Below are positions 1-64,000 of a DNA stretch of 64,000 bases, piece by piece. The notes under the pieces were generated by a model that worked only from the letters and a program-made list of their open reading frames with translations, made no database searches and had not been told where the DNA came from. This DNA is from an uncultured Arthrobacter sp. Lineage in GTDB: Bacteria > Actinomycetota > Actinomycetes > Actinomycetales > Micrococcaceae. The translations under genes were made by a program, and so were the position numbers. The stretch spans positions 1-64,000 of the forward strand of contig NZ_CANLXP010000009.1 in the NCBI RefSeq assembly GCF_947495145.1. Direction: 5' to 3'. The first letter of the stretch is position 1; every line of letters starts with the position of its first letter.

Positions 1-150
1 CGCGCATTCACAGGAAACAACTTGACCATCAAACGCTCCATCAATCAGAGCGTTGCTTCGACCATATGACTTTGCCAGAGGCATTAGGGGCGTGTCCTGC
101 CAACTCACAGGTGGGTGTCTCTTGCACAGCGGGCCGGGAGCCTGCATACT

Positions 151-169
151 AAACGAACGCAATTCGTTT
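151..169. promoter_or_regulatory. Candidate operator upstream of the APC permease
   Basis: A 7-bp inverted repeat AAACGAA / TTCGTTT with a 5-nt spacer lies about 100 nt before the permease start. The first 269 nt of the window otherwise show no convincing gene. The repeat looks like a regulator site, but no regulator gene is adjacent, so its role is inference. Confidence 0.3.
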
Positions 170-269
170 TATGGAATCCAGGTGATAGTGGAGAACCCGC
201 TCCGCACATGGCGGTCCTCACCGGAGAACCAGACTCCCAAACAATTCCTAACAAAGAGGTAAGGAACCC

Positions 270-1811
270 ATGAGCACTATGAAAGTGCGCACCGGCGCTC
301 CAGACAGCACACCCAAGTACTCCGGCAAGGGACTGAAAACGGGGCAGCTCGGCCTGCTCGCCGTCGTCGTCATCGGTATCTCCACCATTGCACCGGCCTA
401 CGTCCTCACCAGTACGCTCGGTCCGACCGTGCAGAGCATCGGTGTGCACCTTCCGGCGATCTTCATTGTCGGGTTCATCCCGATGTTCCTGGTGGCGCTG
501 GGGTACCGCGAACTGAACGCGGACAGCCCGGACAGCGGAACCACCTTCACCTGGGTGACCAAGGCCTTCGGTCCCTACATCGGCTGGATCGGCGGTTGGG
601 GGCTGCTGGCAGCGAACATCATCGTGCTGTCCAACCTGGCCGGCGTCGCCGTCGACTTCTTCTACCTGTTCCTCGCCCAGCTCACCGGGCAGGACGCGAT
701 CGCGGACCTTACCGGCATCCGGTGGCTGAACATCCTGACCTGCCTGGTGTTCGTCGGAGCTGCAGTCTGGGTTTCGTGCCGCGGTGTCAAGACCACCAAG
801 GCCGTGCAGTACGCGCTCGTGGGGCTTCAGGTCGGCGTGCTCGCGTGGTTCGTGATCGCCGCATTCAGCCGGATCCAGCAGGGCGCTGCTGCCGACACCA
901 TTGCCTTCAGCTGGGACTGGTTCAACCCCTTCGCCATCGAGAGCTTCTCCGCCTTCGCGCTGGGGCTGTCGCTGTCCATCTTCGCGTTCTGGGGCTGGGA
1001 CGTCTGCCTTACCGTGAGCGAGGAATCCCGGAACGGGAAGCGCACCGCAGGCCGGGCAGCGACCTGGACCGCCGTCGTCGTGCTGGGAATCTACCTGCTC
1101 GGCGCTATCGCAACGGTGATGTTCGCCGGTATTGGTACCGAGGGCCTTGGGCTCAACAACGCTGACATCTCAGAGAACGTCTTCGCGGCGCTCGCAGCTC
1201 CGGTCATGGGGCCGTTCGCCATCCTGCTCTCGCTCGCCGTGCTCTCCAGCTGCGCCGCGTCGCTGCAGTCAACCTTCCTTTCCCCGGCCCGCAGCCTGCT
1301 GGCGATGGGTTACTACAAGGCGCTGCCGCAGAAGTTTGCCACAGTGCATCCGACGTACCGCTCGCCGGTGTTCGCCACCGTTGTTGCCGGCGTCATCTCC
1401 GCAGGCTTCTACTCGCTCATGCGCGTCATCAGCGACAACGTCCTTAACGACACCATCATGGCGCTCGGCCTGATGATCTGCTTCTACTACGGCCTGACCG
1501 CGCTGGCGTGCGTCTGGTACTTCCGCCGGACGGCGTTCACTTCAGCACGGAACTTCGTGTTCCGCCTCCTTGCGCCCCTGCTCGGCGGAACCGGCCTTGT
1601 AATCGTGTTCCTGCAGACCGCCGTTGACAGCTGGGATCCAGCCTTCGGCAGCGGCTCGGAAATCTTCGGGGTGGGACTGGTGTTTGTGATCGGTGTCGGA
1701 ATCATCGCCCTCGGCGTACTGGTGATGTTCATCGTCCGCCGCTCGCATCCCGGGTTCTTCCGTGGGGAAACCTTGCGCCGCGACACCCCGGCGCTGGAGG
1801 TGGCCGAGTAG
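270..1811 (+). CDS. APC family amino acid permease
   Basis: A 513-residue polytopic membrane protein of the amino acid-polyamine-organocation superfamily, expected to import an amino acid or amine across the cytoplasmic membrane by cation symport. About 12 hydrophobic segments are visible. The first is preceded by a short charged N-terminus, and its ISTIAPAYVLTSTLG stretch corresponds to the family's unwound TM1 substrate site. The ATG start has a GAGGTAAGG ribosome site just upstream. It stands alone, with the convergent rarD-like gene ending directly after its stop codon. Substrate cannot be told from sequence. The family call is strong. Confidence 0.9.
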   Translation: MSTMKVRTGAPDSTPKYSGKGLKTGQLGLLAVVVIGISTIAPAYVLTSTLGPTVQSIGVHLPAIFIVGFIPMFLVALGYRELNADSPDSGTTFTWVTKAFGPYIGWIGGWGLLAANIIVLSNLAGVAVDFFYLFLAQLTGQDAIADLTGIRWLNILTCLVFVGAAVWVSCRGVKTTKAVQYALVGLQVGVLAWFVIAAFSRIQQGAAADTIAFSWDWFNPFAIESFSAFALGLSLSIFAFWGWDVCLTVSEESRNGKRTAGRAATWTAVVVLGIYLLGAIATVMFAGIGTEGLGLNNADISENVFAALAAPVMGPFAILLSLAVLSSCAASLQSTFLSPARSLLAMGYYKALPQKFATVHPTYRSPVFATVVAGVISAGFYSLMRVISDNVLNDTIMALGLMICFYYGLTALACVWYFRRTAFTSARNFVFRLLAPLLGGTGLVIVFLQTAVDSWDPAFGSGSEIFGVGLVFVIGVGIIALGVLVMFIVRRSHPGFFRGETLRRDTPALEVAE

Positions 1812-2777
1812 CTAGGCGCTCGCGGGCAGCTGTTGCAGCTCGCGCTTGTGGGGCCTCGCGTTCTTCCGCACCGTACGAACCATGTCCACGGTGAGGAGCG
1901 CGAGGCCCACCCATACCAGTCCAAAACCGATCCACCGCTCCAGCGGCATCTCCTCACGGAACACCGTCAAGGCCAGGATGAACTGAAGGATCGGCGCCAG
2001 GTACTGCAGCATCCCGATGGTGGTCAGCGGAAGCCGGCGGGCCGCTGCTCCAAAGAAAATCAGCGGCACCGCGGTGATGATTCCCGACGCCGCCATGATC
2101 CAGAAGTGGCCCGGGCCCTCAGTGGTCAGCGTTGCGCCGCCGGACAGGGCCAGCCAGATCATGACAGCCGCCGCGATCGGTGTCAGCACCGCCGTCTCGA
2201 TGCTCAGACTGGACACCGCGTCGACACTCGGCCCCACCCGCTTCTTCACGAAGCCGTAAAAGCCGAACGAAAACGCCAGGGCAAGGGCGATCCACGGGAC
2301 GTTCCCGTACCCCACCGCAAGGACGATGACGGCGACAAGCCCCATTCCGACGGCCGCCCACTGCAGTGGGCGCAGCTTTTCCCGCAGCACGAGCACCCCG
2401 AGAAGTACCGACACGATGGGGTTGATGAAGTAGCCCAGCGAGGCCTCAATGGCGTGGCCGTTGGTGACACCGTAGGTATAGACGAGCCAGTTCACGGCAA
2501 TGAGGAGCCCGGCCACGGTAAGGGTGCCCAGTATTCTGGGATTGGTGACGGCGGTGCGGAGCGTGCCCCACGACCGCAGAACGGTCAGCAGGAGGGCGCA
2601 GAAAATCAGCGACCACAGAACCCGGTTCGCCACAATCTCCACGGCGGTGGCGGGCAGCAGAATAAGGAAGTACAGGGGGAGCATGCCCCACAGGCCGTAG
2701 GCGCCGATACCAAAGAGGACGCCCGTGGCGTTCTCGCTGCGGGCAGGGCGCGGACTGGTAAGGGGGGTGCGGCTCAC
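1812..2777 (-). CDS. rarD: RarD-type EamA/DMT transporter
   Basis: A 321-residue drug/metabolite transporter superfamily protein with ten predicted membrane helices in two EamA halves. The N-terminal half has the RarD-like GIGAYGLWGMLPLYF and ANRVLWSL stretches, and the middle has EASLGYFINPIVSVLLG. RarD proteins are annotated as permeases related to chloramphenicol resistance, but the physiological substrate is unknown. The start is taken at a GTG at 2777, and no strong ribosome site is visible. The 3' end abuts the end of the upstream permease, so the two genes converge. Confidence 0.88.
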   Translation of the reverse strand: MSRTPLTSPRPARSENATGVLFGIGAYGLWGMLPLYFLILLPATAVEIVANRVLWSLIFCALLLTVLRSWGTLRTAVTNPRILGTLTVAGLLIAVNWLVYTYGVTNGHAIEASLGYFINPIVSVLLGVLVLREKLRPLQWAAVGMGLVAVIVLAVGYGNVPWIALALAFSFGFYGFVKKRVGPSVDAVSSLSIETAVLTPIAAAVMIWLALSGGATLTTEGPGHFWIMAASGIITAVPLIFFGAAARRLPLTTIGMLQYLAPILQFILALTVFREEMPLERWIGFGLVWVGLALLTVDMVRTVRKNARPHKRELQQLPASA

Positions 2778-2948
2778 ATGCGTGCCAACCGCCGTCGTGC
2801 CGTTCCTATTCCGGGTGCCCGCGGGTGAGCCTCGCCACTGGTTTCGACGCTGATCGAACGGGGGATTTAGAATAGGAAACTGTGCGCTAATGTGTAGGCG
2901 TTTGTCATCCCGGGAAGCCCCAGGTAATCCACCAGGAAGAAGGCATCA

Positions 2949-4385
2949 GTGTCCAGCACGACGTCGGTCCGTCCACTTCGGGTCGCCATCATCGGCGCAG
3001 GCCCGGCCGGTGTCTATGCCGCAGACATCCTGACGAAGTCGCAGGAGGTCAAGGGCGGAGACTTCGAAGTTTCCATCGACCTGTTCGACCACTACCCGGC
3101 GCCGTACGGTCTCATCCGCTACGGTGTGGCACCTGACCACCCGCGGATCAAGGGCATCGTCACAGCCCTGCACAAAGTCCTGGACCGCGGGGACATCCGC
3201 TTCCTCGGCAACGTCAACTACGGCCGTGACCTCACATTGAAAGACTTCCGCACCTTCTACGATGCCGTCATCTTCGCCACCGGCGCGGTCAAGGATGCCG
3301 ATCTCAACATCCCGGGCGTAGACCTTGAGGGCTCCTTCGGGGGAGCGGATTTTGTCTCCTGGTATGACGGGCACCCCGACGTTGACCGCGACTGGCCGCT
3401 CGATGCCAGCCAGGTCGCCGTGATCGGCAACGGCAACGTGGCGCTGGACATCGCCCGCGTCCTCTCGAAGCACGCAGATGACCTCTTGGTCACCGAAATT
3501 CCCTCGAACGTCTATGCTGCGTTGAAGAAGTCGCCGGTGACGGACGTCCACGTCTTCGGTCGCCGTGGTCCCGCGCAGGTGAAGTTCACTCCGCTGGAGC
3601 TCCGCGAACTTTCCCACTCCCGCGATGTCGATATTGTGCTGTACCCGGAGGACTTCGACTTTGACGAGGCTTCCGAACAGCAGATCGCCAGCAACAACCA
3701 GACCAAGACGATGGTCAAGACGCTGACCAACTGGCTGGTCGAGCAGCCCGAAGACCCGGCCGAGTTCACCGCGTCGCGGCGCCTTCACCTCCACTTCCTG
3801 CACAGCCCGGTCGAGATCACCGATGCGCCCGAGGCACCGGGCAAGGTTGCGAATATCCGCTTCGAACGCACCCGCCTCAACGGCAGCGGCTCCGTCGAGG
3901 GCACCGGTGAATTTCTCGACTACCCGGTGCAGGCGGTTTACCGGGCCATCGGTTACTTCGGTTCGGAGCTGCCGGAAGTCGGTTATGACGAGCAGAACGG
4001 CGTCATTCCCAACGAGGGCGGACGGGTCATCGACGAATCCGGCAACGCTGTCCCGGGCATCTACTGCACCGGCTGGATCAAGCGCGGCCCCGTCGGCCTG
4101 ATCGGCCACACCAAGGGTGACGCCCTCGAGACTATCGGTTACCTCCTCGAAGACCGCCTGAACCTGCCGCCGGCCGAGCATCCGTCGGAAGACGCCATCA
4201 TCAACCTTCTGGAGGAGCGCGGCGTCCGCTACACCACCTGGGAAGGTTGGCTGAAGCTGGATGCCCATGAGCTGAAGTTGGGCGCGAACTACATGCACGA
4301 CGGCGACAGCCTCCCGGAGCTGGTCCGCGAGCGTGTGAAGCTGGTTCCGCGTGAGGACATGATCGCGATTTCCCGCGGGGAGTAG
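2949..4385 (+). CDS. fprA: Ferredoxin/adrenodoxin-type NADP+ reductase (FprA-like)
   Basis: A 478-residue flavoprotein that moves electrons between NADPH and ferredoxin. The FAD-binding GAGPAG motif is at residues 16-21, followed by the family stretch DHYPAPYGLIRYGVAPDHP. An NADP-binding GNGNVALDIAR motif sits near residue 158. The C-terminal GWIKRGPVGLIGHTKGDA is typical of actinobacterial FprA and mitochondrial adrenodoxin reductase. The GTG start follows an AGGAAGAAGG ribosome site. A TAGAAT box at 2868-2873 is a possible -10. It is a single gene with no operon partner. Confidence 0.93.
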   Translation: MSSTTSVRPLRVAIIGAGPAGVYAADILTKSQEVKGGDFEVSIDLFDHYPAPYGLIRYGVAPDHPRIKGIVTALHKVLDRGDIRFLGNVNYGRDLTLKDFRTFYDAVIFATGAVKDADLNIPGVDLEGSFGGADFVSWYDGHPDVDRDWPLDASQVAVIGNGNVALDIARVLSKHADDLLVTEIPSNVYAALKKSPVTDVHVFGRRGPAQVKFTPLELRELSHSRDVDIVLYPEDFDFDEASEQQIASNNQTKTMVKTLTNWLVEQPEDPAEFTASRRLHLHFLHSPVEITDAPEAPGKVANIRFERTRLNGSGSVEGTGEFLDYPVQAVYRAIGYFGSELPEVGYDEQNGVIPNEGGRVIDESGNAVPGIYCTGWIKRGPVGLIGHTKGDALETIGYLLEDRLNLPPAEHPSEDAIINLLEERGVRYTTWEGWLKLDAHELKLGANYMHDGDSLPELVRERVKLVPREDMIAISRGE

Positions 4386-4521
4386 TTCCTCCCTGGGTCT
4401 TCGCGGGCCAGTTTGCCCGCGTTCTGTTCGCTGATCGGCCGATAGCCGGCGCGTCGGGATGCGACACGCACTCTGCTCCTCAGCACCCGGGCAATCCGGC
4501 ACGCTGAGGCGTGCGTTCTCT

Positions 4522-4549
4522 TGATATGCAAGCTCCCACTTGCGTATCA
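4522..4549. promoter_or_regulatory. Operator-like dyad before the ArsR-family gene
   Basis: Two 11-bp arms (4522-4532 and 4539-4549, TGATATGCAAG and CTTGCGTATCA) form an inverted repeat with one mismatch and a 6-nt spacer. It ends 7 nt before the regulator's start codon. Position and symmetry suggest the autoregulatory site of the ArsR-type repressor. Confidence 0.6.
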
Positions 4550-4556
4550 TGGAGGC

Positions 4557-4841
4557 ATGTCCGACGTCTTCCGTGCTCTCGACGACGAGACGAGGCGCAC
4601 CATCCTCGACGAACTTGCAGCGCGCGACGGCCAGACGCTGTTCGAAATCTGCTCCACGCTCACCATGCGCCACGGCGTTTCTAGCTCCCGGCAAGCGATC
4701 TCACAGCATCTCGCCGTGCTTGAGGCTGCGGGGCTCGTGGCAACTGAGCGGCGTGGGCGGTCCAAGTTTCATTACTTCAAGCCCGAGCCAATCGCGGAAA
4801 TTGCCCGACGGTGGCCTCCCGGAAAGAGGATTGACCAATGA
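4557..4841 (+). CDS. ArsR-family winged-helix regulator
   Basis: A 94-residue DNA-binding repressor. The N-terminus FRALDDETRRTILDEL and the recognition-helix region RQAISQHLAVLEAAGLV are classic for the ArsR/SmtB fold. No cysteine pair for metal sensing is visible in the recognition helix, so it is probably not a classical metal sensor. The ATG at 4557 is chosen because GGAGG lies just upstream and homologous proteins start at MSDVFRAL. An upstream in-frame start at 4521 would run through the operator. It overlaps the next gene by 4 nt, so the two are co-translated. Confidence 0.88.
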   Translation: MSDVFRALDDETRRTILDELAARDGQTLFEICSTLTMRHGVSSSRQAISQHLAVLEAAGLVATERRGRSKFHYFKPEPIAEIARRWPPGKRIDQ

Positions 4842-5251
4842 GAATCGCCATGACCAGTATCTTCGTCGACGACCAGCGCGCGGCGCTTGCCTTCTACACA
4901 GACGTCCTCGGTTTCGAGAAGCGCCACGACATCCCGATTGGGGACGACTTCTGGCTCACCGTTACCTCTCCCGAATCACCGGACGGGCCGGAGCTGCTCC
5001 TGGAACCGGCAGGTCATCCCGCCGTAAAGCCGTACCGCGACGCCCTCATTGAGGACGGGATTCCGCTGGCGCAGTTTGCCGTGGACAACCTCGCAGCCGA
5101 ACATGAACGGCTCACCAACCTCGGAGTGGTGTTCACCCAGCAACCGACTGACATTGGTGACGCCGTCATCGCCGTCCTGGATGATACCTGCGGCAACCTG
5201 ATCCAGCTCGTCGAGATGAAGCAGCCAGCGAACGACGGCGGCGCCGCCTGA
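4838..5251 (+). CDS. VOC (glyoxalase/bleomycin-resistance fold) protein
   Basis: A 137-residue vicinal-oxygen-chelate protein with two beta-alpha-beta-beta-beta modules. It resembles small VOC proteins often paired with ArsR-type regulators; the stretches FVDDQRAALAFYTDVLGF and VIAVLDDTCGNLIQLVEM mark the two halves. It may act as a lyase or dioxygenase, or bind a toxic ligand; the substrate is unknown. It is translationally coupled (ATGA overlap) to the upstream regulator, so both probably answer to the same ligand. Confidence 0.85.
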   Translation: MRIAMTSIFVDDQRAALAFYTDVLGFEKRHDIPIGDDFWLTVTSPESPDGPELLLEPAGHPAVKPYRDALIEDGIPLAQFAVDNLAAEHERLTNLGVVFTQQPTDIGDAVIAVLDDTCGNLIQLVEMKQPANDGGAA

Positions 5252-5282
5252 GGCAGGATGGTCCAGTCCTAGGAAGGTAAAC

Positions 5283-5314
5283 TTGCACAGCGTGCAAAGT
5301 TGCACGTAGTGTAA
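5283..5314. promoter_or_regulatory. Double TetR operator overlapping a leaderless promoter
   Basis: Two TTGCAC-N3-GTGCAA type sites lie 17 bp apart. The site at 5283-5297 is perfect. The site at 5300-5314 has one mismatch. A TAGTGT hexamer (5307-5312) ends exactly 6 nt before the GTG start and serves as a plausible -10, with TTGCAC at 5283-5288 as a -35. A TetR protein bound here would block its own promoter. Confidence 0.65.
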
Positions 5315-5318
5315 GTAT

Positions 5319-5945
5319 GTGACAGAACAGCAGATCAGCCGCCGCGAGCAGAACAAGCTCGAGACACGGCGGGCCATTGCCCAGGCGGCTCTCGACCTCG
5401 CGCGCACCCACGGTATGGGCGGGTTCACGGCAGAGCAGATTGCCGACCAGGCAAACGTCTCCCGCCGCACCTTCTTCAACTATTTCCATAGCCCGGAAGA
5501 AGCACTGATCGTTTCTACGGAGTCGTTCCTGGACCGGGCGGAAGCCGAGCTGGCTGCCCGTCCACAGAACGAACCCATCCTCGACGCCATGATCGCTGCG
5601 CTCGCCGCCACCACCAAGGTGGAAAACCTGAAGGACTGCGGCGACCTCTTCCGCATGGCCGCCGGGAATCCTGACCTTCTCGGCACTCACCTCCTCGCCT
5701 GGGAGCGGGCTGAAGCCCGCATCATCAGCGCAGTGGAGCACCGGCTGCGCGATCAGGCCTCAACACTTTATGTCCATGCACTGGTCGGTTCACTGCTCTC
5801 CTGCGCCAAGGCCGCAATGAGTGAGTGGGCATCAAGCGAAACCGCGGACAGCGGCAATGACAATAACGACGCGCAAAGCCTCGAGAACTCGATTGTCGCA
5901 ACGCTGACCATGCTGCGCGACGGCTTCTCCCGTCCTTTTTCCTAA
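5319..5945 (+). CDS. TetR-family regulator of the MMPL exporter
   Basis: A 208-residue TetR-type repressor. The N-terminal helix-turn-helix spans about residues 30-60, with TAEQIADQANVSRRTFFNYF as the recognition region. The rest is a ligand-binding helical domain. The GTG start has no Shine-Dalgarno sequence, and a TANNNT box lies 6 nt upstream, so the mRNA is probably leaderless. Two palindromes upstream fit autorepression. The MMPL transporter begins 31 nt downstream, so this protein very likely controls that exporter. Confidence 0.9.
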   Translation: MTEQQISRREQNKLETRRAIAQAALDLARTHGMGGFTAEQIADQANVSRRTFFNYFHSPEEALIVSTESFLDRAEAELAARPQNEPILDAMIAALAATTKVENLKDCGDLFRMAAGNPDLLGTHLLAWERAEARIISAVEHRLRDQASTLYVHALVGSLLSCAKAAMSEWASSETADSGNDNNDAQSLENSIVATLTMLRDGFSRPFS

Positions 5946-5976
5946 TCAAGCCTTCTAACCCAGGACGCACAACACC

Positions 5977-8532
5977 ATGGCATTCCTCCTGTACCGACTC
6001 GGTTCCTTCGCCTACCGCCGCCGCTGGTGGGTGGTGTCCGCCTGGCTGGCGATCATGCTCGCGGTGGGCGGCTCCGCCGTCGCCTTCTCCGGCACGCTGA
6101 GCAACAACTTCACCATCCCCGGCACTGAGTCCCAGCGGGTCCTCAACCAGCTCAAGGAGGAAATGCCCGAAGCCATCGGCGGCATGGGCACCATCGTCTT
6201 CCAGAGCACAGACGGCGAATTCACCCCGGAACAGCAGGGTGCTGTCAATGAGGCGCTCACCGACGTCGAGGGGCTCAACGGCGTCGAATCGGTTATTGAT
6301 CCCTTCGAGACCGCCGAACAGATTGCCGCCAGCCGCGAGGAGGTCGAGAGCGGCAGGGCCGAACTTGTTGCCGGCGCCCAAGAGCTAGCAGACGGTGCCG
6401 CCCAGCTCGACGCCGCCCAGGCGCAGCTCGATGAGCAGCGGGCGCAGTTCGAAGCAGGCAGGGCGTTCCTCCCCGCTCAGCAAGTCGAGGCCACTGAGGC
6501 GCAGCTCGACGCCGCCCAGGCCGAGATCGATGCCCAGCGCACGCAGCTCGACGAGGGCCAGGCCGAACTGGACGCCGCCCGCGTGGAACTCGAGCGTGGA
6601 GAGCGCCTCCTCGAGGCCTCTTCCGGAGTGCAGTTCGTGTCCGACGACGGCACCACCGCGGTTGCGAGTGTCCAGTTCACTACCGCGGTCGACGCAGTCA
6701 CTGTCGAGACCCGCGAGGCGGTCCAGGAAGCGGCCGACGCGGCGACCGAGGCCGGACTGAACGTCGAGTACAGCAAAGAGATCGTCCAGGACATCTCAGA
6801 GATATTCGGCCCGGCCGAAGTCATCGGCCTCCTGGTTGCTGCCATTGTCCTCATCGTCATGCTCGGAACACTCGTAGCCGCCGGCCTGCCGCTGTTGATG
6901 GCAATCGTCGGCGTCGGAGTCGGCGTTGGTATCACCTTCGCACTCACCGGACTCATCCAGATGAGCTCCATCTCACCGGTGCTCGCGCTGATGCTGGGCC
7001 TCGCCGTCGGAATCGACTATTCACTGTTCATCGTCAACCGCCACCGCACCCAGCTGCTGCGCGGCATGCCCCTGCAGGAATCCATCGCCCGTGCCACCGG
7101 CACTGCAGGCAACGCCGTCCTGTTCGCGGGTATCACGGTCATTATCGCGCTGGCCGCGCTCGCCGTCCCCGGCCTGCCGTTCCTCACCATCCTCGGACTG
7201 TCCGCAGCCGGAACCGTCGCCGTCGCTGTGCTTGTAGCGCTTACCCTGACGCCGGCGCTGCTCGGCTTCATGGGCCGCAAGGTCATCTCGAAGCGACGCT
7301 GGAAGACCGCGCACACCGCCCGCGAAGCAGAGGCCGACGAGCACACGGTTGATGACTCATACGCCGCCGGCCGCGGCTGGGGCGGCATCGTCACCCGGAA
7401 ACCGATCCTCACTGTGCTGGCCGGTGTCCTCGTGCTCGGTGTGCTGGCTCTGCCTGCGCTCCAACTGCGCGTCGGGCTGCCAGACGGCGGGTCCGAGCCG
7501 GCGGACTCCACAGCCTACCAGGCCTACACACTGGTGGGGGAGAAGTTCGGTGAAGGTACCAATGGTCCGCTGCTTGCCGTCGGTGAGCTGCCGGCAATCG
7601 AGGATGAGGGCGAGCGCACCGACCTCCAGCTCGACGTAGCCGATCGCCTTGCCGGTATTGACGACGTCGCGGCCGCTGTTCCTGCCGGTATCAGTGATGA
7701 CGGCCGCACGGCCATCTACCAGGTCATCCCCGAGAAGGGCCCCGCGAGTGAAAGCACCGAGCAACTCGTGCGAGACCTTCGCGCCGAGGCCGCCAGCATC
7801 GAGGACGCCACCGGCGTCACCGTGTCCGTCACCGGGCAGACCGCTGCGAACATCGACGTGTCCGCCAAGCTGATGGAGGCCATGCCGCTGTACCTGGGCA
7901 TCGTCGTCGGGCTGTCACTGATCCTGCTGCTCCTCGTCTTCCGCTCCATCCTCGTCCCGCTCATCGCGACCGCAGGCTTCCTGCTCTCGCTGATGGCGAG
8001 CTTCGGCGCCACCGTTGCGATTTACCAGTGGGGCTGGATGGGCGACTTCTTCGGGGTGAACAATCCCGGGCCCATCCTGAGCTTCCTGCCGATCATCCTG
8101 ATCGGCGTGCTCTTCGGCCTGGCCATGGACTACCAGATGTTCCTCGTCTCCGGCATGCGTGAGTCCTTCGTTCACGGTCGTCCCGCGAAGGAAGCTGTCC
8201 GCGTCGGATTCAGCCACGGTGCGAGGGTGGTGACCGCGGCCGCGATCATCATGGTGTCCGTGTTCGCGGGCTTCGTCTTCTCGCACCTGACCATGGTCCG
8301 GCCGATCGGCTTCGGCCTCGCGTTCGGAGTGCTGCTCGACGCGTTCGTTGTCCGGATGACCCTCATTCCGGCCGCCATGCACCTGCTCGGCCGCTCGGCC
8401 TGGTGGCTGCCGAAATGGCTGGACCGGATCCTCCCGGACGTCGATGTCGAGGGCGCCCGCCTGGTGGAGAAAACGGACGACGACGGCGCTCGCCAGGTTC
8501 CGTCGTCGGACCCCGTCACGACAGGGCGCTGA
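5977..8532 (+). CDS. MMPL/RND-family membrane exporter
   Basis: An 851-residue MMPL-family transporter, expected to use proton flux to export lipids, drugs or other hydrophobic compounds. It has one N-terminal helix, a large extracytoplasmic loop, a helix bundle (about residues 280-440), a second loop and a second bundle (about 630-800). The first loop contains a long Gln/Glu/Ala-rich coiled coil at about residues 115-215. The transmembrane motif GLAVGIDYSLFIVNRHR carries the family's charged GxxxDY signature, repeated in the second half as GLAMDYQMFLVSGMRE. It is co-transcribed with the TetR gene. Confidence 0.92.
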   Translation: MAFLLYRLGSFAYRRRWWVVSAWLAIMLAVGGSAVAFSGTLSNNFTIPGTESQRVLNQLKEEMPEAIGGMGTIVFQSTDGEFTPEQQGAVNEALTDVEGLNGVESVIDPFETAEQIAASREEVESGRAELVAGAQELADGAAQLDAAQAQLDEQRAQFEAGRAFLPAQQVEATEAQLDAAQAEIDAQRTQLDEGQAELDAARVELERGERLLEASSGVQFVSDDGTTAVASVQFTTAVDAVTVETREAVQEAADAATEAGLNVEYSKEIVQDISEIFGPAEVIGLLVAAIVLIVMLGTLVAAGLPLLMAIVGVGVGVGITFALTGLIQMSSISPVLALMLGLAVGIDYSLFIVNRHRTQLLRGMPLQESIARATGTAGNAVLFAGITVIIALAALAVPGLPFLTILGLSAAGTVAVAVLVALTLTPALLGFMGRKVISKRRWKTAHTAREAEADEHTVDDSYAAGRGWGGIVTRKPILTVLAGVLVLGVLALPALQLRVGLPDGGSEPADSTAYQAYTLVGEKFGEGTNGPLLAVGELPAIEDEGERTDLQLDVADRLAGIDDVAAAVPAGISDDGRTAIYQVIPEKGPASESTEQLVRDLRAEAASIEDATGVTVSVTGQTAANIDVSAKLMEAMPLYLGIVVGLSLILLLLVFRSILVPLIATAGFLLSLMASFGATVAIYQWGWMGDFFGVNNPGPILSFLPIILIGVLFGLAMDYQMFLVSGMRESFVHGRPAKEAVRVGFSHGARVVTAAAIIMVSVFAGFVFSHLTMVRPIGFGLAFGVLLDAFVVRMTLIPAAMHLLGRSAWWLPKWLDRILPDVDVEGARLVEKTDDDGARQVPSSDPVTTGR

Positions 8533-8538
8533 CCCGCC

Positions 8539-8583
8539 AACGCTCGGCATTCGTCTCACCTGGTGAGATGAATGCTGAGCGTT
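8539..8583. terminator. Terminator hairpin after the MMPL gene
   Basis: A 21-bp stem (8539-8559 with 8563-8583), perfect apart from two positions that form G-U pairs in the RNA, with a small loop. It follows the stop codon by 7 nt. It lacks a long T tract. Confidence 0.6.
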
Positions 8584-8637
8584 GTTACGGAATTACTACG
8601 ATTGACCGGTTAGTTTCCCCACGAAGGACACAAAGCC

Positions 8638-10149
8638 GTGAATCTTTTCCGTACCAAATCGGTCGAACAATCGATCGCAGACTCAGGCGAGAAAGGCCGC
8701 ACACTCAAGCGGTCACTGACCACCTGGGACCTCATGATCATGGGTGTTGCCGTTGCAGTCGGCGCGGGCATCTTTTCCGTTGGCGCCCAGGCAGCCGCCT
8801 TCAATGCGGGCCCGGCTGTCACCATCTCGTTTGTGCTCGCCGCAATCACCTGTGCATTGGCCATCATGTGCTACGCCGAGTTCGCCACGGCCATCCCCGT
8901 CGCAGGGAGCGCCTACGTCTTCACCTACGCCACGATGGGTGAGCTGATTGCCTGGATCATCGGCTGGAACCTGATCCTCGAGTTGCTGATGGCCGGCGCG
9001 GTCATCGCAAAGTTCTGGGGTGTGTACCTCAGCGACCTGTTCGCCGTGCTCAACCTGGACGTTCCGTCCCAGGTCAACCTTCTCGGCATCACGGTGTACT
9101 GGGGTCCGTTGATCATCGTCGCCGTCTTCACGATGATCCTGGTGCTGGGAACCAAGCTTTCCGCCCGCGTAAACAACATCTTCACGATCATCAAGATCGC
9201 CATTGTCCTGTTCGTCATCGTTGTTGGATTCTTCTACATCGACGGCGCGAACTACACGCCGTTCGTCCCTGCCTCCGAGGCGCCGCCCGAGCTCGACAGC
9301 AGCTGGCAGTCCCAGCCGTTCCTTTCCTTCCTCAGCGGCGCCAACCCCGCGGTGTACGGCTTCACCGGCATCATCTCCGGAGCGGCACTGGTGTTCTTTG
9401 CGTTCATCGGGTTCGACGTGGTCGCCACCTCCGCGGAGGAAGTGAAGAATCCGCAGAAAACTCTCCCGCGCGGCATCTTCGGTGGTCTTGCACTGGTGAC
9501 GGTGCTCTACATCCTCGTGACCCTGGCTGTGACCGGCATGGTCTCCTATAAGGAGCTGGCGGCAACTGAATCGCCGTCGCTGGCTACCGCGTTCCAACTC
9601 GTTGGCGCCGACTGGGCCGCCGGAATCATTTCCGTCGGAAGCCTTATCGGGCTGACCACAGTCATCATGGTCCTGCTCATGGGCCTTGCCCGCGTTATCT
9701 TCGCCATGAGCCGTGACGGACTCATGCCGCGCGGGCTGAGCCGGACATCCGAGAAGCGCAGCACACCGGCGCGCACGCAGATTCTGTGCGGCGTCGTCGT
9801 CGCCCTGCTGGCAGGTTTCACCGAAGTTGAACTGCTCGCCGAGATGATCAATATCGGCACGCTCTCCGCATTCGTCACCGTCAGCCTCGGCATCCTGGTC
9901 CTCCGGAAGAAGCGGCCGGACCTCAAGCCGTCCTTCCGTGTGCCTTTCGGCAAGGTAATTCCGATCCTGTCAGCGGTTCTCTGCGTGTACCTGATGCTCA
10001 ACCTCGCCACCGTAACCTGGGTGTTCTTCGGCATCTGGCTCATAGCCGGTTTCGCCATCTACTTCGCCTACGGGCAGCGCCACTCGCGCCTCGCCGGAAA
10101 GATCGATGCGGGCGAGCCTGTGCGCGAGGAGTCCCGGGCGGGGCGCTAG
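8638..10149 (+). CDS. APC family permease, cationic amino acid transporter type
   Basis: A 503-residue amino acid permease. It opens with LKRSLTTWDLMIMGVAVAVG, followed by AGIFSVGAQAA, the G[IV]G[AS]GIF-like TM1 motif seen in YfnA and cationic amino acid transporters. About 12-14 membrane segments follow. The GTG start has a GAAGGA site upstream. It is flanked by hairpins on both sides and followed by a TetR gene. A GGGCGC/GCGCCC repeat (10141-10170) could terminate it. Confidence 0.9.
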   Translation: MNLFRTKSVEQSIADSGEKGRTLKRSLTTWDLMIMGVAVAVGAGIFSVGAQAAAFNAGPAVTISFVLAAITCALAIMCYAEFATAIPVAGSAYVFTYATMGELIAWIIGWNLILELLMAGAVIAKFWGVYLSDLFAVLNLDVPSQVNLLGITVYWGPLIIVAVFTMILVLGTKLSARVNNIFTIIKIAIVLFVIVVGFFYIDGANYTPFVPASEAPPELDSSWQSQPFLSFLSGANPAVYGFTGIISGAALVFFAFIGFDVVATSAEEVKNPQKTLPRGIFGGLALVTVLYILVTLAVTGMVSYKELAATESPSLATAFQLVGADWAAGIISVGSLIGLTTVIMVLLMGLARVIFAMSRDGLMPRGLSRTSEKRSTPARTQILCGVVVALLAGFTEVELLAEMINIGTLSAFVTVSLGILVLRKKRPDLKPSFRVPFGKVIPILSAVLCVYLMLNLATVTWVFFGIWLIAGFAIYFAYGQRHSRLAGKIDAGEPVREESRAGR

Positions 10150-10192
10150 GAGCCGAAACGGAGGGCGCCCAAACGGCCTGTAATATTCAGCC

Positions 10193-10795
10193 ATGGGGCG
10201 CCCTCCGAAACCGGAACGCAAGAACGAGCTTCTCGATCAGATTGTTGATTACCTCCTCGACAAGACGTTCGCGACGCTGAGCTTCCGCACGCTGGCTGAC
10301 GGCCTGGGTATCAGCTCCTACGTGCTCGTGTACCACTTCGGGAACCGCGAAGAACTCATCAACGAGATCGTCCGGCACATCGAGGCACGTCACGATGCTC
10401 TCAAACCCGCGAATCCCGAAAAGTTCACCCGGGAGGACTTCCGCAGCTGGATCGTCGATTCCTGGAACTGGCTGCTCGTGGACCGGAACCGCAACCTGCA
10501 GCGTCTTGAATTTGAAGCTTCTGTCCAGGACGTCGTAAGCCCCACTCCGCGGGCCAGCGCCGTGCGGAAGTTCGTCTACTGGCAATCCTTCACCGCTGAA
10601 TGGTTGGTGAGCCAGGGAATTGAACGCCGGCAGGCAGACCCTTTTGCGCGACTGTTCATCTCAAGTCTGTACGGCCTTCAGTACGACTACGTGCTGAATC
10701 AGGACCGAACAGCCGTGGAAGAGGCGCTCGAGCTCCTGTTGGACCGGTTCTTCTACGGCCTGGATGTCGCCGCTTCACCAACGCCAGGGCGGTAA
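10193..10795 (+). CDS. TetR/AcrR-family regulator
   Basis: A 200-residue TetR-like protein. The N-terminal HTH covers about residues 10-50 (LADGLGISSYVLVYHFGNREEL), and the helical C-terminal domain has no recognisable ligand. A perfect TAATAT box (10181-10186) ends 6 nt before the ATG and no ribosome site is present, so translation is probably leaderless. It may regulate the upstream permease, but no clear palindrome was seen near either start. A GC-rich hairpin follows. Confidence 0.87.
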   Translation: MGRPPKPERKNELLDQIVDYLLDKTFATLSFRTLADGLGISSYVLVYHFGNREELINEIVRHIEARHDALKPANPEKFTREDFRSWIVDSWNWLLVDRNRNLQRLEFEASVQDVVSPTPRASAVRKFVYWQSFTAEWLVSQGIERRQADPFARLFISSLYGLQYDYVLNQDRTAVEEALELLLDRFFYGLDVAASPTPGR

Positions 10796-10812
10796 GGGCG
10801 GTTAACGCAAAT

Positions 10813-10870
10813 GAGCGGGCGGAAATGACTGGACTCCGGTAAGGAATCCGCCATTTCCGCCCGCCCGCTC
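10813..10870. terminator. Bidirectional terminator between TetR and catalase genes
   Basis: GAGCGGGCGGAAATG (10813-10827) pairs with its complement at 10852-10870, apart from a 4-nt bulge. The genes on either side converge on it. Confidence 0.55.
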
Positions 10871-10898
10871 GATTGAGCCTAAGCGCTAGCGCTGGAGC

Positions 10899-12395
10899 CT
10901 AGAACTTGTTCGCGGCCTCAGCGTCCGAGTTCTGTGCGGCGCCCGACGCGCTGCCAAGGTTGGCGCGAAGCTTCGCACCAAGGTCGGCATCTACGTTGGT
11001 CCAGTACTGGATAGCGCGCTCGCGGATCTCATCGATGGTCACGCCGCTGACCGCACCGGTGATGTTCTCCAGGAAGCGGGCCTTCTCCGCGTCGTTGTAG
11101 ACCTCGCGGTACAGTGTGCCTGCCTGGCCGAAGTCGTCGTCCTCGGTGTGGAGGGTGTGGGCAGCACGCACCAGGTCGCCGTCGTTCTCCCAGCCGCCCT
11201 CAGGACCGGTCAGGGACGGGTCAGCAGCGGGGCCGCCCATGGAGTTCGGCGCGTAGACCGGGGTCTGCGGCGAATTGAAGAAGAAGCGTGAGTCGCCGTC
11301 CTTGGAGTAGTTGCGCACCTCGCTCTTCGGAGCGTTGACGGGCAGTTGCGCATGGTTGGTGCCCACACGGTAGCGGTGCGCGTCAGCGTAGGAGAAGATG
11401 CGAGCCTGCAGCATCCGGTCCGGTGAAGCGGCGATGCCTGGAACGAAGTTCGACGGCGCGAAGGTAGCCTGCTCGATCTGCGCGAAGTAGTTCTCCGGAT
11501 TGCGGTCCAGAGTCAGCTTGCCGACCGGGATCAGCGGGTAGTCAGCGTGCGGCCACACCTTGGTGAGGTCGAACGGGTTGAACCGGTAGTTCTTCGCATC
11601 CTCATACGGCATGACCTGAACCTTGAGATCCCAGCTGGGGAAGTTGCCCTGCTCGATGTTCTCGTAGAGGTCGCGGATGTGGTGGTCGGCGTCCGAGCCG
11701 GCGAGCGCCTCAGCCTCATCCCCGGTCAGGGTCTCGTGGCCCTGGTTGGACTTGAAGTGGTACTTGACCCAGAACTTCTCGCCGGCCTCGTTGATCCACT
11801 GGTACGTGTGTGAGCCGTAGCCGTTCATGGTGCGCCAGGAAGCCGGGAGGCCCCGGTCGCCCATCAGCCAGGTGACCTGGTGTGCCGACTCGGGGGAGAG
11901 GGTCCAGAAATCCCACTGCATGTCCGCGTCACGCAGATTGGAGCCGGGAAGGCGCTTCTGCGAGTGGATGAAGTCGGGGAACTTGATGCCGTCGCGGATG
12001 AAGAACACCGGGGTGTTGTTACCCACGAGATCGTAGTTGCCCTCAGAGGTGTAGAACTTCAGTGCGAAACCGCGGGGGTCGCGCCACGTATCGGGAGAGC
12101 CCTGCTCGCCTGCAACGGAGGAGAAGCGAAGCAGCGTCTCGGTCTTGACGCCCGGCTGGAAAAGGGCTGCCTTCGTGTACTTGCTGACGTCCTCGGTGGC
12201 CTCGAACACGCCGAAGGCGCCGCCGCCCTTGGCGTGCACAACGCGCTCGGGCACGCGCTCGCGGTTGAACTGGGCGAGCTTCTCGATCAGGTAGTGGTCA
12301 GTCAGCGGAATGACGCCGTCGCGGCCCAGAGCCGAGGAATTGCTGTCGTCGACAACCGGCGCACCCGATTGGGTGGTGCTGAAGTTTACAGTCAT
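10899..12395 (-). CDS. katA: Haem catalase, small-subunit type
   Basis: A 498-residue monofunctional catalase that disproportionates hydrogen peroxide. The distal histidine is H54 in [12 protein letters not shown]. The substrate-channel region has [20 protein letters not shown]. The proximal haem ligand tyrosine lies in [14 protein letters not shown]. The length fits the small-subunit (clade 3) group. The start at 12395 is chosen because GGAG precedes it and family members start at this point; an upstream in-frame extension has no catalase similarity. It lies 14 nt downstream of the Fur-family gene in the same operon. Confidence 0.95.
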
Positions 12396-12409
12396 GGATT
12401 CTCCTTCTT

Positions 12410-12895
12410 TCAGTGTTTTTCTAGTTCGGGAAGTTCGGGGGATTCTTCGCGGGACGCCTCGCGGCAGTCGTTGCATACGCCTTGATAAACGACGTCGGCA
12501 ATCTGGATGGTCATCTGGCCGGATCCGGGGGACCAGGCGGGTGTCAGGCAGGGGGCGTGTCCGACAGCGCAGTCGACGTCTTCGATTCGGCCGCAGCCCG
12601 TGCACACGGCGTGGTGGTGGTTGTCGTTGACCCGGGTCTCATAGCGCGCGGGCGAATTGGGTGTTTCGATCCTGCGCAGCAGTCCGCTCACGGTGAGGTC
12701 GGCGAGCACTACATACACCGACTGGACCGTGATGTCGGCGAGTTCCGCGCGGACCGCGGAGACGACGTCGTCGGCGGTTGAGTGCGGCGACCGTTCAACA
12801 GCGGCGAGTACCGCCAGGCGCTGCTTTGTCACCCTGCGCCCGGCCGAACGCAGGGAACCAGCCCAGGGGCTCGCAGGCAAAGTGGCTTCGGTCAT
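12410..12895 (-). CDS. Fur-family peroxide/metal-responsive repressor
   Basis: A 161-residue Fur-superfamily repressor. The winged helix covers about residues 15-85 ([23 protein letters not shown]). The dimerisation domain has the [11 protein letters not shown] metal and zinc cluster and a second CNDC pair. The context, directly upstream of katA in one operon, points to a peroxide sensor like PerR/CatR/FurA rather than an iron regulator. The ATG at 12895 is preferred over an upstream TTG. A dyad 18 nt upstream is the likely operator. Confidence 0.9.
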
Positions 12896-12912
12896 GCAAC
12901 CAGTCAATCATC

Positions 12913-12933
12913 TATTCTGAGTAATTCATAATA
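12913..12933. promoter_or_regulatory. Fur-type operator upstream of fur-katA
   Basis: A 21-bp AT-rich imperfect palindrome with outer arms TATT / AATA and inner TGA / TCA matches; 8 of 10 pairs match. It sits 18 bp before the Fur-family start codon, in unusually AT-rich sequence. It may also affect the divergent hydrolase gene. Confidence 0.55.
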
Positions 12934-12988
12934 AATCGTGGTTGACGGGCTACCCTTGACGAAGATGATATTCATGAGAGGTTTTGGG

Positions 12989-13744
12989 ATGCATCGCGGG
13001 CCATGGGATGAAGTACACCAGGAGAGCTTGCTCGATTGCCCGGTGACAATACGCAGGATCGGCAGCGGCGGGCAGCCCGTTGTGCTCGTCCATGGGATTG
13101 GAGTGTCTGCCCGGTACTTTGAGCCGCTGGCGCAGGAACTCGCCCGGACCAACTCTGTCTACGCGATCGAGCTTCCGGGGTTCGGTTCGTCCCCGGGGCC
13201 GCGTCGAGCGCTGTCCGTACCTCAGCTGGGAGAGATTGTTCTGGCTTTCCTGAGCAGACAGGAGCTCACCGGCGTCGTGCTGGTGGGTCATTCGATGGGC
13301 TGCCAGGTGGCAACGGAAACGGTGTTGCGCGCCCCGGAGCGGGTGTCGAAGCTCGTGTTGCTCGGTCCTACCACCAACGACCGCGAGCGCTCCATTCCAA
13401 AGCAGGCGCTCCGTCTTGCACAGGACACCACCCGGGAGTCGCCGGTAGTGAATCTGGTGGTGTTCACGGACTACCTGCGTTCCATAGTCCCGTACGTAAG
13501 AACGCTGCCGGCCATGGTGAATCATCGGCTGGAGGAAGCGTTGGCCGGGGTCACTTGTCCCGTGGTGCTGATGCGCGGCGCGCGTGATCCCATCGTGCCC
13601 GCGGACTGGCTGCATAGGTTGGCTGCCATCACTCCCAACGCCACGATCGTTGAGGTTCCGGGCGTGCCGCATGTTTTGATGTACACGCGCCCGGGGGAGA
13701 CAGCCCGGGGATTCCTCACCGGGACCTCCCGTGCGACTGCTTAG
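12989..13744 (+). CDS. Alpha/beta hydrolase
   Basis: A roughly 251-residue alpha/beta-hydrolase fold enzyme. The oxyanion-region motif is VLVHGIG, the nucleophile elbow is GHSMG, the acid is probably in RGARDPIVP, and the catalytic His is in PGVPHVLMYTRP. The substrate is unknown. The ATG at 12989 has an AGAGG site 7 nt upstream; other in-frame starts exist at 12938 (GTG), 12965 and 12974. Its last 14 nt overlap the next hydrolase gene, so the pair forms an operon. Confidence 0.82.
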   Translation: MHRGPWDEVHQESLLDCPVTIRRIGSGGQPVVLVHGIGVSARYFEPLAQELARTNSVYAIELPGFGSSPGPRRALSVPQLGEIVLAFLSRQELTGVVLVGHSMGCQVATETVLRAPERVSKLVLLGPTTNDRERSIPKQALRLAQDTTRESPVVNLVVFTDYLRSIVPYVRTLPAMVNHRLEEALAGVTCPVVLMRGARDPIVPADWLHRLAAITPNATIVEVPGVPHVLMYTRPGETARGFLTGTSRATA

Positions 13745-14420
13745 GCGGGGCTGGGCGTGGGCACTCGACTACGCCTACGTGGGTTTCTGGCAGGTCCGCG
13801 GCTTCCTTCTGCGCGGTTACGCTACCCGGCAGCTGTCCGGGAACAAGGCGCCGGTGATCCTGCTGCCCGGCATCTACGAGCCATGGCAGTTTCTGCATCC
13901 GGTGGCGTCCCACCTTCACGGGGCGGGACACCCCGTACATGCCGTCACCGCACTGGGCTACAACCGTGGATCCGTGCCGGCGATGGCGGAACTGGTGGCG
14001 CGGTACCTGCGTGAGCGCAACCTGACCGACGTGATCCTCCTGGCGCACAGCAAGGGCGGGCTGATCGGCAAATACGTGATGACCCTTCCTGACTCGGCGC
14101 CGCGTGTGCGCCAGCTCATCGCGGTGAACTCGCCCTTCTCAGGTTCGGTGTACGCGATGTTCGCGCTGCTGCCCAGCCTGCGCGCTTTCTCGCCCCGCAA
14201 CCGCACGCTCAATGCGCTGCGCGCGAACCTGGCGGTGAATTCCCGCATCACGTCGATCTACGGAACGTTCGACCCGCATATTCCGGGCGGGAGCGAGCTG
14301 GTCGGGGCCACCAACGTGCAGTTGGATGTCATGGGCCATTTTCGCATTCTCGGGGACGATGGGCTGCTGGACGCCATTGACGCCGCCATCGCGGGCCATG
14401 TTCCGGATCCCGTGGACTGA
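13731..14420 (+). CDS. Lipase-like alpha/beta hydrolase
   Basis: A 229-residue hydrolase of the bacterial lipase/PGAP1-like type. It shows VILLPGIYEPWQFLHPVASHL near residue 45 and the nucleophile elbow LLAHSKGGLIGKYV, in which Ala replaces the first Gly of GxSxG. A GTFDPHIPGG stretch probably carries the acidic residue. The N-terminus is Arg-rich with one hydrophobic stretch. The GTG start lies inside the upstream hydrolase gene in another frame, so translation is coupled. Confidence 0.78.
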   Translation: MRLLRRGWAWALDYAYVGFWQVRGFLLRGYATRQLSGNKAPVILLPGIYEPWQFLHPVASHLHGAGHPVHAVTALGYNRGSVPAMAELVARYLRERNLTDVILLAHSKGGLIGKYVMTLPDSAPRVRQLIAVNSPFSGSVYAMFALLPSLRAFSPRNRTLNALRANLAVNSRITSIYGTFDPHIPGGSELVGATNVQLDVMGHFRILGDDGLLDAIDAAIAGHVPDPVD

Positions 14421-14424
14421 CTCC

Positions 14425-15165
14425 TCAGGAGGGTCCGTTCAGCTTGGCGATTGCGACGGCGTCTGCCGGACTCGAGAGCCATGGTTCGCCGTGGCCAGTC
14501 AATACTTTGTCAGCGGGCAGCGCCGCAATCCGGTCGAGTGAATCTAGTGCCTGCGGTGAGTTGGCCGTCGCGGCCCCGGAGACGATCTGCGGTCCCTTGA
14601 TGCCCGTGTAGGGGTTGAGCGTGACGAAGGCGTCACCGACAAGAAGCGCTCGACGGTCCGGGAAGTGAAGCGCGACGTGGCCGGCCGTGTGCCCGGGAAC
14701 GTGGATGACCTCCGGGGTTCCGGGAAGGTTGCTTGCTATCCCCGGGACAAGCGGCAGCGTCTCGGTGACACCGCGGACGGTGAGCGCTCCGGCCATCTTC
14801 ATTCGGCCGATGATGGGGAAGCTCCGGGGGTTCCGAAGCACGACCGCAACCCGGTTCAGCTCGTGCTTGTAGCGGTAGGGGTGGGCTGCGATGTAGGCGT
14901 CGTCAGGATGGACGAGGATCGGCAGACGGTAGTGCGTGCGCAGCTTCGCAGCCACGCCCACGTGGTCAAAGTGGCCGTGCGTGAGGACCAGCGCCACCAC
15001 GGAATCCTCGAATCCCAGTTCGCGGAGGGCTTTCCTGATGCGCGGCCAGATTCCGGGCAGGCCCGAGTCGATGATCATCACACGGCCGTCCTGCTCGACG
15101 AAGTAGACGTTCACGTGGGCGTGTTCGAGCCAGTGAATTCCTTCAGCAACCTCGCTGGTGAGCAT
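14425..15165 (-). CDS. MBL-fold metallohydrolase
   Basis: A 246-residue metallo-beta-lactamase-fold hydrolase, probably binding two zinc ions. The metal motif is LTHGHFDHVG (HxHxDH). Later metal ligands are in PGHTAGHVAL, LLVGDAF and LTGHGEP. It resembles glyoxalase II-like or quorum-quenching lactonase-like enzymes, but the substrate is not determined. The start at 15165 has AGAGGAACC upstream; an in-frame upstream Met at 15198 is less likely. It converges with the lipase-like gene. Confidence 0.87.
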   Translation of the reverse strand: MLTSEVAEGIHWLEHAHVNVYFVEQDGRVMIIDSGLPGIWPRIRKALRELGFEDSVVALVLTHGHFDHVGVAAKLRTHYRLPILVHPDDAYIAAHPYRYKHELNRVAVVLRNPRSFPIIGRMKMAGALTVRGVTETLPLVPGIASNLPGTPEVIHVPGHTAGHVALHFPDRRALLVGDAFVTLNPYTGIKGPQIVSGAATANSPQALDSLDRIAALPADKVLTGHGEPWLSSPADAVAIAKLNGPS

Positions 15166-15313
15166 GGCGGTTCCTCTGCTTGACGATCGATGACGCACGG
15201 CACTGTGAGAGCAACCCTAGTCATCACACGAGTGAAAGTCAGCAGGCTGATGAAGCGGCATGAGGAGCGCGAGTCGTTGCCGGAGGTAACCGCTCCGCCG
15301 GTAGACTTACCCG

Positions 15314-16585
15314 GTGCCCAGACTCCTCGCCGATATCACTCCGCTGAAGGAAAGTCCGGCATTCCGCAGACTGTACTTCGGTACGGCGCTGTCAGCGATC
15401 GGCACCAACCTCACCCTCGTTGCGGTCAGCCTGCAGGTCTATGACATCACCGGGTCCAGCCTGAACGTCGGCCTGATCGGACTGTTCGCACTGGTGCCGC
15501 TGGTCTTCGCCGGACTGTACGGGGGTGCTGTCGCCGACGCACACGACCGCCGCAAGGTGGCGCTGCTCTCCGGGCTCGGACTGTGGGCATCAACCATCGG
15601 CATCGCACTGCAGGCCTGGACGGGCGCCAACAACATCTGGCTGCTGTACATCCTGATCGCTGTGCACAGCGGGTTCGCCGGCATCAACCAGCCCACCCGT
15701 ACCGCGATCATCCCGCGCCTGGTGCGTCCCGAACTGTTGCCGGCCGCCAATGCCCTCTCGATGATCACCTTCGGACTCGCCTTCACCGTGGGTCCCATGC
15801 TTGCGGGCCTGCTCATCGCCCAGGTGGGTTACGGCTGGACCTACACCATCGACGTCGTCACCTTCACCGCCGCGCTGTGGGCGCTGTTCCGCCTGCCGGC
15901 CATGCCGCCGGAAGGGCAGGTGCGCCGCGCAGGCCTGGCCACCGTCGTCGAAGGTTTCCGTTACCTCGGCACGCGGCCGAACATCCGGATGACCTTCCTC
16001 ATCGACCTCGCCGCCATGGTTATGGCCCAGCCAAGGGTTCTCCTGCCCGCGGTAGGGGCGGTGTTCATCGGCGGCGGGGAACTGACCGTCGGAATCCTGC
16101 TCGCGGCAAGCGCGTTCGGCGCGGTGCTTTCGGGTCTGTTTTCAGGTCCGCTGGGGCACGTCCACCGGCAGGGCAGGGCCGTTCAATGGGCCGTCGTCGG
16201 GTGGGGTGCATCCATCAGCGGTTTCGGGCTGGTGGTGATCCTGGCCGGACGATCGCCCGACGGTGGGATGACGCCGTGGATCGTCCCTGCGGCCGCCTGC
16301 CTCCTGCTCGCAGGCGTCTCCGATTCCGTCAGCGGGGTGTTCCGCAGCACCATCCTGCAGTCAGCCACCCCCGACGCCATGAGAGGGCGCCTGCAGGGCG
16401 TCTTCATCGTCGTCGTCGCCGGTGGTCCCCGACTGGGTGAGCTGGTGGGCGGCGGCTTCGCCGAGTGGATCGGCGAAGGCTGGACGGCACTGTGGGGCGG
16501 GATCGTCTGCATCCTGCTCGTGCTGCTCCTGGCCCGCCTTCAGCCGCGTTTCGGCCAGTACGATTCGCGCACGCCCGAACCCTGA
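15314..16585 (+). CDS. MFS transporter, EntS-like exporter group
   Basis: A 423-residue 12-helix major facilitator protein. The loop 2-3 motif ADAHDRRKVALLSG is seen near residue 75. The opening, ADITPLKESPAFRRLYFG, resembles the drug/siderophore efflux (DHA3, EntS-like) group. The GTG start has no ribosome site. A TAGACT box (15302-15307) lies exactly 6 nt upstream, with TTGCCG as a possible -35 at 15277-15282, so the mRNA is probably leaderless. Confidence 0.88.
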   Translation: MPRLLADITPLKESPAFRRLYFGTALSAIGTNLTLVAVSLQVYDITGSSLNVGLIGLFALVPLVFAGLYGGAVADAHDRRKVALLSGLGLWASTIGIALQAWTGANNIWLLYILIAVHSGFAGINQPTRTAIIPRLVRPELLPAANALSMITFGLAFTVGPMLAGLLIAQVGYGWTYTIDVVTFTAALWALFRLPAMPPEGQVRRAGLATVVEGFRYLGTRPNIRMTFLIDLAAMVMAQPRVLLPAVGAVFIGGGELTVGILLAASAFGAVLSGLFSGPLGHVHRQGRAVQWAVVGWGASISGFGLVVILAGRSPDGGMTPWIVPAAACLLLAGVSDSVSGVFRSTILQSATPDAMRGRLQGVFIVVVAGGPRLGELVGGGFAEWIGEGWTALWGGIVCILLVLLLARLQPRFGQYDSRTPEP

Positions 16586-16679
16586 CGGCGGCACCCTATT
16601 CAATGGGAGCGAAGTAAGCGGTCGCTAAAGGTCCTGCCACCACGGTTACAGCCGCCCCATACCGGGACATACTGGGGTC

Positions 16680-17327
16680 ATGGACAAGCTCACCAGCATG
16701 CAGATTCTCGACGCCGGGCTCAACGATTGGCGCCAACTGGCGCAGGGCATCCACGCCCGTTTCCGCACCGGCAGTTTCACGGCAGGGCTCCGGTTCGTGA
16801 CCGCCGTGACGGAGGCCGCCGAGGCAGCCAATCACCACCCTGACGTCACGCTCACCTACCCGTACGTGGACCTGAAGCTGATCAGTCACGACGTCGGTGC
16901 ACTGACCCAGCGCGACGTGGACCTCGCGCAGGCCATCAGTTCCATCGCCCGGGAGCAGGGCCTGACGCCTCAACCGGAAGCGCTCGCCGAAGTGGAACTG
17001 GCGCTCGACACTGCTGCCCTCGCCGCGGCGGGGCCGTTCTGGGCGGCGCTGCTCACCGGGAACGCCGACAAGGTGGACGGGAACGACGTCGTCGATCCTT
17101 CGGGCCGGGTTCCGTTGCTCTGGTTCCAGGACACGGACGCGCACGAGACCCCGCGTCAACGGTTCCATCTTGACGTGTGGGTGCCGCACGACTTGGCTGA
17201 CGCCCGCATCGCCGCAGCCGTCGCCGCAGGAGGCTCCGTCATCGATGATTCGCAGGCGCCGTCCTTCACCGTGCTGGCCGATGGGGAGGGTAACCGCGCC
17301 TGCGTGTGCACAGCCCTGTCACGCTGA
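16680..17327 (+). CDS. Pterin-4a-carbinolamine dehydratase fused to a VOC domain
   Basis: A 215-residue two-domain protein. Residues 1-95 form a pterin dehydratase (PCD/DCoH) domain with the signature ANHHPDVTLTYPYVDLKLIS followed by HDVGALTQRDVDLA. Residues about 115-215 form a glyoxalase-like VOC module. PCD recycles 4a-hydroxytetrahydropterin made by aromatic amino acid hydroxylases; no such hydroxylase is seen nearby, so the cellular role is unclear. A CATACT box 6 nt before the ATG, with TTACAG 16 bp further upstream, suggests a leaderless transcript. Confidence 0.85.
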   Translation: MDKLTSMQILDAGLNDWRQLAQGIHARFRTGSFTAGLRFVTAVTEAAEAANHHPDVTLTYPYVDLKLISHDVGALTQRDVDLAQAISSIAREQGLTPQPEALAEVELALDTAALAAAGPFWAALLTGNADKVDGNDVVDPSGRVPLLWFQDTDAHETPRQRFHLDVWVPHDLADARIAAAVAAGGSVIDDSQAPSFTVLADGEGNRACVCTALSR

Positions 17328-17403
17328 GCAGCTGCGGAAGAACGCTGGAACAGCGCGAGGCGCAGGGCCGTTGTACGGGTAGGCAAGCCAACAAGGAGAA
17401 CAG

Positions 17404-18282
17404 GTGCACAACCACTTCAACGGGGCCAAGACGGCCCTGCTTTTCGGATCCCTCATGGGGATCTTCCTGCTGTTCGGTGCGGTCATCGCCTCGGCCACGC
17501 GCAGCTCGGCATTCCTGTGGATCTTCGCGCTGATCGGTGTCGGCTCCATCGCGTACAGCTACTGGAACAGCGACAAGCTGGCGATCCGCAGCATGAAGGC
17601 TGTTCCGGTGACGGAGCAGCAGGCCCCGGCGATGTACCGGATCGTGCGTGAGCTCAGCACGAAGGCGGGCAAGCCGATGCCCCGGCTGTACGTATCGCCG
17701 ACCATGGCGCCCAACGCGTTCGCCACGGGCCGTAACCCGGAGAACGCGGCGGTCTGCTGCACCCAGGGCATCCTGCAGATCCTGAGCGAGAGGGAGCTGC
17801 GCGGTGTGCTCGGGCACGAGCTGATGCACGTCTACAACCGCGACATCCTGACCGGTTCAGTCGCGGCCGCAGTTGCCGGCGTCATCACCTCGGTTGCTCA
17901 GATGTTCGCCTTCACCGGGCTGATGGGCGGCAACCGGAACTCGGGTGGGAACCCGATCGCCGCTCTGCTGCTCGCCTTCCTTGCACCGCTTGCTGCGGGG
18001 CTGATTCAGATGGCAATCGGCCGCACCCGGGAGTACGACGCCGACGAAGACGGCGCCCGCCTCACCGGCGACCCGCTGGCCCTCGCTTCAGCCCTGCGGA
18101 AACTCGAGCGGGGAACGCAGCAGGCGCCGCTGCCGCAGAGTCAGCAGCTGGTCAATACCTCGCACCTCATGATCGCGAACCCGTTCCGCGGCGGCGGGGT
18201 AAAGAAGCTGTTCGCGTCCCACCCGCCGATGGCCCAGCGCATCCAGCGCCTCGAGGGAATGGCCGGCCGCGCGCTGCAATAG
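17404..18282 (+). CDS. htpX: M48 family membrane metalloprotease HtpX
   Basis: A 292-residue zinc protease of the inner membrane that degrades misfolded membrane proteins. Two helices occupy about residues 10-30 and 37-55. The zinc motif HELMH is at residues 138-142. A further hydrophobic stretch follows at 150-200, and the third ligand is in [14 protein letters not shown]. The GTG start follows AAGGAGAACAG. A strong bidirectional terminator separates it from the convergent yajQ gene. Confidence 0.94.
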
Positions 18283-18316
18283 TCCCAGGGTAACCGGCCC
18301 ATCTGAAAGACCCAGT

Positions 18317-18362
18317 ACGACGACGGCGACGCCCCCTTTCAAGGGAGCGTCGCCGTCGTCGT
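18317..18362. terminator. Bidirectional terminator between htpX and yajQ
   Basis: A perfect 16-bp GC-rich stem (18317-18332 with 18347-18362) closed by a short loop that itself contains CCC/GGG. The genes converge on it. Confidence 0.8.
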
Positions 18363-18378
18363 TGGTTGGCTGTAATTC

Positions 18379-18867
18379 CTACCGCATGTTCACAAACTGG
18401 AGGTCAGCCTCGTCGAAGTTCTTGAGCAGCGCCATGGTGGCCTGCAGATCATCGCGGGACTTGGAGCTGACGCGCAGCTCGTCACCCTGGATCTGCGACT
18501 TGACGCCCTTGGGAGCCTCGTCGCGGATGAGCTTGTTGATCTTCTTGGCGATGTCCTGTGCGATGCCCTCCTTGATGGTGGTCTCGAGGCGGAATTCCTT
18601 GCCTGAGGCGTAGGGCTCACCCGTGTCGAGGGACTTCAGCGAGATGCCGCGCTTGATCATTTTGGACTGCAGAACGTCGAGCACCGCCAGGACGCGCTCT
18701 TCGGAGTTCGCCTTCATGAGGATCATTTCGCCGCTGAAATCGACCTCGGCGCCGACACCCTTGAAGTCATACCGCTGAGCGATCTCCTTCTGCGCCTGGT
18801 TCAGCGCGTTGGCGACTTCCTGCTTGTCTACCTTGCTCACAACGTCGAATGTGGATTCGCTGGCCAC
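18379..18867 (-). CDS. yajQ: YajQ family nucleotide-binding protein
   Basis: A 162-residue cytoplasmic protein of the YajQ (UPF0234) family, known in some bacteria to bind cyclic di-GMP or nucleotides. It opens with [18 protein letters not shown] and has [13 protein letters not shown], and it ends with the family-typical [12 protein letters not shown]. The GTG start has a near-perfect AAGGAGG site 5 nt upstream. It is monocistronic and convergent with htpX. Confidence 0.93.
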
Positions 18868-18985
18868 CTTTGCCTCCTTCTGGGTTGGTGTTTTCCTGCT
18901 TCTACCCTAATTCACAGCGTCGGAACAGGGGGCTCACATTTGATGGTGAAACGGTGAAGACCTCAGTCATTCTCAGGAGGAACCC

Positions 18986-19270
18986 TTGACCGCGCAACCG
19001 CGTCGCTACTTTGTTCGTGCCCGACATGCCGTAGCGGGGTCGCTGATTGTGGCCTCATCGCTGACCGGAGTGGGGATGTCGCCGTCGGTCGCTGCGTCGC
19101 CGACTGTCACTCGACCACAGGAACCGGATACTCGAAGGGCATCCTCAGCCGACCGGTTGGAGGGGGTCCGCTCGGACCTTAGGAACGCTGTCGGTATGGG
19201 CCTGGTGACCGCTGAGCAGGCGGAAGGTTTCTTCGTTCAGATCGAGCGTCGGGTGGCATCCGGGCGCTGA
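18986..19270 (+). CDS. Small exported hypothetical protein
   Basis: A 94-residue protein with a TTG start preceded by AGGAGG at the right distance. Residues 1-37 look like a Sec signal peptide: basic RRYFVRARHA, then the hydrophobic VAGSLIVASSLTGVG, then a likely cleavage after SVAA. The mature part is short and charged (DRLEGVRSDLRNAVGMGLV). No family is recognised. It ends about 115 nt before tRNA-Tyr, with a CCTGCGGA/TCCGCAGG hairpin (19330-19351) in between. Confidence 0.65.
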   Translation: MTAQPRRYFVRARHAVAGSLIVASSLTGVGMSPSVAASPTVTRPQEPDTRRASSADRLEGVRSDLRNAVGMGLVTAEQAEGFFVQIERRVASGR

Positions 19271-19386
19271 ATTCAGGTGCACCGGCTCACGATTCGATAA
19301 AGCGCGGGATGTTCTGTAAAGTTATTTTGCCTGCGGACGGCGATCCGCAGGTGGTCTTCCTGAAGAGTTTTCTTCACGAGACGTTC

Positions 19387-19468
19387 GGCAGATTACCCGA
19401 GCGGCCAAAGGGGGCTGACTGTAAATCAGCTGGCACAGCCTACGGGGGTTCGAATCCCTCATCTGCCA
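19387..19468 (+). tRNA. tRNA-Tyr (GTA)
   Basis: An 82-nt class II tRNA. The acceptor arms are GGCAGAT (19387-19393) and ATCTGCC (19461-19467). The anticodon GTA is at 19421-19423 in a CTGACT...AATCAG stem, with a long variable arm and the T-loop TTCGAAT. CCA is not encoded. A TAAAGT box at 19317-19322 may be its -10. It is the integration site of the following element, and its sequence is intact. Confidence 0.95.
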
Positions 19469-19489
19469 CTCGCCACGAAGGCCCGCACT
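19449..19489. repeat. attL, 41-bp attachment core
   Basis: Identical over 41 bp to 27267-27307. It starts in the tRNA T-loop, includes the 3' end of tRNA-Tyr, and continues into the left arm of the tRNA terminator. This is the typical footprint of tyrosine-integrase insertion. Confidence 0.92.
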
Positions 19490-19519
19490 TCCTTGCAATT
19501 ACAGGGAAAGGCGGGCCTT
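19478..19519 (+). terminator. tRNA-Tyr terminator rebuilt at attL
   Basis: AAGGCCCGC (19478-19486, chromosomal att core) pairs with GCGGGCCTT (19511-19519, supplied by the element), followed by TTGCTTT. Compare the intact 17-bp stem terminator at attR. Confidence 0.7.
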
Positions 19520-19527
19520 TTGCTTTG

Positions 19528-20658
19528 TCAGGCGGGGCTGTTTGCCCACATTTTGCCCACACTTGAGAGCGAAACAGCCTGATCTAGGGCGTCTGAAACA
19601 GCGTTCAGGTCCTCGTCGAAGAGATCCGCGTAGATGTCCAGTGTCATCGCGGCCGAGCTGTGGCCGAGCATCCGCTGAACGGCTTTCACGTTCGCCCCTG
19701 CCGAGACAGCGAAGCTGGCAGCGGTGTGCCGTAGATCGTGCGGTGTGATGCGGGGCAGGCCGGCACGGCGCACCGCGCCAGTGAACCAACCGCCGCGGTG
19801 CGCCTGCACGCGGGTGGAGCGGAGGTAGCCGGCCCCGTCCTCGCCAGGGAATACCAGATCATCGCGCCCCTTGCCCTCGCATTGCTTTGCCAGTCGTTCA
19901 GCCAGGAACCGGGGAAAGGGCACCGTCCGTCGTTTGTGGTTCTTCGGAGTTCCAACGGCGACGCGGCCGCCGACCTCGACGGCGTTCTCCTCAACGCTGA
20001 TGCGGCGCTTGAGCATGTCCAGGTGTCGCACCCGCAGCGCTACCGCCTCGCCCCACCGCAGGCCGCAGTAGGCAAGCACGAGCACGAGCGTGCCGTGCTT
20101 CGCCTCATCAGCGAGAGCGTGTACCTGCTCATGGTTCAGGTAGATGTGCGGTTTGCGTCCCTTCCTGGGCAGATCCACGCCGCGGATAGGGTTTGACGTG
20201 ATCCGGCGATCCTCCGCGGCGTCGTCCAGGATTCCCGCTAGGACTCCATATGCGCGGATTACCACGGTTGCCGACTTCGGCTTGCGCTCGCCGTTGCCGG
20301 TCGTGAGCTCCGCAATCCACTGCTGTACGGCCGTCTTGCGGATCTCCGAGACGCTGTGTGCACCCCAAACAGGCAGGACGTGGTTCCGCAGCGCGGCTTC
20401 CACCGTCCGGAATGACGACGGCTTGAGATGCGTCTGCCGGCCGAGCCACTGCGGCCCAAGCTCGCCTATGGTTGCTCTGCCTGCCTGCACCTCGATGTAC
20501 TCGCCCTTGAGCTTCGAGACCTCGACCGAGGAGGCGAACGCCTCCGCCTCCCTCTTGGTCCGGAACCCCCGCTTGTCCGTCTGCTTCCGGTCCGGCCGGC
20601 GGTAGCGCACCCGGTACCGCCGGCCGCTGGCGGTCTCGTAGGGCTCAATCGTCGCCAT
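19528..20658 (-). CDS. int: Tyrosine site-specific integrase
   Basis: A 376-residue phage-type integrase that recombines attP with the tRNA-Tyr attB. An arm-binding N-terminus (about 1-55) is followed by a core-binding SAM-like domain (about 65-160) and the catalytic domain. Catalytic residues are visible: R201 (GLRWGE), K239, H307-R310 (HDLRH), H333 (LGH) and Y343 (DIYADLFD). The gene's 3' end runs through the left arm-type sites, which encode the C-terminal KMWAN. It overlaps the repressor gene by 14 nt, so both are expressed as one leftward operon. Confidence 0.95.
   Translation of the reverse strand: MATIEPYETASGRRYRVRYRRPDRKQTDKRGFRTKREAEAFASSVEVSKLKGEYIEVQAGRATIGELGPQWLGRQTHLKPSSFRTVEAALRNHVLPVWGAHSVSEIRKTAVQQWIAELTTGNGERKPKSATVVIRAYGVLAGILDDAAEDRRITSNPIRGVDLPRKGRKPHIYLNHEQVHALADEAKHGTLVLVLAYCGLRWGEAVALRVRHLDMLKRRISVEENAVEVGGRVAVGTPKNHKRRTVPFPRFLAERLAKQCEGKGRDDLVFPGEDGAGYLRSTRVQAHRGGWFTGAVRRAGLPRITPHDLRHTAASFAVSAGANVKAVQRMLGHSSAAMTLDIYADLFDEDLNAVSDALDQAVSLSSVGKMWANSPA
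19543..19563. repeat. Left arm-type integrase sites (TGCCCACA x2)
   Basis: TGCCCACA occurs at 19543 and 19554, 11 bp apart. The whole 21-bp block is identical to 27153-27173 at the other end of the element. The symmetric placement just inside both att cores suggests integrase arm sites. Confidence 0.6.
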
Positions 20659-21148
20659 CGCTGCGCTTCCCCAGCTGCTTAGTCATATTTTCCAGCGTCC
20701 GAGCCAGCTCCTGCAGATGCTCGACAGTGAGATCAGTATCGGTGCCCGGAAACTGTCGCCCGGGCGGCCGCGCGTGCAGGACGAATGACGTGATGCCGTG
20801 TTCATCATCGCGCCAAAACGGGCGGCGTCCGTCTGCCCAATCCCACACACGTTCCAAGGATTGACCTCGCCCGGCTCCCGTTGGCTCATACTCAGTCTCG
20901 TCGTCAGCGGGCGGGAATAGGAGCGCGTTCGGGTTGACATCAAAGATGAGGGCGAGGGCGAGCAGCTCGTCAACATCGACGCGGCGCTCGCCGGCCTCTA
21001 TCCGGCGGAGACCCAGCGGTGGTATGAAGCGCTTCCGGTCAGCGAGCCACCGGGAAAGCTCTGCGTAGGACGTGGATCCGCGCAGCCTGCGGATGTTCTC
21101 CGCCACGGTGCGCCCAGTGGGTCCAAGATCGAATTCTTTGCCTGCCAT
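20645..21148 (-). CDS. XRE-like repressor of the element
   Basis: A 167-residue protein with an N-terminal helix-turn-helix (about residues 10-70): VAENIRRLRGSTSYAELSRW, then RRIEAGERRVDVDELLALAL. The C-terminal part ends in a short coiled region, HLQELARTLENMTKQLG. The ATG at 21148 is chosen because homologous repressors begin near MAGKEFDLGPTGR. It lies divergent from the excisionase gene across an array of GATCA sites, consistent with a lysogeny repressor. It probably also represses itself. Confidence 0.83.
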   Translation of the reverse strand: MAGKEFDLGPTGRTVAENIRRLRGSTSYAELSRWLADRKRFIPPLGLRRIEAGERRVDVDELLALALIFDVNPNALLFPPADDETEYEPTGAGRGQSLERVWDWADGRRPFWRDDEHGITSFVLHARPPGRQFPGTDTDLTVEHLQELARTLENMTKQLGKRSDGDD

Positions 21149-21163
21149 GGCGTAAACGGTACA

Positions 21164-21289
21164 GATCAAACATGAAGATACCAAGATCATTCTTGATCTC
21201 ATCCGCTGACTGTGGTTTTATGAGTGCAACGCGATCAAAAATAGAGATTGCGGGATCAAAACGAAAGGATGGCGGGATCATGCTTGATC
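21164..21289. promoter_or_regulatory. Phased GATCA operator array between repressor and excisionase
   Basis: GATCA starts at 21164, 21185, 21233, 21254 and 21276, with spacings of 21, 48, 21 and 22 bp. Two of the copies are full palindromes with a 4-nt spacer: AGATCA/TGATCT at 21184-21199, and GATCA/TGATC at 21276-21289. The latter overlaps the excisionase ATG at 21280. The regularity at about two helical turns suggests cooperative repressor binding. Confidence 0.65.
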
Positions 21290-21477
21290 TCCTCACACCG
21301 GAAGACCTCGCTCAGCGGCTGGGCATGTCCGTCGCCGCGCTTTCCCAGTGGCGCTACAGGGGAGTAGGCCCCAAGTTCATCAAGGCCGGCAAAACCATCC
21401 GGTACCGAGTTTCCGACGTCGAGTCATGGATGGACGCCCAGACTCGGCAGCAGAGCGGCTCAGCAGTTGGAGCCTGA
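21280..21477 (+). CDS. xis: AlpA/MerR-like helix-turn-helix excisionase
   Basis: A 65-residue protein of the small winged-helix excisionase type. LDLLTPEDLAQRLGMSVAAL, then SQWRYRGVGPKFIKAG, then RYRVSDVESWMD is the standard pattern. Such proteins bend DNA at att sites to favour excision, or activate element genes. The ATG at 21280 overlaps an operator palindrome, so repressor binding would directly block its expression. An in-frame upstream Met at 21220 would lie within the operator array and is less likely. Confidence 0.85.
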   Translation: MLDLLTPEDLAQRLGMSVAALSQWRYRGVGPKFIKAGKTIRYRVSDVESWMDAQTRQQSGSAVGA

Positions 21478-21492
21478 CAGACCAACGAAAAA

Positions 21493-21537
21493 GCGCTCCC
21501 GGTGCAATTGTTCCGCCAAGAACTGCACCAGAAGCGC
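21493..21537. repeat. Interrupted inverted repeat after the excisionase
   Basis: A composite hairpin. GCGCT pairs with AGCGC, GGTGCA with TGCACC and GTTC with GAAC, separated by a 3x3 internal loop and a 3-nt bulge, with a 6-nt loop. It lies in the 107-nt gap between xis and the next operon. It could be a terminator or attenuator, or a recombination site. Confidence 0.45.
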
Positions 21538-21584
21538 CGACAGCACCCTCAGATCACGGCAGCAAGGAAAGGGCACTTGTAGAG

Positions 21585-21851
21585 ATGAATACGAGCATAC
21601 CAACACGTCCAGCGGCGCAACAGGCCAGCACACCGAGCGGCACCTTCCAGGAATGGCGGCAGGCAGTCGAAGCGGCCGCGACCGTCCGCCGGCAGCTGAT
21701 CGGCTCCCGCGTGCGCTTCGCCGGCCTGCTGGGGAACGGCGAACGAACAGGGCGCATAGCTGACGTCACCGCATCCGGTGTGAAGGTGAAGCTTGACGAC
21801 GGCGCGGAAGCACAGCTGCTGCACGTCGATGACCTGGTGTTCATCCGATGA
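21585..21851 (+). CDS. Small element protein, unknown
   Basis: An 88-residue protein with no recognised family. The second half (GSRVRFAGLLGNGERTGRIA, then DVTASGVKVKLDDG) looks like a small beta-barrel such as an SH3-like or KOW-like fold. The first gene of a three-gene set joined by 4-nt overlaps that ends in the second recombinase. Its start has only a weak GTAGAG site. It might be an accessory of that recombinase, but this is inference from position only. Confidence 0.6.
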   Translation: MNTSIPTRPAAQQASTPSGTFQEWRQAVEAAATVRRQLIGSRVRFAGLLGNGERTGRIADVTASGVKVKLDDGAEAQLLHVDDLVFIR

Positions 21852-22156
21852 GCGCCGCGGCCGAGCAGAGCACGCCTCCGGTTGGTTTCGAGCAGGTCCC
21901 GCCTGCCGATTTCGGAGACTCTCCTGAGGGCTTCGAGTTCGTCACTGAGGATGAGCAGTTCCTCAATGACATCGATCTGCACTCGGGCCCATCTCTGTAC
22001 CACGACGAGCTCAAGATCGGGATAAGCACCAGCTGGACGCCGGACGATGGAATTACCTTCGACGTCGACGTGCTGCCGAGGGACTATCTCACACTCGCTC
22101 AAGCACGCTGGCTCGCGGCGGAGCTCCCGTCGCTCCTTGAAGGAATCGACGCATGA
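21848..22156 (+). CDS. Small acidic element protein, unknown
   Basis: A 102-residue acidic protein with no recognised family. It is rich in Asp and Glu, with the C-terminal helix LTLAQARWLAAELPSLLEG. It overlaps both neighbours by 4 nt (ATGA), which strongly supports it as a real coupled gene. Acidity could suit a DNA mimic or a partner protein, but nothing in the sequence proves this. Confidence 0.65.
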   Translation: MSAAAEQSTPPVGFEQVPPADFGDSPEGFEFVTEDEQFLNDIDLHSGPSLYHDELKIGISTSWTPDDGITFDVDVLPRDYLTLAQARWLAAELPSLLEGIDA

Positions 22157-23082
22157 GCCGCCCGCAGCTCGCCGTCGTGCCGGCGCTCGCCGACGGCGCC
22201 GGCCCCGCGTCGCTCGATGAGATCCTCACGTACTGGCGGCACTTTATGACGGTGGAGGGCAACACCGATAAGACGATCACCGGGCGGTTGCAGTTTGTCC
22301 GGCAGCTGCAGCGAGAGTGCGGGACCGTCCTCACAATCACGCGGCGCGATCTCATCCTCTGGATGTCAGGGAAGGCTTGGACGAATAAGACCAGGCAGAC
22401 GTACAGGGCTCTGCTGAATACGTTCTTTGACTGGCTGCAACAGGAGGAGTTCCGCTCTGACAACCCTGCTGCTCGGCTCCCAAAGGTGAAAGTGCAGCGG
22501 ACGCAGCCGAACCCGTTCGAACTGGACGAGATCGAGACGCTGCTCAACTCGGGGATCTACCGCAAGACCAGGGCGATGGTTGCGCTGCACTACTACCTTG
22601 GCCTGAGGGTCTCCGAGATCGCCAAAGTGCACGGCCAGGAAATCAACCGCGCTCGCCGGACGCTGACCACCTTGGGCAAGGGGCAGAAGCTCGTCACGCT
22701 GCCGATCCCGGCGGCTCTGTGGCCCCTCGTGGAGCAGATGCCCACGGACGGCTACTGGTTCCCCAACCGGGCGGCAAACGCCAAGTACGCGGCCGGTGAG
22801 GGGCACATCCTCGGCAACTCCGTGTCTGCACTCCTGGGCAACGCGATCAAGCGCGCCGGGCTTTCCCACCGGGCGCATGACTTACGCGCAGCGACGGCAA
22901 CGCAGATGCACCGTGCCGGCGTCTCCTCATTCACGATTCAGCAGGGCATGCGCCACGAAATGGCGAACACGACTAACCACTATCTCAAGGTCGACGACGA
23001 GCAGGTGCGCGGTGGTTTCGACGCGCTGCCGGAGGTAGCTATCCCGGCCAAGTCCTCACGTCGCTCCTCGAGGTGGGGGTAA
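22153..23082 (+). CDS. Second tyrosine recombinase, XerC/D-like
   Basis: A 309-residue recombinase with all catalytic residues visible: R152 (YLGLRVSE), K176 (LGKGQ), H242 and R245 (HDLRAATATQMH), H268 and Y277 (NHYLKV). A core-binding domain covers about residues 20-105. It lacks the arm-binding N-terminus of the element's integrase and resembles Xer-type enzymes more. It may resolve multimers or act at another site within the element, perhaps at the repeats just downstream. It is translationally coupled to two small genes upstream. Confidence 0.92.
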   Translation: MSRPQLAVVPALADGAGPASLDEILTYWRHFMTVEGNTDKTITGRLQFVRQLQRECGTVLTITRRDLILWMSGKAWTNKTRQTYRALLNTFFDWLQQEEFRSDNPAARLPKVKVQRTQPNPFELDEIETLLNSGIYRKTRAMVALHYYLGLRVSEIAKVHGQEINRARRTLTTLGKGQKLVTLPIPAALWPLVEQMPTDGYWFPNRAANAKYAAGEGHILGNSVSALLGNAIKRAGLSHRAHDLRAATATQMHRAGVSSFTIQQGMRHEMANTTNHYLKVDDEQVRGGFDALPEVAIPAKSSRRSSRWG

Positions 23083-23135
23083 CCGTCCCGATGCTGAACC
23101 AACCCCACGAGCAGGCGAAAGGAGGAAGAGCCCCC

Positions 23136-23633
23136 TTGAAACACTCATGGATACTGACCGCGATTGTCGCTGCCTTCGGGATTGTGCGCCGCCTGGTCAC
23201 TCGTGAGACCCCAGACCATCTAGCAGCAGTCGCCCGCACCGTCGAGCAGCCGCCAGCTGTGCGCTCGCAGGCAACGGAAGTAACACCCGGCCAGCAGCCC
23301 ACGCCGGCCGCTCCAGTGTGCTCGCAGGCAACGGAAGCAACACCCGGCCCGCGTACGCCGCAGACGCGCCAGACGGCCCGTAGGAGAGTCACCGAGCGCC
23401 CATTGTTCTCACGGCCGCGCGGGCCTCCTGGCAGCGCTCTGCAGAGCTCAGCAGAATCCGCAGGACGCCAGACTACGGGCGCTAGCGCAACCGGGTACGG
23501 GGAGGGTCGGGGCGGGTATAGCCAGAAGGCGCGGGAGCGCCTCAGCTGGCACACGCTGAGACTACGAACTTCCCCAGGTCTCGCCACCTTGAGTGACGCT
23601 GGGACTAGCAGCAGGTCTCGCCACCTTGAGTGA
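23136..23633 (+). CDS. Possible membrane-anchored repeat protein
   Basis: An open frame of 165 codons. The TTG at 23136 has a strong AAAGGAGG site upstream. The predicted N-terminus, KHSWILTAIVAAFGIVRRLV, looks like a membrane anchor, followed by low-complexity Pro/Thr/Gln sequence with two QATE(V/A)TPG repeats. Its last 58 nt run into the 37-bp tandem repeats, and an opposite-strand frame is also open. No family is recognised. It could be non-coding repeat DNA. Confidence 0.35.
   Translation: MKHSWILTAIVAAFGIVRRLVTRETPDHLAAVARTVEQPPAVRSQATEVTPGQQPTPAAPVCSQATEATPGPRTPQTRQTARRRVTERPLFSRPRGPPGSALQSSAESAGRQTTGASATGYGEGRGGYSQKARERLSWHTLRLRTSPGLATLSDAGTSSRSRHLE
23263..23359. repeat. 30-bp direct repeat, two copies
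   Basis: 23263-23292 and 23330-23359 differ at one base, with a 67-bp period. They encode the QATE(V/A)TPG repeats of the possible protein at 23136-23633. Confidence 0.75.
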
Positions 23634-23679
23634 CGCTGGGACTAGCAGCAGGTCTCGCCACCTTGAGTGACGCTGGGAC
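23576..23679. repeat. 37-bp tandem repeats (2.8 copies)
   Basis: Identical units at 23576-23612 and 23613-23649, plus a 30-nt third copy at 23650-23679, each starting AGGTCTCGCCACC. Directly repeated units in a non-coding stretch near a recombinase resemble iterons or partition sites. There are no spacers, so it is not a CRISPR array. The stretch 23634-23850 holds no convincing gene. Confidence 0.9.
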
Positions 23680-23695
23680 CCGGATCGAGATCTGA

Positions 23696-23740
23696 TATCA
23701 GCACTGAAACCACTGTGGTATCAGCACTGAAACCACAGTG
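23696..23740. repeat. 18-bp direct repeat with an embedded inverted repeat
   Basis: TATCAGCACTGAAACCAC occurs at 23696-23713 and 23719-23736, 5 nt apart. CACTGTGGT (23711-23719) and ACCACAGTG (23732-23740) form a 9-bp inverted repeat across the second copy. With the 37-bp repeats it forms a compact repeat cluster that looks like a protein-binding locus or origin. Confidence 0.8.
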
Positions 23741-23850
23741 AAAAGGTCTCCTCGCGTGCGCGGGTGATCGCGCGGGCGCTGGCAGGGCAGGGCAGGGTTT
23801 CTTACTGGGTTAAGCGCTACCACTCACCAGCTCAACTGATTGGATTCACC

Positions 23851-23925
23851 ATGAGCCACACCATGAGCCACACCATGAGCCACACCATGAGCCACACCAG
23901 GCAATCACCAAGGCGGGCAGGCTGA
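23851..23925 (+). CDS. 24-codon (MSHT)4 leader ORF
   Basis: Four perfect 12-bp units, ATGAGCCACACC, at 23851-23898, each carrying its own ATG. The frame continues with RQSPRRAG, and its TGA overlaps the ATG of the next gene by 1 nt (TGATG). This suggests a translated leader coupled to the zinc-ribbon gene. No ribosome site is obvious, so translation is unproven. Confidence 0.4.
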   Translation: MSHTMSHTMSHTMSHTRQSPRRAG

Positions 23926-24182
23926 TGCCAACACAACCGCCAGCCGGTCCAACCTGTGGCAGATGCCGCAGGGTCCGAGATCCCCGCCTGATGCAATCCG
24001 AAACGCTCTGCCTCGAATGCGCCCGAGATCCCGACTGGATGGTTGGACCAGGCAGAGCAGCGGTGCGCCAAGCGCTCGCCGGCTACAGGGAAAAACGCCA
24101 CCGTGACGACCGCGAACCACAGAGACGACGGCGCATCTCCCAGGGGATGCTCCCGCAACAGCAGGAAGGACAGACCTCATGA
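23925..24182 (+). CDS. Small zinc-ribbon protein
   Basis: An 85-residue protein with a CxxC-X14-CxxC zinc ribbon (C11, C14, C29, C32) and a basic, Arg-rich C-terminal half. Similar short phage proteins bind nucleic acid or partner proteins. It starts at a TGATG junction with the (MSHT)4 ORF and overlaps the next gene by 4 nt, so it belongs to a coupled operon leading towards the capsid gene. Function not known. Confidence 0.6.
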   Translation: MPTQPPAGPTCGRCRRVRDPRLMQSETLCLECARDPDWMVGPGRAAVRQALAGYREKRHRDDREPQRRRRISQGMLPQQQEGQTS

Positions 24183-24385
24183 GCGCCCAGTCATATCAAG
24201 CCGCAGCCGGCGGATTCCTTGACGCCGCCGCATTGCTCACAGCTCACGCGAATGACGACCGGGCAGGGCTGGCCCGGATGATCGCACGCATGAGCCGTGA
24301 CGAGCTCGAAGCAGCGATAGTGGGCTTGCTCGGCGCGTTCGAAGCAATGCCGCGACACGACGTCGAGGAACCAGGCCCACAATGA
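24179..24385 (+). CDS. Small helical element protein, unknown
   Basis: A 68-residue Ala-rich, probably all-helical protein: GGFLDAAALLTAHANDDRAG, then MIARMSRDELEAAIVGLLGA. It overlaps both neighbours by 4 nt. The pattern resembles short phage proteins of unknown role. No function is assigned. Confidence 0.55.
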   Translation: MSAQSYQAAAGGFLDAAALLTAHANDDRAGLARMIARMSRDELEAAIVGLLGAFEAMPRHDVEEPGPQ

Positions 24386-24615
24386 CCGCCGAGCGTCATC
24401 CGGTGCTGATACGCTCTAGCACAGAAAGCAATCGCCATACGTTTCAGCTGAGACAAGGACGAGGAACCCCGGCGGGGGTCAAGTCCGAGGATCGAAGCGA
24501 AGAACGGGTCGTGAGGAAACTTTCTGACAGGCCATCGGTAGCCAACCCGCCCGCCAGTCGTAGCAAACCCGGACGCAAGCTCCGCCAGCCGCTCCCGCAA
24601 GCGGCCGTAGCGTAG
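24382..24615 (+). CDS. Doubtful small basic ORF
   Basis: A 77-codon frame that starts in a 4-nt overlap with the previous gene. The product is basic, with no fold visible. Most of it lies in sequence rich in nested hairpins, so the region may work as RNA rather than as a protein. Either reading is weak. Confidence 0.3.
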   Translation: MTAERHPVLIRSSTESNRHTFQLRQGRGTPAGVKSEDRSEERVVRKLSDRPSVANPPASRSKPGRKLRQPLPQAAVA

Positions 24616-24653
24616 AGCATCGCCGGGATGCAAACCACATTCACTTTGTGTGG
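24457..24653 (+). ncRNA. Candidate structured RNA before the capsid gene
   Basis: Several complementary segments occur in order: GGAC/GTCC (24457-24460, 24483-24486) enclosing ACCCC/GGGGT (24466-24470, 24475-24479); CGGGT/ACCCG (24505-24509, 24545-24549) enclosing GGC/GCC (24530-24532, 24541-24543); GCCGCT/AGCGGC (24588-24593, 24600-24605); CCACA/TGTGG (24635-24639, 24649-24653). GC-rich DNA gives chance pairing, so this is tentative. It matches no RNA family recognised here. Confidence 0.3.
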
Positions 24654-24707
24654 CAGCACCCTCACCGGATCGATTGCCACCTGTCGCCCCCAGCGAAAGG
24701 GGAAACC

Positions 24708-25979
24708 ATGTCAAAGCTCAAGACCCTCCAAGACGCAGCCCGCGCGGAAGCCAAAGCAGCACGAGAGATCGCGGAAAAGGCCCACACGGAAAGCCGCGAT
24801 CTCACCTCAGATGAGCGGGCCAGTTTCAAAGGACACCAGGAAAAAGCACGCGCCCTCTTCCCACAGATCGAGCAGGCCAAGGCAGATGAGGAAATCATCG
24901 CGGCATCCAAGGCGCTCGCCGACGGTATCGGCGGGCCGTTCGGTGTCAGCCGGCGCGATCTTGGCCGCAAGGGCTGGGCCAATGAAACCGTGAAGTCGCT
25001 GCGCGGATCCATGACCGATCAGCGCGGAGCCGGCATCAAGGCTCTCGTGTCCGGCACGATCGGCGTTGCCAACCCCGTAGGCGACGGCATCACGACGGAC
25101 GGCGCTGCGCCTCGCACCATCCTCGATCTGCTCCGTGGGGAATCACCGGAAGATCTGGCCCGCGTCGGCATCGGCGTGGGTGACCCCGACAAGCCGGGGT
25201 CAGTCCTGTACCAGTCTGCCGAGCAGCTGGCATCCTCGCTGTTCGGTGGGGACGGCGGCGGCTCGAATACGTTCTCGTACCTGCGCCAGATTGTCCGCAC
25301 GAACAACGCCGCGCCGGTAGCTGATAACGCACTCAAGCCGACGTCGATCTACACCGTGTCCGAGATCGAGGACCGCTACCGCGTGATCGCTCACCTGTCG
25401 GAAGCGATCCCGCAGCGGTACTTCCATGATGACCGCAGCCTTGGCGAGTTCCTGGCTTCCGAGATGGCTCTTGGGCTTGAGTGGGAAGTCGAAGCGCAGG
25501 CGCTCTCGGGCGACGGCACGGGGGAGAACCTCACAGGCATTCTCTCCACATCTGGCATTCAGATACAGGCCTACGCCGCCGATCTGCTCACAACCACGCG
25601 GCAGGCGCTGACCAAGCTGCAGGTGCGCGGCATGACGCCGACCGCCTGGGCGGTAAACCCCGCAGACGCGGAGAAGTTCGACCTCCTGCGTGAAGGCACC
25701 GGAGACGGCGCGTTCCTCCTGGGCGGCCCAGGCAGCGGCGCAGCGTCGAGCCTGTGGACGATCCCGCGCGTGCCCTCGAACGCTGTCCCTGTCGGTACTG
25801 CGGTGCTTGCGGACTGGACGCAGGCGAGACTCCAGGTGCGGCAGGACGCGACGCTGCACGTCGACACGAGCGGCGAGCTGTTCAAGCAGAATCAGGCCAT
25901 CTTCCGAGTCGAGGGCCGCTTCGGACTCGCTGTGAAGCGACCCAGCGCGTTCGTGAGCGTTGACCTGACGGCCGCGTGA
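24708..25979 (+). CDS. HK97-fold phage major capsid protein
   Basis: A 423-residue major capsid protein. Residues 1-75 form the charged, helical delta (scaffold) domain. The HK97 core follows from about residue 110, with the family signature ALSGDGTGENLTGIL at residues 265-279 and the hydrophobic C-terminal axial-domain strands. The ATG at 24708 has AAAGGGGAAA upstream; 20 in-frame codons before it are not typical. It is full length and intact. No prohead protease, portal or terminase gene is present in the element, so it must assemble without them or borrow them from a helper phage. A strong hairpin follows. Confidence 0.93.
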   Translation: MSKLKTLQDAARAEAKAAREIAEKAHTESRDLTSDERASFKGHQEKARALFPQIEQAKADEEIIAASKALADGIGGPFGVSRRDLGRKGWANETVKSLRGSMTDQRGAGIKALVSGTIGVANPVGDGITTDGAAPRTILDLLRGESPEDLARVGIGVGDPDKPGSVLYQSAEQLASSLFGGDGGGSNTFSYLRQIVRTNNAAPVADNALKPTSIYTVSEIEDRYRVIAHLSEAIPQRYFHDDRSLGEFLASEMALGLEWEVEAQALSGDGTGENLTGILSTSGIQIQAYAADLLTTTRQALTKLQVRGMTPTAWAVNPADAEKFDLLREGTGDGAFLLGGPGSGAASSLWTIPRVPSNAVPVGTAVLADWTQARLQVRQDATLHVDTSGELFKQNQAIFRVEGRFGLAVKRPSAFVSVDLTAA

Positions 25980-26042
25980 TGAGACTCCCTGCCGGCCCGG
26001 TGTCATTCTCAGCTTGCTCCGCTGGGCACGGCAGGGACACAG

Positions 26043-26078
26043 TGTGTGTCGGCTCTCTGGGTGGGGAGCCGACACACA
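26043..26078 (+). terminator. Strong terminator after the capsid gene
   Basis: A perfect 13-bp stem (26043-26055 with 26066-26078) with a 10-nt loop. A weaker 8-bp stem (25986-25993 with 26030-26037) lies just before it. The capsid transcript probably ends here. Confidence 0.75.
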
Positions 26079-26190
26079 CCCCTAGGGGGGGTCTGAATCC
26101 CTGGGAAAAATCGGGCTAGTCTACTTCGCCCGGTAGTGGCCTCCCCCTCCCCGTACCCCCCACCCCCCTTACGATTTGGAGGCGTCGGAA

Positions 26191-26421
26191 TTGGACATCG
26201 AGACTCGCTCAAATGGCCTAACCGTCCTCAGTATGGATAGCCGCGCCGAGTGGTTCGCCAACAGCGCGAATTGGAGTGACTGGGCCGGGAAAAGCATCCG
26301 CCGACTGTGGGGCACCGTCGCAGAAATGCCAGACGACGGCGTAATAGGTAAGGCCTGGGCAATCGTTATCCCCGATACGCCGGAGGGGCGCCAGATCCTT
26401 ATGAGTCGCCCCCCCTGGTAG
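26191..26421 (+). CDS. Small element protein, unknown
   Basis: A 76-residue protein beginning at a TTG with GGAGG 8 nt upstream. It is Trp-rich, with WFANSANWSDWAGKSIRRLW near the middle, and ends in GRQILMSRPPW. No family is recognised. It sits alone between two hairpins, 3' to the capsid gene, so it is an independent transcription unit. The alternative start at 26176 overlaps the ribosome site. Confidence 0.5.
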   Translation: MDIETRSNGLTVLSMDSRAEWFANSANWSDWAGKSIRRLWGTVAEMPDDGVIGKAWAIVIPDTPEGRQILMSRPPW

Positions 26422-26445
26422 CGGTGTAGCGCTCGCCGACACCAC

Positions 26446-26473
26446 CCCCGGCAACCTCTCACGGCTGCCGGGG
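26446..26473 (+). terminator. Hairpin terminator after the small Trp-rich gene
   Basis: CCCCGGCA (26446-26453) pairs perfectly with TGCCGGGG (26466-26473), with a 12-nt loop. Confidence 0.6.
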
Positions 26474-26494
26474 TCACTCATTTAAACTTCAAGC

Positions 26495-27142
26495 ATGGGT
26501 GATGCTGAGCTGTATGGAATCTTCGAGACTAACCCCCAGCCGGTAGGTAACCTTGTCACAGTGGCACAAGCCGAGGAAATGGAAGCGTTCGGCCACCCTT
26601 GGCCGGTCTCCGGCGATCTGAGCGTTTTGCAGCCCATCCGGCGCCCACTGCGCCAGCTGACCGCCACAGGAGCCGCCAGGGGCGTTCCGCGCTCGCAGCT
26701 CACCATTGGGCGGTGGATGCTACTCTGGCTCGATCTCGTAGACGAGCAGGCGGCGACAGAGGGCGAAATCTACACGGGCACCGATCGCCATATACTTCGA
26801 GAGACAGCCGCAGGCCGCGCCCGAATGTTTCTCCTGGGACGCCGGCAACAGGTCACCGAATACCTCATCCCGCAGCTGCCGGAGTTACTCCTGTTCGACC
26901 TCAACGAATCCGACGTCGAGGAGCTGGCCGCGTCCCTGTTGGCAATGAAGGGCAAGAGGGGGAAGCCGCTCTCAAAGAGCACCGTGCAGTCAGTGCTGAC
27001 GCATCTCAAGCGGGCGCTGTCCGCCGCTCAACGAGAGGAGCTGATCGACTCGAACCCGGCCCAGGGTTTCGCCCGGTATCTCGGCCTCAAGGATCAATCT
27101 CGCGAGCGGTGGATGAAGTATCGCGAGCAGCTCTCTGCCTGA
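26495..27142 (+). CDS. Protein with an integrase core-binding-like domain only
   Basis: A 215-residue protein. Residues about 115-190 (LIPQLPELLLFDLNESDVEE, then KPLSKSTVQSVLTHLKRALS, then DSNPAQGF) match the pattern of the SAM-like core-binding domain of tyrosine integrases. The frame then ends: there is no catalytic Arg-His-Arg-Tyr domain. The first 110 residues are not recognised. It could be a truncated integrase or a dedicated DNA-binding accessory. It lies next to the right arm sites, which suits a role at attR. Confidence 0.7.
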   Translation: MGDAELYGIFETNPQPVGNLVTVAQAEEMEAFGHPWPVSGDLSVLQPIRRPLRQLTATGAARGVPRSQLTIGRWMLLWLDLVDEQAATEGEIYTGTDRHILRETAAGRARMFLLGRRQQVTEYLIPQLPELLLFDLNESDVEELAASLLAMKGKRGKPLSKSTVQSVLTHLKRALSAAQREELIDSNPAQGFARYLGLKDQSRERWMKYREQLSA

Positions 27143-27182
27143 GCCCACTCTCTGCCCACATTTTGCCCACACTCTGCCCACA
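27142..27182. repeat. Right arm-type sites, four copies at 11-bp spacing
   Basis: TGCCCACA occurs at 27153, 27164 and 27175, with a degenerate AGCCCACT at 27142, all exactly 11 bp apart. The first two perfect copies are inside a 21-bp block identical to the left end (19543-19563). Likely integrase arm sites. Confidence 0.6.
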
Positions 27183-27266
27183 TTTGGATGCAATCAGAGT
27201 GATCTAGAGCAACTGAAAACGGCTTATTTCCGGGGTTTTGGTCGCTGACCTGCGCTGATGAGAGGT

Positions 27267-27307
27267 TTCGAATCCCTCATCTGCCACTCGCCACGAAGGC
27301 CCGCACT
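27267..27307. repeat. attR, 41-bp attachment core
   Basis: Identical to attL. The adjoining 27257-27281 forms a dyad, GATGAG.GGTT / AATCC.CTCATC, around the T-loop sequence. This looks like the pair of core-type integrase sites carried by attP. Confidence 0.92.
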
Positions 27308-27335
27308 CCCCGGAAAAACGGGGAGTGCGGGCCTT
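27296..27335 (+). terminator. Original tRNA-Tyr terminator, now at attR
   Basis: A perfect 17-bp stem (27296-27312 with 27319-27335) and a GAAAAA-type loop, followed by TCGCTTT. Its left arm overlaps the att core. In the empty chromosome it would lie directly after tRNA-Tyr. Confidence 0.8.
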
Positions 27336-27440
27336 TCGCTTTGGGAATTCTTTGTTGGCGATTCGATGACGCTTCGGATTCAGCGATGCCGCTGACGAGA
27401 TTACCGGTATAGACCCCCAGTGCAGGTAACGCAGCGAGCG

Positions 27441-28079
27441 CTAGGAGCTGCTGCAGCTCACGACGGCGAACTCCCCTGTCGACGTCTGCTCCGCAATGAC
27501 CTCTCCGTCGACGGTGATCCTGCAGGTAATCTCCGTTGCTCCCTGCTCAGCTTGAGCAGTGATATTGAAGACGTTCAGATCAAACGCTCCCGCTTCTTCG
27601 ATCTGGAATTCGGTGGACCATGGTACTTCGGCTCCGTTTGCCTGCTCCGTACCGAAGCTGTCACCTTCGAGGGTGCCGTAAGTGATGGACGCGGTGGCCC
27701 CATCGCTTTCCACTTCGTAAAGGACAGTGCTACCAGCCGCTACTTCGCTTGAATCGGCAGTCGACGATGCCTGGCCATTGAGTTCATCATCGACAGCTTG
27801 GACAAAACTGGCTGTAAGGGCAGTCACGATACCGGCAATGATGAGCGACAGGACGCCAAGAATAATGCCCGCGATTGAAGTTCCACGAGGGCGGAATTTA
27901 CGGGTGACACCAATTATTCCGAGGATGATTGCAACCGGGCCGAGAATGAACGCCACCATCCCGAGAATGGGGACGACCGCTGCCACGATAGCGACGATGC
28001 CGACGACCAGCGCTCCGACCCCCCACCCGTTGCCTTGTTTGGTGGGCGCTTGCTGTGTAGTTGGGTACTGCTGAGCCAT
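27441..28079 (-). CDS. DUF4190 / MmpS-like membrane protein
   Basis: A 212-residue protein with two membrane helices in a DUF4190-type N-terminal region (GWGVGALVVGIVAIVAAVVP, then FILGPVAIILGIIGV), a third helix (about 70-92) and an exposed C-terminal domain of about 105 residues. The C-terminal domain, with SDGATASITYGT and ITCRITVDGEVIAEQ, resembles the MmpS transport-accessory fold. It may be a cell-envelope protein. It lies just outside attR and is therefore chromosomal. Confidence 0.75.
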   Translation of the reverse strand: MAQQYPTTQQAPTKQGNGWGVGALVVGIVAIVAAVVPILGMVAFILGPVAIILGIIGVTRKFRPRGTSIAGIILGVLSLIIAGIVTALTASFVQAVDDELNGQASSTADSSEVAAGSTVLYEVESDGATASITYGTLEGDSFGTEQANGAEVPWSTEFQIEEAGAFDLNVFNITAQAEQGATEITCRITVDGEVIAEQTSTGEFAVVSCSSS

Positions 28080-28254
28080 GATTTGGTTCCCCTTGTATTC
28101 AACGATGCGAATGTGGAGGCACGTTTATGCCCTTGCCCCCAGAGTGTAGGTGAGGCCTCTGACGACTTTCACGTGATGATGCTCGAACGTTACTTAATGT
28201 GCTTCATGAGTCAATGTGGTGTCTAGCAGATGCATTCTCGCATTGGGTCTTGCC

Positions 28255-28992
28255 TCATGCCGGGTAGGTCCATTCCCACGCACTGTCAGTGTAAAAATCC
28301 TCGAAGATCAAAATGCCTGATGGGTGCTGCACATCGAGTAGCACAATGCCCTGCGCATTCTCTCCTGGGCCGATCGAGCTGGGAAGGAGAACTGAATCAT
28401 CAAGACAGGTGAAGCTGGCGAACGTTTCAGGGCTGGCGTTTGATGAGATGCCCTCGGGTGAAATGGCGCTGAACATCCAGGGCGACATTTCGAAGGTCGT
28501 GATAAAAGCGTCCGGAGCCGCCATTTCAGGTGAGGTTTGGACAGTCACGTCTAACGCGACGAACAGGCCGTTTTCCGCTGGTTCAGCGAACTCTTCCGTG
28601 CACTGGACATCCGAAGTGATGCTGTTGACCGAGAAGTTGACAAGCCGGACGCCATTCCCGTCGATGATGCCGGCACTCTCGCCGATTTCTTTTACCAAGT
28701 TCCCGCGAGGGGACAGGACCGGCCCGCCTGGATCGGCGGGCGGTTGCTCGGGCGGCGCAGCACTTGGATCCACGGTTTCAGGAGTTGCTGTGGGAGAAGT
28801 TGTTGGAGAGGGCAAGGAAGTTGGAGTTGTCGTCGGCGACGGACTTTCCGCTCTGGGTGCCGTCGTCGAAGTGGAAGAAGCGGAGGAAGTAGGACCCGCC
28901 CCTGGCGAAGTTTCACTAACCGGTGTGTTCTCACCGGTGCAGGCCGTGGTCAGCAGTATCACGGCAATGAAAGTCGGGGCGAGCTTCACCAT
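28255..28992 (-). CDS. Exported lipoprotein with Ser/Thr/Pro linker
   Basis: A 245-residue predicted lipoprotein. The signal LAPTFIAVILLTTAC ends in a lipobox (LTTAC) with Cys near residue 18. A Ser/Thr/Pro linker covers about residues 20-90. The C-terminal domain (about 95-245) resembles DUF4352-like immunoglobulin-type domains: VNSITSDVQCTEEFA, then GLFVALDVTVQTS. The ATG at 28992 is preceded by GAGGGGG; the frame extends further upstream but only as an antisense shadow of trxA. Function unknown. Confidence 0.72.
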   Translation of the reverse strand: MVKLAPTFIAVILLTTACTGENTPVSETSPGAGPTSSASSTSTTAPRAESPSPTTTPTSLPSPTTSPTATPETVDPSAAPPEQPPADPGGPVLSPRGNLVKEIGESAGIIDGNGVRLVNFSVNSITSDVQCTEEFAEPAENGLFVALDVTVQTSPEMAAPDAFITTFEMSPWMFSAISPEGISSNASPETFASFTCLDDSVLLPSSIGPGENAQGIVLLDVQHPSGILIFEDFYTDSAWEWTYPA

Positions 28993-29166
28993 TGTTCTTA
29001 TCCCCCTCGAACGGCACGAAGAGTCATAGTATGCGCCTGTTTGTAGGTCAGTTGCCAGAGGTGTGCCGCGACTGATGCAGGCGTCGTCGTGCCCGGTTGT
29101 ACCAAGCGGCCTCGCGCAGAGCGAACAGGACGCGACATCTCCGCCGATTCTCGTTAGCGTGAAGGT

Positions 29167-29577
29167 ATGGCAACTATTGACATCACCGAGGCAACTTTCC
29201 CCGAGACCATCGAATCGAACGACATTGTGTTCGTCGATTTCTGGGCTGAATGGTGTGGCCCGTGCAAGCAGTTTGCTCCCGTGTACGACGCCGTGTCCCA
29301 GCAGCACAGCGACGTCACCTTCGCGAAGGTGGACACTGAAGCCGAGCAGTCGCTCGCTGCGGCAGCAGGCATAACCTCCATCCCCACGCTGATGGCGTTC
29401 CGCGAGAAGGTCCTCGTCTTCTCGCAGCCGGGCGCACTGAACAACAACCAGTTCACCGAGCTTGTCGACGCCGTCAAGGCACTGGACATGAAGGAAGTCC
29501 ACGCGCAGGTCGCCGAGCAGCAGGCCAAGGCCTCCGCTGAGGGCGCACAGCCTGAAGGCGCGCAGCCCCAGGCCTAA
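29167..29577 (+). CDS. trxA: Thioredoxin
   Basis: A 136-residue thioredoxin, a cytoplasmic disulfide reductase. The active site is FWAEWCGPCKQF, followed by the cis-Pro motif SIPTLMAF. The Ala/Gln-rich C-terminal extension of about 25 residues is unusual for trxA but occurs in actinobacterial homologues. A TAGCGT box ends 6 nt before the ATG and there is no properly spaced ribosome site, so the transcript is probably leaderless. A strong hairpin follows. Confidence 0.93.
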   Translation: MATIDITEATFPETIESNDIVFVDFWAEWCGPCKQFAPVYDAVSQQHSDVTFAKVDTEAEQSLAAAAGITSIPTLMAFREKVLVFSQPGALNNNQFTELVDAVKALDMKEVHAQVAEQQAKASAEGAQPEGAQPQA

Positions 29578-29593
29578 CAAGACTTCATCGAAG

Positions 29594-29626
29594 GCTCCGG
29601 CCCCCGTCAACAGCGGGAGCCGGAGC
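29594..29626. terminator. Bidirectional terminator after trxA
   Basis: GCTCCGGC (29594-29601) pairs with GCCGGAGC (29619-29626), with further CCC/GGG pairing inside. It separates trxA from the convergent NmrA-like gene. Confidence 0.7.
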
Positions 29627-29635
29627 TCTCGTGCG

Positions 29636-30385
29636 TTAAGTGGGTTTCTGGACGGTATGAGCCAGCCACTCGTCGAAGGATTGTGTGCCGAGCTCGGACC
29701 CTGGCCGTGCCAGGAGAGTTCCGTCCCGCATGGCTTGCCCGAGCCCGCCCGGCAGCGGAACTTCGAGAACCTTGCCCTTCTCTCCCGTTGCGGCAGCCCA
29801 GCGCCGGCTCAGTTGAGCCATGCGCTCGACCCGGGGCCCTGCGAGGTCGGGGACACGACGGGAGGGGCCTGCCTCGGCAAGGTCAACGAGTCGATCGGCC
29901 ACCTCAACCGCGGCAACAGGCTGCGACTGCATGAACGGCACCATCGCGACGGGCCCGACCTTCATCCTGGTGAAGATCTGGCCGGAGAATTCGTGAAACT
30001 GAGTGGCGCGCAGAATGGTCCACGGCAACGAACCGTTTGTCACCAGCCGCTCCTGCTCGAGCTTCCCCGAATAGTATCCGTAGGGTGCTTCGTCAATACC
30101 GGCGATCGACAGGAGCACATGGTGTTCCACCCCTGCGCTTTGTCCCGCCGAAAGAAGTTTGCGCGTCACCGCCGAGAAAAATGCCTTCGACTTCACCGCG
30201 CTGGCGGTTTCGATGGACGTCACATCAATGATTGTGTCGACACCGTTCAGATCGAGCGGCCGCTCGGTGGCGAGGTCCACGCCTCCCGATCTGCTGAGCA
30301 CGTCCACGTGATGTCCGCGGGCCCGCGCCCGCTCAACTACGTGCCGACCGACTGTTCCTGTACCTCCAGCAACGGCAATTCTCAC
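29636..30385 (-). CDS. NAD(P)-binding NmrA/atypical SDR protein
   Basis: A 249-residue Rossmann-fold protein. The nucleotide-binding motif AVAGGTGTVGRHV starts at residue 4, and ILRATQFHEF matches the NmrA-like atypical SDR group (sugar/flavin epimerase-like). Such proteins act as NADP sensors or quinone reductases; the substrate is unknown. The GTG start has AGGAGAAAG upstream. It lies 48 nt downstream of the glycosylase gene and may be co-transcribed with it. Confidence 0.82.
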   Translation of the reverse strand: MRIAVAGGTGTVGRHVVERARARGHHVDVLSRSGGVDLATERPLDLNGVDTIIDVTSIETASAVKSKAFFSAVTRKLLSAGQSAGVEHHVLLSIAGIDEAPYGYYSGKLEQERLVTNGSLPWTILRATQFHEFSGQIFTRMKVGPVAMVPFMQSQPVAAVEVADRLVDLAEAGPSRRVPDLAGPRVERMAQLSRRWAAATGEKGKVLEVPLPGGLGQAMRDGTLLARPGSELGTQSFDEWLAHTVQKPT

Positions 30386-30433
30386 GGCACGAACTTTCTC
30401 CTGGTGCGCAAACAGAACCTTCTGAACAGAAAC

Positions 30434-31396
30434 CTACCTCCGCCGGTGGTCCTCCGGCGACAGCCGCGGACCGTACGCCTGCTTCCGGAATCCGCTCGCG
30501 TAGAGCATCCGTACCACACGCTGCCGCTGGCCCGCCCAGGGTTTGAGCAGCTCAAGCATCCCGGCGTCGTCAGTGCGCTCGCCGGTGAGCGCCGCCCCAA
30601 CAAACGCGGCGAGATGGAAGTCGCCCACCGAAATGGAATCGGGGCACCCATGCGTCCGCTGCAGTACTTCGGCGGTGGTCCACACGCCGATCCCGGGGAT
30701 CGAGCACAACCCGGCGTGCACAGCGGCAGCGTCGAGGCCGGCCAGCCGCTCCAATCCGGACGCAACGCCGGCCGCCCGCAACGCCGCTGCCGACCGCTTC
30801 GCATCAACCCCGGCGCGGTGCCACTCCCACGACGGGATCCGTCGCCACTGCGCAGGAGTGGGCGGCAACCGAAGCTCGCGCGGGGCGCCGGGCGCTGCGG
30901 GTGCCGGATCCCCGAAGCGGTTCACCAGGTATCGCCATGCCCGCTTTGCCTCCAGCCCGGTGACCTTCTGCTCCAGAATGACGCGCACGACGGCGTCAAG
31001 CATCCTTCCGGTCGCAGGCAACCGGAGACCGGGCTGAAGATAGCGGCCCTTCCGGGCCAATTCGGGCAGCTCAGCTGCAAATTCCGGAGAGTCAAACCCG
31101 CGCCAGTCATCGACCAGGCCGACCAACCGGGGTACTGAGGAGAGGGCAAGTGAAGCACCCGGACCCCACGCTGCCGCGTGCACTGAAGACGAGCGCAGCC
31201 CGCCGCGTTGGGACAACCGGAGGGTGGCCGCGCCGTCGTCGTTGCGGAAAGCCAGCCACGCCGCGCCGTCGCGGAAGATGACAGTGGGATCATGCGGACC
31301 GCACTGCAGCGGCCCGACGGAAGGCAGCAGCGCATAAGGCTGATCAAGCTCCCACTCTGCCGACAGGGCGGCTGGAGCGGAAGCGGTGAGCGTCAT
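30434..31396 (-). CDS. AlkA-like DNA-3-methyladenine glycosylase
   Basis: A 320-residue HhH-GPD superfamily base-excision glycosylase. The helix-hairpin-helix IPGIGVWTTAEVLQR is followed by the catalytic Asp in SVGDFHLAAFVG, with no iron-sulfur cysteine cluster. The opening VVRVILEQKVTGLEAKRAWR helix also fits. It would remove alkylated bases such as 3-methyladenine. It is followed by the NmrA-like gene on the same strand. Confidence 0.85.
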   Translation of the reverse strand: MTLTASAPAALSAEWELDQPYALLPSVGPLQCGPHDPTVIFRDGAAWLAFRNDDGAATLRLSQRGGLRSSSVHAAAWGPGASLALSSVPRLVGLVDDWRGFDSPEFAAELPELARKGRYLQPGLRLPATGRMLDAVVRVILEQKVTGLEAKRAWRYLVNRFGDPAPAAPGAPRELRLPPTPAQWRRIPSWEWHRAGVDAKRSAAALRAAGVASGLERLAGLDAAAVHAGLCSIPGIGVWTTAEVLQRTHGCPDSISVGDFHLAAFVGAALTGERTDDAGMLELLKPWAGQRQRVVRMLYASGFRKQAYGPRLSPEDHRRR

Positions 31397-31503
31397 GACG
31401 TTAATGCTCGCACGCCGTGGTGACAGTTCATCCGTTGGTGAGCGCCCCGTCAGGTCCAGTGCGTCGTCAGTTCTACAGAGTGGCTCGCGGTAACTTGTTA
31501 ACC

Positions 31504-32880
31504 ATGAAGTTCGCCAACTCCGTCGTGGATCTGATCGGTAACACCCCTCTCATCAAGCTGAACCAGGTAACCGAGGGGATTGCCGCAACGGTCCTGGTGA
31601 AGGTGGAGTATATGAACCCGGGTGGTTCAGTGAAGGACCGCATTGCCGTCAAGATCATTGACGCGGCAGAGAAAGAGGGCAAGCTGAAGCCCGGCGGCAC
31701 CATCATCGAGCCCACCTCGGGGAACACCGGCGTCGGGCTTGCGCTCGTTGCCCAGCAGCGCGGCTACAAGTGCATCTTCGTGGTCCCGGACAAGGTGGGC
31801 GTGGACAAGCGCAACGTACTGGCGGCCTACGGTGCGGAGGTTGTCGTTACGCCTACCGCCGTTGCGCCGGACAGCCCGCAGTCCTATTACGGCGTCTCTG
31901 ACCGCCTCACCCGCGAAATCCCCGGAGCATTCAAGCCCGACCAGTTCTCCAATCCCAATGGCCCGCTCAGCCATTACGAGAGCACCGGCCCCGAAATCTG
32001 GCGGGACACCGACGGCCGGATCACCCACTTCGTCACCGGCGTAGGAACCGGCGGCACCATCAGCGGCACCGGCCGCTACCTCAAGGACATCTCGAAGGAC
32101 CGCGAGTCGGGCGCCGTGCGCGTCATCGGCGCTGACCCGGAAGGCTCCGTTTACTCCGGCGGCACCGGGCGCCCGTACTTCGTCGAGGGTGTCGGCGAGG
32201 ACATGTGGCCGGACGCTTATGATCCGTCGGTTCCGGACGAGATCATTCCGGTGAACGACGCCGAGAGTTTCGCCATGACCCGCAGGCTCGCCCGTGAGGA
32301 GGGCCTGCTGGTCGGCGGATCGTCCGGTATGGCGGTAGTGGCCGCGCTCCGGGCGGCGAAGGACCTGACCGGGGACGACGTCGTCGTCGTCCTTCTGCCC
32401 GACAGCGGACGCGGTTACCTGGGAAAGATTTTCAACGATGACTGGATGAAGTCCTACGGCTTCATGGACAGCGGCGACGAGGCGTCGGTCGGCGAGGTGC
32501 TCCGCTCGAAGAACGGCGCGCTGCCGAACCTGGTGCATACCCACCCGAATGAGACCGTCCGCGACGTCATCATGATCATGAATGAGTTCGGTGTCTCCAA
32601 CATCCCGGTCCTGTCCCAGGAGCCGCCGGTGGTCATGGGGGAGGTGCTCGGCTCAGTTGATGAGCGGCACCTCACCGAAAAGATCTTCCACGGTACGGCC
32701 AAGCTCACCGACAAGATTTCCGAGCACATGGGCGAGAAGATGCCGATCATCGGTTCGCTCGAGTCGGTGACCACTGCGCGTGAGCGCCTGCAGGCCAGCG
32801 ACACGTTGATGGTCACCTTCGTTGGGGCGCCGGTGGGAATACTTACGCGTCACGATCTGCTGACGTATCTGAGCAGCTAA
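31504..32880 (+). CDS. cbs: Cystathionine beta-synthase
   Basis: A 458-residue PLP enzyme that joins homocysteine and serine in reverse transsulfuration. The PLP lysine is K44 in GGSVKDRIAV. The active site has the EPTSGNTGVGLAL asparagine loop and TGVGTGGTISG. A C-terminal pair of regulatory CBS domains covers about residues 335-458. A TAACTT box 7 nt before the ATG and no ribosome site suggest a leaderless mRNA. The cystathionine gamma-synthase/lyase gene follows after 28 nt, so the two form an operon. Confidence 0.94.
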   Translation: MKFANSVVDLIGNTPLIKLNQVTEGIAATVLVKVEYMNPGGSVKDRIAVKIIDAAEKEGKLKPGGTIIEPTSGNTGVGLALVAQQRGYKCIFVVPDKVGVDKRNVLAAYGAEVVVTPTAVAPDSPQSYYGVSDRLTREIPGAFKPDQFSNPNGPLSHYESTGPEIWRDTDGRITHFVTGVGTGGTISGTGRYLKDISKDRESGAVRVIGADPEGSVYSGGTGRPYFVEGVGEDMWPDAYDPSVPDEIIPVNDAESFAMTRRLAREEGLLVGGSSGMAVVAALRAAKDLTGDDVVVVLLPDSGRGYLGKIFNDDWMKSYGFMDSGDEASVGEVLRSKNGALPNLVHTHPNETVRDVIMIMNEFGVSNIPVLSQEPPVVMGEVLGSVDERHLTEKIFHGTAKLTDKISEHMGEKMPIIGSLESVTTARERLQASDTLMVTFVGAPVGILTRHDLLTYLSS

Positions 32881-32908
32881 AGCTTCACAACGATTGGATA
32901 GGTGAGCA

Positions 32909-34063
32909 GTGCCTTCATCAAACGGCTTCAACACCCGGGCGGTTCACGCGGGACAGACACCTGACCCCACAACGGGTGCTGTCATTCCGCCGCTGTATCA
33001 GACCACCACCTTCGCCCAGGACGGCATCGGCAAGCTGCGCAACGGTTACGAGTACGGCCGCGGCACCAATCCCACCCGTGACTCACTCCAGGCCCAACTT
33101 GCGGCACTCGAGGGCGCAGCGCACGCGTTCAGCTTCTCCTCGGGTCTGGCGGCGGAGGACGCACTGATCCGTGCGGCTCTGCGGCCCGGCGACCACATTG
33201 TGCTGGGCAACGATGCCTACGGCGGAACGTACCGGCTCATTAACCGCGTGCTCGCAGACTGGGGCATCACCAACTCAGCGGTCGACATGTCGGATCTTGA
33301 CGCCGTCGAAGCCGCCGTGAAGTCCGGAAATACCCGGATGGTCTGGGTGGAGACGCCGTCCAATCCGATGATGAAAATTACCGACATCGCAGCAATTGCG
33401 GGGATCGCGAGGCAGGCCGGCGCACTGCTGGTCGTCGACAACACATTCGCCACCCCGTACCTGCAGCAGCCGCTCTCCTTCGGCGCCGACGTGGTTGTTC
33501 ATTCGACCACCAAGTACATCGGCGGGCACTCGGACGCCAGCGGTGGCGCCGTCGTCCTGAATGACGCTGACCTCGCCGGGAAGGTGGGCTTCATCCAGTT
33601 CGCGGTCGGCGCGGTGTCTGCCCCCATGGAAGCGTGGCTGACAACGCGTGGGCTGAAAACCCTCGGCGTGCGGATGGACCGGCACAGCTCCAACGCCCTC
33701 GCTATAGCGCAGTGGCTTTCCGGCCGCGACGAGGTGGAGCGGGTGTTCTACCCGGGCCTTGCAGACCACCCCGGCCATGAACTGGCGGCCCGGCAGATGC
33801 GCGACTTCGGCGGCATGATCTCGGTGTCCTTCAAGGGCGGCGAGCGTGCCGCGCGCACCGTCGCTGAGTCCACCGAACTCTTCACCCTCGCGGAATCCCT
33901 CGGCGGCATCGAGTCCCTGATGAACTACCCGTCCGAGATGACGCACGCGTCCGTGAAGGGAACTGAGCTGGCCGTGCCGGAGAACCTGGTGCGGTTGTCC
34001 GTAGGCATCGAGGATGTTGAAGACCTCATCGCAGACCTCGAGAAGGCGTTCACAAACCTCTAG
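32909..34063 (+). CDS. metB: Cystathionine gamma-synthase / gamma-lyase
   Basis: A 384-residue PLP enzyme of the Cys/Met metabolism family. The Schiff-base lysine is K202 in HSTTKYIGGHSDASGG. The N-terminal PLTQTTTF-like stretch and YEYGRGTNPTRDSL are typical. Sequence alone does not separate the synthase from the lyase. Its place directly after cystathionine beta-synthase favours a lyase role in reverse transsulfuration to cysteine. The GTG start at 32909 is preferred, with another GTG 6 nt upstream. Confidence 0.9.
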   Translation: MPSSNGFNTRAVHAGQTPDPTTGAVIPPLYQTTTFAQDGIGKLRNGYEYGRGTNPTRDSLQAQLAALEGAAHAFSFSSGLAAEDALIRAALRPGDHIVLGNDAYGGTYRLINRVLADWGITNSAVDMSDLDAVEAAVKSGNTRMVWVETPSNPMMKITDIAAIAGIARQAGALLVVDNTFATPYLQQPLSFGADVVVHSTTKYIGGHSDASGGAVVLNDADLAGKVGFIQFAVGAVSAPMEAWLTTRGLKTLGVRMDRHSSNALAIAQWLSGRDEVERVFYPGLADHPGHELAARQMRDFGGMISVSFKGGERAARTVAESTELFTLAESLGGIESLMNYPSEMTHASVKGTELAVPENLVRLSVGIEDVEDLIADLEKAFTNL

Positions 34064-34080
34064 CGATCAACATTCAGGGA

Positions 34081-34533
34081 TCAGCGCTTCCGGAACGGAC
34101 TTACGGTCCGGCTGGCCAGCCGGAGCCACTTATTCTGCGGCTTCGGGCTGATGCGCTGGAACCAGGCAGTCGACGTCGGCAGCCACATGAGCACCACTCC
34201 GATCAGCATGACCACTGAGACGACGGACAATCCGGGTGTCCGGCGGACCAGAATCGGGACGCCGACAATCAGTCCGATGGTCGTGAGCAGCTCGCGGGCG
34301 CCGCGTTTGCCTCGCCGGAGCCCCAGCACGAGAACCAGTTGAACGACGGCGAGTCCGCCCAACAGCGCACCGAGGCCGATCAGCCCCGCCCGGTCGATTT
34401 CCTGGGTAGCAGCGGAGATCAGGAAAGACCCTCCGGCGATGAGGAACAGGACACTGACCAGCACCTCCACGGCAATCGCCGCCCGAATGGTCAGCGGCCG
34501 TGGTGGAAGCTTGAGGCGGGGCTGTCGCGCCAC
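34081..34533 (-). CDS. Small integral membrane protein, unknown
   Basis: A 150-residue protein with about four membrane helices: IRAAIAVEVLVSVLFLIAGG, then LIGLGALLGGLAVVQLVLVL, then TIGLIVGVPILV, then VVSVVMLIGVVLMWLP. It has basic loops and a basic tail (RTVSPFRKR). The GTG at 34533 is 1 nt after the stop of the amidohydrolase gene, so translation may be coupled. No family is recognised. Confidence 0.68.
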   Translation of the reverse strand: MARQPRLKLPPRPLTIRAAIAVEVLVSVLFLIAGGSFLISAATQEIDRAGLIGLGALLGGLAVVQLVLVLGLRRGKRGARELLTTIGLIVGVPILVRRTPGLSVVSVVMLIGVVLMWLPTSTAWFQRISPKPQNKWLRLASRTVSPFRKR

Positions 34534-34534
34534 G

Positions 34535-35710
34535 TCAGCCCCGGGGAGCCACGACGCCGGCGCGCGCGGCCTCGTCGTACCGGTACACCTCTTTGCCGCC
34601 GATCCAGACGGTGAGGGCGCGCTGCATGACATCCAGCGGATCACCGCTCCACAGGACGACGTCGGCGTCCTTGCCCGGCTCGAGGGAACCGATGCGCTCA
34701 GCCAGCCCCAGCACCTTCGCGGGGTTGATCGTGATCGAGCGCAGCGCCGTACTGGGATCCAGCCCCTCCTTCACTGAGAGGGTGGCCTGGTGAACCAGGA
34801 AGTTGATCGGAATGACGGGGTGGTCGGTGATGATCGAAATTTCAACGCCGGCGGCAGCCAGTTTGCCGGGATTGGCGATTGAGCGGCCGCGCAGTTCCAC
34901 CTTGGATTTGGTGGTGAACAGGGGTCCGATCAGGACGGGCACACCGCGCTCGGCCAGCACGTCGGCGAGCAGGTGTGCTTCGGTGCCGTGGTCAAGCACC
35001 AGATCGTAGCCGAACTCGTCCGCGATGCGCAGGGCCGTGGCGATATCATCGGCGCGGTGGGCGTGCTGGCGCCAGGGAATTTCACGGCGCAGCACCATGG
35101 CGAGGGCTTCGAGCTTCGGGTCGCGGGCGTTCTCGTCCGCCTTGCCCATGTAGTTCTGGGCCTCCATGAAGGCTTTGCGGATGATCATGGCGGTGCCAAG
35201 CCGGGTGGAGGGCGTCTGCTTCTTCTCGCCGTACACGCGCTTGGGATTCTCGCCGAGGGCGGACTTCAGGCCGCTGGGGGAGCGCAGCACCATCTCTTCG
35301 ATGTACCGGCCGTGGGTGTGGATTGCAACGGCGAGGCCGCCGATCGGGTTACCGGATCCGGGATTCACGTTCACCGAGGTCACTCCGCCAGCGAGGGCGT
35401 CGTCGAACCCAGGATCGAAGGGATTCACCGCGTCCAACGCGCGGACGCCGGCGGTGACCGGGTCCGTCATCTCGTTGGTGTCATCGCCCGCCCAGCCTTC
35501 GCCTTCTTCATGCGTGCCGAGGTGTACGTGTGCGTCGACGAAGCCGGGGAGGAGCCACTTGCCGCCGGCGTCCACGACGTCGGCGCCCTCGGGAGCGGTA
35601 ACGTCCGCTCCGAGTGCGGAAATTTTGCCGTCTTCGATGACGACGGTTCCGTCGAAGGGTTCGCCTTCAATGGGTACGACGTGCGCGTTGATGATTGCTG
35701 TGACAGTCAT
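34535..35710 (-). CDS. Amidohydrolase, imidazolonepropionase-like
   Basis: A 391-residue metal-dependent hydrolase of the amidohydrolase superfamily. The metal motif HxH is in FVDAHVHLGTHEEG. The N- and C-terminal beta-sandwich halves are seen in GKISALGADVTAPEGADVVD and DPLDVMQRALTVWIGGKEVY. A VLDHGTEAHLLADVL stretch supplies further metal ligands. It is most similar to imidazolonepropionase-like and dipeptidase-like amidohydrolases, with the substrate not known. The start at 35710 has a GAAAGG site at a longer distance. It is divergent from the SDR gene. Confidence 0.87.
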   Translation of the reverse strand: MTVTAIINAHVVPIEGEPFDGTVVIEDGKISALGADVTAPEGADVVDAGGKWLLPGFVDAHVHLGTHEEGEGWAGDDTNEMTDPVTAGVRALDAVNPFDPGFDDALAGGVTSVNVNPGSGNPIGGLAVAIHTHGRYIEEMVLRSPSGLKSALGENPKRVYGEKKQTPSTRLGTAMIIRKAFMEAQNYMGKADENARDPKLEALAMVLRREIPWRQHAHRADDIATALRIADEFGYDLVLDHGTEAHLLADVLAERGVPVLIGPLFTTKSKVELRGRSIANPGKLAAAGVEISIITDHPVIPINFLVHQATLSVKEGLDPSTALRSITINPAKVLGLAERIGSLEPGKDADVVLWSGDPLDVMQRALTVWIGGKEVYRYDEAARAGVVAPRG

Positions 35711-35775
35711 GGATGCAGACCTTTCGCCGGTGGTGGGGGTCACAGTCAAACTTACCGTCTGCCTACACTGATGCG

Positions 35776-36528
35776 ATGACGCAACGATCAGCCCTGATCA
35801 CCGGCGCGGGACGTCCCGAGGGCATCGGCGCCGGCATCGCCCGTGCGCTCGCTGCCGAGGGATGGAACCTTGTGCTCTCCTACTGGCACCCCTACGACGA
35901 GCGGGTCAACCAGGCAACAGACCCCTACGCCCCGCTGCGGGACCTCGCCGCAGAACTGGAGGCGATCGGCTCCCGAGTGACCCTCCTGCCCGCAGACCTG
36001 GAACAGCCGGGCACTGCCGACGCGCTTCTGCGCGACGCGGCGGAACTGGGCCCGCTGACCGGGCTGGTGCTTTCGCACACGGAAAGCGTGGACTCGTCCA
36101 TCCTTGATACGACGGTCGAGAGTTTCGACCGTCACTTCGCTGTCAATGTACGCGCTGCCTGGCAGCTCATCCGCGCGTTCGCGCTGCAATGCCCCGACGA
36201 CGGAGGCGCCATCGTTGCGCTCACCAGCGACCACACGGTGCACAACCTTCCGTATGGAGCGTCGAAGGGTGCGCTGGATCGGATCGTGATTGCGGCCGCC
36301 CGCGAACTCGGTGAGCGGAAGATCAGTTCCAATGTGCTCAATCCCGGTCCGGTGGACACCGGCTGGATGACCGGCGAAATACGCGAGGCGCTCACCGCCC
36401 AACAGCCGACCGGACGCCTGGGTACACCGGCCGACGTCGCCGGCGTCGTCGCTTTCCTCCTATCGCCGGCCGGCCGCTGGATCAGCGGGCAACTCCTCAA
36501 GGCCGACGGCGGCTTTTCAGCCTCCTGA
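35776..36528 (+). CDS. SDR-family oxidoreductase
   Basis: A 250-residue short-chain dehydrogenase. The cofactor motif is ITGAGRPEGIGAGIARAL, a variant of TGxxxGIG. The active-site area has ALTSDHT and YGASKGALDR, the YxxxK pair with Tyr-Gly-Ala-Ser-Lys. C-terminal RWISGQLLKADGG is typical. A TACACT box ends 6 nt before the ATG and there is no ribosome site, so it is probably leaderless. Substrate unknown. Confidence 0.88.
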   Translation: MTQRSALITGAGRPEGIGAGIARALAAEGWNLVLSYWHPYDERVNQATDPYAPLRDLAAELEAIGSRVTLLPADLEQPGTADALLRDAAELGPLTGLVLSHTESVDSSILDTTVESFDRHFAVNVRAAWQLIRAFALQCPDDGGAIVALTSDHTVHNLPYGASKGALDRIVIAAARELGERKISSNVLNPGPVDTGWMTGEIREALTAQQPTGRLGTPADVAGVVAFLLSPAGRWISGQLLKADGGFSAS

Positions 36529-36555
36529 AGTACTCACGCCCGATACGATCGAGAC

Positions 36556-37218
36556 ATGACAACAGGTGCCCTCCTTGCGGTATGCCGCGTCCACGCCCTG
36601 CTGCCCACAAAGGATTCCACCGGCGTCACGGCAATCGACAAGCGTGCAGCCGCCGGGCCGGTGAAGGTGCACCCGCTTGGGCTGACCGGCGACATCCAGG
36701 CCAGCCGGAAGCACCACGGCGGCCCGTCCAAGGCCCTGTACGCCTACTCGCAGGAAGACGCCGATTTCTGGTCAGCCGAATTGGGGCGCGACATGGCTCC
36801 GGGCAAGTTCGGCGAGAACCTCCGCGTCTCCGGGATCGAGGCCACCCACGCGGTGATCGGCGAGCGGTGGCGGATCGGGGATGTTCTCCTCGAGGTGACT
36901 GAGCCGCGAACGCCGTGCATGAACTTCGCCCGCTACCTGGGGGAACCCAACTGGGTGAAGCGCTTCGCTGCTGAAGGCAGGATCGGCACGTACCTCCGCG
37001 TCCTCAAGGGCGGGCACATCGAGGCGGGGGACGCCGTCGTCGTCGAGCACCGGCCGGAGCATGGGGTGACCATCGGTCAGCTTTTCGCCGGCATGTCACC
37101 TGAGCAGGCGGCCAGGCTGCAGGCAGCGCACGACGGCGGCGCCCAGCTCACGCCGGACGTCACCAAAGTGCTCGCCCGGGCACAAGCACAGATACAGGCA
37201 CAGCAGGTCCCCGCCTGA
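36556..37218 (+). CDS. MOSC domain protein
   Basis: A 220-residue MOSC (molybdenum cofactor sulfurase C-terminal-like) domain protein of the YiiM type. GLTGDIQASRKHHGGPSKAL has the HGG motif, followed by GKFGENLRV and the conserved Cys in TEPRTPCMNFARYLG. YiiM-like proteins bind Moco and reduce N-hydroxylated bases or transfer sulfur. A TACGAT box ends 6 nt before the ATG, so it is another leaderless candidate. It ends 31 nt before a hairpin. Confidence 0.88.
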   Translation: MTTGALLAVCRVHALLPTKDSTGVTAIDKRAAAGPVKVHPLGLTGDIQASRKHHGGPSKALYAYSQEDADFWSAELGRDMAPGKFGENLRVSGIEATHAVIGERWRIGDVLLEVTEPRTPCMNFARYLGEPNWVKRFAAEGRIGTYLRVLKGGHIEAGDAVVVEHRPEHGVTIGQLFAGMSPEQAARLQAAHDGGAQLTPDVTKVLARAQAQIQAQQVPA

Positions 37219-37249
37219 CCCGACTTCATCCCCCGCGTTCATTCGTCAG

Positions 37250-37285
37250 GACACGCCCCTTATCCGGCGGCAAAAGGGGCGTGTC
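37250..37285. terminator. Terminator after the MOSC gene
   Basis: A perfect 12-bp stem (37250-37261 with 37274-37285), rich in G+C, with a 12-nt loop. Confidence 0.7.
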
Positions 37286-37637
37286 GTGCCAAATGAACGC
37301 CTGTGGAGAGGGCCTGTGGGCAGCCTCACGTGCCGATCATGGCCCTGACCGAGCGGGGCCGGAACTATGTGGGGTACACTTGAAACATCCCCCACACCGG
37401 TTTTCCCTTTATTCCTGCCCTCAAGCGGCATGGATTGGTTGTGTTGGGGCCCGCAGCGTTTAGCGAAGCGGGCAGATTCATTCAGGGAGCGCCGGTCAGA
37501 AACATTGCACTTCACCGCTGTGATAGCGGTGCAAAGCTGGAATGTATGGTCCTGCCGCGGGATTGAAACAGCGCTGGATTTCCTGTTCATGCGGCTCATC
37601 AGACGCCGCCCGGCTCCTAGTGAAGGTCAACTTCCCC
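37286..37637 (+). promoter_or_regulatory. Long 5' leader of the DEAD-box helicase gene
   Basis: 352 nt with no convincing gene, between the MOSC terminator and the helicase start. It contains GTGGGG/CCCCAC (37369-37374, 37390-37395), CCCGC/GCGGG pairs near 37450-37475, and a perfect hairpin CACCGCT-GTGAT-AGCGGTG (37513-37531). Long structured leaders are common before cold-shock helicase genes. The transcription start is unknown. Confidence 0.4.
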
Positions 37638-39554
37638 ATGCCTGAAAACCTGTCCCCTGACGTTACTGCCACTCCTGAAACCGAAACTCCGGATGTGAAG
37701 TTCACCGACTTCAACCTGGACGGCCGCGTGCTCGCCGCTCTTTCCGACGTCGGCTACGAAAAGCCCTCACCCATCCAGGCCGCAACCATTCCGGCACTGC
37801 TGGAAGGGCGCGACGTCGTCGGTCTCGCGCAGACCGGAACCGGCAAGACCGCAGCGTTCGCTATCCCCGCGCTCTCCAGAATGGCGGAGCTCGCTGACCT
37901 CAACGGTCCCGCCAAGTTCACCCAGGTCCTCGTTCTCGCTCCGACGCGTGAGCTCGCGCTGCAGGTCGCAGAGGCGTTCGCCTCCTACGCCAAGCACATC
38001 GACAACTTCACCGTGCTACCGGTCTACGGCGGATCCGCGTACGGCCCCCAGCTGGCAGGCCTTCGCCGCGGCGCACAGGTAGTGGTCGGCACCCCCGGCC
38101 GCGTCATCGATCACCTGTCCAAGGGATCGCTGGACCTGTCCAACCTGCAGTACCTCGTGCTCGATGAAGCTGACGAGATGCTGCGCATGGGCTTCGCCGA
38201 CGACGTGGAGCAGATCCTCGCAGGTACCCCGGAGGACAAGCAGGTTGCGCTGTTCTCGGCGACCATGCCGAGCGCCATCCGCCGCATTGCACAGAAGTAC
38301 CTGAACAACCCGCAGGAAATCACGGTCAAGTCGAAGACCACCACCGGCGCCAACACCCGGCAGCGGTTCCTGCAGGTCATGGGCCCGCACAAACTCGACG
38401 CGATGACGCGCATCCTTGAGGTCGAGGACTTCGACGGAATCATTGCCTTCGTGCGCACCAAGATGGCCACTGAAGACCTGGCGGACAAGTTGCGTTCCCG
38501 GGGCTTCCAGGCTGCTGCCATCAACGGTGACATTCCCCAGCAGCAGCGTGAGCGCACCATCGAGGCATTGCGCGACGGCAAGATCGACATCCTCGTGGCA
38601 ACGGACGTAGCAGCCCGTGGCCTTGATGTTGAGCGCATCTCCCTCGTGGTCAACTACGACATCCCGCATGACACCGAGTCCTACGTTCACCGTATCGGCC
38701 GCACCGGCCGCGCGGGCCGTTCAGGCGATGCCATCCTGTTCATCACCCCGCGTGAGAAGTACCTGCTGCGTTCTATCGAGAAGGCAACGCGCCAGCCGGT
38801 CGAGCAGATGCACCTGCCCTCCACCGAGGCCGTCAACGAGCTGCGCCTGAACAAGTTCGCGGAGCGCATCACCGAAACCCTCGCCACTGAGGACGTCTCA
38901 ATCTTCCGCGACCTGATCGCCAACTACGAGAACGAGCACAACGTGCCCGCCGCGGAGATCGCCGCAGCGCTTGCCGTCATGTCCCAGGGCGGTAATCCCA
39001 TCCTGGTCAAGGACATCCCGCAGGCACCGGCAGGCCAGAAGGAGCGCGCAGGCGGACGCAAGGATGCCTTCGGCTCCCGCGGACCCACGCGCACCCTCAC
39101 CGAGGGCAACGCCACCTACCGCATCGCGGTCGGCCGTCGCCAGCGCGTGATGCCCGGTTCCATCGTTGGAGCTATCGCCAACGAAGGTGGACTGTCGTCG
39201 TCGCAAATCGGCGGAATTGACATCCGCGCGGACCACACCCTGGTGGAGCTCCCTGCTGAGCTCTCCAAGGACCAGTGGCGCGCGCTGTCCAAGACCCGCA
39301 TCGGCGGCGAACTGATCCACCTCGAGCTGGACAAGGGACGGCGCCCCAACAGCGACCGCCCCGCCGGCGACTTCAAGAAGCCGCACCGCAAGGGTGAGGG
39401 CTACCGCGGTGACCGCGGACACGACGGCGGCTTCCGCGCCGAGCGCTCCCACGACGGCGACTTCCGGTCCGACCGTGGAGCGGCCTCAGGCGAGCGCAAG
39501 CCGCGTCACCAGAAGGGCGCAGGCGCCGGTAACGGACGCCGCGAAAAGTGGTAG
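37638..39554 (+). CDS. deaD: DEAD-box RNA helicase, CsdA/DeaD type
   Basis: A 638-residue ATP-dependent RNA helicase that helps ribosome assembly and mRNA decay, often at low temperature. Visible motifs: AQTGTGKT (Walker A), PTREL, GTPGR, DEAD, SAT, and HRIGRTGRAG. After the two RecA domains comes a DbpA-like RNA-binding domain (about 480-560: RIAVGRRQRVMPGSIVGAIA). The disordered Arg/Gly/Asp-rich tail has repeats of (H)DG(G/D)FR. The ATG at 37638 has GAAGG 11 nt upstream. An upstream in-frame frame is open but not conserved-looking. Confidence 0.95.
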   Translation: MPENLSPDVTATPETETPDVKFTDFNLDGRVLAALSDVGYEKPSPIQAATIPALLEGRDVVGLAQTGTGKTAAFAIPALSRMAELADLNGPAKFTQVLVLAPTRELALQVAEAFASYAKHIDNFTVLPVYGGSAYGPQLAGLRRGAQVVVGTPGRVIDHLSKGSLDLSNLQYLVLDEADEMLRMGFADDVEQILAGTPEDKQVALFSATMPSAIRRIAQKYLNNPQEITVKSKTTTGANTRQRFLQVMGPHKLDAMTRILEVEDFDGIIAFVRTKMATEDLADKLRSRGFQAAAINGDIPQQQRERTIEALRDGKIDILVATDVAARGLDVERISLVVNYDIPHDTESYVHRIGRTGRAGRSGDAILFITPREKYLLRSIEKATRQPVEQMHLPSTEAVNELRLNKFAERITETLATEDVSIFRDLIANYENEHNVPAAEIAAALAVMSQGGNPILVKDIPQAPAGQKERAGGRKDAFGSRGPTRTLTEGNATYRIAVGRRQRVMPGSIVGAIANEGGLSSSQIGGIDIRADHTLVELPAELSKDQWRALSKTRIGGELIHLELDKGRRPNSDRPAGDFKKPHRKGEGYRGDRGHDGGFRAERSHDGDFRSDRGAASGERKPRHQKGAGAGNGRREKW

Positions 39555-39595
39555 TTCCAGTACCCTGATTCGACGCCGACTGCAGCATCCGTAGA

Positions 39596-39655
39596 AGCGC
39601 CGTTGTTGTGCAGGCTCGTGGGAAGTTCCCCACGTTTCTGCGCAACAGCGGCGCT
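39596..39655 (+). terminator. Terminator of the helicase gene
   Basis: A long interrupted hairpin. AGCGCCG...CGGCGCT outer arms, TGTTG/CAACA and CGTGGG/CCCACG inner arms, followed by TTTT. Confidence 0.75.
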
Positions 39656-39733
39656 TTTCGCTGTATGCAGCGGGGGCCGGCGTCGTCGTTTCCAGGGTCC
39701 ATCAGCGAAGTGAAAAGCACCCCGCGACCCGAT

Positions 39734-39762
39734 TTTTCAGCACGCGATTTAGCTGGTAAAGT
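39734..39762 (+). promoter_or_regulatory. Promoter of tRNA-Thr
   Basis: TTTTCA (39734-39739) and TAAAGT (39757-39762) are 17 bp apart, 11 nt before the tRNA. The same TAAAGT hexamer precedes tRNA-Tyr. Confidence 0.5.
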
Positions 39763-39773
39763 TTTCTGCTGTT

Positions 39774-39845
39774 GCCCCCCTAGCTCAGTGGTAGAGCGCG
39801 TTCTTGGTAAGAACGAGGTCACCGGATCGATTCCGGTGGGGGGCT
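39774..39845 (+). tRNA. tRNA-Thr (GGT)
   Basis: A 72-nt tRNA. The acceptor stem GCCCCCC/GGGGGGC is at 39774-39780 and 39838-39844. The anticodon GGT is at 39806-39808 in a GTTCT...AGAAC stem. CCA is not encoded. It forms a pair with the tRNA-Met 56 nt downstream. Confidence 0.95.
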
Positions 39846-39901
39846 CTCAAATGGGAGGCCCGCTGCAGATCGTAAGATTGAATGCGGGCAGTCTCATTTA
39901 T

Positions 39902-39975
39902 GGCGGTGTAGCTCAGCTGGTTAGAGCGCACGACTCATAATCGTGAGGTCGCGGGATCGAGTCCCGCCACCGCTA
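39902..39975 (+). tRNA. tRNA-Met (CAT)
   Basis: A 74-nt tRNA. Acceptor GGCGGTG (39902-39908) pairs with CACCGCT (39968-39974). The anticodon CAT is at 39936-39938 in an ACGACT...AATCGT arm. The shape is that of elongator Met rather than initiator, since initiator tRNA usually has three G-C pairs under the anticodon. Confidence 0.92.
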
Positions 39976-39982
39976 CAGATAA

Positions 39983-40017
39983 ACAGGCCGGCGGCTCGCA
40001 ACGAGCTGTCGGCCTGT
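39983..40017 (+). terminator. Terminator after the tRNA pair
   Basis: ACAGGCCG (39983-39990) pairs with CGGCCTGT (40010-40017), followed by CGCTTT. Confidence 0.65.
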
Positions 40018-40102
40018 CGCTTTCCCGCCGCAATGCCGGAATCGGGCTGTGGTCAGCCTCCTTATAGTATGGGGCGCGAGGCACATCGACAGGACAGGAA
40101 CC

Positions 40103-41554
40103 ATGACTGACAACGATTCGGCCTGGGGGCCGGGCGAGAACCCGGAAGATTTCCCAACCCGCGCAAGCCGACGCCGCTCCGGACGTGAGCCGGGAACTGG
40201 GCCCATTTCCGAGGTTCCGCGTTTTGCGGACCGTTTCTCGCCGTCTGCCGGACAGAGCTCCCAGCCCGGCTCCGCAGCGGAGGCGGAAGACGCCAACGAG
40301 GACGCCGTGCGTCGTCCTGTACTCGACATCCGCTTCGACGAGTCAGCCCACGGTGTCCGCACCATGTCCGTTCCAGTCGTGATACCCCAGCAGGAATCGG
40401 CTGTCACCGGCACCGTTCCGTCGGTGACCCCGGTTGAGCCTCCATCGTCGGCGTCCCCAGCCGGCAACCTGCCTTCCGTTCCCGTAACAGCACCGTCCAA
40501 CGCATCGGAGGACCGGATGCATCCAGAACCTGTCACCAGCACGACGACGCCAGTCACCACCCTGCCTGCCGATCCGGCAGTGCCGCATCCGCCGGCTGAT
40601 CCGCCGCGGCAATCGCGACGGCAGGAGGCCTCCGAAGGACGGCGTCGCTCCTTTCTTGCCCCCGACAACGGCACCGTTCCCGCGGAGACAGGGTTCCGCG
40701 GACTGCTGTCACGGATTGGTATCCGCATTGCGCCGTCGCAGAGGGAGCTGACCACCCGCGCACATACCCGCGCGGTCAGCCAGCACTGGCCCGGCCCGCG
40801 AACCATCTCGGTTGTGAACGGCAAGGGCGGCGCAAACAAAACACCGACCACGGTCATGCTCGCAGCGGTTTTCGCCCGGAACGGAGGGGGACCGGTGCTC
40901 GCGTGGGACAACAATGAAACCCGCGGCACCCTGGGGTGGCGCACTGAGCAGGGCCCGCACAACTCCTCGGTGATGGACCTCCTGCCGGAGACCAGCCAGC
41001 TGCTGGCACCCTCGGCGCAATCCGCCTTGCTGGCGCGCTACGTCCACCACCAGACGGAAGACAAGTACGACGTCCTGCGTTCCAAGCCGGACGTCCTGGC
41101 GTCGGAACAGAAAATTACCGCGGACGATTTTGATGCGCTGCACGAGGTGGCCTCCAAATACTTCCGGCTGAACATCGTGGACTCCGGAAACGATGAAACC
41201 GCAGAGCGCTGGCTTCGCATGATCAGCCACACCGACCAGCTGGTCATCGCAACCACCACACTTGAGGAGCATGCAGAGGCGGGGGCGCTCCTCCTTGAAG
41301 CACTCCGCGCACGGGGCGGTCAGTACGCGGAATTGTCGCAGAACGCCGTGGTCATTGTCAGCCAGTCGGACAAGAACGGTACCGCTGCGCAGGCCCAGCA
41401 CATTGCCGACGGTTTTGCGCAGCTTGCCCGTAGCGCCGTCACCATTCCCTACGATGTGGCGCTGCTGAAGGGCCGCATCCGCTGGGGCGCGCTCAAGCCG
41501 GCAACACAGGCAGCATGGCTTGCCGCGGCGGCCGCGGTGGCGGACGGACTGTAA
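40103..41554 (+). CDS. MinD/ParA-like ATPase with long acidic-proline leader
   Basis: A 483-residue protein. Residues 1-205 are disordered, acidic and Pro/Ser-rich. A SIMIBI-type ATPase domain follows from about residue 230. The P-loop reads VVNGKGGANKTPTT, a deviant Walker A in which Asn replaces the usual Gly of KGGxGKT. Walker B-like LNIVDSGNDETAERWLRM is present. This type occurs in actinobacteria, and related ATPases sometimes associate with type IV pilus or type VII systems. No ParB-like partner or parS site is seen here, so chromosome or plasmid segregation is not supported. The start at 40103 has AGGACAGGAA upstream. Confidence 0.78.
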   Translation: MTDNDSAWGPGENPEDFPTRASRRRSGREPGTGPISEVPRFADRFSPSAGQSSQPGSAAEAEDANEDAVRRPVLDIRFDESAHGVRTMSVPVVIPQQESAVTGTVPSVTPVEPPSSASPAGNLPSVPVTAPSNASEDRMHPEPVTSTTTPVTTLPADPAVPHPPADPPRQSRRQEASEGRRRSFLAPDNGTVPAETGFRGLLSRIGIRIAPSQRELTTRAHTRAVSQHWPGPRTISVVNGKGGANKTPTTVMLAAVFARNGGGPVLAWDNNETRGTLGWRTEQGPHNSSVMDLLPETSQLLAPSAQSALLARYVHHQTEDKYDVLRSKPDVLASEQKITADDFDALHEVASKYFRLNIVDSGNDETAERWLRMISHTDQLVIATTTLEEHAEAGALLLEALRARGGQYAELSQNAVVIVSQSDKNGTAAQAQHIADGFAQLARSAVTIPYDVALLKGRIRWGALKPATQAAWLAAAAAVADGL

Positions 41555-41562
41555 TAGTCAGG

Positions 41563-41591
41563 TTGCTTATCATTCCGATCATTCCTAGGCT
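41563..41591 (+). promoter_or_regulatory. Sigma-70-type promoter of the PfpI gene
   Basis: TTGCTT (41563-41568), a 17-bp spacer, then TAGGCT (41586-41591). The start codon of the PfpI gene lies 31 nt further on, after GGAGG. Confidence 0.5.
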
Positions 41592-41621
41592 GGAGAGGTA
41601 AGCCAACGGAATGGAGGAAGC

Positions 41622-42188
41622 ATGACTATGCACGATATTTCCGGAAAGAAAGTGGCCTTCCTGCTCACGGACGGCGTCGAACAGGTTGAGCTCACCAGCC
41701 CCTGGGAAGCGGTCAAGGGCGCCGGCGGAGTACCGACGCTTGTAGCCCCTTCCGAGGGCTCGGTGCAGGGCTTCAATGGCACAGACAAGGGTGATACGTT
41801 CCCGGTCGATCTCACGGTGAGCCAGGCAAAGGCCGAGGACTTCGACGCGCTGGTACTGCCCGGCGGCGTAGTGAACGCTGACCATCTTCGCGTGGACAAG
41901 GACGCACAGGCTTTCACCCGTAGCTTCTTTGAGCAGCACAAGCCCGTTGCAGCTATCTGCCACGCACCGTGGTTGCTCATTGAGGCAAGTGTGGTCAGTG
42001 GCCGCTCTATGACGTCCTACCACACGCTCGAAACCGACCTCCGTAACGCCGGTGCCCAGTGGACCGACGACGAGGTTGTGGTGGACAAGGGCTTCGTCAC
42101 CAGCCGCAACCCCGATGACCTTCCGGCGTTCAACGACAAAATGCTCGAAGAGATTGCCGAAGGTCAGCACGAGGGGCAGACAGCCTGA
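41622..42188 (+). CDS. DJ-1/PfpI family protein
   Basis: A 188-residue DJ-1/PfpI superfamily protein. The nucleophile elbow is AAICHAPWLLIE (Cys-His), with an upstream acidic residue in LTDGVEQVELTSPWEAV. Family members include stress-response glyoxalase/deglycase-like proteins (YhbO) and intracellular proteases. The ATG at 41622 has GGAGGAAG upstream; a second ATG lies 6 nt inside. It is monocistronic, with a good promoter. Confidence 0.9.
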   Translation: MTMHDISGKKVAFLLTDGVEQVELTSPWEAVKGAGGVPTLVAPSEGSVQGFNGTDKGDTFPVDLTVSQAKAEDFDALVLPGGVVNADHLRVDKDAQAFTRSFFEQHKPVAAICHAPWLLIEASVVSGRSMTSYHTLETDLRNAGAQWTDDEVVVDKGFVTSRNPDDLPAFNDKMLEEIAEGQHEGQTA

Positions 42189-42234
42189 CCTCCCCTTAGA
42201 CGGTTTGACCAGGACGGTCCGGTAGCGTGGCGAC

Positions 42235-43149
42235 ATGCTCACCGGACCTTTCCTTTGCCACGGCGTGTCCTGGAGCCGGTCCGGCCCGTCCCTGGCGATC
42301 GCTACCCCGCAGGGTGTTCCGACGTCGATGCAGTTGACTCAGTTGCCGACATTTCTCGGCTTTCGCGTCCTCAGCGACAGGGGTGAAAGGTTCTGCCTCG
42401 GCTACGCGAAGGTACTGGGACCCACCGACCGGCGGGCCTTTCCCTGCCCGGAACAGACGACGGCGGCACGCGGCTATCAGTGCGGGCCCTGTTTCGCGCG
42501 GGATGACTTCCGGTTCATGCACGACGTTCACCGTTCCGGTGTAGCACCCGACGGGCTCGCCGCCTACCTCGCGCAGGAGCACTGGCTCTATGTTGCAACC
42601 TTCGCCGACGGTTCCACCAAGGTCGGAACAGCCTCGCACCGCAGCAAGTGGAGCCGTTTGACCGAGCAGGGCGCCGTCGTCGCCCGCTATGTCGCTCACG
42701 CCGACGATGGTCGGGTGGTGCGGGTCCTTGAAGACGCCGTGACGCGCCATGCCGGGTTGCCGCAGGCGGTCCGATCAGCGGCGAAGACGGCGGCCCTCGC
42801 CCGTCCTCTGGCTGAGGTGGAACTGGACAACGTGAATGAGGAGGCAGCCGGCGTCGTGCGCGGGTTGCTGGCGGAGGGGATGGATATCGACGGCTTCACA
42901 GCTGTGGAGGAGCAGTGGCGCCCGCCAGAGAGCTGGAAGCGGATCCTGGCGGCGCGGGCACCGGTCTATCCGCCGAGCCTTGAGTCCGGGGACCATGGCG
43001 GGACCGTGCAGGCCCTGCTCGGTCAGACGGCGCTGCTGGACGTAGCAGAAGGGCAGTTCCTGCTGAACCTAGCGCTGCTGCGCGGCCGCCGCATTGAGCT
43101 TGGCGAGTTCCGTTCCCCGCCGATCGCCGTCCAGGACGAGCTGTTCTAG
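42235..43149 (+). CDS. DUF2797 domain protein
   Basis: A 304-residue protein of the DUF2797 family. The N-terminal region has two Cys motifs (PCPEQ and YQCGPC), suggesting a zinc site. The HWLYVATFADGSTKVGTA stretch resembles a GIY-YIG-like fold, though no nuclease activity is proven. A TAGCGT box ends 6 nt before the ATG and no ribosome site is present, so the mRNA is probably leaderless. Function unknown. Confidence 0.8.
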   Translation: MLTGPFLCHGVSWSRSGPSLAIATPQGVPTSMQLTQLPTFLGFRVLSDRGERFCLGYAKVLGPTDRRAFPCPEQTTAARGYQCGPCFARDDFRFMHDVHRSGVAPDGLAAYLAQEHWLYVATFADGSTKVGTASHRSKWSRLTEQGAVVARYVAHADDGRVVRVLEDAVTRHAGLPQAVRSAAKTAALARPLAEVELDNVNEEAAGVVRGLLAEGMDIDGFTAVEEQWRPPESWKRILAARAPVYPPSLESGDHGGTVQALLGQTALLDVAEGQFLLNLALLRGRRIELGEFRSPPIAVQDELF

Positions 43150-43169
43150 CGCTTCGGTAAGGTTGAGGG

Positions 43170-43403
43170 ATGCTCAACACACCCTGGGACACCGGATCGC
43201 CGCTGTACCGGAAGCTCGTGATCACCGCACTGATCCTCACCGGCGTCGGCATTCTGCTGGCCATCGCCGGAGCGATGCTCCAGACAGATCCGATGGTGTT
43301 CGCAGCGCTGCCCATCATCATCGCGGGGATGGCAGCGCACCTGGCAGGTCTCATTGTCCGCGGCCGTGATGCCCGCCGCCGTATCCGCCCGCCGCAGACC
43401 TGA
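43170..43403 (+). CDS. Small two-helix membrane protein
   Basis: A 77-residue protein with two hydrophobic helices (KLVITALILTGVGILLAIAG and FAALPIIIAGMAAHLAGLIV) and a basic C-terminal tail RGRDARRRIRP. No family is recognised. A TAAGGT box lies 6 nt before the ATG. It follows the DUF2797 gene on the same strand, 20 nt later, but probably has its own transcription start. Confidence 0.65.
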   Translation: MLNTPWDTGSPLYRKLVITALILTGVGILLAIAGAMLQTDPMVFAALPIIIAGMAAHLAGLIVRGRDARRRIRPPQT

Positions 43404-43495
43404 GGGACGTAACGCGGCAGTCCGTCGGCACACCAGGACAGCTAGGCTGGGACAAGCAATTCGAGCGCCGGAAAAGCCCGGAAACAAGGAGTTTC

Positions 43496-43945
43496 ATGAC
43501 GATCAATCCCGACCTTCAGGGGCGCAGCTATCCCGCCGCCGAGGTCTACACCGTTGGGCGCGAGAAGATTCGCGAGTTTGCACAGGCCGTCAAGGCGACG
43601 CATCCGTCGCACTTCGACCCTGAGGCGGCGAGGGCGCTCGGCCACCGCGACATCGTGGCCCCGCCGACGTTCGCCATCATCATCGCCCAGCGGGCCGACG
43701 CGCAACTGATCAACGACCCGGAGGCTGGGATTGACTTCACCCGTGTTGTCCACGCTGACCAGCGGTTCATCCACCACCGGCCGATCGTTGCCGGCGACGA
43801 GCTGGTCGCCGAACTTCACGTGGACCAGGTCCGCGCCATGGGCGGAGGAGCGATGATCACCACCCGCGCAGAAATCTCCACCGTGGAGGGCGAGAAGACG
43901 GCAACAACCATGTCATCCATCCTGGTGCGTGGGGAGGAGCAGTAA
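43496..43945 (+). CDS. MaoC-like dehydratase, HadA/HadC type
   Basis: A 149-residue FAS1-type (3R)-hydroxyacyl dehydratase subunit with a hot-dog fold. It resembles mycobacterial HadA: NPDLQGRSYPAAEVYTVGREK, then HPSHFD, then VVHADQRFIHHRPIVAGDEL. The catalytic Asp-His pair belongs to the HadB partner in the next gene. It is the first gene of an operon with the partner and murB. A TAGGCT box lies at 43443-43448. Confidence 0.87.
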   Translation: MTINPDLQGRSYPAAEVYTVGREKIREFAQAVKATHPSHFDPEAARALGHRDIVAPPTFAIIIAQRADAQLINDPEAGIDFTRVVHADQRFIHHRPIVAGDELVAELHVDQVRAMGGGAMITTRAEISTVEGEKTATTMSSILVRGEEQ

Positions 43946-43947
43946 GC

Positions 43948-44388
43948 ATGGCGATTACGTTGGCAGACCTTGAAACGGGCCAGGAGATTGGCCGCTCCTC
44001 GATTGATCTCACCCGGCTGGACCTCGTGAAGTACGCGGGCGCATCCGGCGACTTCAATCCCATCCACTGGAACGAAACCTTCGCACGCGGCGTGGACCTG
44101 CTGGGCGTCATCGCCCACGGAATGTTCACCATGGGTTCTGCCGTTCAGCTGGTCACTGACTGGATCGGCGACCCGGCCGCCGTGATCGACTACCAGACCC
44201 GCTTCACCCGACCGGTGGTGGTCGCGGACACCACCGCGCAGCCCGGCCAGGCCGGCGCGGTCATCGAAGTCGTCGGCGTCGTAGGCAAGGTGGATCCGGA
44301 CAATTCGACCGCACGCATCGATCTGACGGTCTCCGCCGACGGACAAAAGGTGCTCGTCAAGGCACAGGCAGTGGTGCGGATCTGGTGA
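43948..44388 (+). CDS. MaoC-like dehydratase, HadB type
   Basis: A 146-residue hot-dog (R)-hydratase with the hydratase-2 motif YAGASGDFNPIHWNETFA (catalytic Asp and His) and GVIAHGMFTMG. It should form a heterodimer with the upstream HadA-like protein and dehydrate a 3-hydroxyacyl thioester, probably in fatty acid synthesis. It lies 2 nt after hadA-like and overlaps murB by 4 nt, so all three genes are translationally linked. Confidence 0.89.
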   Translation: MAITLADLETGQEIGRSSIDLTRLDLVKYAGASGDFNPIHWNETFARGVDLLGVIAHGMFTMGSAVQLVTDWIGDPAAVIDYQTRFTRPVVVADTTAQPGQAGAVIEVVGVVGKVDPDNSTARIDLTVSADGQKVLVKAQAVVRIW

Positions 44389-45458
44389 CGTCCCTCGCCC
44401 AGTTCACCACGTCACGGGTTGGCGGGCCCGCCCGCAAGTTCGTGGAAGCGCGCACGGAAGCCGAAATCATCGAGGCTGTCCGCTCCGCCGATGACGCGGG
44501 GGAACAGCTCCTGCTGATCGGCGGGGGTTCGAACCTGTTGATCGCGGACAGCGGCTTGGCCGGCACGGTGGTCCGGATTGCCTCCACCGGCTTCACAGTG
44601 AACGACGACGACGCCACCTGTGGAGGGGTGATGGTCACCGCGCAAGCGGGTCAGCCCTGGGAGGAGCTCGTCGAATACACGGTGCGCCACGCCTACTCCG
44701 GGCTGGAGGCGCTGTCCGGTATTCCGGGCTCGACCGGCGCGGTACCCGTGCAGAACGTCGGTGCGTACGGCGCCGAAGTATCCCAAACCGTTGCCATGGT
44801 GCGCACCTACGACCGCGAAACCCGGTCGATCAAGTCACTGGCCAACTTCGACCTCAAGTTCGGGTACCGCGACTCCCTCCTCAAGCGCACCACCGATGCC
44901 GGATCTCCCCGTTATGTGGTGCTGACGGTCCAGTTCCAGCTGGGACTCGGGCGTATGGGCGCACCGGTGCGGTATGCAGAACTGGCACGGGAACTCGGCA
45001 TTGAGGTGGGCGGGCGAACCTACGCCAATGACGTGCGCCGCGCCGTGCTCAAGCTCCGGGCAGCCAAGGGTATGGTGTTGGACTCCGCTGACCGGGACAC
45101 CTACAGCACCGGATCCTTCTTCACCAATCCGATAGTGGAGGCCACGGCAGCGGAATCACTGCCGGAGGGTGCTCCGAGGTACCCGATGCCTGACGGCTCG
45201 GTGAAGTTGAGTGCTGCCTGGCTGATTGAGCAGGCAGGATTCGGCAAGGGCTTCGGGCTCGCCGACGACGCCGGTTACCGTGCAGCCGGCGGCAGGGCCT
45301 CCCTCTCCACCAAGCACACGCTTGCCGTCACCAACCGGGGAGAGGCTTCATCGGAGGATCTCCTGAGCATCGCGCGGCTGGTGGCGGACGGGGTGCAGGA
45401 GCGTTTCGGGATCCGGCTGCACCCGGAGCCGTTACTGATCGGCTGTTCTCTGAACTGA
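44385..45458 (+). CDS. murB: UDP-N-acetylenolpyruvoylglucosamine reductase
   Basis: A 357-residue FAD enzyme that reduces UDP-GlcNAc-enolpyruvate to UDP-MurNAc in cell wall synthesis. FAD-binding residues lie in LLIGGGSNLLIADSG and GIPGSTGAVPVQNVGAYGAE. The catalytic Ser is in TYSTGSFFTNPIV. The C-terminal AAWLIEQAGFGKGFG and SLSTKHTLAVTN are typical. The GTG start overlaps the upstream gene (GTGA). Confidence 0.95.
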   Translation: MTSLAQFTTSRVGGPARKFVEARTEAEIIEAVRSADDAGEQLLLIGGGSNLLIADSGLAGTVVRIASTGFTVNDDDATCGGVMVTAQAGQPWEELVEYTVRHAYSGLEALSGIPGSTGAVPVQNVGAYGAEVSQTVAMVRTYDRETRSIKSLANFDLKFGYRDSLLKRTTDAGSPRYVVLTVQFQLGLGRMGAPVRYAELARELGIEVGGRTYANDVRRAVLKLRAAKGMVLDSADRDTYSTGSFFTNPIVEATAAESLPEGAPRYPMPDGSVKLSAAWLIEQAGFGKGFGLADDAGYRAAGGRASLSTKHTLAVTNRGEASSEDLLSIARLVADGVQERFGIRLHPEPLLIGCSLN

Positions 45459-45463
45459 GCAGC

Positions 45464-45892
45464 TCATGTCGTTGCCCGTCGCCGTGCCTTCTCAGCGGCC
45501 GCGCGGGTCTGCATGACCGCGTGGCGGTGCCACCGGCTGTCCACCAGTTCGCGGCTGCACAGCCACTGCACCAGGCGCGAGACCAGACTGATCTGGGCGA
45601 GCCGGTCATGGAAATCGGCCAGCAGCCAGGTATTGCTGAGGAAGCGGGGAAGCGCGAACACGAGCTGCTCGGCGCCAAGAAGTCGTTCGAAGGCACCCTC
45701 CGACTCAAACTGCCGTTCAAGGGCGAGCAGCGTGGCCGTCTCTGTGCTGACGGTGCAGTCCCCTTCCTGCTCGAGGAAGAGCCGCAGGTGGGCCAGTACG
45801 CGCCCGTAGCGTTCAACTGTTGCGGGGTGGCGTCCTGCGGCGCTTGCAGAGAAGTACCGCGTCAGGACCTGATCTACCGGAATCTGATTCAT
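45464..45892 (-). CDS. Hypothetical protein resembling an integrase N-terminal domain
   Basis: A 142-residue protein. Residues about 8-45 (VLTRYFSASAAGRHPATVER, then YGRVLAHLRLFLEQEG) have the look of the SAM-like core-binding helices of tyrosine recombinases, but no catalytic part follows. No function is assigned. The ATG at 45892 is tentative; another is at 45922. Convergent with murB and followed upstream by asd. Confidence 0.5.
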   Translation of the reverse strand: MNQIPVDQVLTRYFSASAAGRHPATVERYGRVLAHLRLFLEQEGDCTVSTETATLLALERQFESEGAFERLLGAEQLVFALPRFLSNTWLLADFHDRLAQISLVSRLVQWLCSRELVDSRWHRHAVMQTRAAAEKARRRATT

Positions 45893-46003
45893 GCAGCACA
45901 GTCTGCACCGCACCTCTGACATTTTTCTAGAACGCGCATTCGAAGGATGCTGGACGCTGCAATACTTCCTCGCCAGAGAGCTCTCGAAGAGGTAGGAGCA
46001 GCC

Positions 46004-47155
46004 CTAGAGGTTGCCCGTGGCGATGAGGAGCATGCGGCGCAGCGGTTCGGCTGCACCCCACAGGAGCTGATCACCCACGGTGAAAGCACTGATGTACTCC
46101 GGGCCCATTTCCAGTTTGCGGATGCGTCCAACGGGGATGTGCAGCGATCCGCTGGCAGCCACGGGGGTGAGCCCGGCAACGGTGGCTTCCTTGGTGTTGG
46201 GCACCACGGTTGCCCACTCGTTGTCCTGGTCGATCAGAGATTCAATTTCGTTCACCGACAGGTCTTCGGTGAGCTTCAGAGTGAGGGCCTGCGAGTGCGA
46301 GCGCATGGCGCCGATCCGCACGCAGAGGCCGTCGAAGGGGATCCGGGCTCCGTCGATGTCCTTGCCGAGGATCTTGTTGGTCTCGGCGCCGGCTTTCCAC
46401 TCTTCCTTCGACTGCCCGTTGCCGAGGTCCGCGTCGATCCACGGGATGACTGAACCGGCGAGAGGCACTCCGAACTGGGACGCGTCCAGAAGGGGGTCTT
46501 TCTGCTGGGCCAGCACGACACGGTCGATGTCGAGGATGGCTGATGCTGTGTCCGCAAGATTCTCGGCTACGGCGCCGTGAATCGATCCGAACTGGTTCAA
46601 CAGCTCCCGCATGTGCCGGGCTCCGCCGCCGGAGGCCGCCTGGTACGTCATGGACGTGCCCCACTCCACCAGGCCGTTCTTGAACAGTCCGCCCAGGCCC
46701 ATCAGCATGCACGAGACCGTGCAGTTGCCGCCGATGAAGTCGCGTACACCCCGGCCCAGTCCCGCGTCGATGACATCGCGGTTGACCGGGTCAAGCACGA
46801 TGATGGACGCTTCCTCCATGCGCAGTGTGGAAGCGGCGTCGATCCACAGGCCGTCCCATCCGGCGTCGCGCAGCTTGGGGTACACCTCCGAGGTGTAGCT
46901 TCCACCCTGCGCGGTCACGATGATGGGCAGCTTTGCCAGGGTCTCGACGTCGTACGCATCCTGCAGCGGAGCAGCGCCCTCGGCAAACGACGGCGCTGCT
47001 CCACCGGCGTTGGACGTGGAGAAGAAGACCGGGTTGATGAAGCGGAAGTCGCCCTCGTCCTGCATGCGCTGCATCAGGACTGAGCCGACCATCCCACGCC
47101 AGCCGACCAGACCGACGGAGGGCACGGAAGAAGGCGAGTTTGCTGCGGAAGTCAT
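46004..47155 (-). CDS. asd: Aspartate-semialdehyde dehydrogenase, proteobacterial type
   Basis: A 383-residue NADP enzyme that makes aspartate semialdehyde for lysine, threonine, methionine and DAP. The N-terminal [14 protein letters not shown] motif, the active-site [15 protein letters not shown] (catalytic Cys) and [14 protein letters not shown] closely follow the Escherichia coli enzyme rather than the usual actinobacterial type. A TAGACT box ends 6 nt before the ATG, so the mRNA is probably leaderless. It stands alone, with no ask gene beside it in this window. Confidence 0.93.
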
Positions 47156-47228
47156 GGATTAAGTCTAGGGGAACCGGTCAAACTGCCCGCAGCCGTTACA
47201 CGAATGACGTCAAACAACGACGCCGATC

Positions 47229-47678
47229 CTAGTACGCCGGCCGCGGTAGCCCACGCGCTTCACGGAGCTTGTGCGCGCGCCACTCCCGCAAGAGATTCCG
47301 CACCGCGTACACCTCGAACAGGATCAGGAGAGCCGGAATTACCAGGAACCCGATCATTTCTGAATTGCCTTCAACCAGGACATTCTGCAGCGGGAGGTAG
47401 AGAAAGATGCCGATGATGACCGCGATAGCGACCACGTAGACGAGATGACCCCAGCGCGTGTTGATACGCGGGCCCAATCCGGTGCGGCCCACCCCGTACT
47501 CCTCCCGTGTGTAGCTCACCAGCTCACCGTTGATCCCGCGCGTCAGCACACGATTCTCACCGGTCCGCGCTACCTGCTCCTCGTGTGCGGCCCTCGTCCG
47601 GGTATCTCGACGTTCCCGCTCGGCGTCGTAAACCAATGTTTCAGTCCTGTCGTAGTGCGCGTAGTCGGGCCAGCACAT
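47229..47678 (-). CDS. Two-helix membrane protein of the WXG cassette
   Basis: A 149-residue protein with a charged N-terminus (YDAERERRDTRTRAAHEEQV), two membrane helices (HLVYVVAIAVIIGIFLYLPL and EMIGFLVIPALLILFEVYAV) and a basic tail. It overlaps the end of the preceding gene by about 38 nt if the ATG at 47678 is used. No family is recognised. As the last gene of the three-gene cassette it may anchor the others at the membrane or act as immunity, which is inference. Confidence 0.6.
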   Translation of the reverse strand: MCWPDYAHYDRTETLVYDAERERRDTRTRAAHEEQVARTGENRVLTRGINGELVSYTREEYGVGRTGLGPRINTRWGHLVYVVAIAVIIGIFLYLPLQNVLVEGNSEMIGFLVIPALLILFEVYAVRNLLREWRAHKLREARGLPRPAY

Positions 47679-48294
47679 CGCTTTCGGACAGGCCCCGCTC
47701 GGATTCAACGGAATCTGCCCCCGGCAGTCGGTGTCCAACAGTCCAGGCGCCCTCTTCAACCTTGATCAGCAGGTCAGCGGCTTCGGGGGTTTCGCGGTTC
47801 TTCACGATTGCACCGCCGTCCGGATGTTCGGCACAGTGCGACTGCACGATGAAGAGATTCGCTTCGGCGCCGGTGATGTCCGGCCGCTTGGCCATCGCGA
47901 ACCAGGTGAGATGGCTGCGCGGTTGCATCAGGATCTCGTACTCCGCAGATTCGATGGAAATCACGCTGTCCGAGTAGCTGGGCGCAATCAGGCTGATCTC
48001 GATCCTGCGCTGGGCGGTGGTAAGCGCACGGGTCACGGCGGCCACGGGCCCGCCGACCGAGAGCACGCCGTCGTTGTCGGGGAAAGCCAGCCCGCGCGCC
48101 ACCAGTGAGGAGCCGCCCGCCGCAACAATGCGGGTCTCCCCGATTTCATCGCTCACCCGCAATGCCGCGGCACTCGCGGTTGCGGCTGCGCCCGGCGCAA
48201 GGTTCAGCAGTGCTGCCACCTCGGCGAACCCGAACCCAATGGCGTCGGGATACGGGCTGTCGGCCTGCTCAGGCTTCGACACGGTCTCGGTCAT
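47641..48294 (-). CDS. Hypothetical protein of the WXG cassette
   Basis: A 217-residue mixed alpha/beta soluble protein. It starts after GAGGAG at the right distance. The N-terminal IGFGFAEVAALLNLAPGAAA and RRIEISLIAP are followed by an Ig-like or WXG-associated fold with no named family. It resembles proteins that sit next to secreted WXG-type genes and could act as a chaperone similar to EspG, but this is not demonstrated. It lies 27 nt after the WXG gene on the same strand. Confidence 0.6.
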   Translation of the reverse strand: MTETVSKPEQADSPYPDAIGFGFAEVAALLNLAPGAAATASAAALRVSDEIGETRIVAAGGSSLVARGLAFPDNDGVLSVGGPVAAVTRALTTAQRRIEISLIAPSYSDSVISIESAEYEILMQPRSHLTWFAMAKRPDITGAEANLFIVQSHCAEHPDGGAIVKNRETPEAADLLIKVEEGAWTVGHRLPGADSVESERGLSESDVLARLRALRQD

Positions 48295-48321
48295 CGTGCT
48301 GCTCCTCGTGCAATTGAAGTC

Positions 48322-49275
48322 CTAGAAACCAAAGAAATCACCTACAGCTTCGGCGCCGTCGACTAGAGCGCCGCCCACGTCCTCAGCGGTGTCGGCGATT
48401 GCCCCGCCCACCGCATTGACGGCGTCGTGCACCACCGGGACGTTGTCATAGATGGCAAGTGCTCCGCTGGCCACCATGGCGACGGTGCCGACCGGCGGGG
48501 GGAAGAAGGAGGCCACCCCGAGAGCCGTCTTGGCGCCAGAGTAGATCGCATCGCCCGTGTCCCCGTTATTCAGGTGGTTGATCGTGTCGTACAGGTCCAG
48601 CCCGGTGCCGACGACGCCGAGCCCCTTGCCCAGGATGTCGAAGGCCGTGAACGCCCGGGAGCCTTCTGTCAGGTTCAGCGCCGTATGCCAGTTCCCGTCG
48701 AACAGGTCACCGGAGGTGTTGAAGAATCCGCTGAGCATGTTCGAGTTGCGGAAAGCCGTCCAGGCGGCAGGGTCTCCGAACCCGCTGCGCAGAGCCGGCG
48801 TCAGCATCGCGCCGATGTCGAAGAGCCCGGCGCGTATGTTCGGGAACGCCTTGATGAGCTGGTAGATGTCCCAGCCGTCACGGAAGGGGGAGTCGGGCCC
48901 CAGCAGCCAATCCGGCCCGGGGACGTCTTCTCCAGGCAGGGGCGCGCGCTCCTGGTTCCCCGCGCGCGTCATTCCCGGGGCACCTGGTCCTCCGGGGCCA
49001 TCGGCGTCCGAACTTGTGCGCTCCTGGTCGGCGGCCTGCTCCAACAGCTCGGATTTGGCCCGGTCGAGGCTCGTGGAGGCAGACAGGATCTGCATCCGCA
49101 ACACGGTGTTCCACTGCTGGCGGGTGCGATCGGCGTCGCTGCCCTTCCAGAACCCGGGATTGTTGACCACCGCGGAAACGCTGGCCGAGATGTCGAGCAG
49201 CGATTGTGCTCCTGTACCGCAGTGCTGCGCCAGCGAGCGCAGCTGATCCGGGTTGGCCCCCAGCGTCCCAGTCAT
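48322..49275 (-). CDS. WXG-domain secreted protein, possible type VII substrate
   Basis: A 317-residue protein. Residues 1-90 form a four-helix WXG100-like domain with the W43-K-G45 turn in GFWKGSDADRTRQQWN. A Pro/Gly-rich linker covers about 90-120. The C-terminal part (120-317) is helical and Gly/Ala-rich, with ALGVASFFPPPVGTVAMVAS and GALVDGAEAVGDFFGF. The layout fits a type VII effector or a polymorphic-toxin-like protein. No catalytic toxin motif is recognised and no ESX secretion gene is in the window. The first gene of a three-gene cassette. Confidence 0.72.
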   Translation of the reverse strand: MTGTLGANPDQLRSLAQHCGTGAQSLLDISASVSAVVNNPGFWKGSDADRTRQQWNTVLRMQILSASTSLDRAKSELLEQAADQERTSSDADGPGGPGAPGMTRAGNQERAPLPGEDVPGPDWLLGPDSPFRDGWDIYQLIKAFPNIRAGLFDIGAMLTPALRSGFGDPAAWTAFRNSNMLSGFFNTSGDLFDGNWHTALNLTEGSRAFTAFDILGKGLGVVGTGLDLYDTINHLNNGDTGDAIYSGAKTALGVASFFPPPVGTVAMVASGALAIYDNVPVVHDAVNAVGGAIADTAEDVGGALVDGAEAVGDFFGF

Positions 49276-49323
49276 TTTTCCCCGTGTCTTTTCCCGCGCC
49301 TGATCTTCGTCCCGACCCTGAGA

Positions 49324-49923
49324 CTACCCAGCGGAGGGGGTGTCCCGCGATGGGGAGGGCTGCCCACCGCCCTCGGCCCGGGTCCACAGGCTGATCCGGA
49401 AGCGGGTGCCGTTCCGGGCGGTGGTCCAACCCTCCGACGGTTCAACTCCCGTGAGGTTCCACGACTGAGCCAACGCGGGCGCGTAAGTGTCGCCCTCAAC
49501 AGCAGTATCGATCACCGTCACGAGAGCAGCATTGGCGTGCTCGGTCGCCTCCGCATATATCTGTCCGCCGCCGATAATCCAGATTTCGTCAGCACCCTCG
49601 CTGCCGCGTGCCTCCCTGAGGGCCTCCTCAAGCGAGCCGACGACGACGGCACCCGGATAGTCTGACCCGTCCAGTTCCTGCCTGCTCACCACGATGTTGG
49701 TGCGGCGAGGCAGCGGACGGTACTTCTCGGGGAAAGACTCCCAGGTGCGCCTTCCCATGATGACGGGGTGGCCTTCAGTGGTGCGTTTGAAATGGGCGAG
49801 GTCTTCGGGCAGGTGCCAGGGCATGCTGCCATCTCTGCCGATCACGCCGTCGACCGTCTGCGCCCAGATCATGCCGATGACAGGCGACCCGACCAGCGCC
49901 GCTGCGTTCAAAGGCTCACTCAT
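49324..49923 (-). CDS. folA: Dihydrofolate reductase
   Basis: A 199-residue NADPH enzyme that regenerates tetrahydrofolate. [20 protein letters not shown] is the folate-binding loop, [17 protein letters not shown] and RTNIVVSRQ are the cofactor regions, and [11 protein letters not shown] closes the fold. A C-terminal Gly/Pro/Ser-rich tail of about 15 residues is extra. The ATG overlaps thyA by 4 nt, so the pair is coupled. Confidence 0.93.
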
Positions 49924-50729
49924 ACGGCGATCGGCGCCTTGATGGTGGGGTGGTGCTGGTAATTCTCGACCGTGAAGTCCTCGAGCTCGTAGTCGAAGAT
50001 GCTCTCGGGCTTCCGGTTCAGGCGCAGCGCCGGGTAGGGGTAGGGCTCGCGGGACAGCTGCTCGGCAACCTGCTCGAGGTGGCTGTCGTAGATGTGGACG
50101 TCGCCGCCGGTCCAGACAAACTCGCCGGGCTCCAGTCCCACCTGCTGCGCGACCATCAGCGTGAGCAGCGCGTAGGAGGCGATATTGAACGGTACGCCAA
50201 GGAAGGTGTCCGCGGAGCGCTGATACAGCTGGCAGGACAGCTTGCCGTCCGCAACGTAGAACTGGAAGAGGGCGTGGCAGGGCGGCAGCGCCATGTTCTC
50301 GATCTCGGCGACATTCCAGGCCGAGACAATGTGCCGCCGGGAATCGGGATTGGCCTTCAGCCCTTCGATGAGGCGCTCGATCTGGTCGATGTGGCCGCCG
50401 TCGGGCGTGGGCCAGGAACGCCACTGCACGCCATAGACAGGGCCCAGCTCGCCGTCGTCGTCGGCCCATTCGTTCCAGATCCGGACTCCGCGCTCCTGCA
50501 GCCAGCGGACGTTTGAGTCACCGCGAAGGAACCAGAGCAGCTCAAGGGCGACAGACTTGAAGTGCACGCGCTTGGTGGTGATCAGGGGAAAGGACTTCGC
50601 CAGATCGAACCGCAGCTGCCGTCCGAAAACGCTGCGGGTGCCGGTCCCAGTCCGGTCCGATTTCGGCGTGCCGTTGGCCAGGACATCGCGGAGCAGGTCT
50701 TCGTAAGGAGTGGGAAGCGGGGTAGTCAC
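49920..50729 (-). CDS. thyA: Thymidylate synthase
   Basis: A 269-residue enzyme that makes dTMP from dUMP using methylene-THF. It has [18 protein letters not shown] and the catalytic Cys in [12 protein letters not shown], followed by [17 protein letters not shown] and [12 protein letters not shown]. The GTG start has TAGACT 7 nt upstream, suggesting a leaderless transcript that includes folA. Folate regeneration by FolA directly supports this reaction. Confidence 0.95.
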
Positions 50730-50768
50730 GGCACCAAGTCTAATGTTCTTCCGGCGGCGCTGACCTCG

Positions 50769-52155
50769 TCATGGGTAAAGGGCCTTCGCCTCGCCAGCCT
50801 CTTCGGTGGCTGGCGGTCGAACCGGTCCGGGAAGCAGCACGATGATGGCGGCGAGTGCAAAAAGCAGTGCGTTCGCGGTAGTCACCGCCGTTGATACCCC
50901 GGCCGACGGCGGTTGGTAGACCCCGAGCACCGTGGACAGAGTCAGCGCATGGGTGCTGATCAGGGACGCGGTCAGCATCAGCATTGCCGAGGTGAGCGCC
51001 CTGAAAACCCTGTACAGGGTCACTGCCCTCAGCAATCGGTCCTGCGCACCGTCCGCGTGCGACAGCGGTGGCCGGGTGAGGGATAACCATGCCCCCGCCG
51101 CAGCCAACACGAAGAGCAGGAGCACAGCTGCGAGCCACAGAATCGATCGTGCAGATACCGACGACGACGCATGAACCAGGACCGCAGCAGTCGCCAGAGC
51201 GATGCAGGTGGATGCAGGAAGGGCCACGCACAGCCAGACTGGTAAGAGACCGCGGATAGGCACGCGATGTCTGACCCCGGGGGCGTGGTTTTTGCGAAGC
51301 AGGGCCTCGACGCCGATTTGGATCGCGAGGAATGCCGCATACCCACTGACGATCAGAACCAGCGGAGCCGCGCTGTCTGACGAGTACCAAATTGCCAGCA
51401 CGATCGGTATCCCGGGCACGATCAGCAGCATTGATGCCAGTCGCCATGCCGGTCAGTGAAAGGATCGTTGTGCGCAGCAGTCGATTGATAGCGATTTTCC
51501 GGACCACTACGTCGTCTTCGGCGCTCAGTGTCGGAATCCGCCGTCGTCGTACGATCACCAGCACTGCCAGCAGCACGCCTGTCAGGAGAGCAACAAGCGC
51601 TGCGCCGAGCACTGTCGCGAAATAGGCGCCATCCACGCGGTCGGCGACGGGAATTACCGCTTCGCCTCGAGTCCGGGATTCACCGGAAACTCCGGGGAGG
51701 GATGCAGAGGCAGCAATCAGCGATCCAGCGAAAATTGCGACGACGACGGTGGCAAGAGCGAGGTTCCGGGGTAGGAAGTCGATTCCTCTTCGAGCGGACG
51801 GATCAGCGATGCGCACTGCTGCCCTCGATCGAGGCCAGGTGAACTGGGCGGTGACGTAGATTCCGCCCAGGGCAATCATGGGAGCGGATGTCTGGACAAG
51901 GACGGTGAGAAACCCCTGGCTCTCCAGATAGGCGAGTCGCTCATCGACCCACACCGGCCCCAGCTCTCGAAACCGCTGGTTGTTGGTTGCTCCGCTCGCG
52001 AACAGCGCGATGACCGCGGTCCACAAGCCGTGAGTTCGCGCCGCCTGACGAGGGTCAAAATTCCTGGACGGCGTGTAGGACGCAAATCGAAGAACTCCAT
52101 AAACAAGCAGCGCTCCGATACAGAGCCCCAGCAATGTTGACGTGACCGGATCCAT
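50769..52155 (-). pseudogene. Membrane protein gene with a frameshift
   Basis: Two reading frames together make one polytopic membrane protein. The first runs from the ATG at 52155 to about 51440 (MDPVTSTLLGLCIGALLVYG to LRTTILSLTGMA), then loses membrane character. The second begins near 51431 and runs to 50769 with several more helices (MLLIVPGIPIVLAIWY, TSAMLMLTASLIS). The total of 1387 nt is one base more than a multiple of three. It is either a recent inactivation, a sequencing error, or two overlapping genes. Family unknown. Confidence 0.7.
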
Positions 52156-52190
52156 CGTTCCCCCAAGGTCGTTCGAAGTTCGCTTCCCGC

Positions 52191-53156
52191 TCAGTCGTCG
52201 TAGGCGCGGAACTGCTCAACCGAGACGACTTTCCCCGCCTTTTTGGAACTTACCTGACAGATGATGGCCTCACCCGGCGCCAGGTACGGATCGGACACCG
52301 GCAGCATCTTCCCCAGCCTGGCCGGCATGTGGGTCCGAAGCGCGTCGAACAGCAGCGGCAGCACCGGGCGATGGCTGCACACGGCCACCGGAACGCGCCG
52401 GTCGAACAGCTTCTCCACCGTGTTGCCCGCCCGTGCGGGCTTGCGGGCTGCATTGTGTTCGGTGATGGCGTCGACCAACTTCAGCTTGGCGTTGGACCTC
52501 TTGACGTAGGGCATCACCGTCTGCACGCACCGGTCCCAGGGGCTGCTCACTATCCGTTCGGGGGACCAAGCCTGCAGCAGGCGGCTCACTGCCTGTGCCT
52601 GCCGCCGCCCGGTTGCAGCCAGCGGGCGCTCGCCTTCCGCCCGGGTCCAGGACGAGCGGGGCTTCGCCTTTGCGTGACGGACGATGATCAGCGGCCAGGT
52701 AGCCAGATTGTCTTCGGCAAACGCCTCCACCAGGGCCTCCAGCGGCTCCCGGTCCGATGGGTTGCTGAGCAGCCCGGCTGCACGCTCCGGAGAACACCAC
52801 AGGAAGTCGTCAACCTCCTTGCCGTCCGGCGTAAGCGTCAAGCCGTCGGCTTTGGCGGCCCAGTAGTGAACCACCTTGAGCCCGGAGGCTACGGGGTACT
52901 CGATGGTGGGCAGCGGGATGCCGAGCTTCACCGTGATGCCGATTTCCTCGCGGACCTCACGGACGGCACACTCCGGGGTTGTTTCACCGGCGTCGATCTT
53001 GCCTTTGGGCCAGGACCAGTCATCGTAGCGGGGACGGTGGATGAGCAGGACTTCCAGTGCACCGGATCGCTTGCGCCAACACAGCGCACCGGCAGCGACG
53101 ACGGCGGCGCCCTCCCTGCTGTGCTCCCTGTCGACCGCCGTGTCAGGCTGCGTCAT
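52191..53156 (-). CDS. NUDIX hydrolase-histidine phosphatase, MutT1-like
   Basis: A 321-residue two-domain protein. The N-terminal NUDIX domain (about 20-160) has the box GKIDAGETTPECAV, REVREEIG. The C-terminal histidine phosphatase domain has IIVRHAKAK and a later active His in SHRPVLP. This fusion matches mycobacterial MutT1, which hydrolyses 8-oxo-dGTP and diadenosine polyphosphates. It follows ppk1 at a TGATG junction, so translation is coupled, and the ppk-mutT1 order also occurs in mycobacteria. Confidence 0.9.
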   Translation of the reverse strand: MTQPDTAVDREHSREGAAVVAAGALCWRKRSGALEVLLIHRPRYDDWSWPKGKIDAGETTPECAVREVREEIGITVKLGIPLPTIEYPVASGLKVVHYWAAKADGLTLTPDGKEVDDFLWCSPERAAGLLSNPSDREPLEALVEAFAEDNLATWPLIIVRHAKAKPRSSWTRAEGERPLAATGRRQAQAVSRLLQAWSPERIVSSPWDRCVQTVMPYVKRSNAKLKLVDAITEHNAARKPARAGNTVEKLFDRRVPVAVCSHRPVLPLLFDALRTHMPARLGKMLPVSDPYLAPGEAIICQVSSKKAGKVVSVEQFRAYDD

Positions 53157-55381
53157 CACTGGCGGGCAGGTCGCAGACGACTGCGTGAGCGGGATGCCAG
53201 CAGCCAGGACTGCACATCGCTGAGCGGATTGCCGTCGTCGTCCTTGTGATGCCGGATCCACTCGCCGTCGCTGTCCAGGTGCCAGCTCGCGGTACCGCTG
53301 TCGAGGTAGCGGTCCATCAGTGAGATCAGGTAGGTGATGTGCTCCGGTGAGGACAGTTGGACCAGCGCCTCCACGCGGCGGTCGAGATTACGGTGCATCA
53401 TGTCGGCCGAACCGATGAACACCGCCGGATCACCCGCGTTGGCGAACACGAAGACGCGTGAGTGTTCGAGGAACCTGCCGAGGACTGAACGCACGGTGAT
53501 GTTTTCGCTCAGCCCGGGAATGCCGGGGCGCACGGAGCAGATGCCGCGAACAATGACGTCGACCCTCACTCCGGCCTGCGACGCGCGGTACAGCGAGTCG
53601 ATGAGCGCTTCGTCAACGATCGAGTTCACCTTGATGGTCACACGGGATTCCAGGCCTGCCTGGCTGTTCGCGATCTCCTGCTCAATGCGTTCGATGAGGC
53701 CCGAGCGGACTGAGCGGGGCGCGACGAGCAGTCGCTTGAACGTCGACTTGGGCGCATACCCGGAGAGCTGGTTGAAGAGCCGGGAGAGGTCCTCGCCCAC
53801 CTCGTGGTTGGCGGTGAGCAGCCCCAGGTCCTCGTAGTAGCGGGCGGTGCGGGGGTGGTAGTTGCCGGTGCCGATGTGGCAGTAGCGGCGGAGCCCGTCG
53901 ATTTCCTGGCGCACTACGAGGGAGAGCTTGCAGTGCGTCTTCAGGCCTACGATGCCGTACACCACATGCACGCCTGCCTGCTCCAGCTTCCGCGCCCACG
54001 AAATGTTCGCCTGCTCGTCGAACCGGGCTTTGATCTCCACAAGGGCCAGGACCTGCTTGCCCGCCTCCGCCGCGTCGATCAGGGCATCGACGATGGGGGA
54101 GTCCCCGGACGTGCGGTACAGGGTCTGCTTGATCGCCTGGACCTTCGGGTCCACAGCGGCCTGTTCGAGGAACGCCTGCACGGAGGTGGAAAAGGAGTCA
54201 TACGGGTGGTGCAGGAGGATGTCCCGGCGTCGCATCGCGGCGAAAACGTTCGCGGCCTTCGAGGTTTCGCTCTCGTTGAGGTCGCGGCTGGTGTGCGCCA
54301 CATGTTTTGGGTAGTGGAGGTCGCCGCGGTCAATCCGCGCGATCACGCTGAGGCCGCGCAGGTCCAGCGGGGCGGGCAGATCGTAGACCTCGTCTTCTTC
54401 GACGCCCAGCTCCCGGGAAAGCAGCGCCCGGATGCTGGGGTTGATGTCGGTGGTCACTTCGAGCCGTACAGGCGGGCCGAACCGGCGCCGCAGCAGCTCC
54501 TTTTCGAGCGCCTGCAGCAGATTCTCGGCGTCGTCTTCCTCGACCTCGAGGTCCTCGTTGCGGGTGACGCGGAATGTGTGGTGCTCCAGGACCTCCATGC
54601 CGGGGAACAGCTGGTCCAGGTGGACTGCTATTACCTCTTCGAGCGGGATGAAGCGTGCGGTCCTGCCGGCCACGTTTCCGGCGCGCGGCCCATCCACGGA
54701 AATGAGGCGCGGCAACTGATCCGGCACCTTGACGCGTGCAAAGAGTTCCTTATCGCTCACCGGATTGCGCACGACGACGGCGAGATTCAGCGAGAGCCCG
54801 GAAATGTACGGGAACGGGTGCGCAGGATCCACCGCGAGCGGGGTCAGGATGGGGAAGACCTTCTCCGCGAACAGCTTGTTCAGATCCTGCCGCGCAACGT
54901 CGTCAAGCTGGTCCCAGGTAGTGAGGTGAATATTTTCCTCAGCGAGTGCCGGCCGGATGTGCTCGGCAAAAATGGCGGCGTGACGGCGCTGAAGCGCCAG
55001 CCCGTCGGTCATGATCGTCTCGAGCTGCTCGATGGGGCTCAGCCCGGCGGCCGAGGGCACGGCGAGGCCGGTGGCGATGCGGCGCTTCAGGCCGGCTACA
55101 CGCACCATGAAGAACTCGTCCAGGTTCGAGGCGAAGATGGAGAGGAAGTTCACCCGCTCGAGCAGCGCCAGATCCGGGTCTTCCGCGAGATCGAGCACGC
55201 GGGCGTTGAAGTGGAGCCAGCTCAGCTCGCGGTCCAGGAAGCGGTCGGCGGAAATTTCACCTTCCGGCAGCAGGCTCGGGGCGAACTCAGGGATGTCGAT
55301 GCGGTCCTGGGTTGCCCGTGCAGGAGCCACTTCGGACGATCCATACCGTGCCGGTACCCGGGCGGCGGTTTCGGCTTCCAT
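53156..55381 (-). CDS. ppk1: Polyphosphate kinase 1
   Basis: A 741-residue enzyme that builds polyphosphate from ATP. It has the N-terminal [17 protein letters not shown] region, the head domain, and two phospholipase-D-like C-terminal domains. The autophosphorylated His is in [18 protein letters not shown], with [16 protein letters not shown] in the second. The N-terminal 45 residues are an extra leader. The gene is the first of the ppk1-mutT1 operon. Confidence 0.95.
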
Positions 55382-55451
55382 AGTGTCTCCTTCGGTGGTT
55401 TCGGCCGGCGCTTACCTGCCGTGTCGCAGTGGGCTGAAGCCCTCCTCAACC

Positions 55452-56435
55452 TTACAAGTCTGCTTTGTTGCCCGGCGCGTACATGACATCAACGTCCCAC
55501 CGCGTGAAGCCCAGCGAACGGTACAGCGCGACGGCGGCAGTATTGTCCGCGTCGACGTACAGCATGATCGCCTGCAAACCCAGCGAATGCAGGTGTTCGA
55601 TCCCGGCGATGGTCAAAGCCTTTCCGAGCCCCATGCCCTGCGCAGCGGGGGTCACCCCGACCACGTACACCTCACCGATGGCGGGGTGCTTGCCGCTGCG
55701 CGGGTGGACCTTGGTCCAGTGGAAGCCGAGGAGCTGACCATCCGCCTCCCGCACCGCGAGGATCAGCCCGTCCGCATCGAACCAGTCCTCCGCCATGCGC
55801 GCCTCAAGGTCTTCGGACGTCATGGCGCCCTGCTCGGGATGGTGCGCAAATGCGGCGGCGTTCGCGTCCAGCCAGGACTGCTCGTCCCTGCCCCGTTCGA
55901 AGGTGCGCAGGCGCACTCCGTCGGGGACAACGGCGTCGGGCACTGTCGCTTCAAGCGCGGCACGTGTCTGCCGCATGCGCCATAGTTCACGGACGGGGGT
56001 GTACCCGGCCGTGGACGCGAGTTCGACGGCGGCGGCATGGTTGCCATGCGACCACACCCGCAGCTCCGGCAACTGGTGCTCCTGCAGCGCGCGGACCAGG
56101 CTCGTGCCGACGCCCTGGTTACGGTAGGTGGGCCGGACCACCAGTTCCAGCACGCCCGGCTGCTCCTCAGAGCGGGGAAGGCTGACGACGGCGACGCCGG
56201 CCAGCTCCTCGCCGGCCACACCCTCACCGTCGCTGGCGTAGGTCGCAAAGACCAGCAGGGAGTCCGGGTGTTCGTGCGACGCACGTAAATTCACCAGCGT
56301 CTGTTCAGACAGGGGAGGGTTGCCGTCAGCGTCCTCCGCAGCCCGCGCCAGTCCGACGATGTCCGCCAGGACCTCATCGCGTGGAGCGCCGCCGATGGTG
56401 AGGATGGGCCAGGTGGGTGCATTAGCTGCGGTCAT
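55452..56435 (-). CDS. mshD: Mycothiol synthase
   Basis: A 327-residue protein with two GNAT folds, the arrangement of MshD, which acetylates Cys-GlcN-Ins to form mycothiol. The first domain has VVRPTYRNQGVGTSLVRAL, the second has VVGVTPAAQGMGLGKALTIA and HLHSLGLQAIMLYVDADN. Mycothiol is the main thiol of actinomycetes, so the gene also supports the taxonomic call. A TACGCT box lies 6 nt before the ATG, so it is another leaderless candidate. Confidence 0.94.
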   Translation of the reverse strand: MTAANAPTWPILTIGGAPRDEVLADIVGLARAAEDADGNPPLSEQTLVNLRASHEHPDSLLVFATYASDGEGVAGEELAGVAVVSLPRSEEQPGVLELVVRPTYRNQGVGTSLVRALQEHQLPELRVWSHGNHAAAVELASTAGYTPVRELWRMRQTRAALEATVPDAVVPDGVRLRTFERGRDEQSWLDANAAAFAHHPEQGAMTSEDLEARMAEDWFDADGLILAVREADGQLLGFHWTKVHPRSGKHPAIGEVYVVGVTPAAQGMGLGKALTIAGIEHLHSLGLQAIMLYVDADNTAAVALYRSLGFTRWDVDVMYAPGNKADL

Positions 56436-56607
56436 CTGATCAGCGTAGCCGTGTGCATCGCGGTTCCGGGAGGGCTTTTGGCAGCATCGGCAGGGTGTTG
56501 TACGCTTTTCTAGCGCTCGAAAGGGTGCAACCGGGGGGATGCGCCAGTGGGGCGCCCTCGATACGTTCGACCCGTATGTCCTCCACGAACAGCACTGCGA
56601 AAACATC

Positions 56608-56645
56608 AGAGGCTTCCTCTCCGCACTTCGGGGGAGGGAGCCTCT
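56608..56645 (-). terminator. Terminator after the response regulator gene
   Basis: AGAGGCT (56608-56614) pairs with AGCCTCT (56639-56645), with CCTC/GAGG inside the loop. It lies directly downstream of the stop codon on the minus strand. Confidence 0.6.
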
Positions 56646-56647
56646 GT

Positions 56648-57352
56648 CTATGCCTGCTGGGGAACAGCTGAGTCGCCGGGCTGCCGGGTCAGCGTGAACC
56701 GGTAGCCGACGTTCCGCACCGTGCCGATCAGCTGCTCGTGGTCGGCACCAAGCTTGGCGCGCAGCCGGCGCACATGGACATCGACGGTCCGGGTGCCCCC
56801 GTAGTAGTCGTACCCCCACACCTCGTGCAGCAGCTGGTCGCGGGTGAAGACCCGCCCGGGATGCTGCGCAAGGTATTTCAGGAGCTCGAACTCCTTATAG
56901 GTGAGGTTCATCGGCTCGCCGCCGACGCGCGCGGTATAGCTCGCTTCATCAATGACGACGCCGGAAGCGTGAATCTCGCTCGATACCTCCTCGGCCGCAG
57001 TGTTCGCTCGCGAGATGACGAGGCGCAGCCGCGCCTCAACCTCGGCCGGACCGGCTGAGTCGAGGACGACGTCGTCGGCCAGCCAATTCGCGGACACGGC
57101 GGCCATGCCGCCTTCCGTAAGTACGAGCATCAGCGGAGCACTGAGCCCGGTGGCACGCAGCAGCTGCGTCAGCGAGCGGGCACCCACCAGATCCTTGCGG
57201 GCGTCAATGATGACGACGTCGCTTGGTTCAGTTTCGAGCAGGGCGGTGGGTTCGGCCGGCAGGATGTGCACCTTGTGATTGAGCAGTTCAAGCGCAGGCA
57301 GGATATCCACGGATGAGCCCGGGCTGTTCGTCAGCATCAGGATGTGCGGCAT
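56648..57352 (-). CDS. OmpR-type response regulator, GlnR-like
   Basis: A 234-residue DNA-binding regulator. The N-terminal receiver-like domain (1-120) is atypical: it has an Asp in [15 protein letters not shown] but lacks a clear acidic pair at its start. The C-terminal OmpR/PhoB winged helix (about 135-225) is well conserved: [18 protein letters not shown], then [15 protein letters not shown], then [14 protein letters not shown]. There is no kinase gene next to it, as in actinobacterial GlnR, which controls nitrogen genes. The ATG has GGAGG upstream. Confidence 0.85.
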
Positions 57353-57586
57353 GTGTCCTCCAGGGATTGGGACGCGCATCATCGGGCGGGCGCAGCGGTG
57401 ACCGGTGAGCCGTGAACAGGAGAACATTCCAGCGGGCCGGCAGCGGATTCGGTCCAGTATACCGGTGTGACTGGCGGCACGCCGTAACATCCCGCGGGGA
57501 AACGCCACCAACCAGGCGAACCGCAGCATGCCGGAGCAGGCTGCCGCTTTCGACGCCTCCCGCATGGGTAGTGCAGTATTGCAGGG

Positions 57587-58330
57587 GTGAGGATCATGAT
57601 GGCGGCACTGGTCGCGGCGGGCGCACTGACGGCTATTGTCGGCGCATCCTACGTGTCACTGGCGGTGAACGCCGCCGTCGTCGTGGTGCTGATCCTTGTG
57701 GCGGCGATCGGATGGCCGCATGTGCTGGGAGTTCCGGCGCGCAAGAGCCAGTCGACGGCCATCGCCCTCAGCGCGATCGCGGCGTGCGCCGCCGCCTACC
57801 TGGCTCCCTCCGGGGCTGCGCTCACCTGGCTGCCGGTTGCGGTGGCCCTCGGTGTCGGCGCGATCTTCCTCATCCAGCTCATCCGCGGAACCGGCCAGAG
57901 CCACCGGCTCGAATCGACGCTCGGGGCCAGCTCCGGAGTGTTGCTCATCGCACTCGGGGCGGGCTGGATCGCAGCTGAAAACCTCGCCATCAATGCGGGA
58001 ACCTCCGGCGTCACACTCGTTACCGGGATCAGCGTCCTCGTGGCCATTGCCACCGCACTGCTGCCCTGGCCGGACCGGATGGTCGGGCCGCTCGGGGTTG
58101 TCCTCGCGGCGCTCGCCGGACCATTGTGCGCGCTGGTGTTCACCGACGTCGAAGGCCTTGCCGCAGCGATCATCGGCGCGGTGTGCGGTGCTGTCGTGGT
58201 GGCAGGCCGGCGCCTGGTGATCAGCAGGGATGCGCCCCTGAACGCTGCCGCAGTCCTGGCCGTCGGCATAGCCCCGATCCTCGGCATCGGCTCGCTCGTG
58301 TACTTCCTCGAACGGCTCCTGCTGAGCTGA
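57587..58330 (+). CDS. Polytopic membrane protein, unknown
   Basis: A 247-residue protein with about seven to eight hydrophobic helices and few charged loops. Representative helices: [20 protein letters not shown], then [14 protein letters not shown], then [17 protein letters not shown]. No family is recognised. Its GTG start at 57587 is tentative; an ATG lies 9 nt further. It is followed after about 70 nt by the small membrane gene. Confidence 0.65.
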
Positions 58331-58401
58331 CAGTGCGTTACGGCACCGACGTGACGCTCATCATGGCGCGGGCGGAAGATACACGGCGTTAGGATGGATC
58401 C

Positions 58402-58515
58402 ATGTCAATTCTTGCGCTGGAAATCTTCTTCATCTCGCTGCTGGTCATCGCGGGCCTGGGCATGGCCGGTTTCGCTGCACTCGTTGTCGCACGCCTGTAC
58501 AAGGGCCAGAAGTAG
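58402..58515 (+). CDS. 37-residue single-helix membrane protein
   Basis: A tiny ORF of 37 residues. It starts MSILALEIFF and continues as one hydrophobic helix (ISLLVIAGLGMAGFAALVVA), ending in the basic RLYKGQK. A TAGGAT box ends exactly 6 nt before its ATG, as in the other leaderless genes, and no ribosome site is present. The next gene begins 13 nt after its stop. This pattern supports a real gene. Function unknown. Confidence 0.6.
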   Translation: MSILALEIFFISLLVIAGLGMAGFAALVVARLYKGQK

Positions 58516-58528
58516 CATCCGCTGATCC

Positions 58529-59128
58529 ATGTCGTATGAGATACCCACAGACCTGACTCCCGAGCTTGTTCCCCTGTCCTGGCTGCTGGGCACGTGGGAA
58601 GGTTCCGGCAGGCTCGGCGAGGGCAACGCGGATTCGGAGCACTTCTTCCAGCGTGCCACCTTCACCCAGCATGGCCTGCCCTATGTGCAGTACACCGCGG
58701 AGAGCTGGCTCACCGATGAAGAGGGCAACACCCTGCGTCCGCTGTCGGTGGAGACCGGATTCTGGGCGCTGGACCGCAAACTGAACGACGCCGACGTCGG
58801 CCCCGGTCTGTCGCCGGCGGACATCGTGCCCGCCCTGAAAAGTGCCGACGAGGTTGAACAGTTCCGTAATGAGGCGGGCGGGTTTGACATCACTGCCACC
58901 ATCGTCCATCCGGGCGGCATCGCGGAGCTGTACTACGGGAGCATCAAGGGTCCGCAGATCCAGCTCACCACAGACCTCGTGATGCGCGGGCAGCACTCCA
59001 AGGACTACTCGGCGGCCACGCGCCTGTTCGGACTGGTCAGCGGTGACCTGTACTGGCGCTGGGACATAGCAGCGAACGGCAGCTCGCTCGAACCGCATGC
59101 CTCCGCGATCCTCAAGAAGACGTCCTGA
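58529..59128 (+). CDS. Nitrobindin-like (FABP-fold) haem protein
   Basis: A 199-residue beta-barrel protein of the DUF1794/THAP4-like nitrobindin family. The haem pocket starts with LLGTWEGSGRLGEG, and the LLGTWxGxG motif is characteristic. The C-terminal WDIAANGSSLEPHASAIL supplies the likely proximal His. Nitrobindins bind haem and scavenge nitric oxide or peroxynitrite. Start at 58529, after the small membrane gene. It leads into ygfZ. Confidence 0.86.
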   Translation: MSYEIPTDLTPELVPLSWLLGTWEGSGRLGEGNADSEHFFQRATFTQHGLPYVQYTAESWLTDEEGNTLRPLSVETGFWALDRKLNDADVGPGLSPADIVPALKSADEVEQFRNEAGGFDITATIVHPGGIAELYYGSIKGPQIQLTTDLVMRGQHSKDYSAATRLFGLVSGDLYWRWDIAANGSSLEPHASAILKKTS

Positions 59129-59190
59129 GCCGGTATTCCTTGGAATCCGCCGCTGGAATACCCGCGACCGCCAAGAACGTTGCCAACGGT

Positions 59191-60276
59191 ATGACCTACT
59201 CAAGCCCGCTACTTTCCCTGCCCGGCGCTGTTGCTGCCGGCGCACCCGATGAGGGCGTGGCGGCGCACTACGGCGATCCGCTCCGCGAACAGCGCGCGCT
59301 CGCCCGCGGGGAAGCCGTCGTCGACCTCTCCCACCGCGGCGTCGTCACCGTGTCCGGCCCCGACCGCCTGAGCTGGCTCAACACCCTTTCCTCGCAGCTC
59401 CTGCTGGACCTCGCGCCGGGCGAATCCACCGAAACGCTCCTGCTCACCGTGCAGGGTCGGATTGAGTACAGTCCTCGAGTGGTCGACGACGGCGCCACCA
59501 CCTGGCTGCTGACCGAAAGTTGGGAAGCCGCTCCACTGGCACAGTGGCTGGACCGCATGAAGTTTATGCTTCGGGTGGAAATAGCGGACGTCACTGCCCT
59601 CTGGGCGACGGTCGGTTCGGTCAAGCCGGTCGAACGGTTCGGGGAGAACCTCACCTGGATTGACGCGTGGCCCAACATCCGTACGGGCGGGTACTCCTAC
59701 AGCGTTGTGGAGGAGGGCTCGCACCCGGGCGCAGAGCGTCCCTGGCATGAATACCTGGTTCCCCGCCCCGATCTCGCGGAAGCCGTGAACGGTCTCACCC
59801 TGGCGGGAATGATGGCGTCGGAAGCCCTGCGCATTGCGGCCTGGCGTCCGCGGCTCGGTGTAGAAACGGACGAGCGCACCATCCCGCACGAGCTCGATCT
59901 GCTGCGCACAGCCGTCCACCTCTCGAAGGGCTGCTACAAGGGCCAGGAGACAGTCGCCCGCGTTCATAACCTCGGGCATCCGCCGCGGCGGCTTGTCTTC
60001 CTGCAGTTGGACGGCAGCCAGCACACCCTTCCGGAGCGCGGCAGCGCCGTCGTCGTCGGAGGACGAACGGTGGGTACGCTCACCTCCGTCGGGCAGCACT
60101 ACGAGATGGGCGCGGTGGGCCTGGCGGTCATCAAGCGCAGCGTGGATCCTGACGCCGCCGTCGACGTGGTGGACGGTGAGGAGCACTACGCGGCCGCACA
60201 GGAACTGATCGTCGCAACGGACGCCGGGCAGGTTGTCGGCCGTCCCACCGGACTGCTGAAAGGCGGGCGGGTATGA
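59191..60276 (+). CDS. ygfZ: YgfZ/GcvT-domain folate-binding protein
   Basis: A 361-residue aminomethyltransferase-fold protein. The YgfZ signature KGCYKGQETVAR is near residue 245. The N-terminal RGVVTVSGPDRLSWLNTLSS is also typical. YgfZ helps maintain iron-sulfur proteins. The ATG at 59191 fits homologues; a TTG at 59140 would add 17 residues. The next ankyrin gene overlaps by 4 nt. Confidence 0.88.
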   Translation: MTYSSPLLSLPGAVAAGAPDEGVAAHYGDPLREQRALARGEAVVDLSHRGVVTVSGPDRLSWLNTLSSQLLLDLAPGESTETLLLTVQGRIEYSPRVVDDGATTWLLTESWEAAPLAQWLDRMKFMLRVEIADVTALWATVGSVKPVERFGENLTWIDAWPNIRTGGYSYSVVEEGSHPGAERPWHEYLVPRPDLAEAVNGLTLAGMMASEALRIAAWRPRLGVETDERTIPHELDLLRTAVHLSKGCYKGQETVARVHNLGHPPRRLVFLQLDGSQHTLPERGSAVVVGGRTVGTLTSVGQHYEMGAVGLAVIKRSVDPDAAVDVVDGEEHYAAAQELIVATDAGQVVGRPTGLLKGGRV

Positions 60277-60671
60277 CCGCACAGGGCTCAGATCCCTCAG
60301 CCGACGCAGCCATCGCGCTGGCCCACCGGCTGCTGGATGCAGCACGGGAAGGCGACGGCGCAACGCTGCGTCAGTACCTTGACGCCGGGGTGCCGGCGAC
60401 GCTGACCAACGCTGCCGGGGACAGCCTGCTGATGCTCGCCGCGTATAACGGGCACGCCTCGGTGGTTGCCGATCTTATTGCGCGTGGAGCAGATGCCGAG
60501 GCGCCGAATGACCGCGGTCAGACTCCGCTGGCCGGAGCAGTCTTCAAGGGCTACTCCGACGTGGCGAGGGTCCTGCTGGACGCAGGCGCAAGCCCGGACG
60601 CCGGAACGCCGTCAGCACGCGATGCCGCCACCATGTTCGGCCGCGCTGACATGCTGGAGCTCTTCAGCTAA
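60273..60671 (+). CDS. Small ankyrin-repeat protein
   Basis: A 132-residue protein with about three ankyrin repeats: GDGATLRQYLDAGVPATLTN, then NGHASVVADLIARGADAE, then KGYSDVARVLLDAGASPD. Such small proteins bind a protein partner; the partner is unknown. It overlaps ygfZ by 4 nt, so the two may work together. Confidence 0.88.
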   Translation: MTAQGSDPSADAAIALAHRLLDAAREGDGATLRQYLDAGVPATLTNAAGDSLLMLAAYNGHASVVADLIARGADAEAPNDRGQTPLAGAVFKGYSDVARVLLDAGASPDAGTPSARDAATMFGRADMLELFS

Positions 60672-60732
60672 CCCTTCTCTCGTTCTTCCCGGGCTTCCGC
60701 TACGTCCGGTCCTTCGCCGTCGCCCTGCGCCG

Positions 60733-61464
60733 CTAGGCCGCGCCGCCCTCCAGCACAACGGAGGTCTGGCTTCCCACGCGGACAAACCCCGCGCTGAGCG
60801 CTGTGCGTTGTGAGGCAGTATTGTCCGTGCGCGCCCGCCACTGCGGGATCAGCCCGGCAGCCATGGATTCCTCGACCGCGATTGATGCGGCGTAGGACGC
60901 CCGTCCCCGCTGTCGTTCAGCCGGAGCCGTCAGCACGCCGAGGTGCGCCAGGATGCCTTCCCAGATGTCGTAGCCGGCGCCGGCGAGGGGGAGCAGAGGA
61001 TCGGAGGAGTCGTCCACCAGAACGCAGGTGTGCTCCATCGCGCTGAGTCCCACCTCGGCGACGTCGTCCGGCGGGCAGAGCCGCTCAAGCGCGAGCGCGT
61101 GTTCGGTGTCGCTGCTGACCGGCGGACCGTCGTCAGGGAAGGTGGGCAGGGTGTCGCAGAAATACAGGAAAGCTTCGCCGAGCCCCCTTCCGCCGCGCGG
61201 CCGGCTCATGGACAACAGCGTTGAATGCCGGGCCAGTTCGGCGCCGGGCAGGCTCTTCGCCTCATCCAGCGCCCAGGTGGGCCCCACCAGCGCTTCCTTC
61301 CCGAAGAGGGAGACGAAGCTGAGCAGCGGGGCGCTGTTGTCCTCACGGTAGATGCGGTTCCGGCCGCCGGCGGCCATGGCATCGTCGTCGAGCCCCAGCA
61401 GTCTGGACCAGGCGAGCTGAATGATCGAGATGGTGCCGGGTTCCAGATTCGTCCCGAATTTCAT
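60733..61464 (-). CDS. GNAT-family N-acetyltransferase
   Basis: A 243-residue protein whose C-terminal 80 residues show a GNAT FR47-type fold: APAERQRGRASYAASIAVEE, then RARTDNTASQRTALSAGFV. The N-terminal part is a family-specific extension. Substrate unknown. A TAACGT box ends 6 nt before the ATG and no ribosome site is visible, so it is probably leaderless. It converges with the ankyrin gene. Confidence 0.78.
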   Translation of the reverse strand: MKFGTNLEPGTISIIQLAWSRLLGLDDDAMAAGGRNRIYREDNSAPLLSFVSLFGKEALVGPTWALDEAKSLPGAELARHSTLLSMSRPRGGRGLGEAFLYFCDTLPTFPDDGPPVSSDTEHALALERLCPPDDVAEVGLSAMEHTCVLVDDSSDPLLPLAGAGYDIWEGILAHLGVLTAPAERQRGRASYAASIAVEESMAAGLIPQWRARTDNTASQRTALSAGFVRVGSQTSVVLEGGAA

Positions 61465-61508
61465 GGAACAACGTTAGCTGAACGGGGCTCAGCGGCAGCA
61501 GACGGCTC

Positions 61509-62534
61509 TCAGCCGAAGAGAATGGCCGCTTCGTCGTAACGGTGCTGCGGAACGCACTTGAGGTTGCCCAGCGCGGCATCGAAACCGACATGGGCGATCT
61601 CGGTGCCGTTGAGCGAAACCATGGTGCCCCATAGCCCGTTGATGACCGAGTCCACGGCTGCCATCCCGAGGCGGGTGGCCAGTACCCGGTCGAACGCGGA
61701 GGGCACGCCGCCGCGCTGGATGTGGCCGAGTACCGTGGCGCGCGTCTCGATGCCGGTGCGGGATTCGATTTCGGGGGCGAGCTGGTCGGCGATGCCACCC
61801 AGCCGCGGCCTGCCGAAGGTATCCAGGCCACGTTCGGAGTGCGCCTGTTCCATGTGCGCGGGGACGAAGCCTTCGGCGACCACAACCAGCGGCGCGCGTC
61901 CGCGGTCCCTGGCATCAGTGACCCATTCGCAGATCTGTTCCATTGAGGTTTGTTGTTCCGGGATGAGGATGGCGTGCGCGCCCGAGGCCATGCCAGCGTG
62001 CAGCGCGATCCAGCCCACGTGACGGCCCATGACCTCGGCCACCATGCAGCGGGAGTGGGATTCACCGGTGGTGCGGAGCCGGTCGATGGCCTCGGTGGCG
62101 ATCTGCACGGCGGTATCGAAGCCGAAGGTGTAATCGGTGGCGTCGAGGTCGTTGTCGACCGTCTTGGGAACGCCGACGATCTTCAGCCCGGCGTCAGTCA
62201 GGCGCTTGGCCGCTGCGAGCGTGCCTTCGCCGCCGATGGCGATCATTGCGTCGATGCCGAGCCGGTCAAGGGTGGCCTTGATGGCGTCGGGTCCGCCCTT
62301 GCCCTCGAAGGGGTTGGTGCGGGACGTGCCCAGAATGGTGCCGCCCTGCTTGGAAATGCCTCGAACCGCGTGTCGGGGAAGATCGATGATGTCGCCCTCC
62401 ACCACGCCCCGCCAGCCGTCACGGAACCCCACGAACTCGAGGTTGTCGGTCTTGATGCCCTTCAGTACAGCTCCGCGGATCACCGCGTTGAGTCCGGGAC
62501 AGTCGCCTCCGCTGGTGAGGATTCCAATCTTCAT
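61509..62534 (-). CDS. pfkA: 6-phosphofructokinase
   Basis: A 341-residue glycolytic kinase. The ATP-side loop is LTSGGDCPGLNAVIRG, then GGEGTLAAAK. The substrate motif is PKTVDNDLDATDYTFGFDTA. The Lys of PKTVDND is found in pyrophosphate-using enzymes as well as in some ATP-using actinobacterial ones, while the Gly of GGEGT favours ATP. The phosphoryl donor is therefore not certain. The start at 62534 is the conserved MKIGILTSGG; a GGAAAA site lies upstream. Confidence 0.92.
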   Translation of the reverse strand: MKIGILTSGGDCPGLNAVIRGAVLKGIKTDNLEFVGFRDGWRGVVEGDIIDLPRHAVRGISKQGGTILGTSRTNPFEGKGGPDAIKATLDRLGIDAMIAIGGEGTLAAAKRLTDAGLKIVGVPKTVDNDLDATDYTFGFDTAVQIATEAIDRLRTTGESHSRCMVAEVMGRHVGWIALHAGMASGAHAILIPEQQTSMEQICEWVTDARDRGRAPLVVVAEGFVPAHMEQAHSERGLDTFGRPRLGGIADQLAPEIESRTGIETRATVLGHIQRGGVPSAFDRVLATRLGMAAVDSVINGLWGTMVSLNGTEIAHVGFDAALGNLKCVPQHRYDEAAILFG

Positions 62535-62670
62535 TAAGGCGTTTTCCAATCAATCGTGGACGGGGAATCGAGAAGAGCGCCTCTTTGAGCCCTCTATGAT
62601 TCTAGACACATCGGCGCGGGAGGCCCCTTTGTGTCAGAGGCGCCGAACACACTGGCACGACGGCGCTGCC

Positions 62671-63318
62671 TTAGCGGGCGGACGGCAGCAGACCGCGCTC
62701 CATGGCGACGACGACGGCGCGCGTCCGGTCGTCGACGTCCAGCTTGGCGAAGATTCGCAGCAGATGGGTTTTGACGGTGGTTTCCGCGATGAACAGCGCT
62801 GCAGCGATCTCCGGGTTGCTCATTCCCTGCGCCACCGCCTGAAGGACCTGCTTCTCCCTGGGGGATAGCGGTGGGGGCTCCGGTGCCCGCAGCCGGGAGA
62901 CCAGCTTCGCCGCAATCGGCGGCGCGAGGACGGTTTCGCCGCGTGCGGCGGCAAGGACAGCGTCGATGAGCGTTTCACCTGGAGTGTCCTTCAGGAGGTA
63001 GCCCACCGCGCCCGACTCGACTGCGCGCACAATGTCGGCATCGCCGTCGTACGTTGTGAGCACGAGGACTTTGATGGCCGGGTCGGCTTTCAGCAGCCGG
63101 GCGGTTGCCTCAGCCCCATCCATTTCCGGCATGCGCAGGTCCATGAGCACGACGTCGGGAGCATCAGTTGCGCTGCTGGTGACGGCTTCCCGACCGTTCC
63201 CGGCCTCACCGACAACCAGAAGCCGGCTGTCGGTGCTGAGCAGCGCACGGAGGCCCGCGCGGACGATGGGGTGGTCATCCGCGATGAGGACGCGGACCCT
63301 GACAGCATTGTCTGTCAT
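62671..63318 (-). CDS. NarL/LuxR-type response regulator
   Basis: A 215-residue response regulator. The receiver domain (1-120) has the acidic pair in LIADDHPIVRAGL and the phosphorylated Asp in DVVLMDLRMPEMDG. The LuxR helix-turn-helix (about 150-212) has LSPREKQVLQAVAQGMSNPE, then TTVKTHLLRIFAKLDVDDRT. It overlaps the upstream kinase gene by 4 nt, so the pair is a two-component system. Target genes unknown. Confidence 0.93.
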   Translation of the reverse strand: MTDNAVRVRVLIADDHPIVRAGLRALLSTDSRLLVVGEAGNGREAVTSSATDAPDVVLMDLRMPEMDGAEATARLLKADPAIKVLVLTTYDGDADIVRAVESGAVGYLLKDTPGETLIDAVLAAARGETVLAPPIAAKLVSRLRAPEPPPLSPREKQVLQAVAQGMSNPEIAAALFIAETTVKTHLLRIFAKLDVDDRTRAVVVAMERGLLPSAR

Positions 63319-64000
63319 GGCCGTGGAGCTTCGGGGGTGGGTCGCGGTGCGAGCGGCACGGTCATGGTGACACGCGTTCCGCGGCCAGGTGCAGTATCCA
63401 CCGCAAGTGTTCCGGAGATCTCCGCCAGCCGCGTACGCATCGACTTCAGTCCGTATCCACCGTTGCTGTCTTGTCCGGTGAAGCCGCAGCCATTGTCGCT
63501 CACCGTGAGCACCAGGCTGCCGCCTTGAGTGTTGATGGCCAACCGCACGTCTTCCGCATGACTGTGGCGGCGAACGTTGCTCAGCGCTTCCTGGGCGCAG
63601 CGCAGCACCGCAATTTGTTCCGGAGACGTCAGCGGCGGCAGCGTCTCCGGAAGGGACACCTCAGCTCTGCGGCCATCCCGGCCGGCGGCTTCGCCCAGCC
63701 GGCGTAACGCCCCCAGGAGGTCTCCGCCCTGCAGTTGCGACGGGCCCGCCGAGGCGATGAGTGCGCGCGACTCCCGTAGATTCTCCCGCGCCGTTTCACC
63801 GATTGCTGCGAGCTCACTGGTAACCCCGCTGTCTGTCGGCGCACGGCGTAGCCTTGCCTGCGCTGCCTCGGACAGCATGACAATCGACGTGAATCCCTGC
63901 GCGAGGGTGTCGTGGATTTCCCGTGACATGCGCTCGCGTTCAGCCATGGCGCCCTGTTGCTCATGTGCCTCGGCGAGCTCCGCCCGGGTTGCCTCAAGGG
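63315..64000 (-). CDS. Sensor histidine kinase, 5'-truncated by window end
   Basis: A partial kinase; the frame stays open to the window edge, and its N-terminal sensor lies outside. The dimerisation HisKA_3 helix is seen in ERERMSREIHDTLAQGFTSI, with the phospho-His in REIHD. The HATPase region has ALSNVRRHSHA, SDNGCGF and GYGLKSMRTR. Translation from the window edge begins LEATRAELAEAHEQQGAM. NarX/DesK-like group. Confidence 0.92.
   Translation of the reverse strand, partial: LEATRAELAEAHEQQGAMAERERMSREIHDTLAQGFTSIVMLSEAAQARLRRAPTDSGVTSELAAIGETARENLRESRALIASAGPSQLQGGDLLGALRRLGEAAGRDGRRAEVSLPETLPPLTSPEQIAVLRCAQEALSNVRRHSHAEDVRLAINTQGGSLVLTVSDNGCGFTGQDSNGGYGLKSMRTRLAEISGTLAVDTAPGRGTRVTMTVPLAPRPTPEAPRP

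Follow-up and report, generated by a model that had tools for sequence, protein, structure and literature searches.

The nearest mechanistic precedent for the locus described here is SaPIbov5, for which capsid redirection has been demonstrated. As described (PMC8569155, PMC5052747), SaPIbov5 holds the cos site of phage phi12 and encodes Ccm, a delta-domain HK97 homologue that is 24% identical to the phi12 CP; Ccm forms the pentamers of T=4 procapsids, makes no capsids alone and blocks phi12. In Mycobacterium, candidate PICIs, including phiRv1 and phiRv2, were defined by an integrase and a major capsid protein (MCP) (PMC10654092). According to that description, members with a tyrosine integrase lie at tRNA genes, some members carry replication genes and some carry terminase or scaffold genes; it does not identify a helper, a cos site or a capsid mechanism.

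The element analysed here lies in the window, by which we mean the whole 64-kb stretch of Arthrobacter DNA under study. Like SaPIbov5 it is integrated and combines a helper-type cos with one delta-domain HK97 homologue of the helper capsid protein, and it would leave the other head genes to the helper. Unlike SaPIbov5, it has an Actinomycetota host, occupies a tRNA-Tyr site and measures 7.8 kb rather than about 14 kb, and its MCP is of a separate lineage with a helper-like delta domain. It shares with the Mycobacterium candidates the presence of an integration gene and an MCP in one island. Own capsid protein and borrowed tails are traits of cf-PICIs as described in PMC10690885, but these also encode protease, portal, connectors, both terminase subunits and HNH, none of which was recognised in the element. 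The Mulch and Flayer satellites of Streptomyces are likewise Actinomycetota satellites with their own MCP and, according to the same source, additionally encode terminase subunits, portal, scaffold and adaptor. PICMIs resemble the element in being very small islands with an integrase and few genes; as described in PMC10803314, they have no capsid gene, insert next to fis and use virulent vibriophages as helpers, whereas the element has an MCP.

Results

An integrated element with one recognised virion gene

The element is bounded by 47-nt repeats at the 3' end of tRNA-Tyr (Table 1), from which an excised circle of 7818 bp was computed. Its ends and integrase are intact; an earlier note made from the sequence had described ends, integrase and repressor as looking functional. 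In three genomes of the same genus (G002, G018 and G022), tRNA-Tyr directly joins sequence 90–94% identical to 80 nt at the right junction of the element, as would be expected of an empty site; beyond those 80 nt, the right flank is not conserved in the three. At the same tRNA-Tyr site, we also observed a 7.3-kb element (L128, G034:C1:656800-666200) with an ORF that is TerS-like by eye, and a 9.5-kb element (L129, G030:C1:48300-59600) with an 81% identical integrase, a repressor and an excisionase; an MCP match is absent from both.

Table 1. Features of the element and its integration target (positions in the window)
Feature	Position	Strand	Evidence or remark
tRNA-Tyr (gta), integration target	19387..19469	+	ARAGORN; Rfam tRNA
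attL, 47-nt direct repeat	19446..19492	+	96% identical to 27264-27310
Tyrosine integrase, 376 aa	19528..20658	-	PF00589 E 3.2e-24; phrog_1 E 1.1e-71
HTH repressor-like protein (start may be internal)	20645..21202	-	phrog_11503 E 1.7e-21; PF01381 below cut-off
Excisionase-like HTH (HTH_17)	21280..21477	+	PF12728 E 8.4e-11; phrog_66 E 5e-11
Small ORF, 88 aa	21585..21851	+	ORF listing; homologue absent from fetched loci
Small ORF, 102 aa	21848..22156	+	weakly similar to an L129 ORF
Second Xer-like tyrosine recombinase, 309 aa	22153..23082	+	PF00589 E 4.8e-17; akin to Maja Y-integrase, E 1e-9
Non-coding repeat region: 37-nt x3, 23-nt x2, 12-nt tandem repeats	23575..23906	+	
Small ORF, 85 aa, four cysteines	23925..24182	+	homologue absent from fetched loci
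68-aa protein, kept beside MCP in IMG/VR contig L122	24179..24385	+	62% identity over 65 codons, dN/dS 0.24
HK97-fold MCP, 423 aa	24708..25979	+	Pfam, PHROGs, AlphaFold2, fold search; dN/dS 0.13 vs L122
MCP delta (scaffold-like) domain, residues 1-78 as used here	24708..24941	+	58% identity to Maja; core 39%
Cos-like site; phage end-to-end junction at 26135/26136; core 26123-26171	26086..26176	+	79/92 columns identical to joined ends of Maja, likewise JanetJ
Small ORF, 76 aa	26191..26421	+	homologue absent from fetched loci
215-aa protein, weak integrase SAM-like match	26495..27142	+	PF13102 E 4.5e-4, below cut-off
attR, 47-nt repeat	27264..27310	+	pairs with attL

Ten ORFs of the element were compared with Pfam and PHROGs. 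The MCP is the sole virion gene recognised, and none of the ten matched a portal, protease, large terminase, tail or lysis family, as the same note had described. The excisionase-like protein weakly matches the small terminase family phrog_57 (E 1.3e-4), which looks like HTH resemblance. No structured RNA was found upstream of the MCP gene (only the tRNA reached its own Rfam threshold; fold z-score -1.55). The block 23083-24650 gave short matches only, within Arthrobacter phage genes; among these, 23286-23349 and 23695-23798 in the non-coding repeat region match, at 72–78%, genes near the right end of ~42–43-kb Arthrobacter phages (QuinnAvery, Nandita and others).

The MCP gene is an intact 423-codon ORF with a GDGTG motif and matches Pfam PF05065 (E 3.9e-25) and a PHROG major head protein (E 4.6e-32). 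An AlphaFold2 model (mean pLDDT 84.7, pTM 0.72) has N-terminal helices at residues 3-27 and 34-73, and its best PDB fold matches are the phage D3 and HK97 capsids (E 8.9e-20 to about 1e-17), which bears out the full-length HK97-fold protein with a delta domain read from the sequence earlier. The comparison with encapsulins that had been proposed placed the first of them at rank 40 (E 5.8e-10), and none occurs among the 11 sequence hits. Encapsulin identity was rejected, since both fold and sequence are closest to phage capsids. In the host genome (3.55 Mb, 57 contigs, 99.97% complete) the element MCP is the single PF05065 match, and no PF04860 portal was found, so that there is no resident helper of that type.

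Selection was estimated against an 81% identical MCP encoded on IMG/VR contig L122, where it adjoins a homologue of the 68-aa protein; a serine recombinase lies on the same contig. For this pair dN/dS is 0.13, and across 12 further pairs it ranges from 0.13 to 0.35; a value near 1 had been named in advance as evidence against a satellite. In most of the 12, evolution is faster over the first 105 codons, where dN/dS reaches 1.08 in one Streptomyces pair. The MCP is under purifying selection, which suggests a structural role.

A cos-like site downstream of the MCP gene

A cos-like site begins 106 bp past the MCP stop. The 521 bp 3' of the gene match three phage records, Maja twice and JanetJ, and each match stops at the last base of the record (78–80% identity). 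Because the first BLAST E-value was only 0.5, the case for a cos site rests on the position of the match at genome ends and on its continuation across the junction: when the last and first bases of the phage are joined, the match runs on over the junction for Maja and JanetJ alike. Its 49-nt core has one mismatch to Maja and occurs once in the window at up to 8 mismatches. The junction scores of the element were 117 for Maja and 114 for JanetJ, against 25–35 for five other Arthrobacter phages and a maximum of 38 for 175 dinucleotide-shuffled junctions. This shuffle null replaced a first background with a maximum of 107, probably an artefact of concatenated phage genomes.

Scanning IMG/VR with 28 nt of the core gave three contigs. 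One is evidently Maja itself (36,776 bp, identical TerS). In the other two, from uncultivated phages, the core lies between an HNH gene (71–75% identical to that of Maja) and genes for TerS (80–87%) and TerL (84%). The TerS proteins of Maja and JanetJ are 81% identical, while those of Jamun and LittleTokyo align over 32 residues only, so the cos type tracks the TerS type. If the deposited phage ends are the physical ends, the element would carry a cos that belongs to a single type of terminase. This site next to the MCP gene is the key part that the first reading of this DNA missed.

The search was not blind: other lone-MCP elements were examined because the window matched, and a later set of loci was added afterwards. 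Each element was scored against the same seven phage junctions, with its own 175 shuffles. Thirteen of 32 exceeded their own shuffle maximum and 19 did not. Nine did so by 7–79 points, all on the MCP strand (the window element, L024, L042, L043, L044, L045, L047, L059 and L061); the remaining four, with margins of 1–3 points (L058 and L066 by 1; L027 and L029 by 1 and 3 on the other strand), were counted as background. Most of the nine matches lie 3' of the MCP gene, but that of L024 precedes a TerS gene and that of L045 precedes the MCP gene. Against all phages, the post-MCP region of L047 had as its best match the last 55 bp of LittleTokyo (38915-38969 of 38969; E 0.03). L043 matched the left ends (bases 30-61) of 11 records of Arthrobacter phages with E 1; an internal match to Gordonia phage Malibo, which is unrelated, scored better (E 0.3). 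For the region upstream in L024, no actinobacteriophage genome end was among the best 25 of 32 records.

The later set held 12 loci (16 were fetched, four being repeats of L042-L044 and L047), seven without and five with portal or terminase matches. Three of the seven scored above the null: L131 by 10, with the match immediately 3' of the MCP, L133 by 2, also on the 3' side, and L132 by 4, on the 5' side; the contig of L134 ends 96 bp past the MCP match. Three of the five prophages also exceeded the null, two of them strongly (101 each). One of these, L144 (1230-1300; G384), is a full prophage in the same family with a divergent MCP and a Maja-type cos ahead of its terminase gene; it is possibly of the type that would be a resident helper.

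The delta domain and the core of the MCP

The two parts of the MCP differ in their nearest relatives. Residues 1-78 are 49–57% identical to nine Arthrobacter phages other than Maja and 38–42% to the lone MCPs of L042-L044 and L047, while residues 189-423 are 59–61% identical to those same lone MCPs (values for Maja in Table 1). The MCP of L122 is close in both parts (72% delta, 87% core). In paired counts against L042-L045, 20–30 delta positions agreed with Maja only and 6–9 with the sister only; for the core, the numbers were 17–23 and 64–69 (Fisher p 1.2e-7 to 3.3e-6). Within the delta domain, Maja had no significant advantage over other Arthrobacter phages (p 0.06-1), and a delta-only tree, poorly resolved and built after 16 of 65 rows had been left out, was compatible with one satellite clade (AU p 0.438). 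The delta/core contrast is real, and exchange or shared constraint would both fit it.

Lone-MCP elements as a class

We named 35 relatives in bacterial genomes. With the proteins of one Arthrobacter phage, TaylorSipht, as phmmer queries, TerS, TerL, portal and protease were matched in none of the 35 (flanks up to 10 kb; 3.8 kb in all for L046). A pair of 21–78-nt repeats surrounds the MCP in 17, usually with an integrase and in 16 cases with a predicted tRNA; 12 of these elements span 6.9–9.8 kb and five, all from Streptomycetaceae, 13.7–15.8 kb. Some relatives (L024, L057, L070) encode a small terminase.

The PF04860 portal is absent from 32 of 44 genomes. In the 12 that have it, it lies beside the MCP in G061 and G014 only, which are full prophages outside the clade; in the others, it is on a different contig or at least about 79 kb away. 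A portal and terminase beside the MCP of related elements had been named as an observation that would count against a satellite; where tested, the portal does not adjoin the MCP in clade members. Negatives of the PF03354 terminase model were disregarded, as it failed to detect the control prophages G061 and G014. Among 106 small proteins of these elements, Pfam recognised Terminase_4 in three and Terminase_6 in one, and none of all 25 Pfam families found was a portal, large terminase or protease; for PHROGs, the best 25 of 108 families were considered. Of ten larger proteins, four were replication proteins and two were tape measure proteins; the others were a TerS, a TraB-like FtsK and two that resemble regulators.

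The tree built from 62 MCPs has a branch with 100/98 support that separates 42 of 43 lone MCPs from phage MCPs. The exception, L036, is placed with the phages and is not the window element, whose MCP shares a clade with mycobacterial lone MCPs. The top-ranked phage hits of two distant clade members have 31% and 32% identity. Because lone MCPs served as queries in finding the loci, phages that belong to the clade may have escaped notice; a contig scan with a single MCP protein as query confirmed no relative.

Several members of the class have further features. Tape measure-like proteins are encoded directly or closely 3' of the lone MCP in four loci: L051 (11187-14156) and L063 (11426-13552), by PF10145, and L123 (2767-4932) and L124 (5519-8362), by tblastn; L124 also has a head-tail adaptor-like stretch. 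A satellite that set both head and tail size would be new. WhiB-like regulators occur in L030 (17018-17371) and L054 (8038-8535). The Streptomyces plasmid pWTY27 (L023) carries a satellite-clade MCP (10981-12102) beside traA and traB, and in L051 the MCP is paired with a TraB-like FtsK protein. In a 'plasmid' of Rhodococcus pyridinivorans Y6 (L024, NZ_CP096036.1, 13649 bp), a 6.8-kb element that encodes an integrase, a small terminase and a lone MCP is present twice, the copies being nearly identical; this is an extrachromosomal form, perhaps a dimer, and an assembly effect is possible.

Discussion

We consider it likely that the element is a cos-type satellite that works like SaPIbov5, with a Maja-type helper supplying portal, protease, terminase and tail. 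That it is a satellite using a helper-type cos is very probable, and we lean towards a shell mixed with helper capsid protein. The helper type can be named because the cos matches Maja and JanetJ; the element probably travels in particles built with phages of that type.

In the proposed cycle, the element would reside in tRNA-Tyr under its own repressor, for which a repressor-like gene is present. Growth of a Maja-type temperate siphovirus in that cell would be the occasion for integrase and excisionase to free the 7818-bp circle, as the two genes and the att sites suggest. The helper terminase and HNH endonuclease would then recognise the cos site of the element (26086-26176) and package between cos sites. 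The MCP, a satellite-lineage HK97-type subunit with a helper-like delta domain, would be the hijacking protein. It would join helper assembly and bias or replace the shell, in the manner of Ccm in SaPIbov5, and the helper would contribute portal, maturation protease, terminase and tail.

The HK97 genome is 39.7 kb and its shell is T=7, from which simple arithmetic gives a capacity of about 17 kb for T=4 and 11 kb for T=3. One copy of the element would fit a T=3 shell and two copies (15.6 kb) a T=4 shell; a full head would take four (31.3 kb). The two-copy circle of L024 would suit dimer packaging.

The MCP might alternatively build a complete small shell alone, with the part of the helper limited to portal, protease, terminase and tail. 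In favour of this, the full-length protein has a delta domain and the HK97 fold, and capsids of their own are described for cf-PICIs (PMC10690885), although these also encode portal, protease and terminase. However, Ccm, as described in PMC8569155, does not form capsids unaided, and with a core only 39% identical to that of Maja the shell would still have to accept the portal and protease of the helper. We regard an own shell as possible but doubtful. The earlier note had suggested a minimal satellite that makes its own shell and borrows the rest; the borrowing is supported, with the helper type now named by the cos, but a mixed shell accords better than an own one with the Ccm precedent and with the helper-like delta domain.

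It is unlikely that the element is packed as a cos concatemer in full-size helper heads, with an MCP that mainly interferes with the helper. Four copies would be about 85% of the 36.8 kb of Maja, PICMI concatemers are described as filling full-size heads without capsid-remodelling genes (PMC10803314), and Ccm itself blocks phi12 (PMC5052747). Yet PICMIs are described as lacking a capsid gene, and the purifying selection on the MCP here suggests a structural role.

The note had also raised another use of an HK97-fold protein, for example in an encapsulin-like compartment. The MCPs of pWTY27 and L051, with their Tra-type neighbours, would fit such a use, which is possible for relatives such as pWTY27. 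For the element it is very improbable: a helper-type cos lies beside the gene, the delta domain is kept, and fold and sequence are nearest to phage capsids. The small size and the short non-coding pieces resembling Arthrobacter phage genes might point to a prophage remnant in which the MCP is the last virion gene left. This reading was rejected as extremely unlikely in view of the MCP tree, the low dN/dS, the absence of portal, TerL and protease matches to TaylorSipht proteins in the 35 relatives, and the intact att ends and integrase.

For the cos-type satellite that we favour, the cos match, the MCP lineage and the delta/core contrast look new, while integrase-plus-MCP islands are already published for Mycobacterium (PMC10654092). 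Searches of open-access literature, with few subscription journals and without preprints, listed no publication that describes lone-MCP satellites in Arthrobacter, matches a helper cos to an island of Actinomycetota or recognises a capsid lineage confined to satellites. We propose tentatively, and at somewhat less than even chances, that Actinomycetota harbour an old, phylum-wide, satellite-only capsid lineage, which has its own core, a delta domain either adapted to the local helper or acquired from it, and a helper cos beside the gene; some members add a tape measure gene and may set tail length.

If true, this would be a two-part arrangement of lock and address, in which about 80 codons and some 90 base pairs let a satellite follow its helper. 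Our results suggest that the delta domain and the cos site may decide helper choice, and that satellites of Actinomycetota may commonly hijack their helpers through a capsid-protein homologue, a strategy known in detail from SaPIbov5. Naming a probable helper type, Maja-type phages growing on the laboratory host Arthrobacter globiformis, would open the phylum-wide integrase-plus-MCP islands to experiment, and annotations of a 'phage major capsid protein' in such genomes would often mark satellites rather than prophages.
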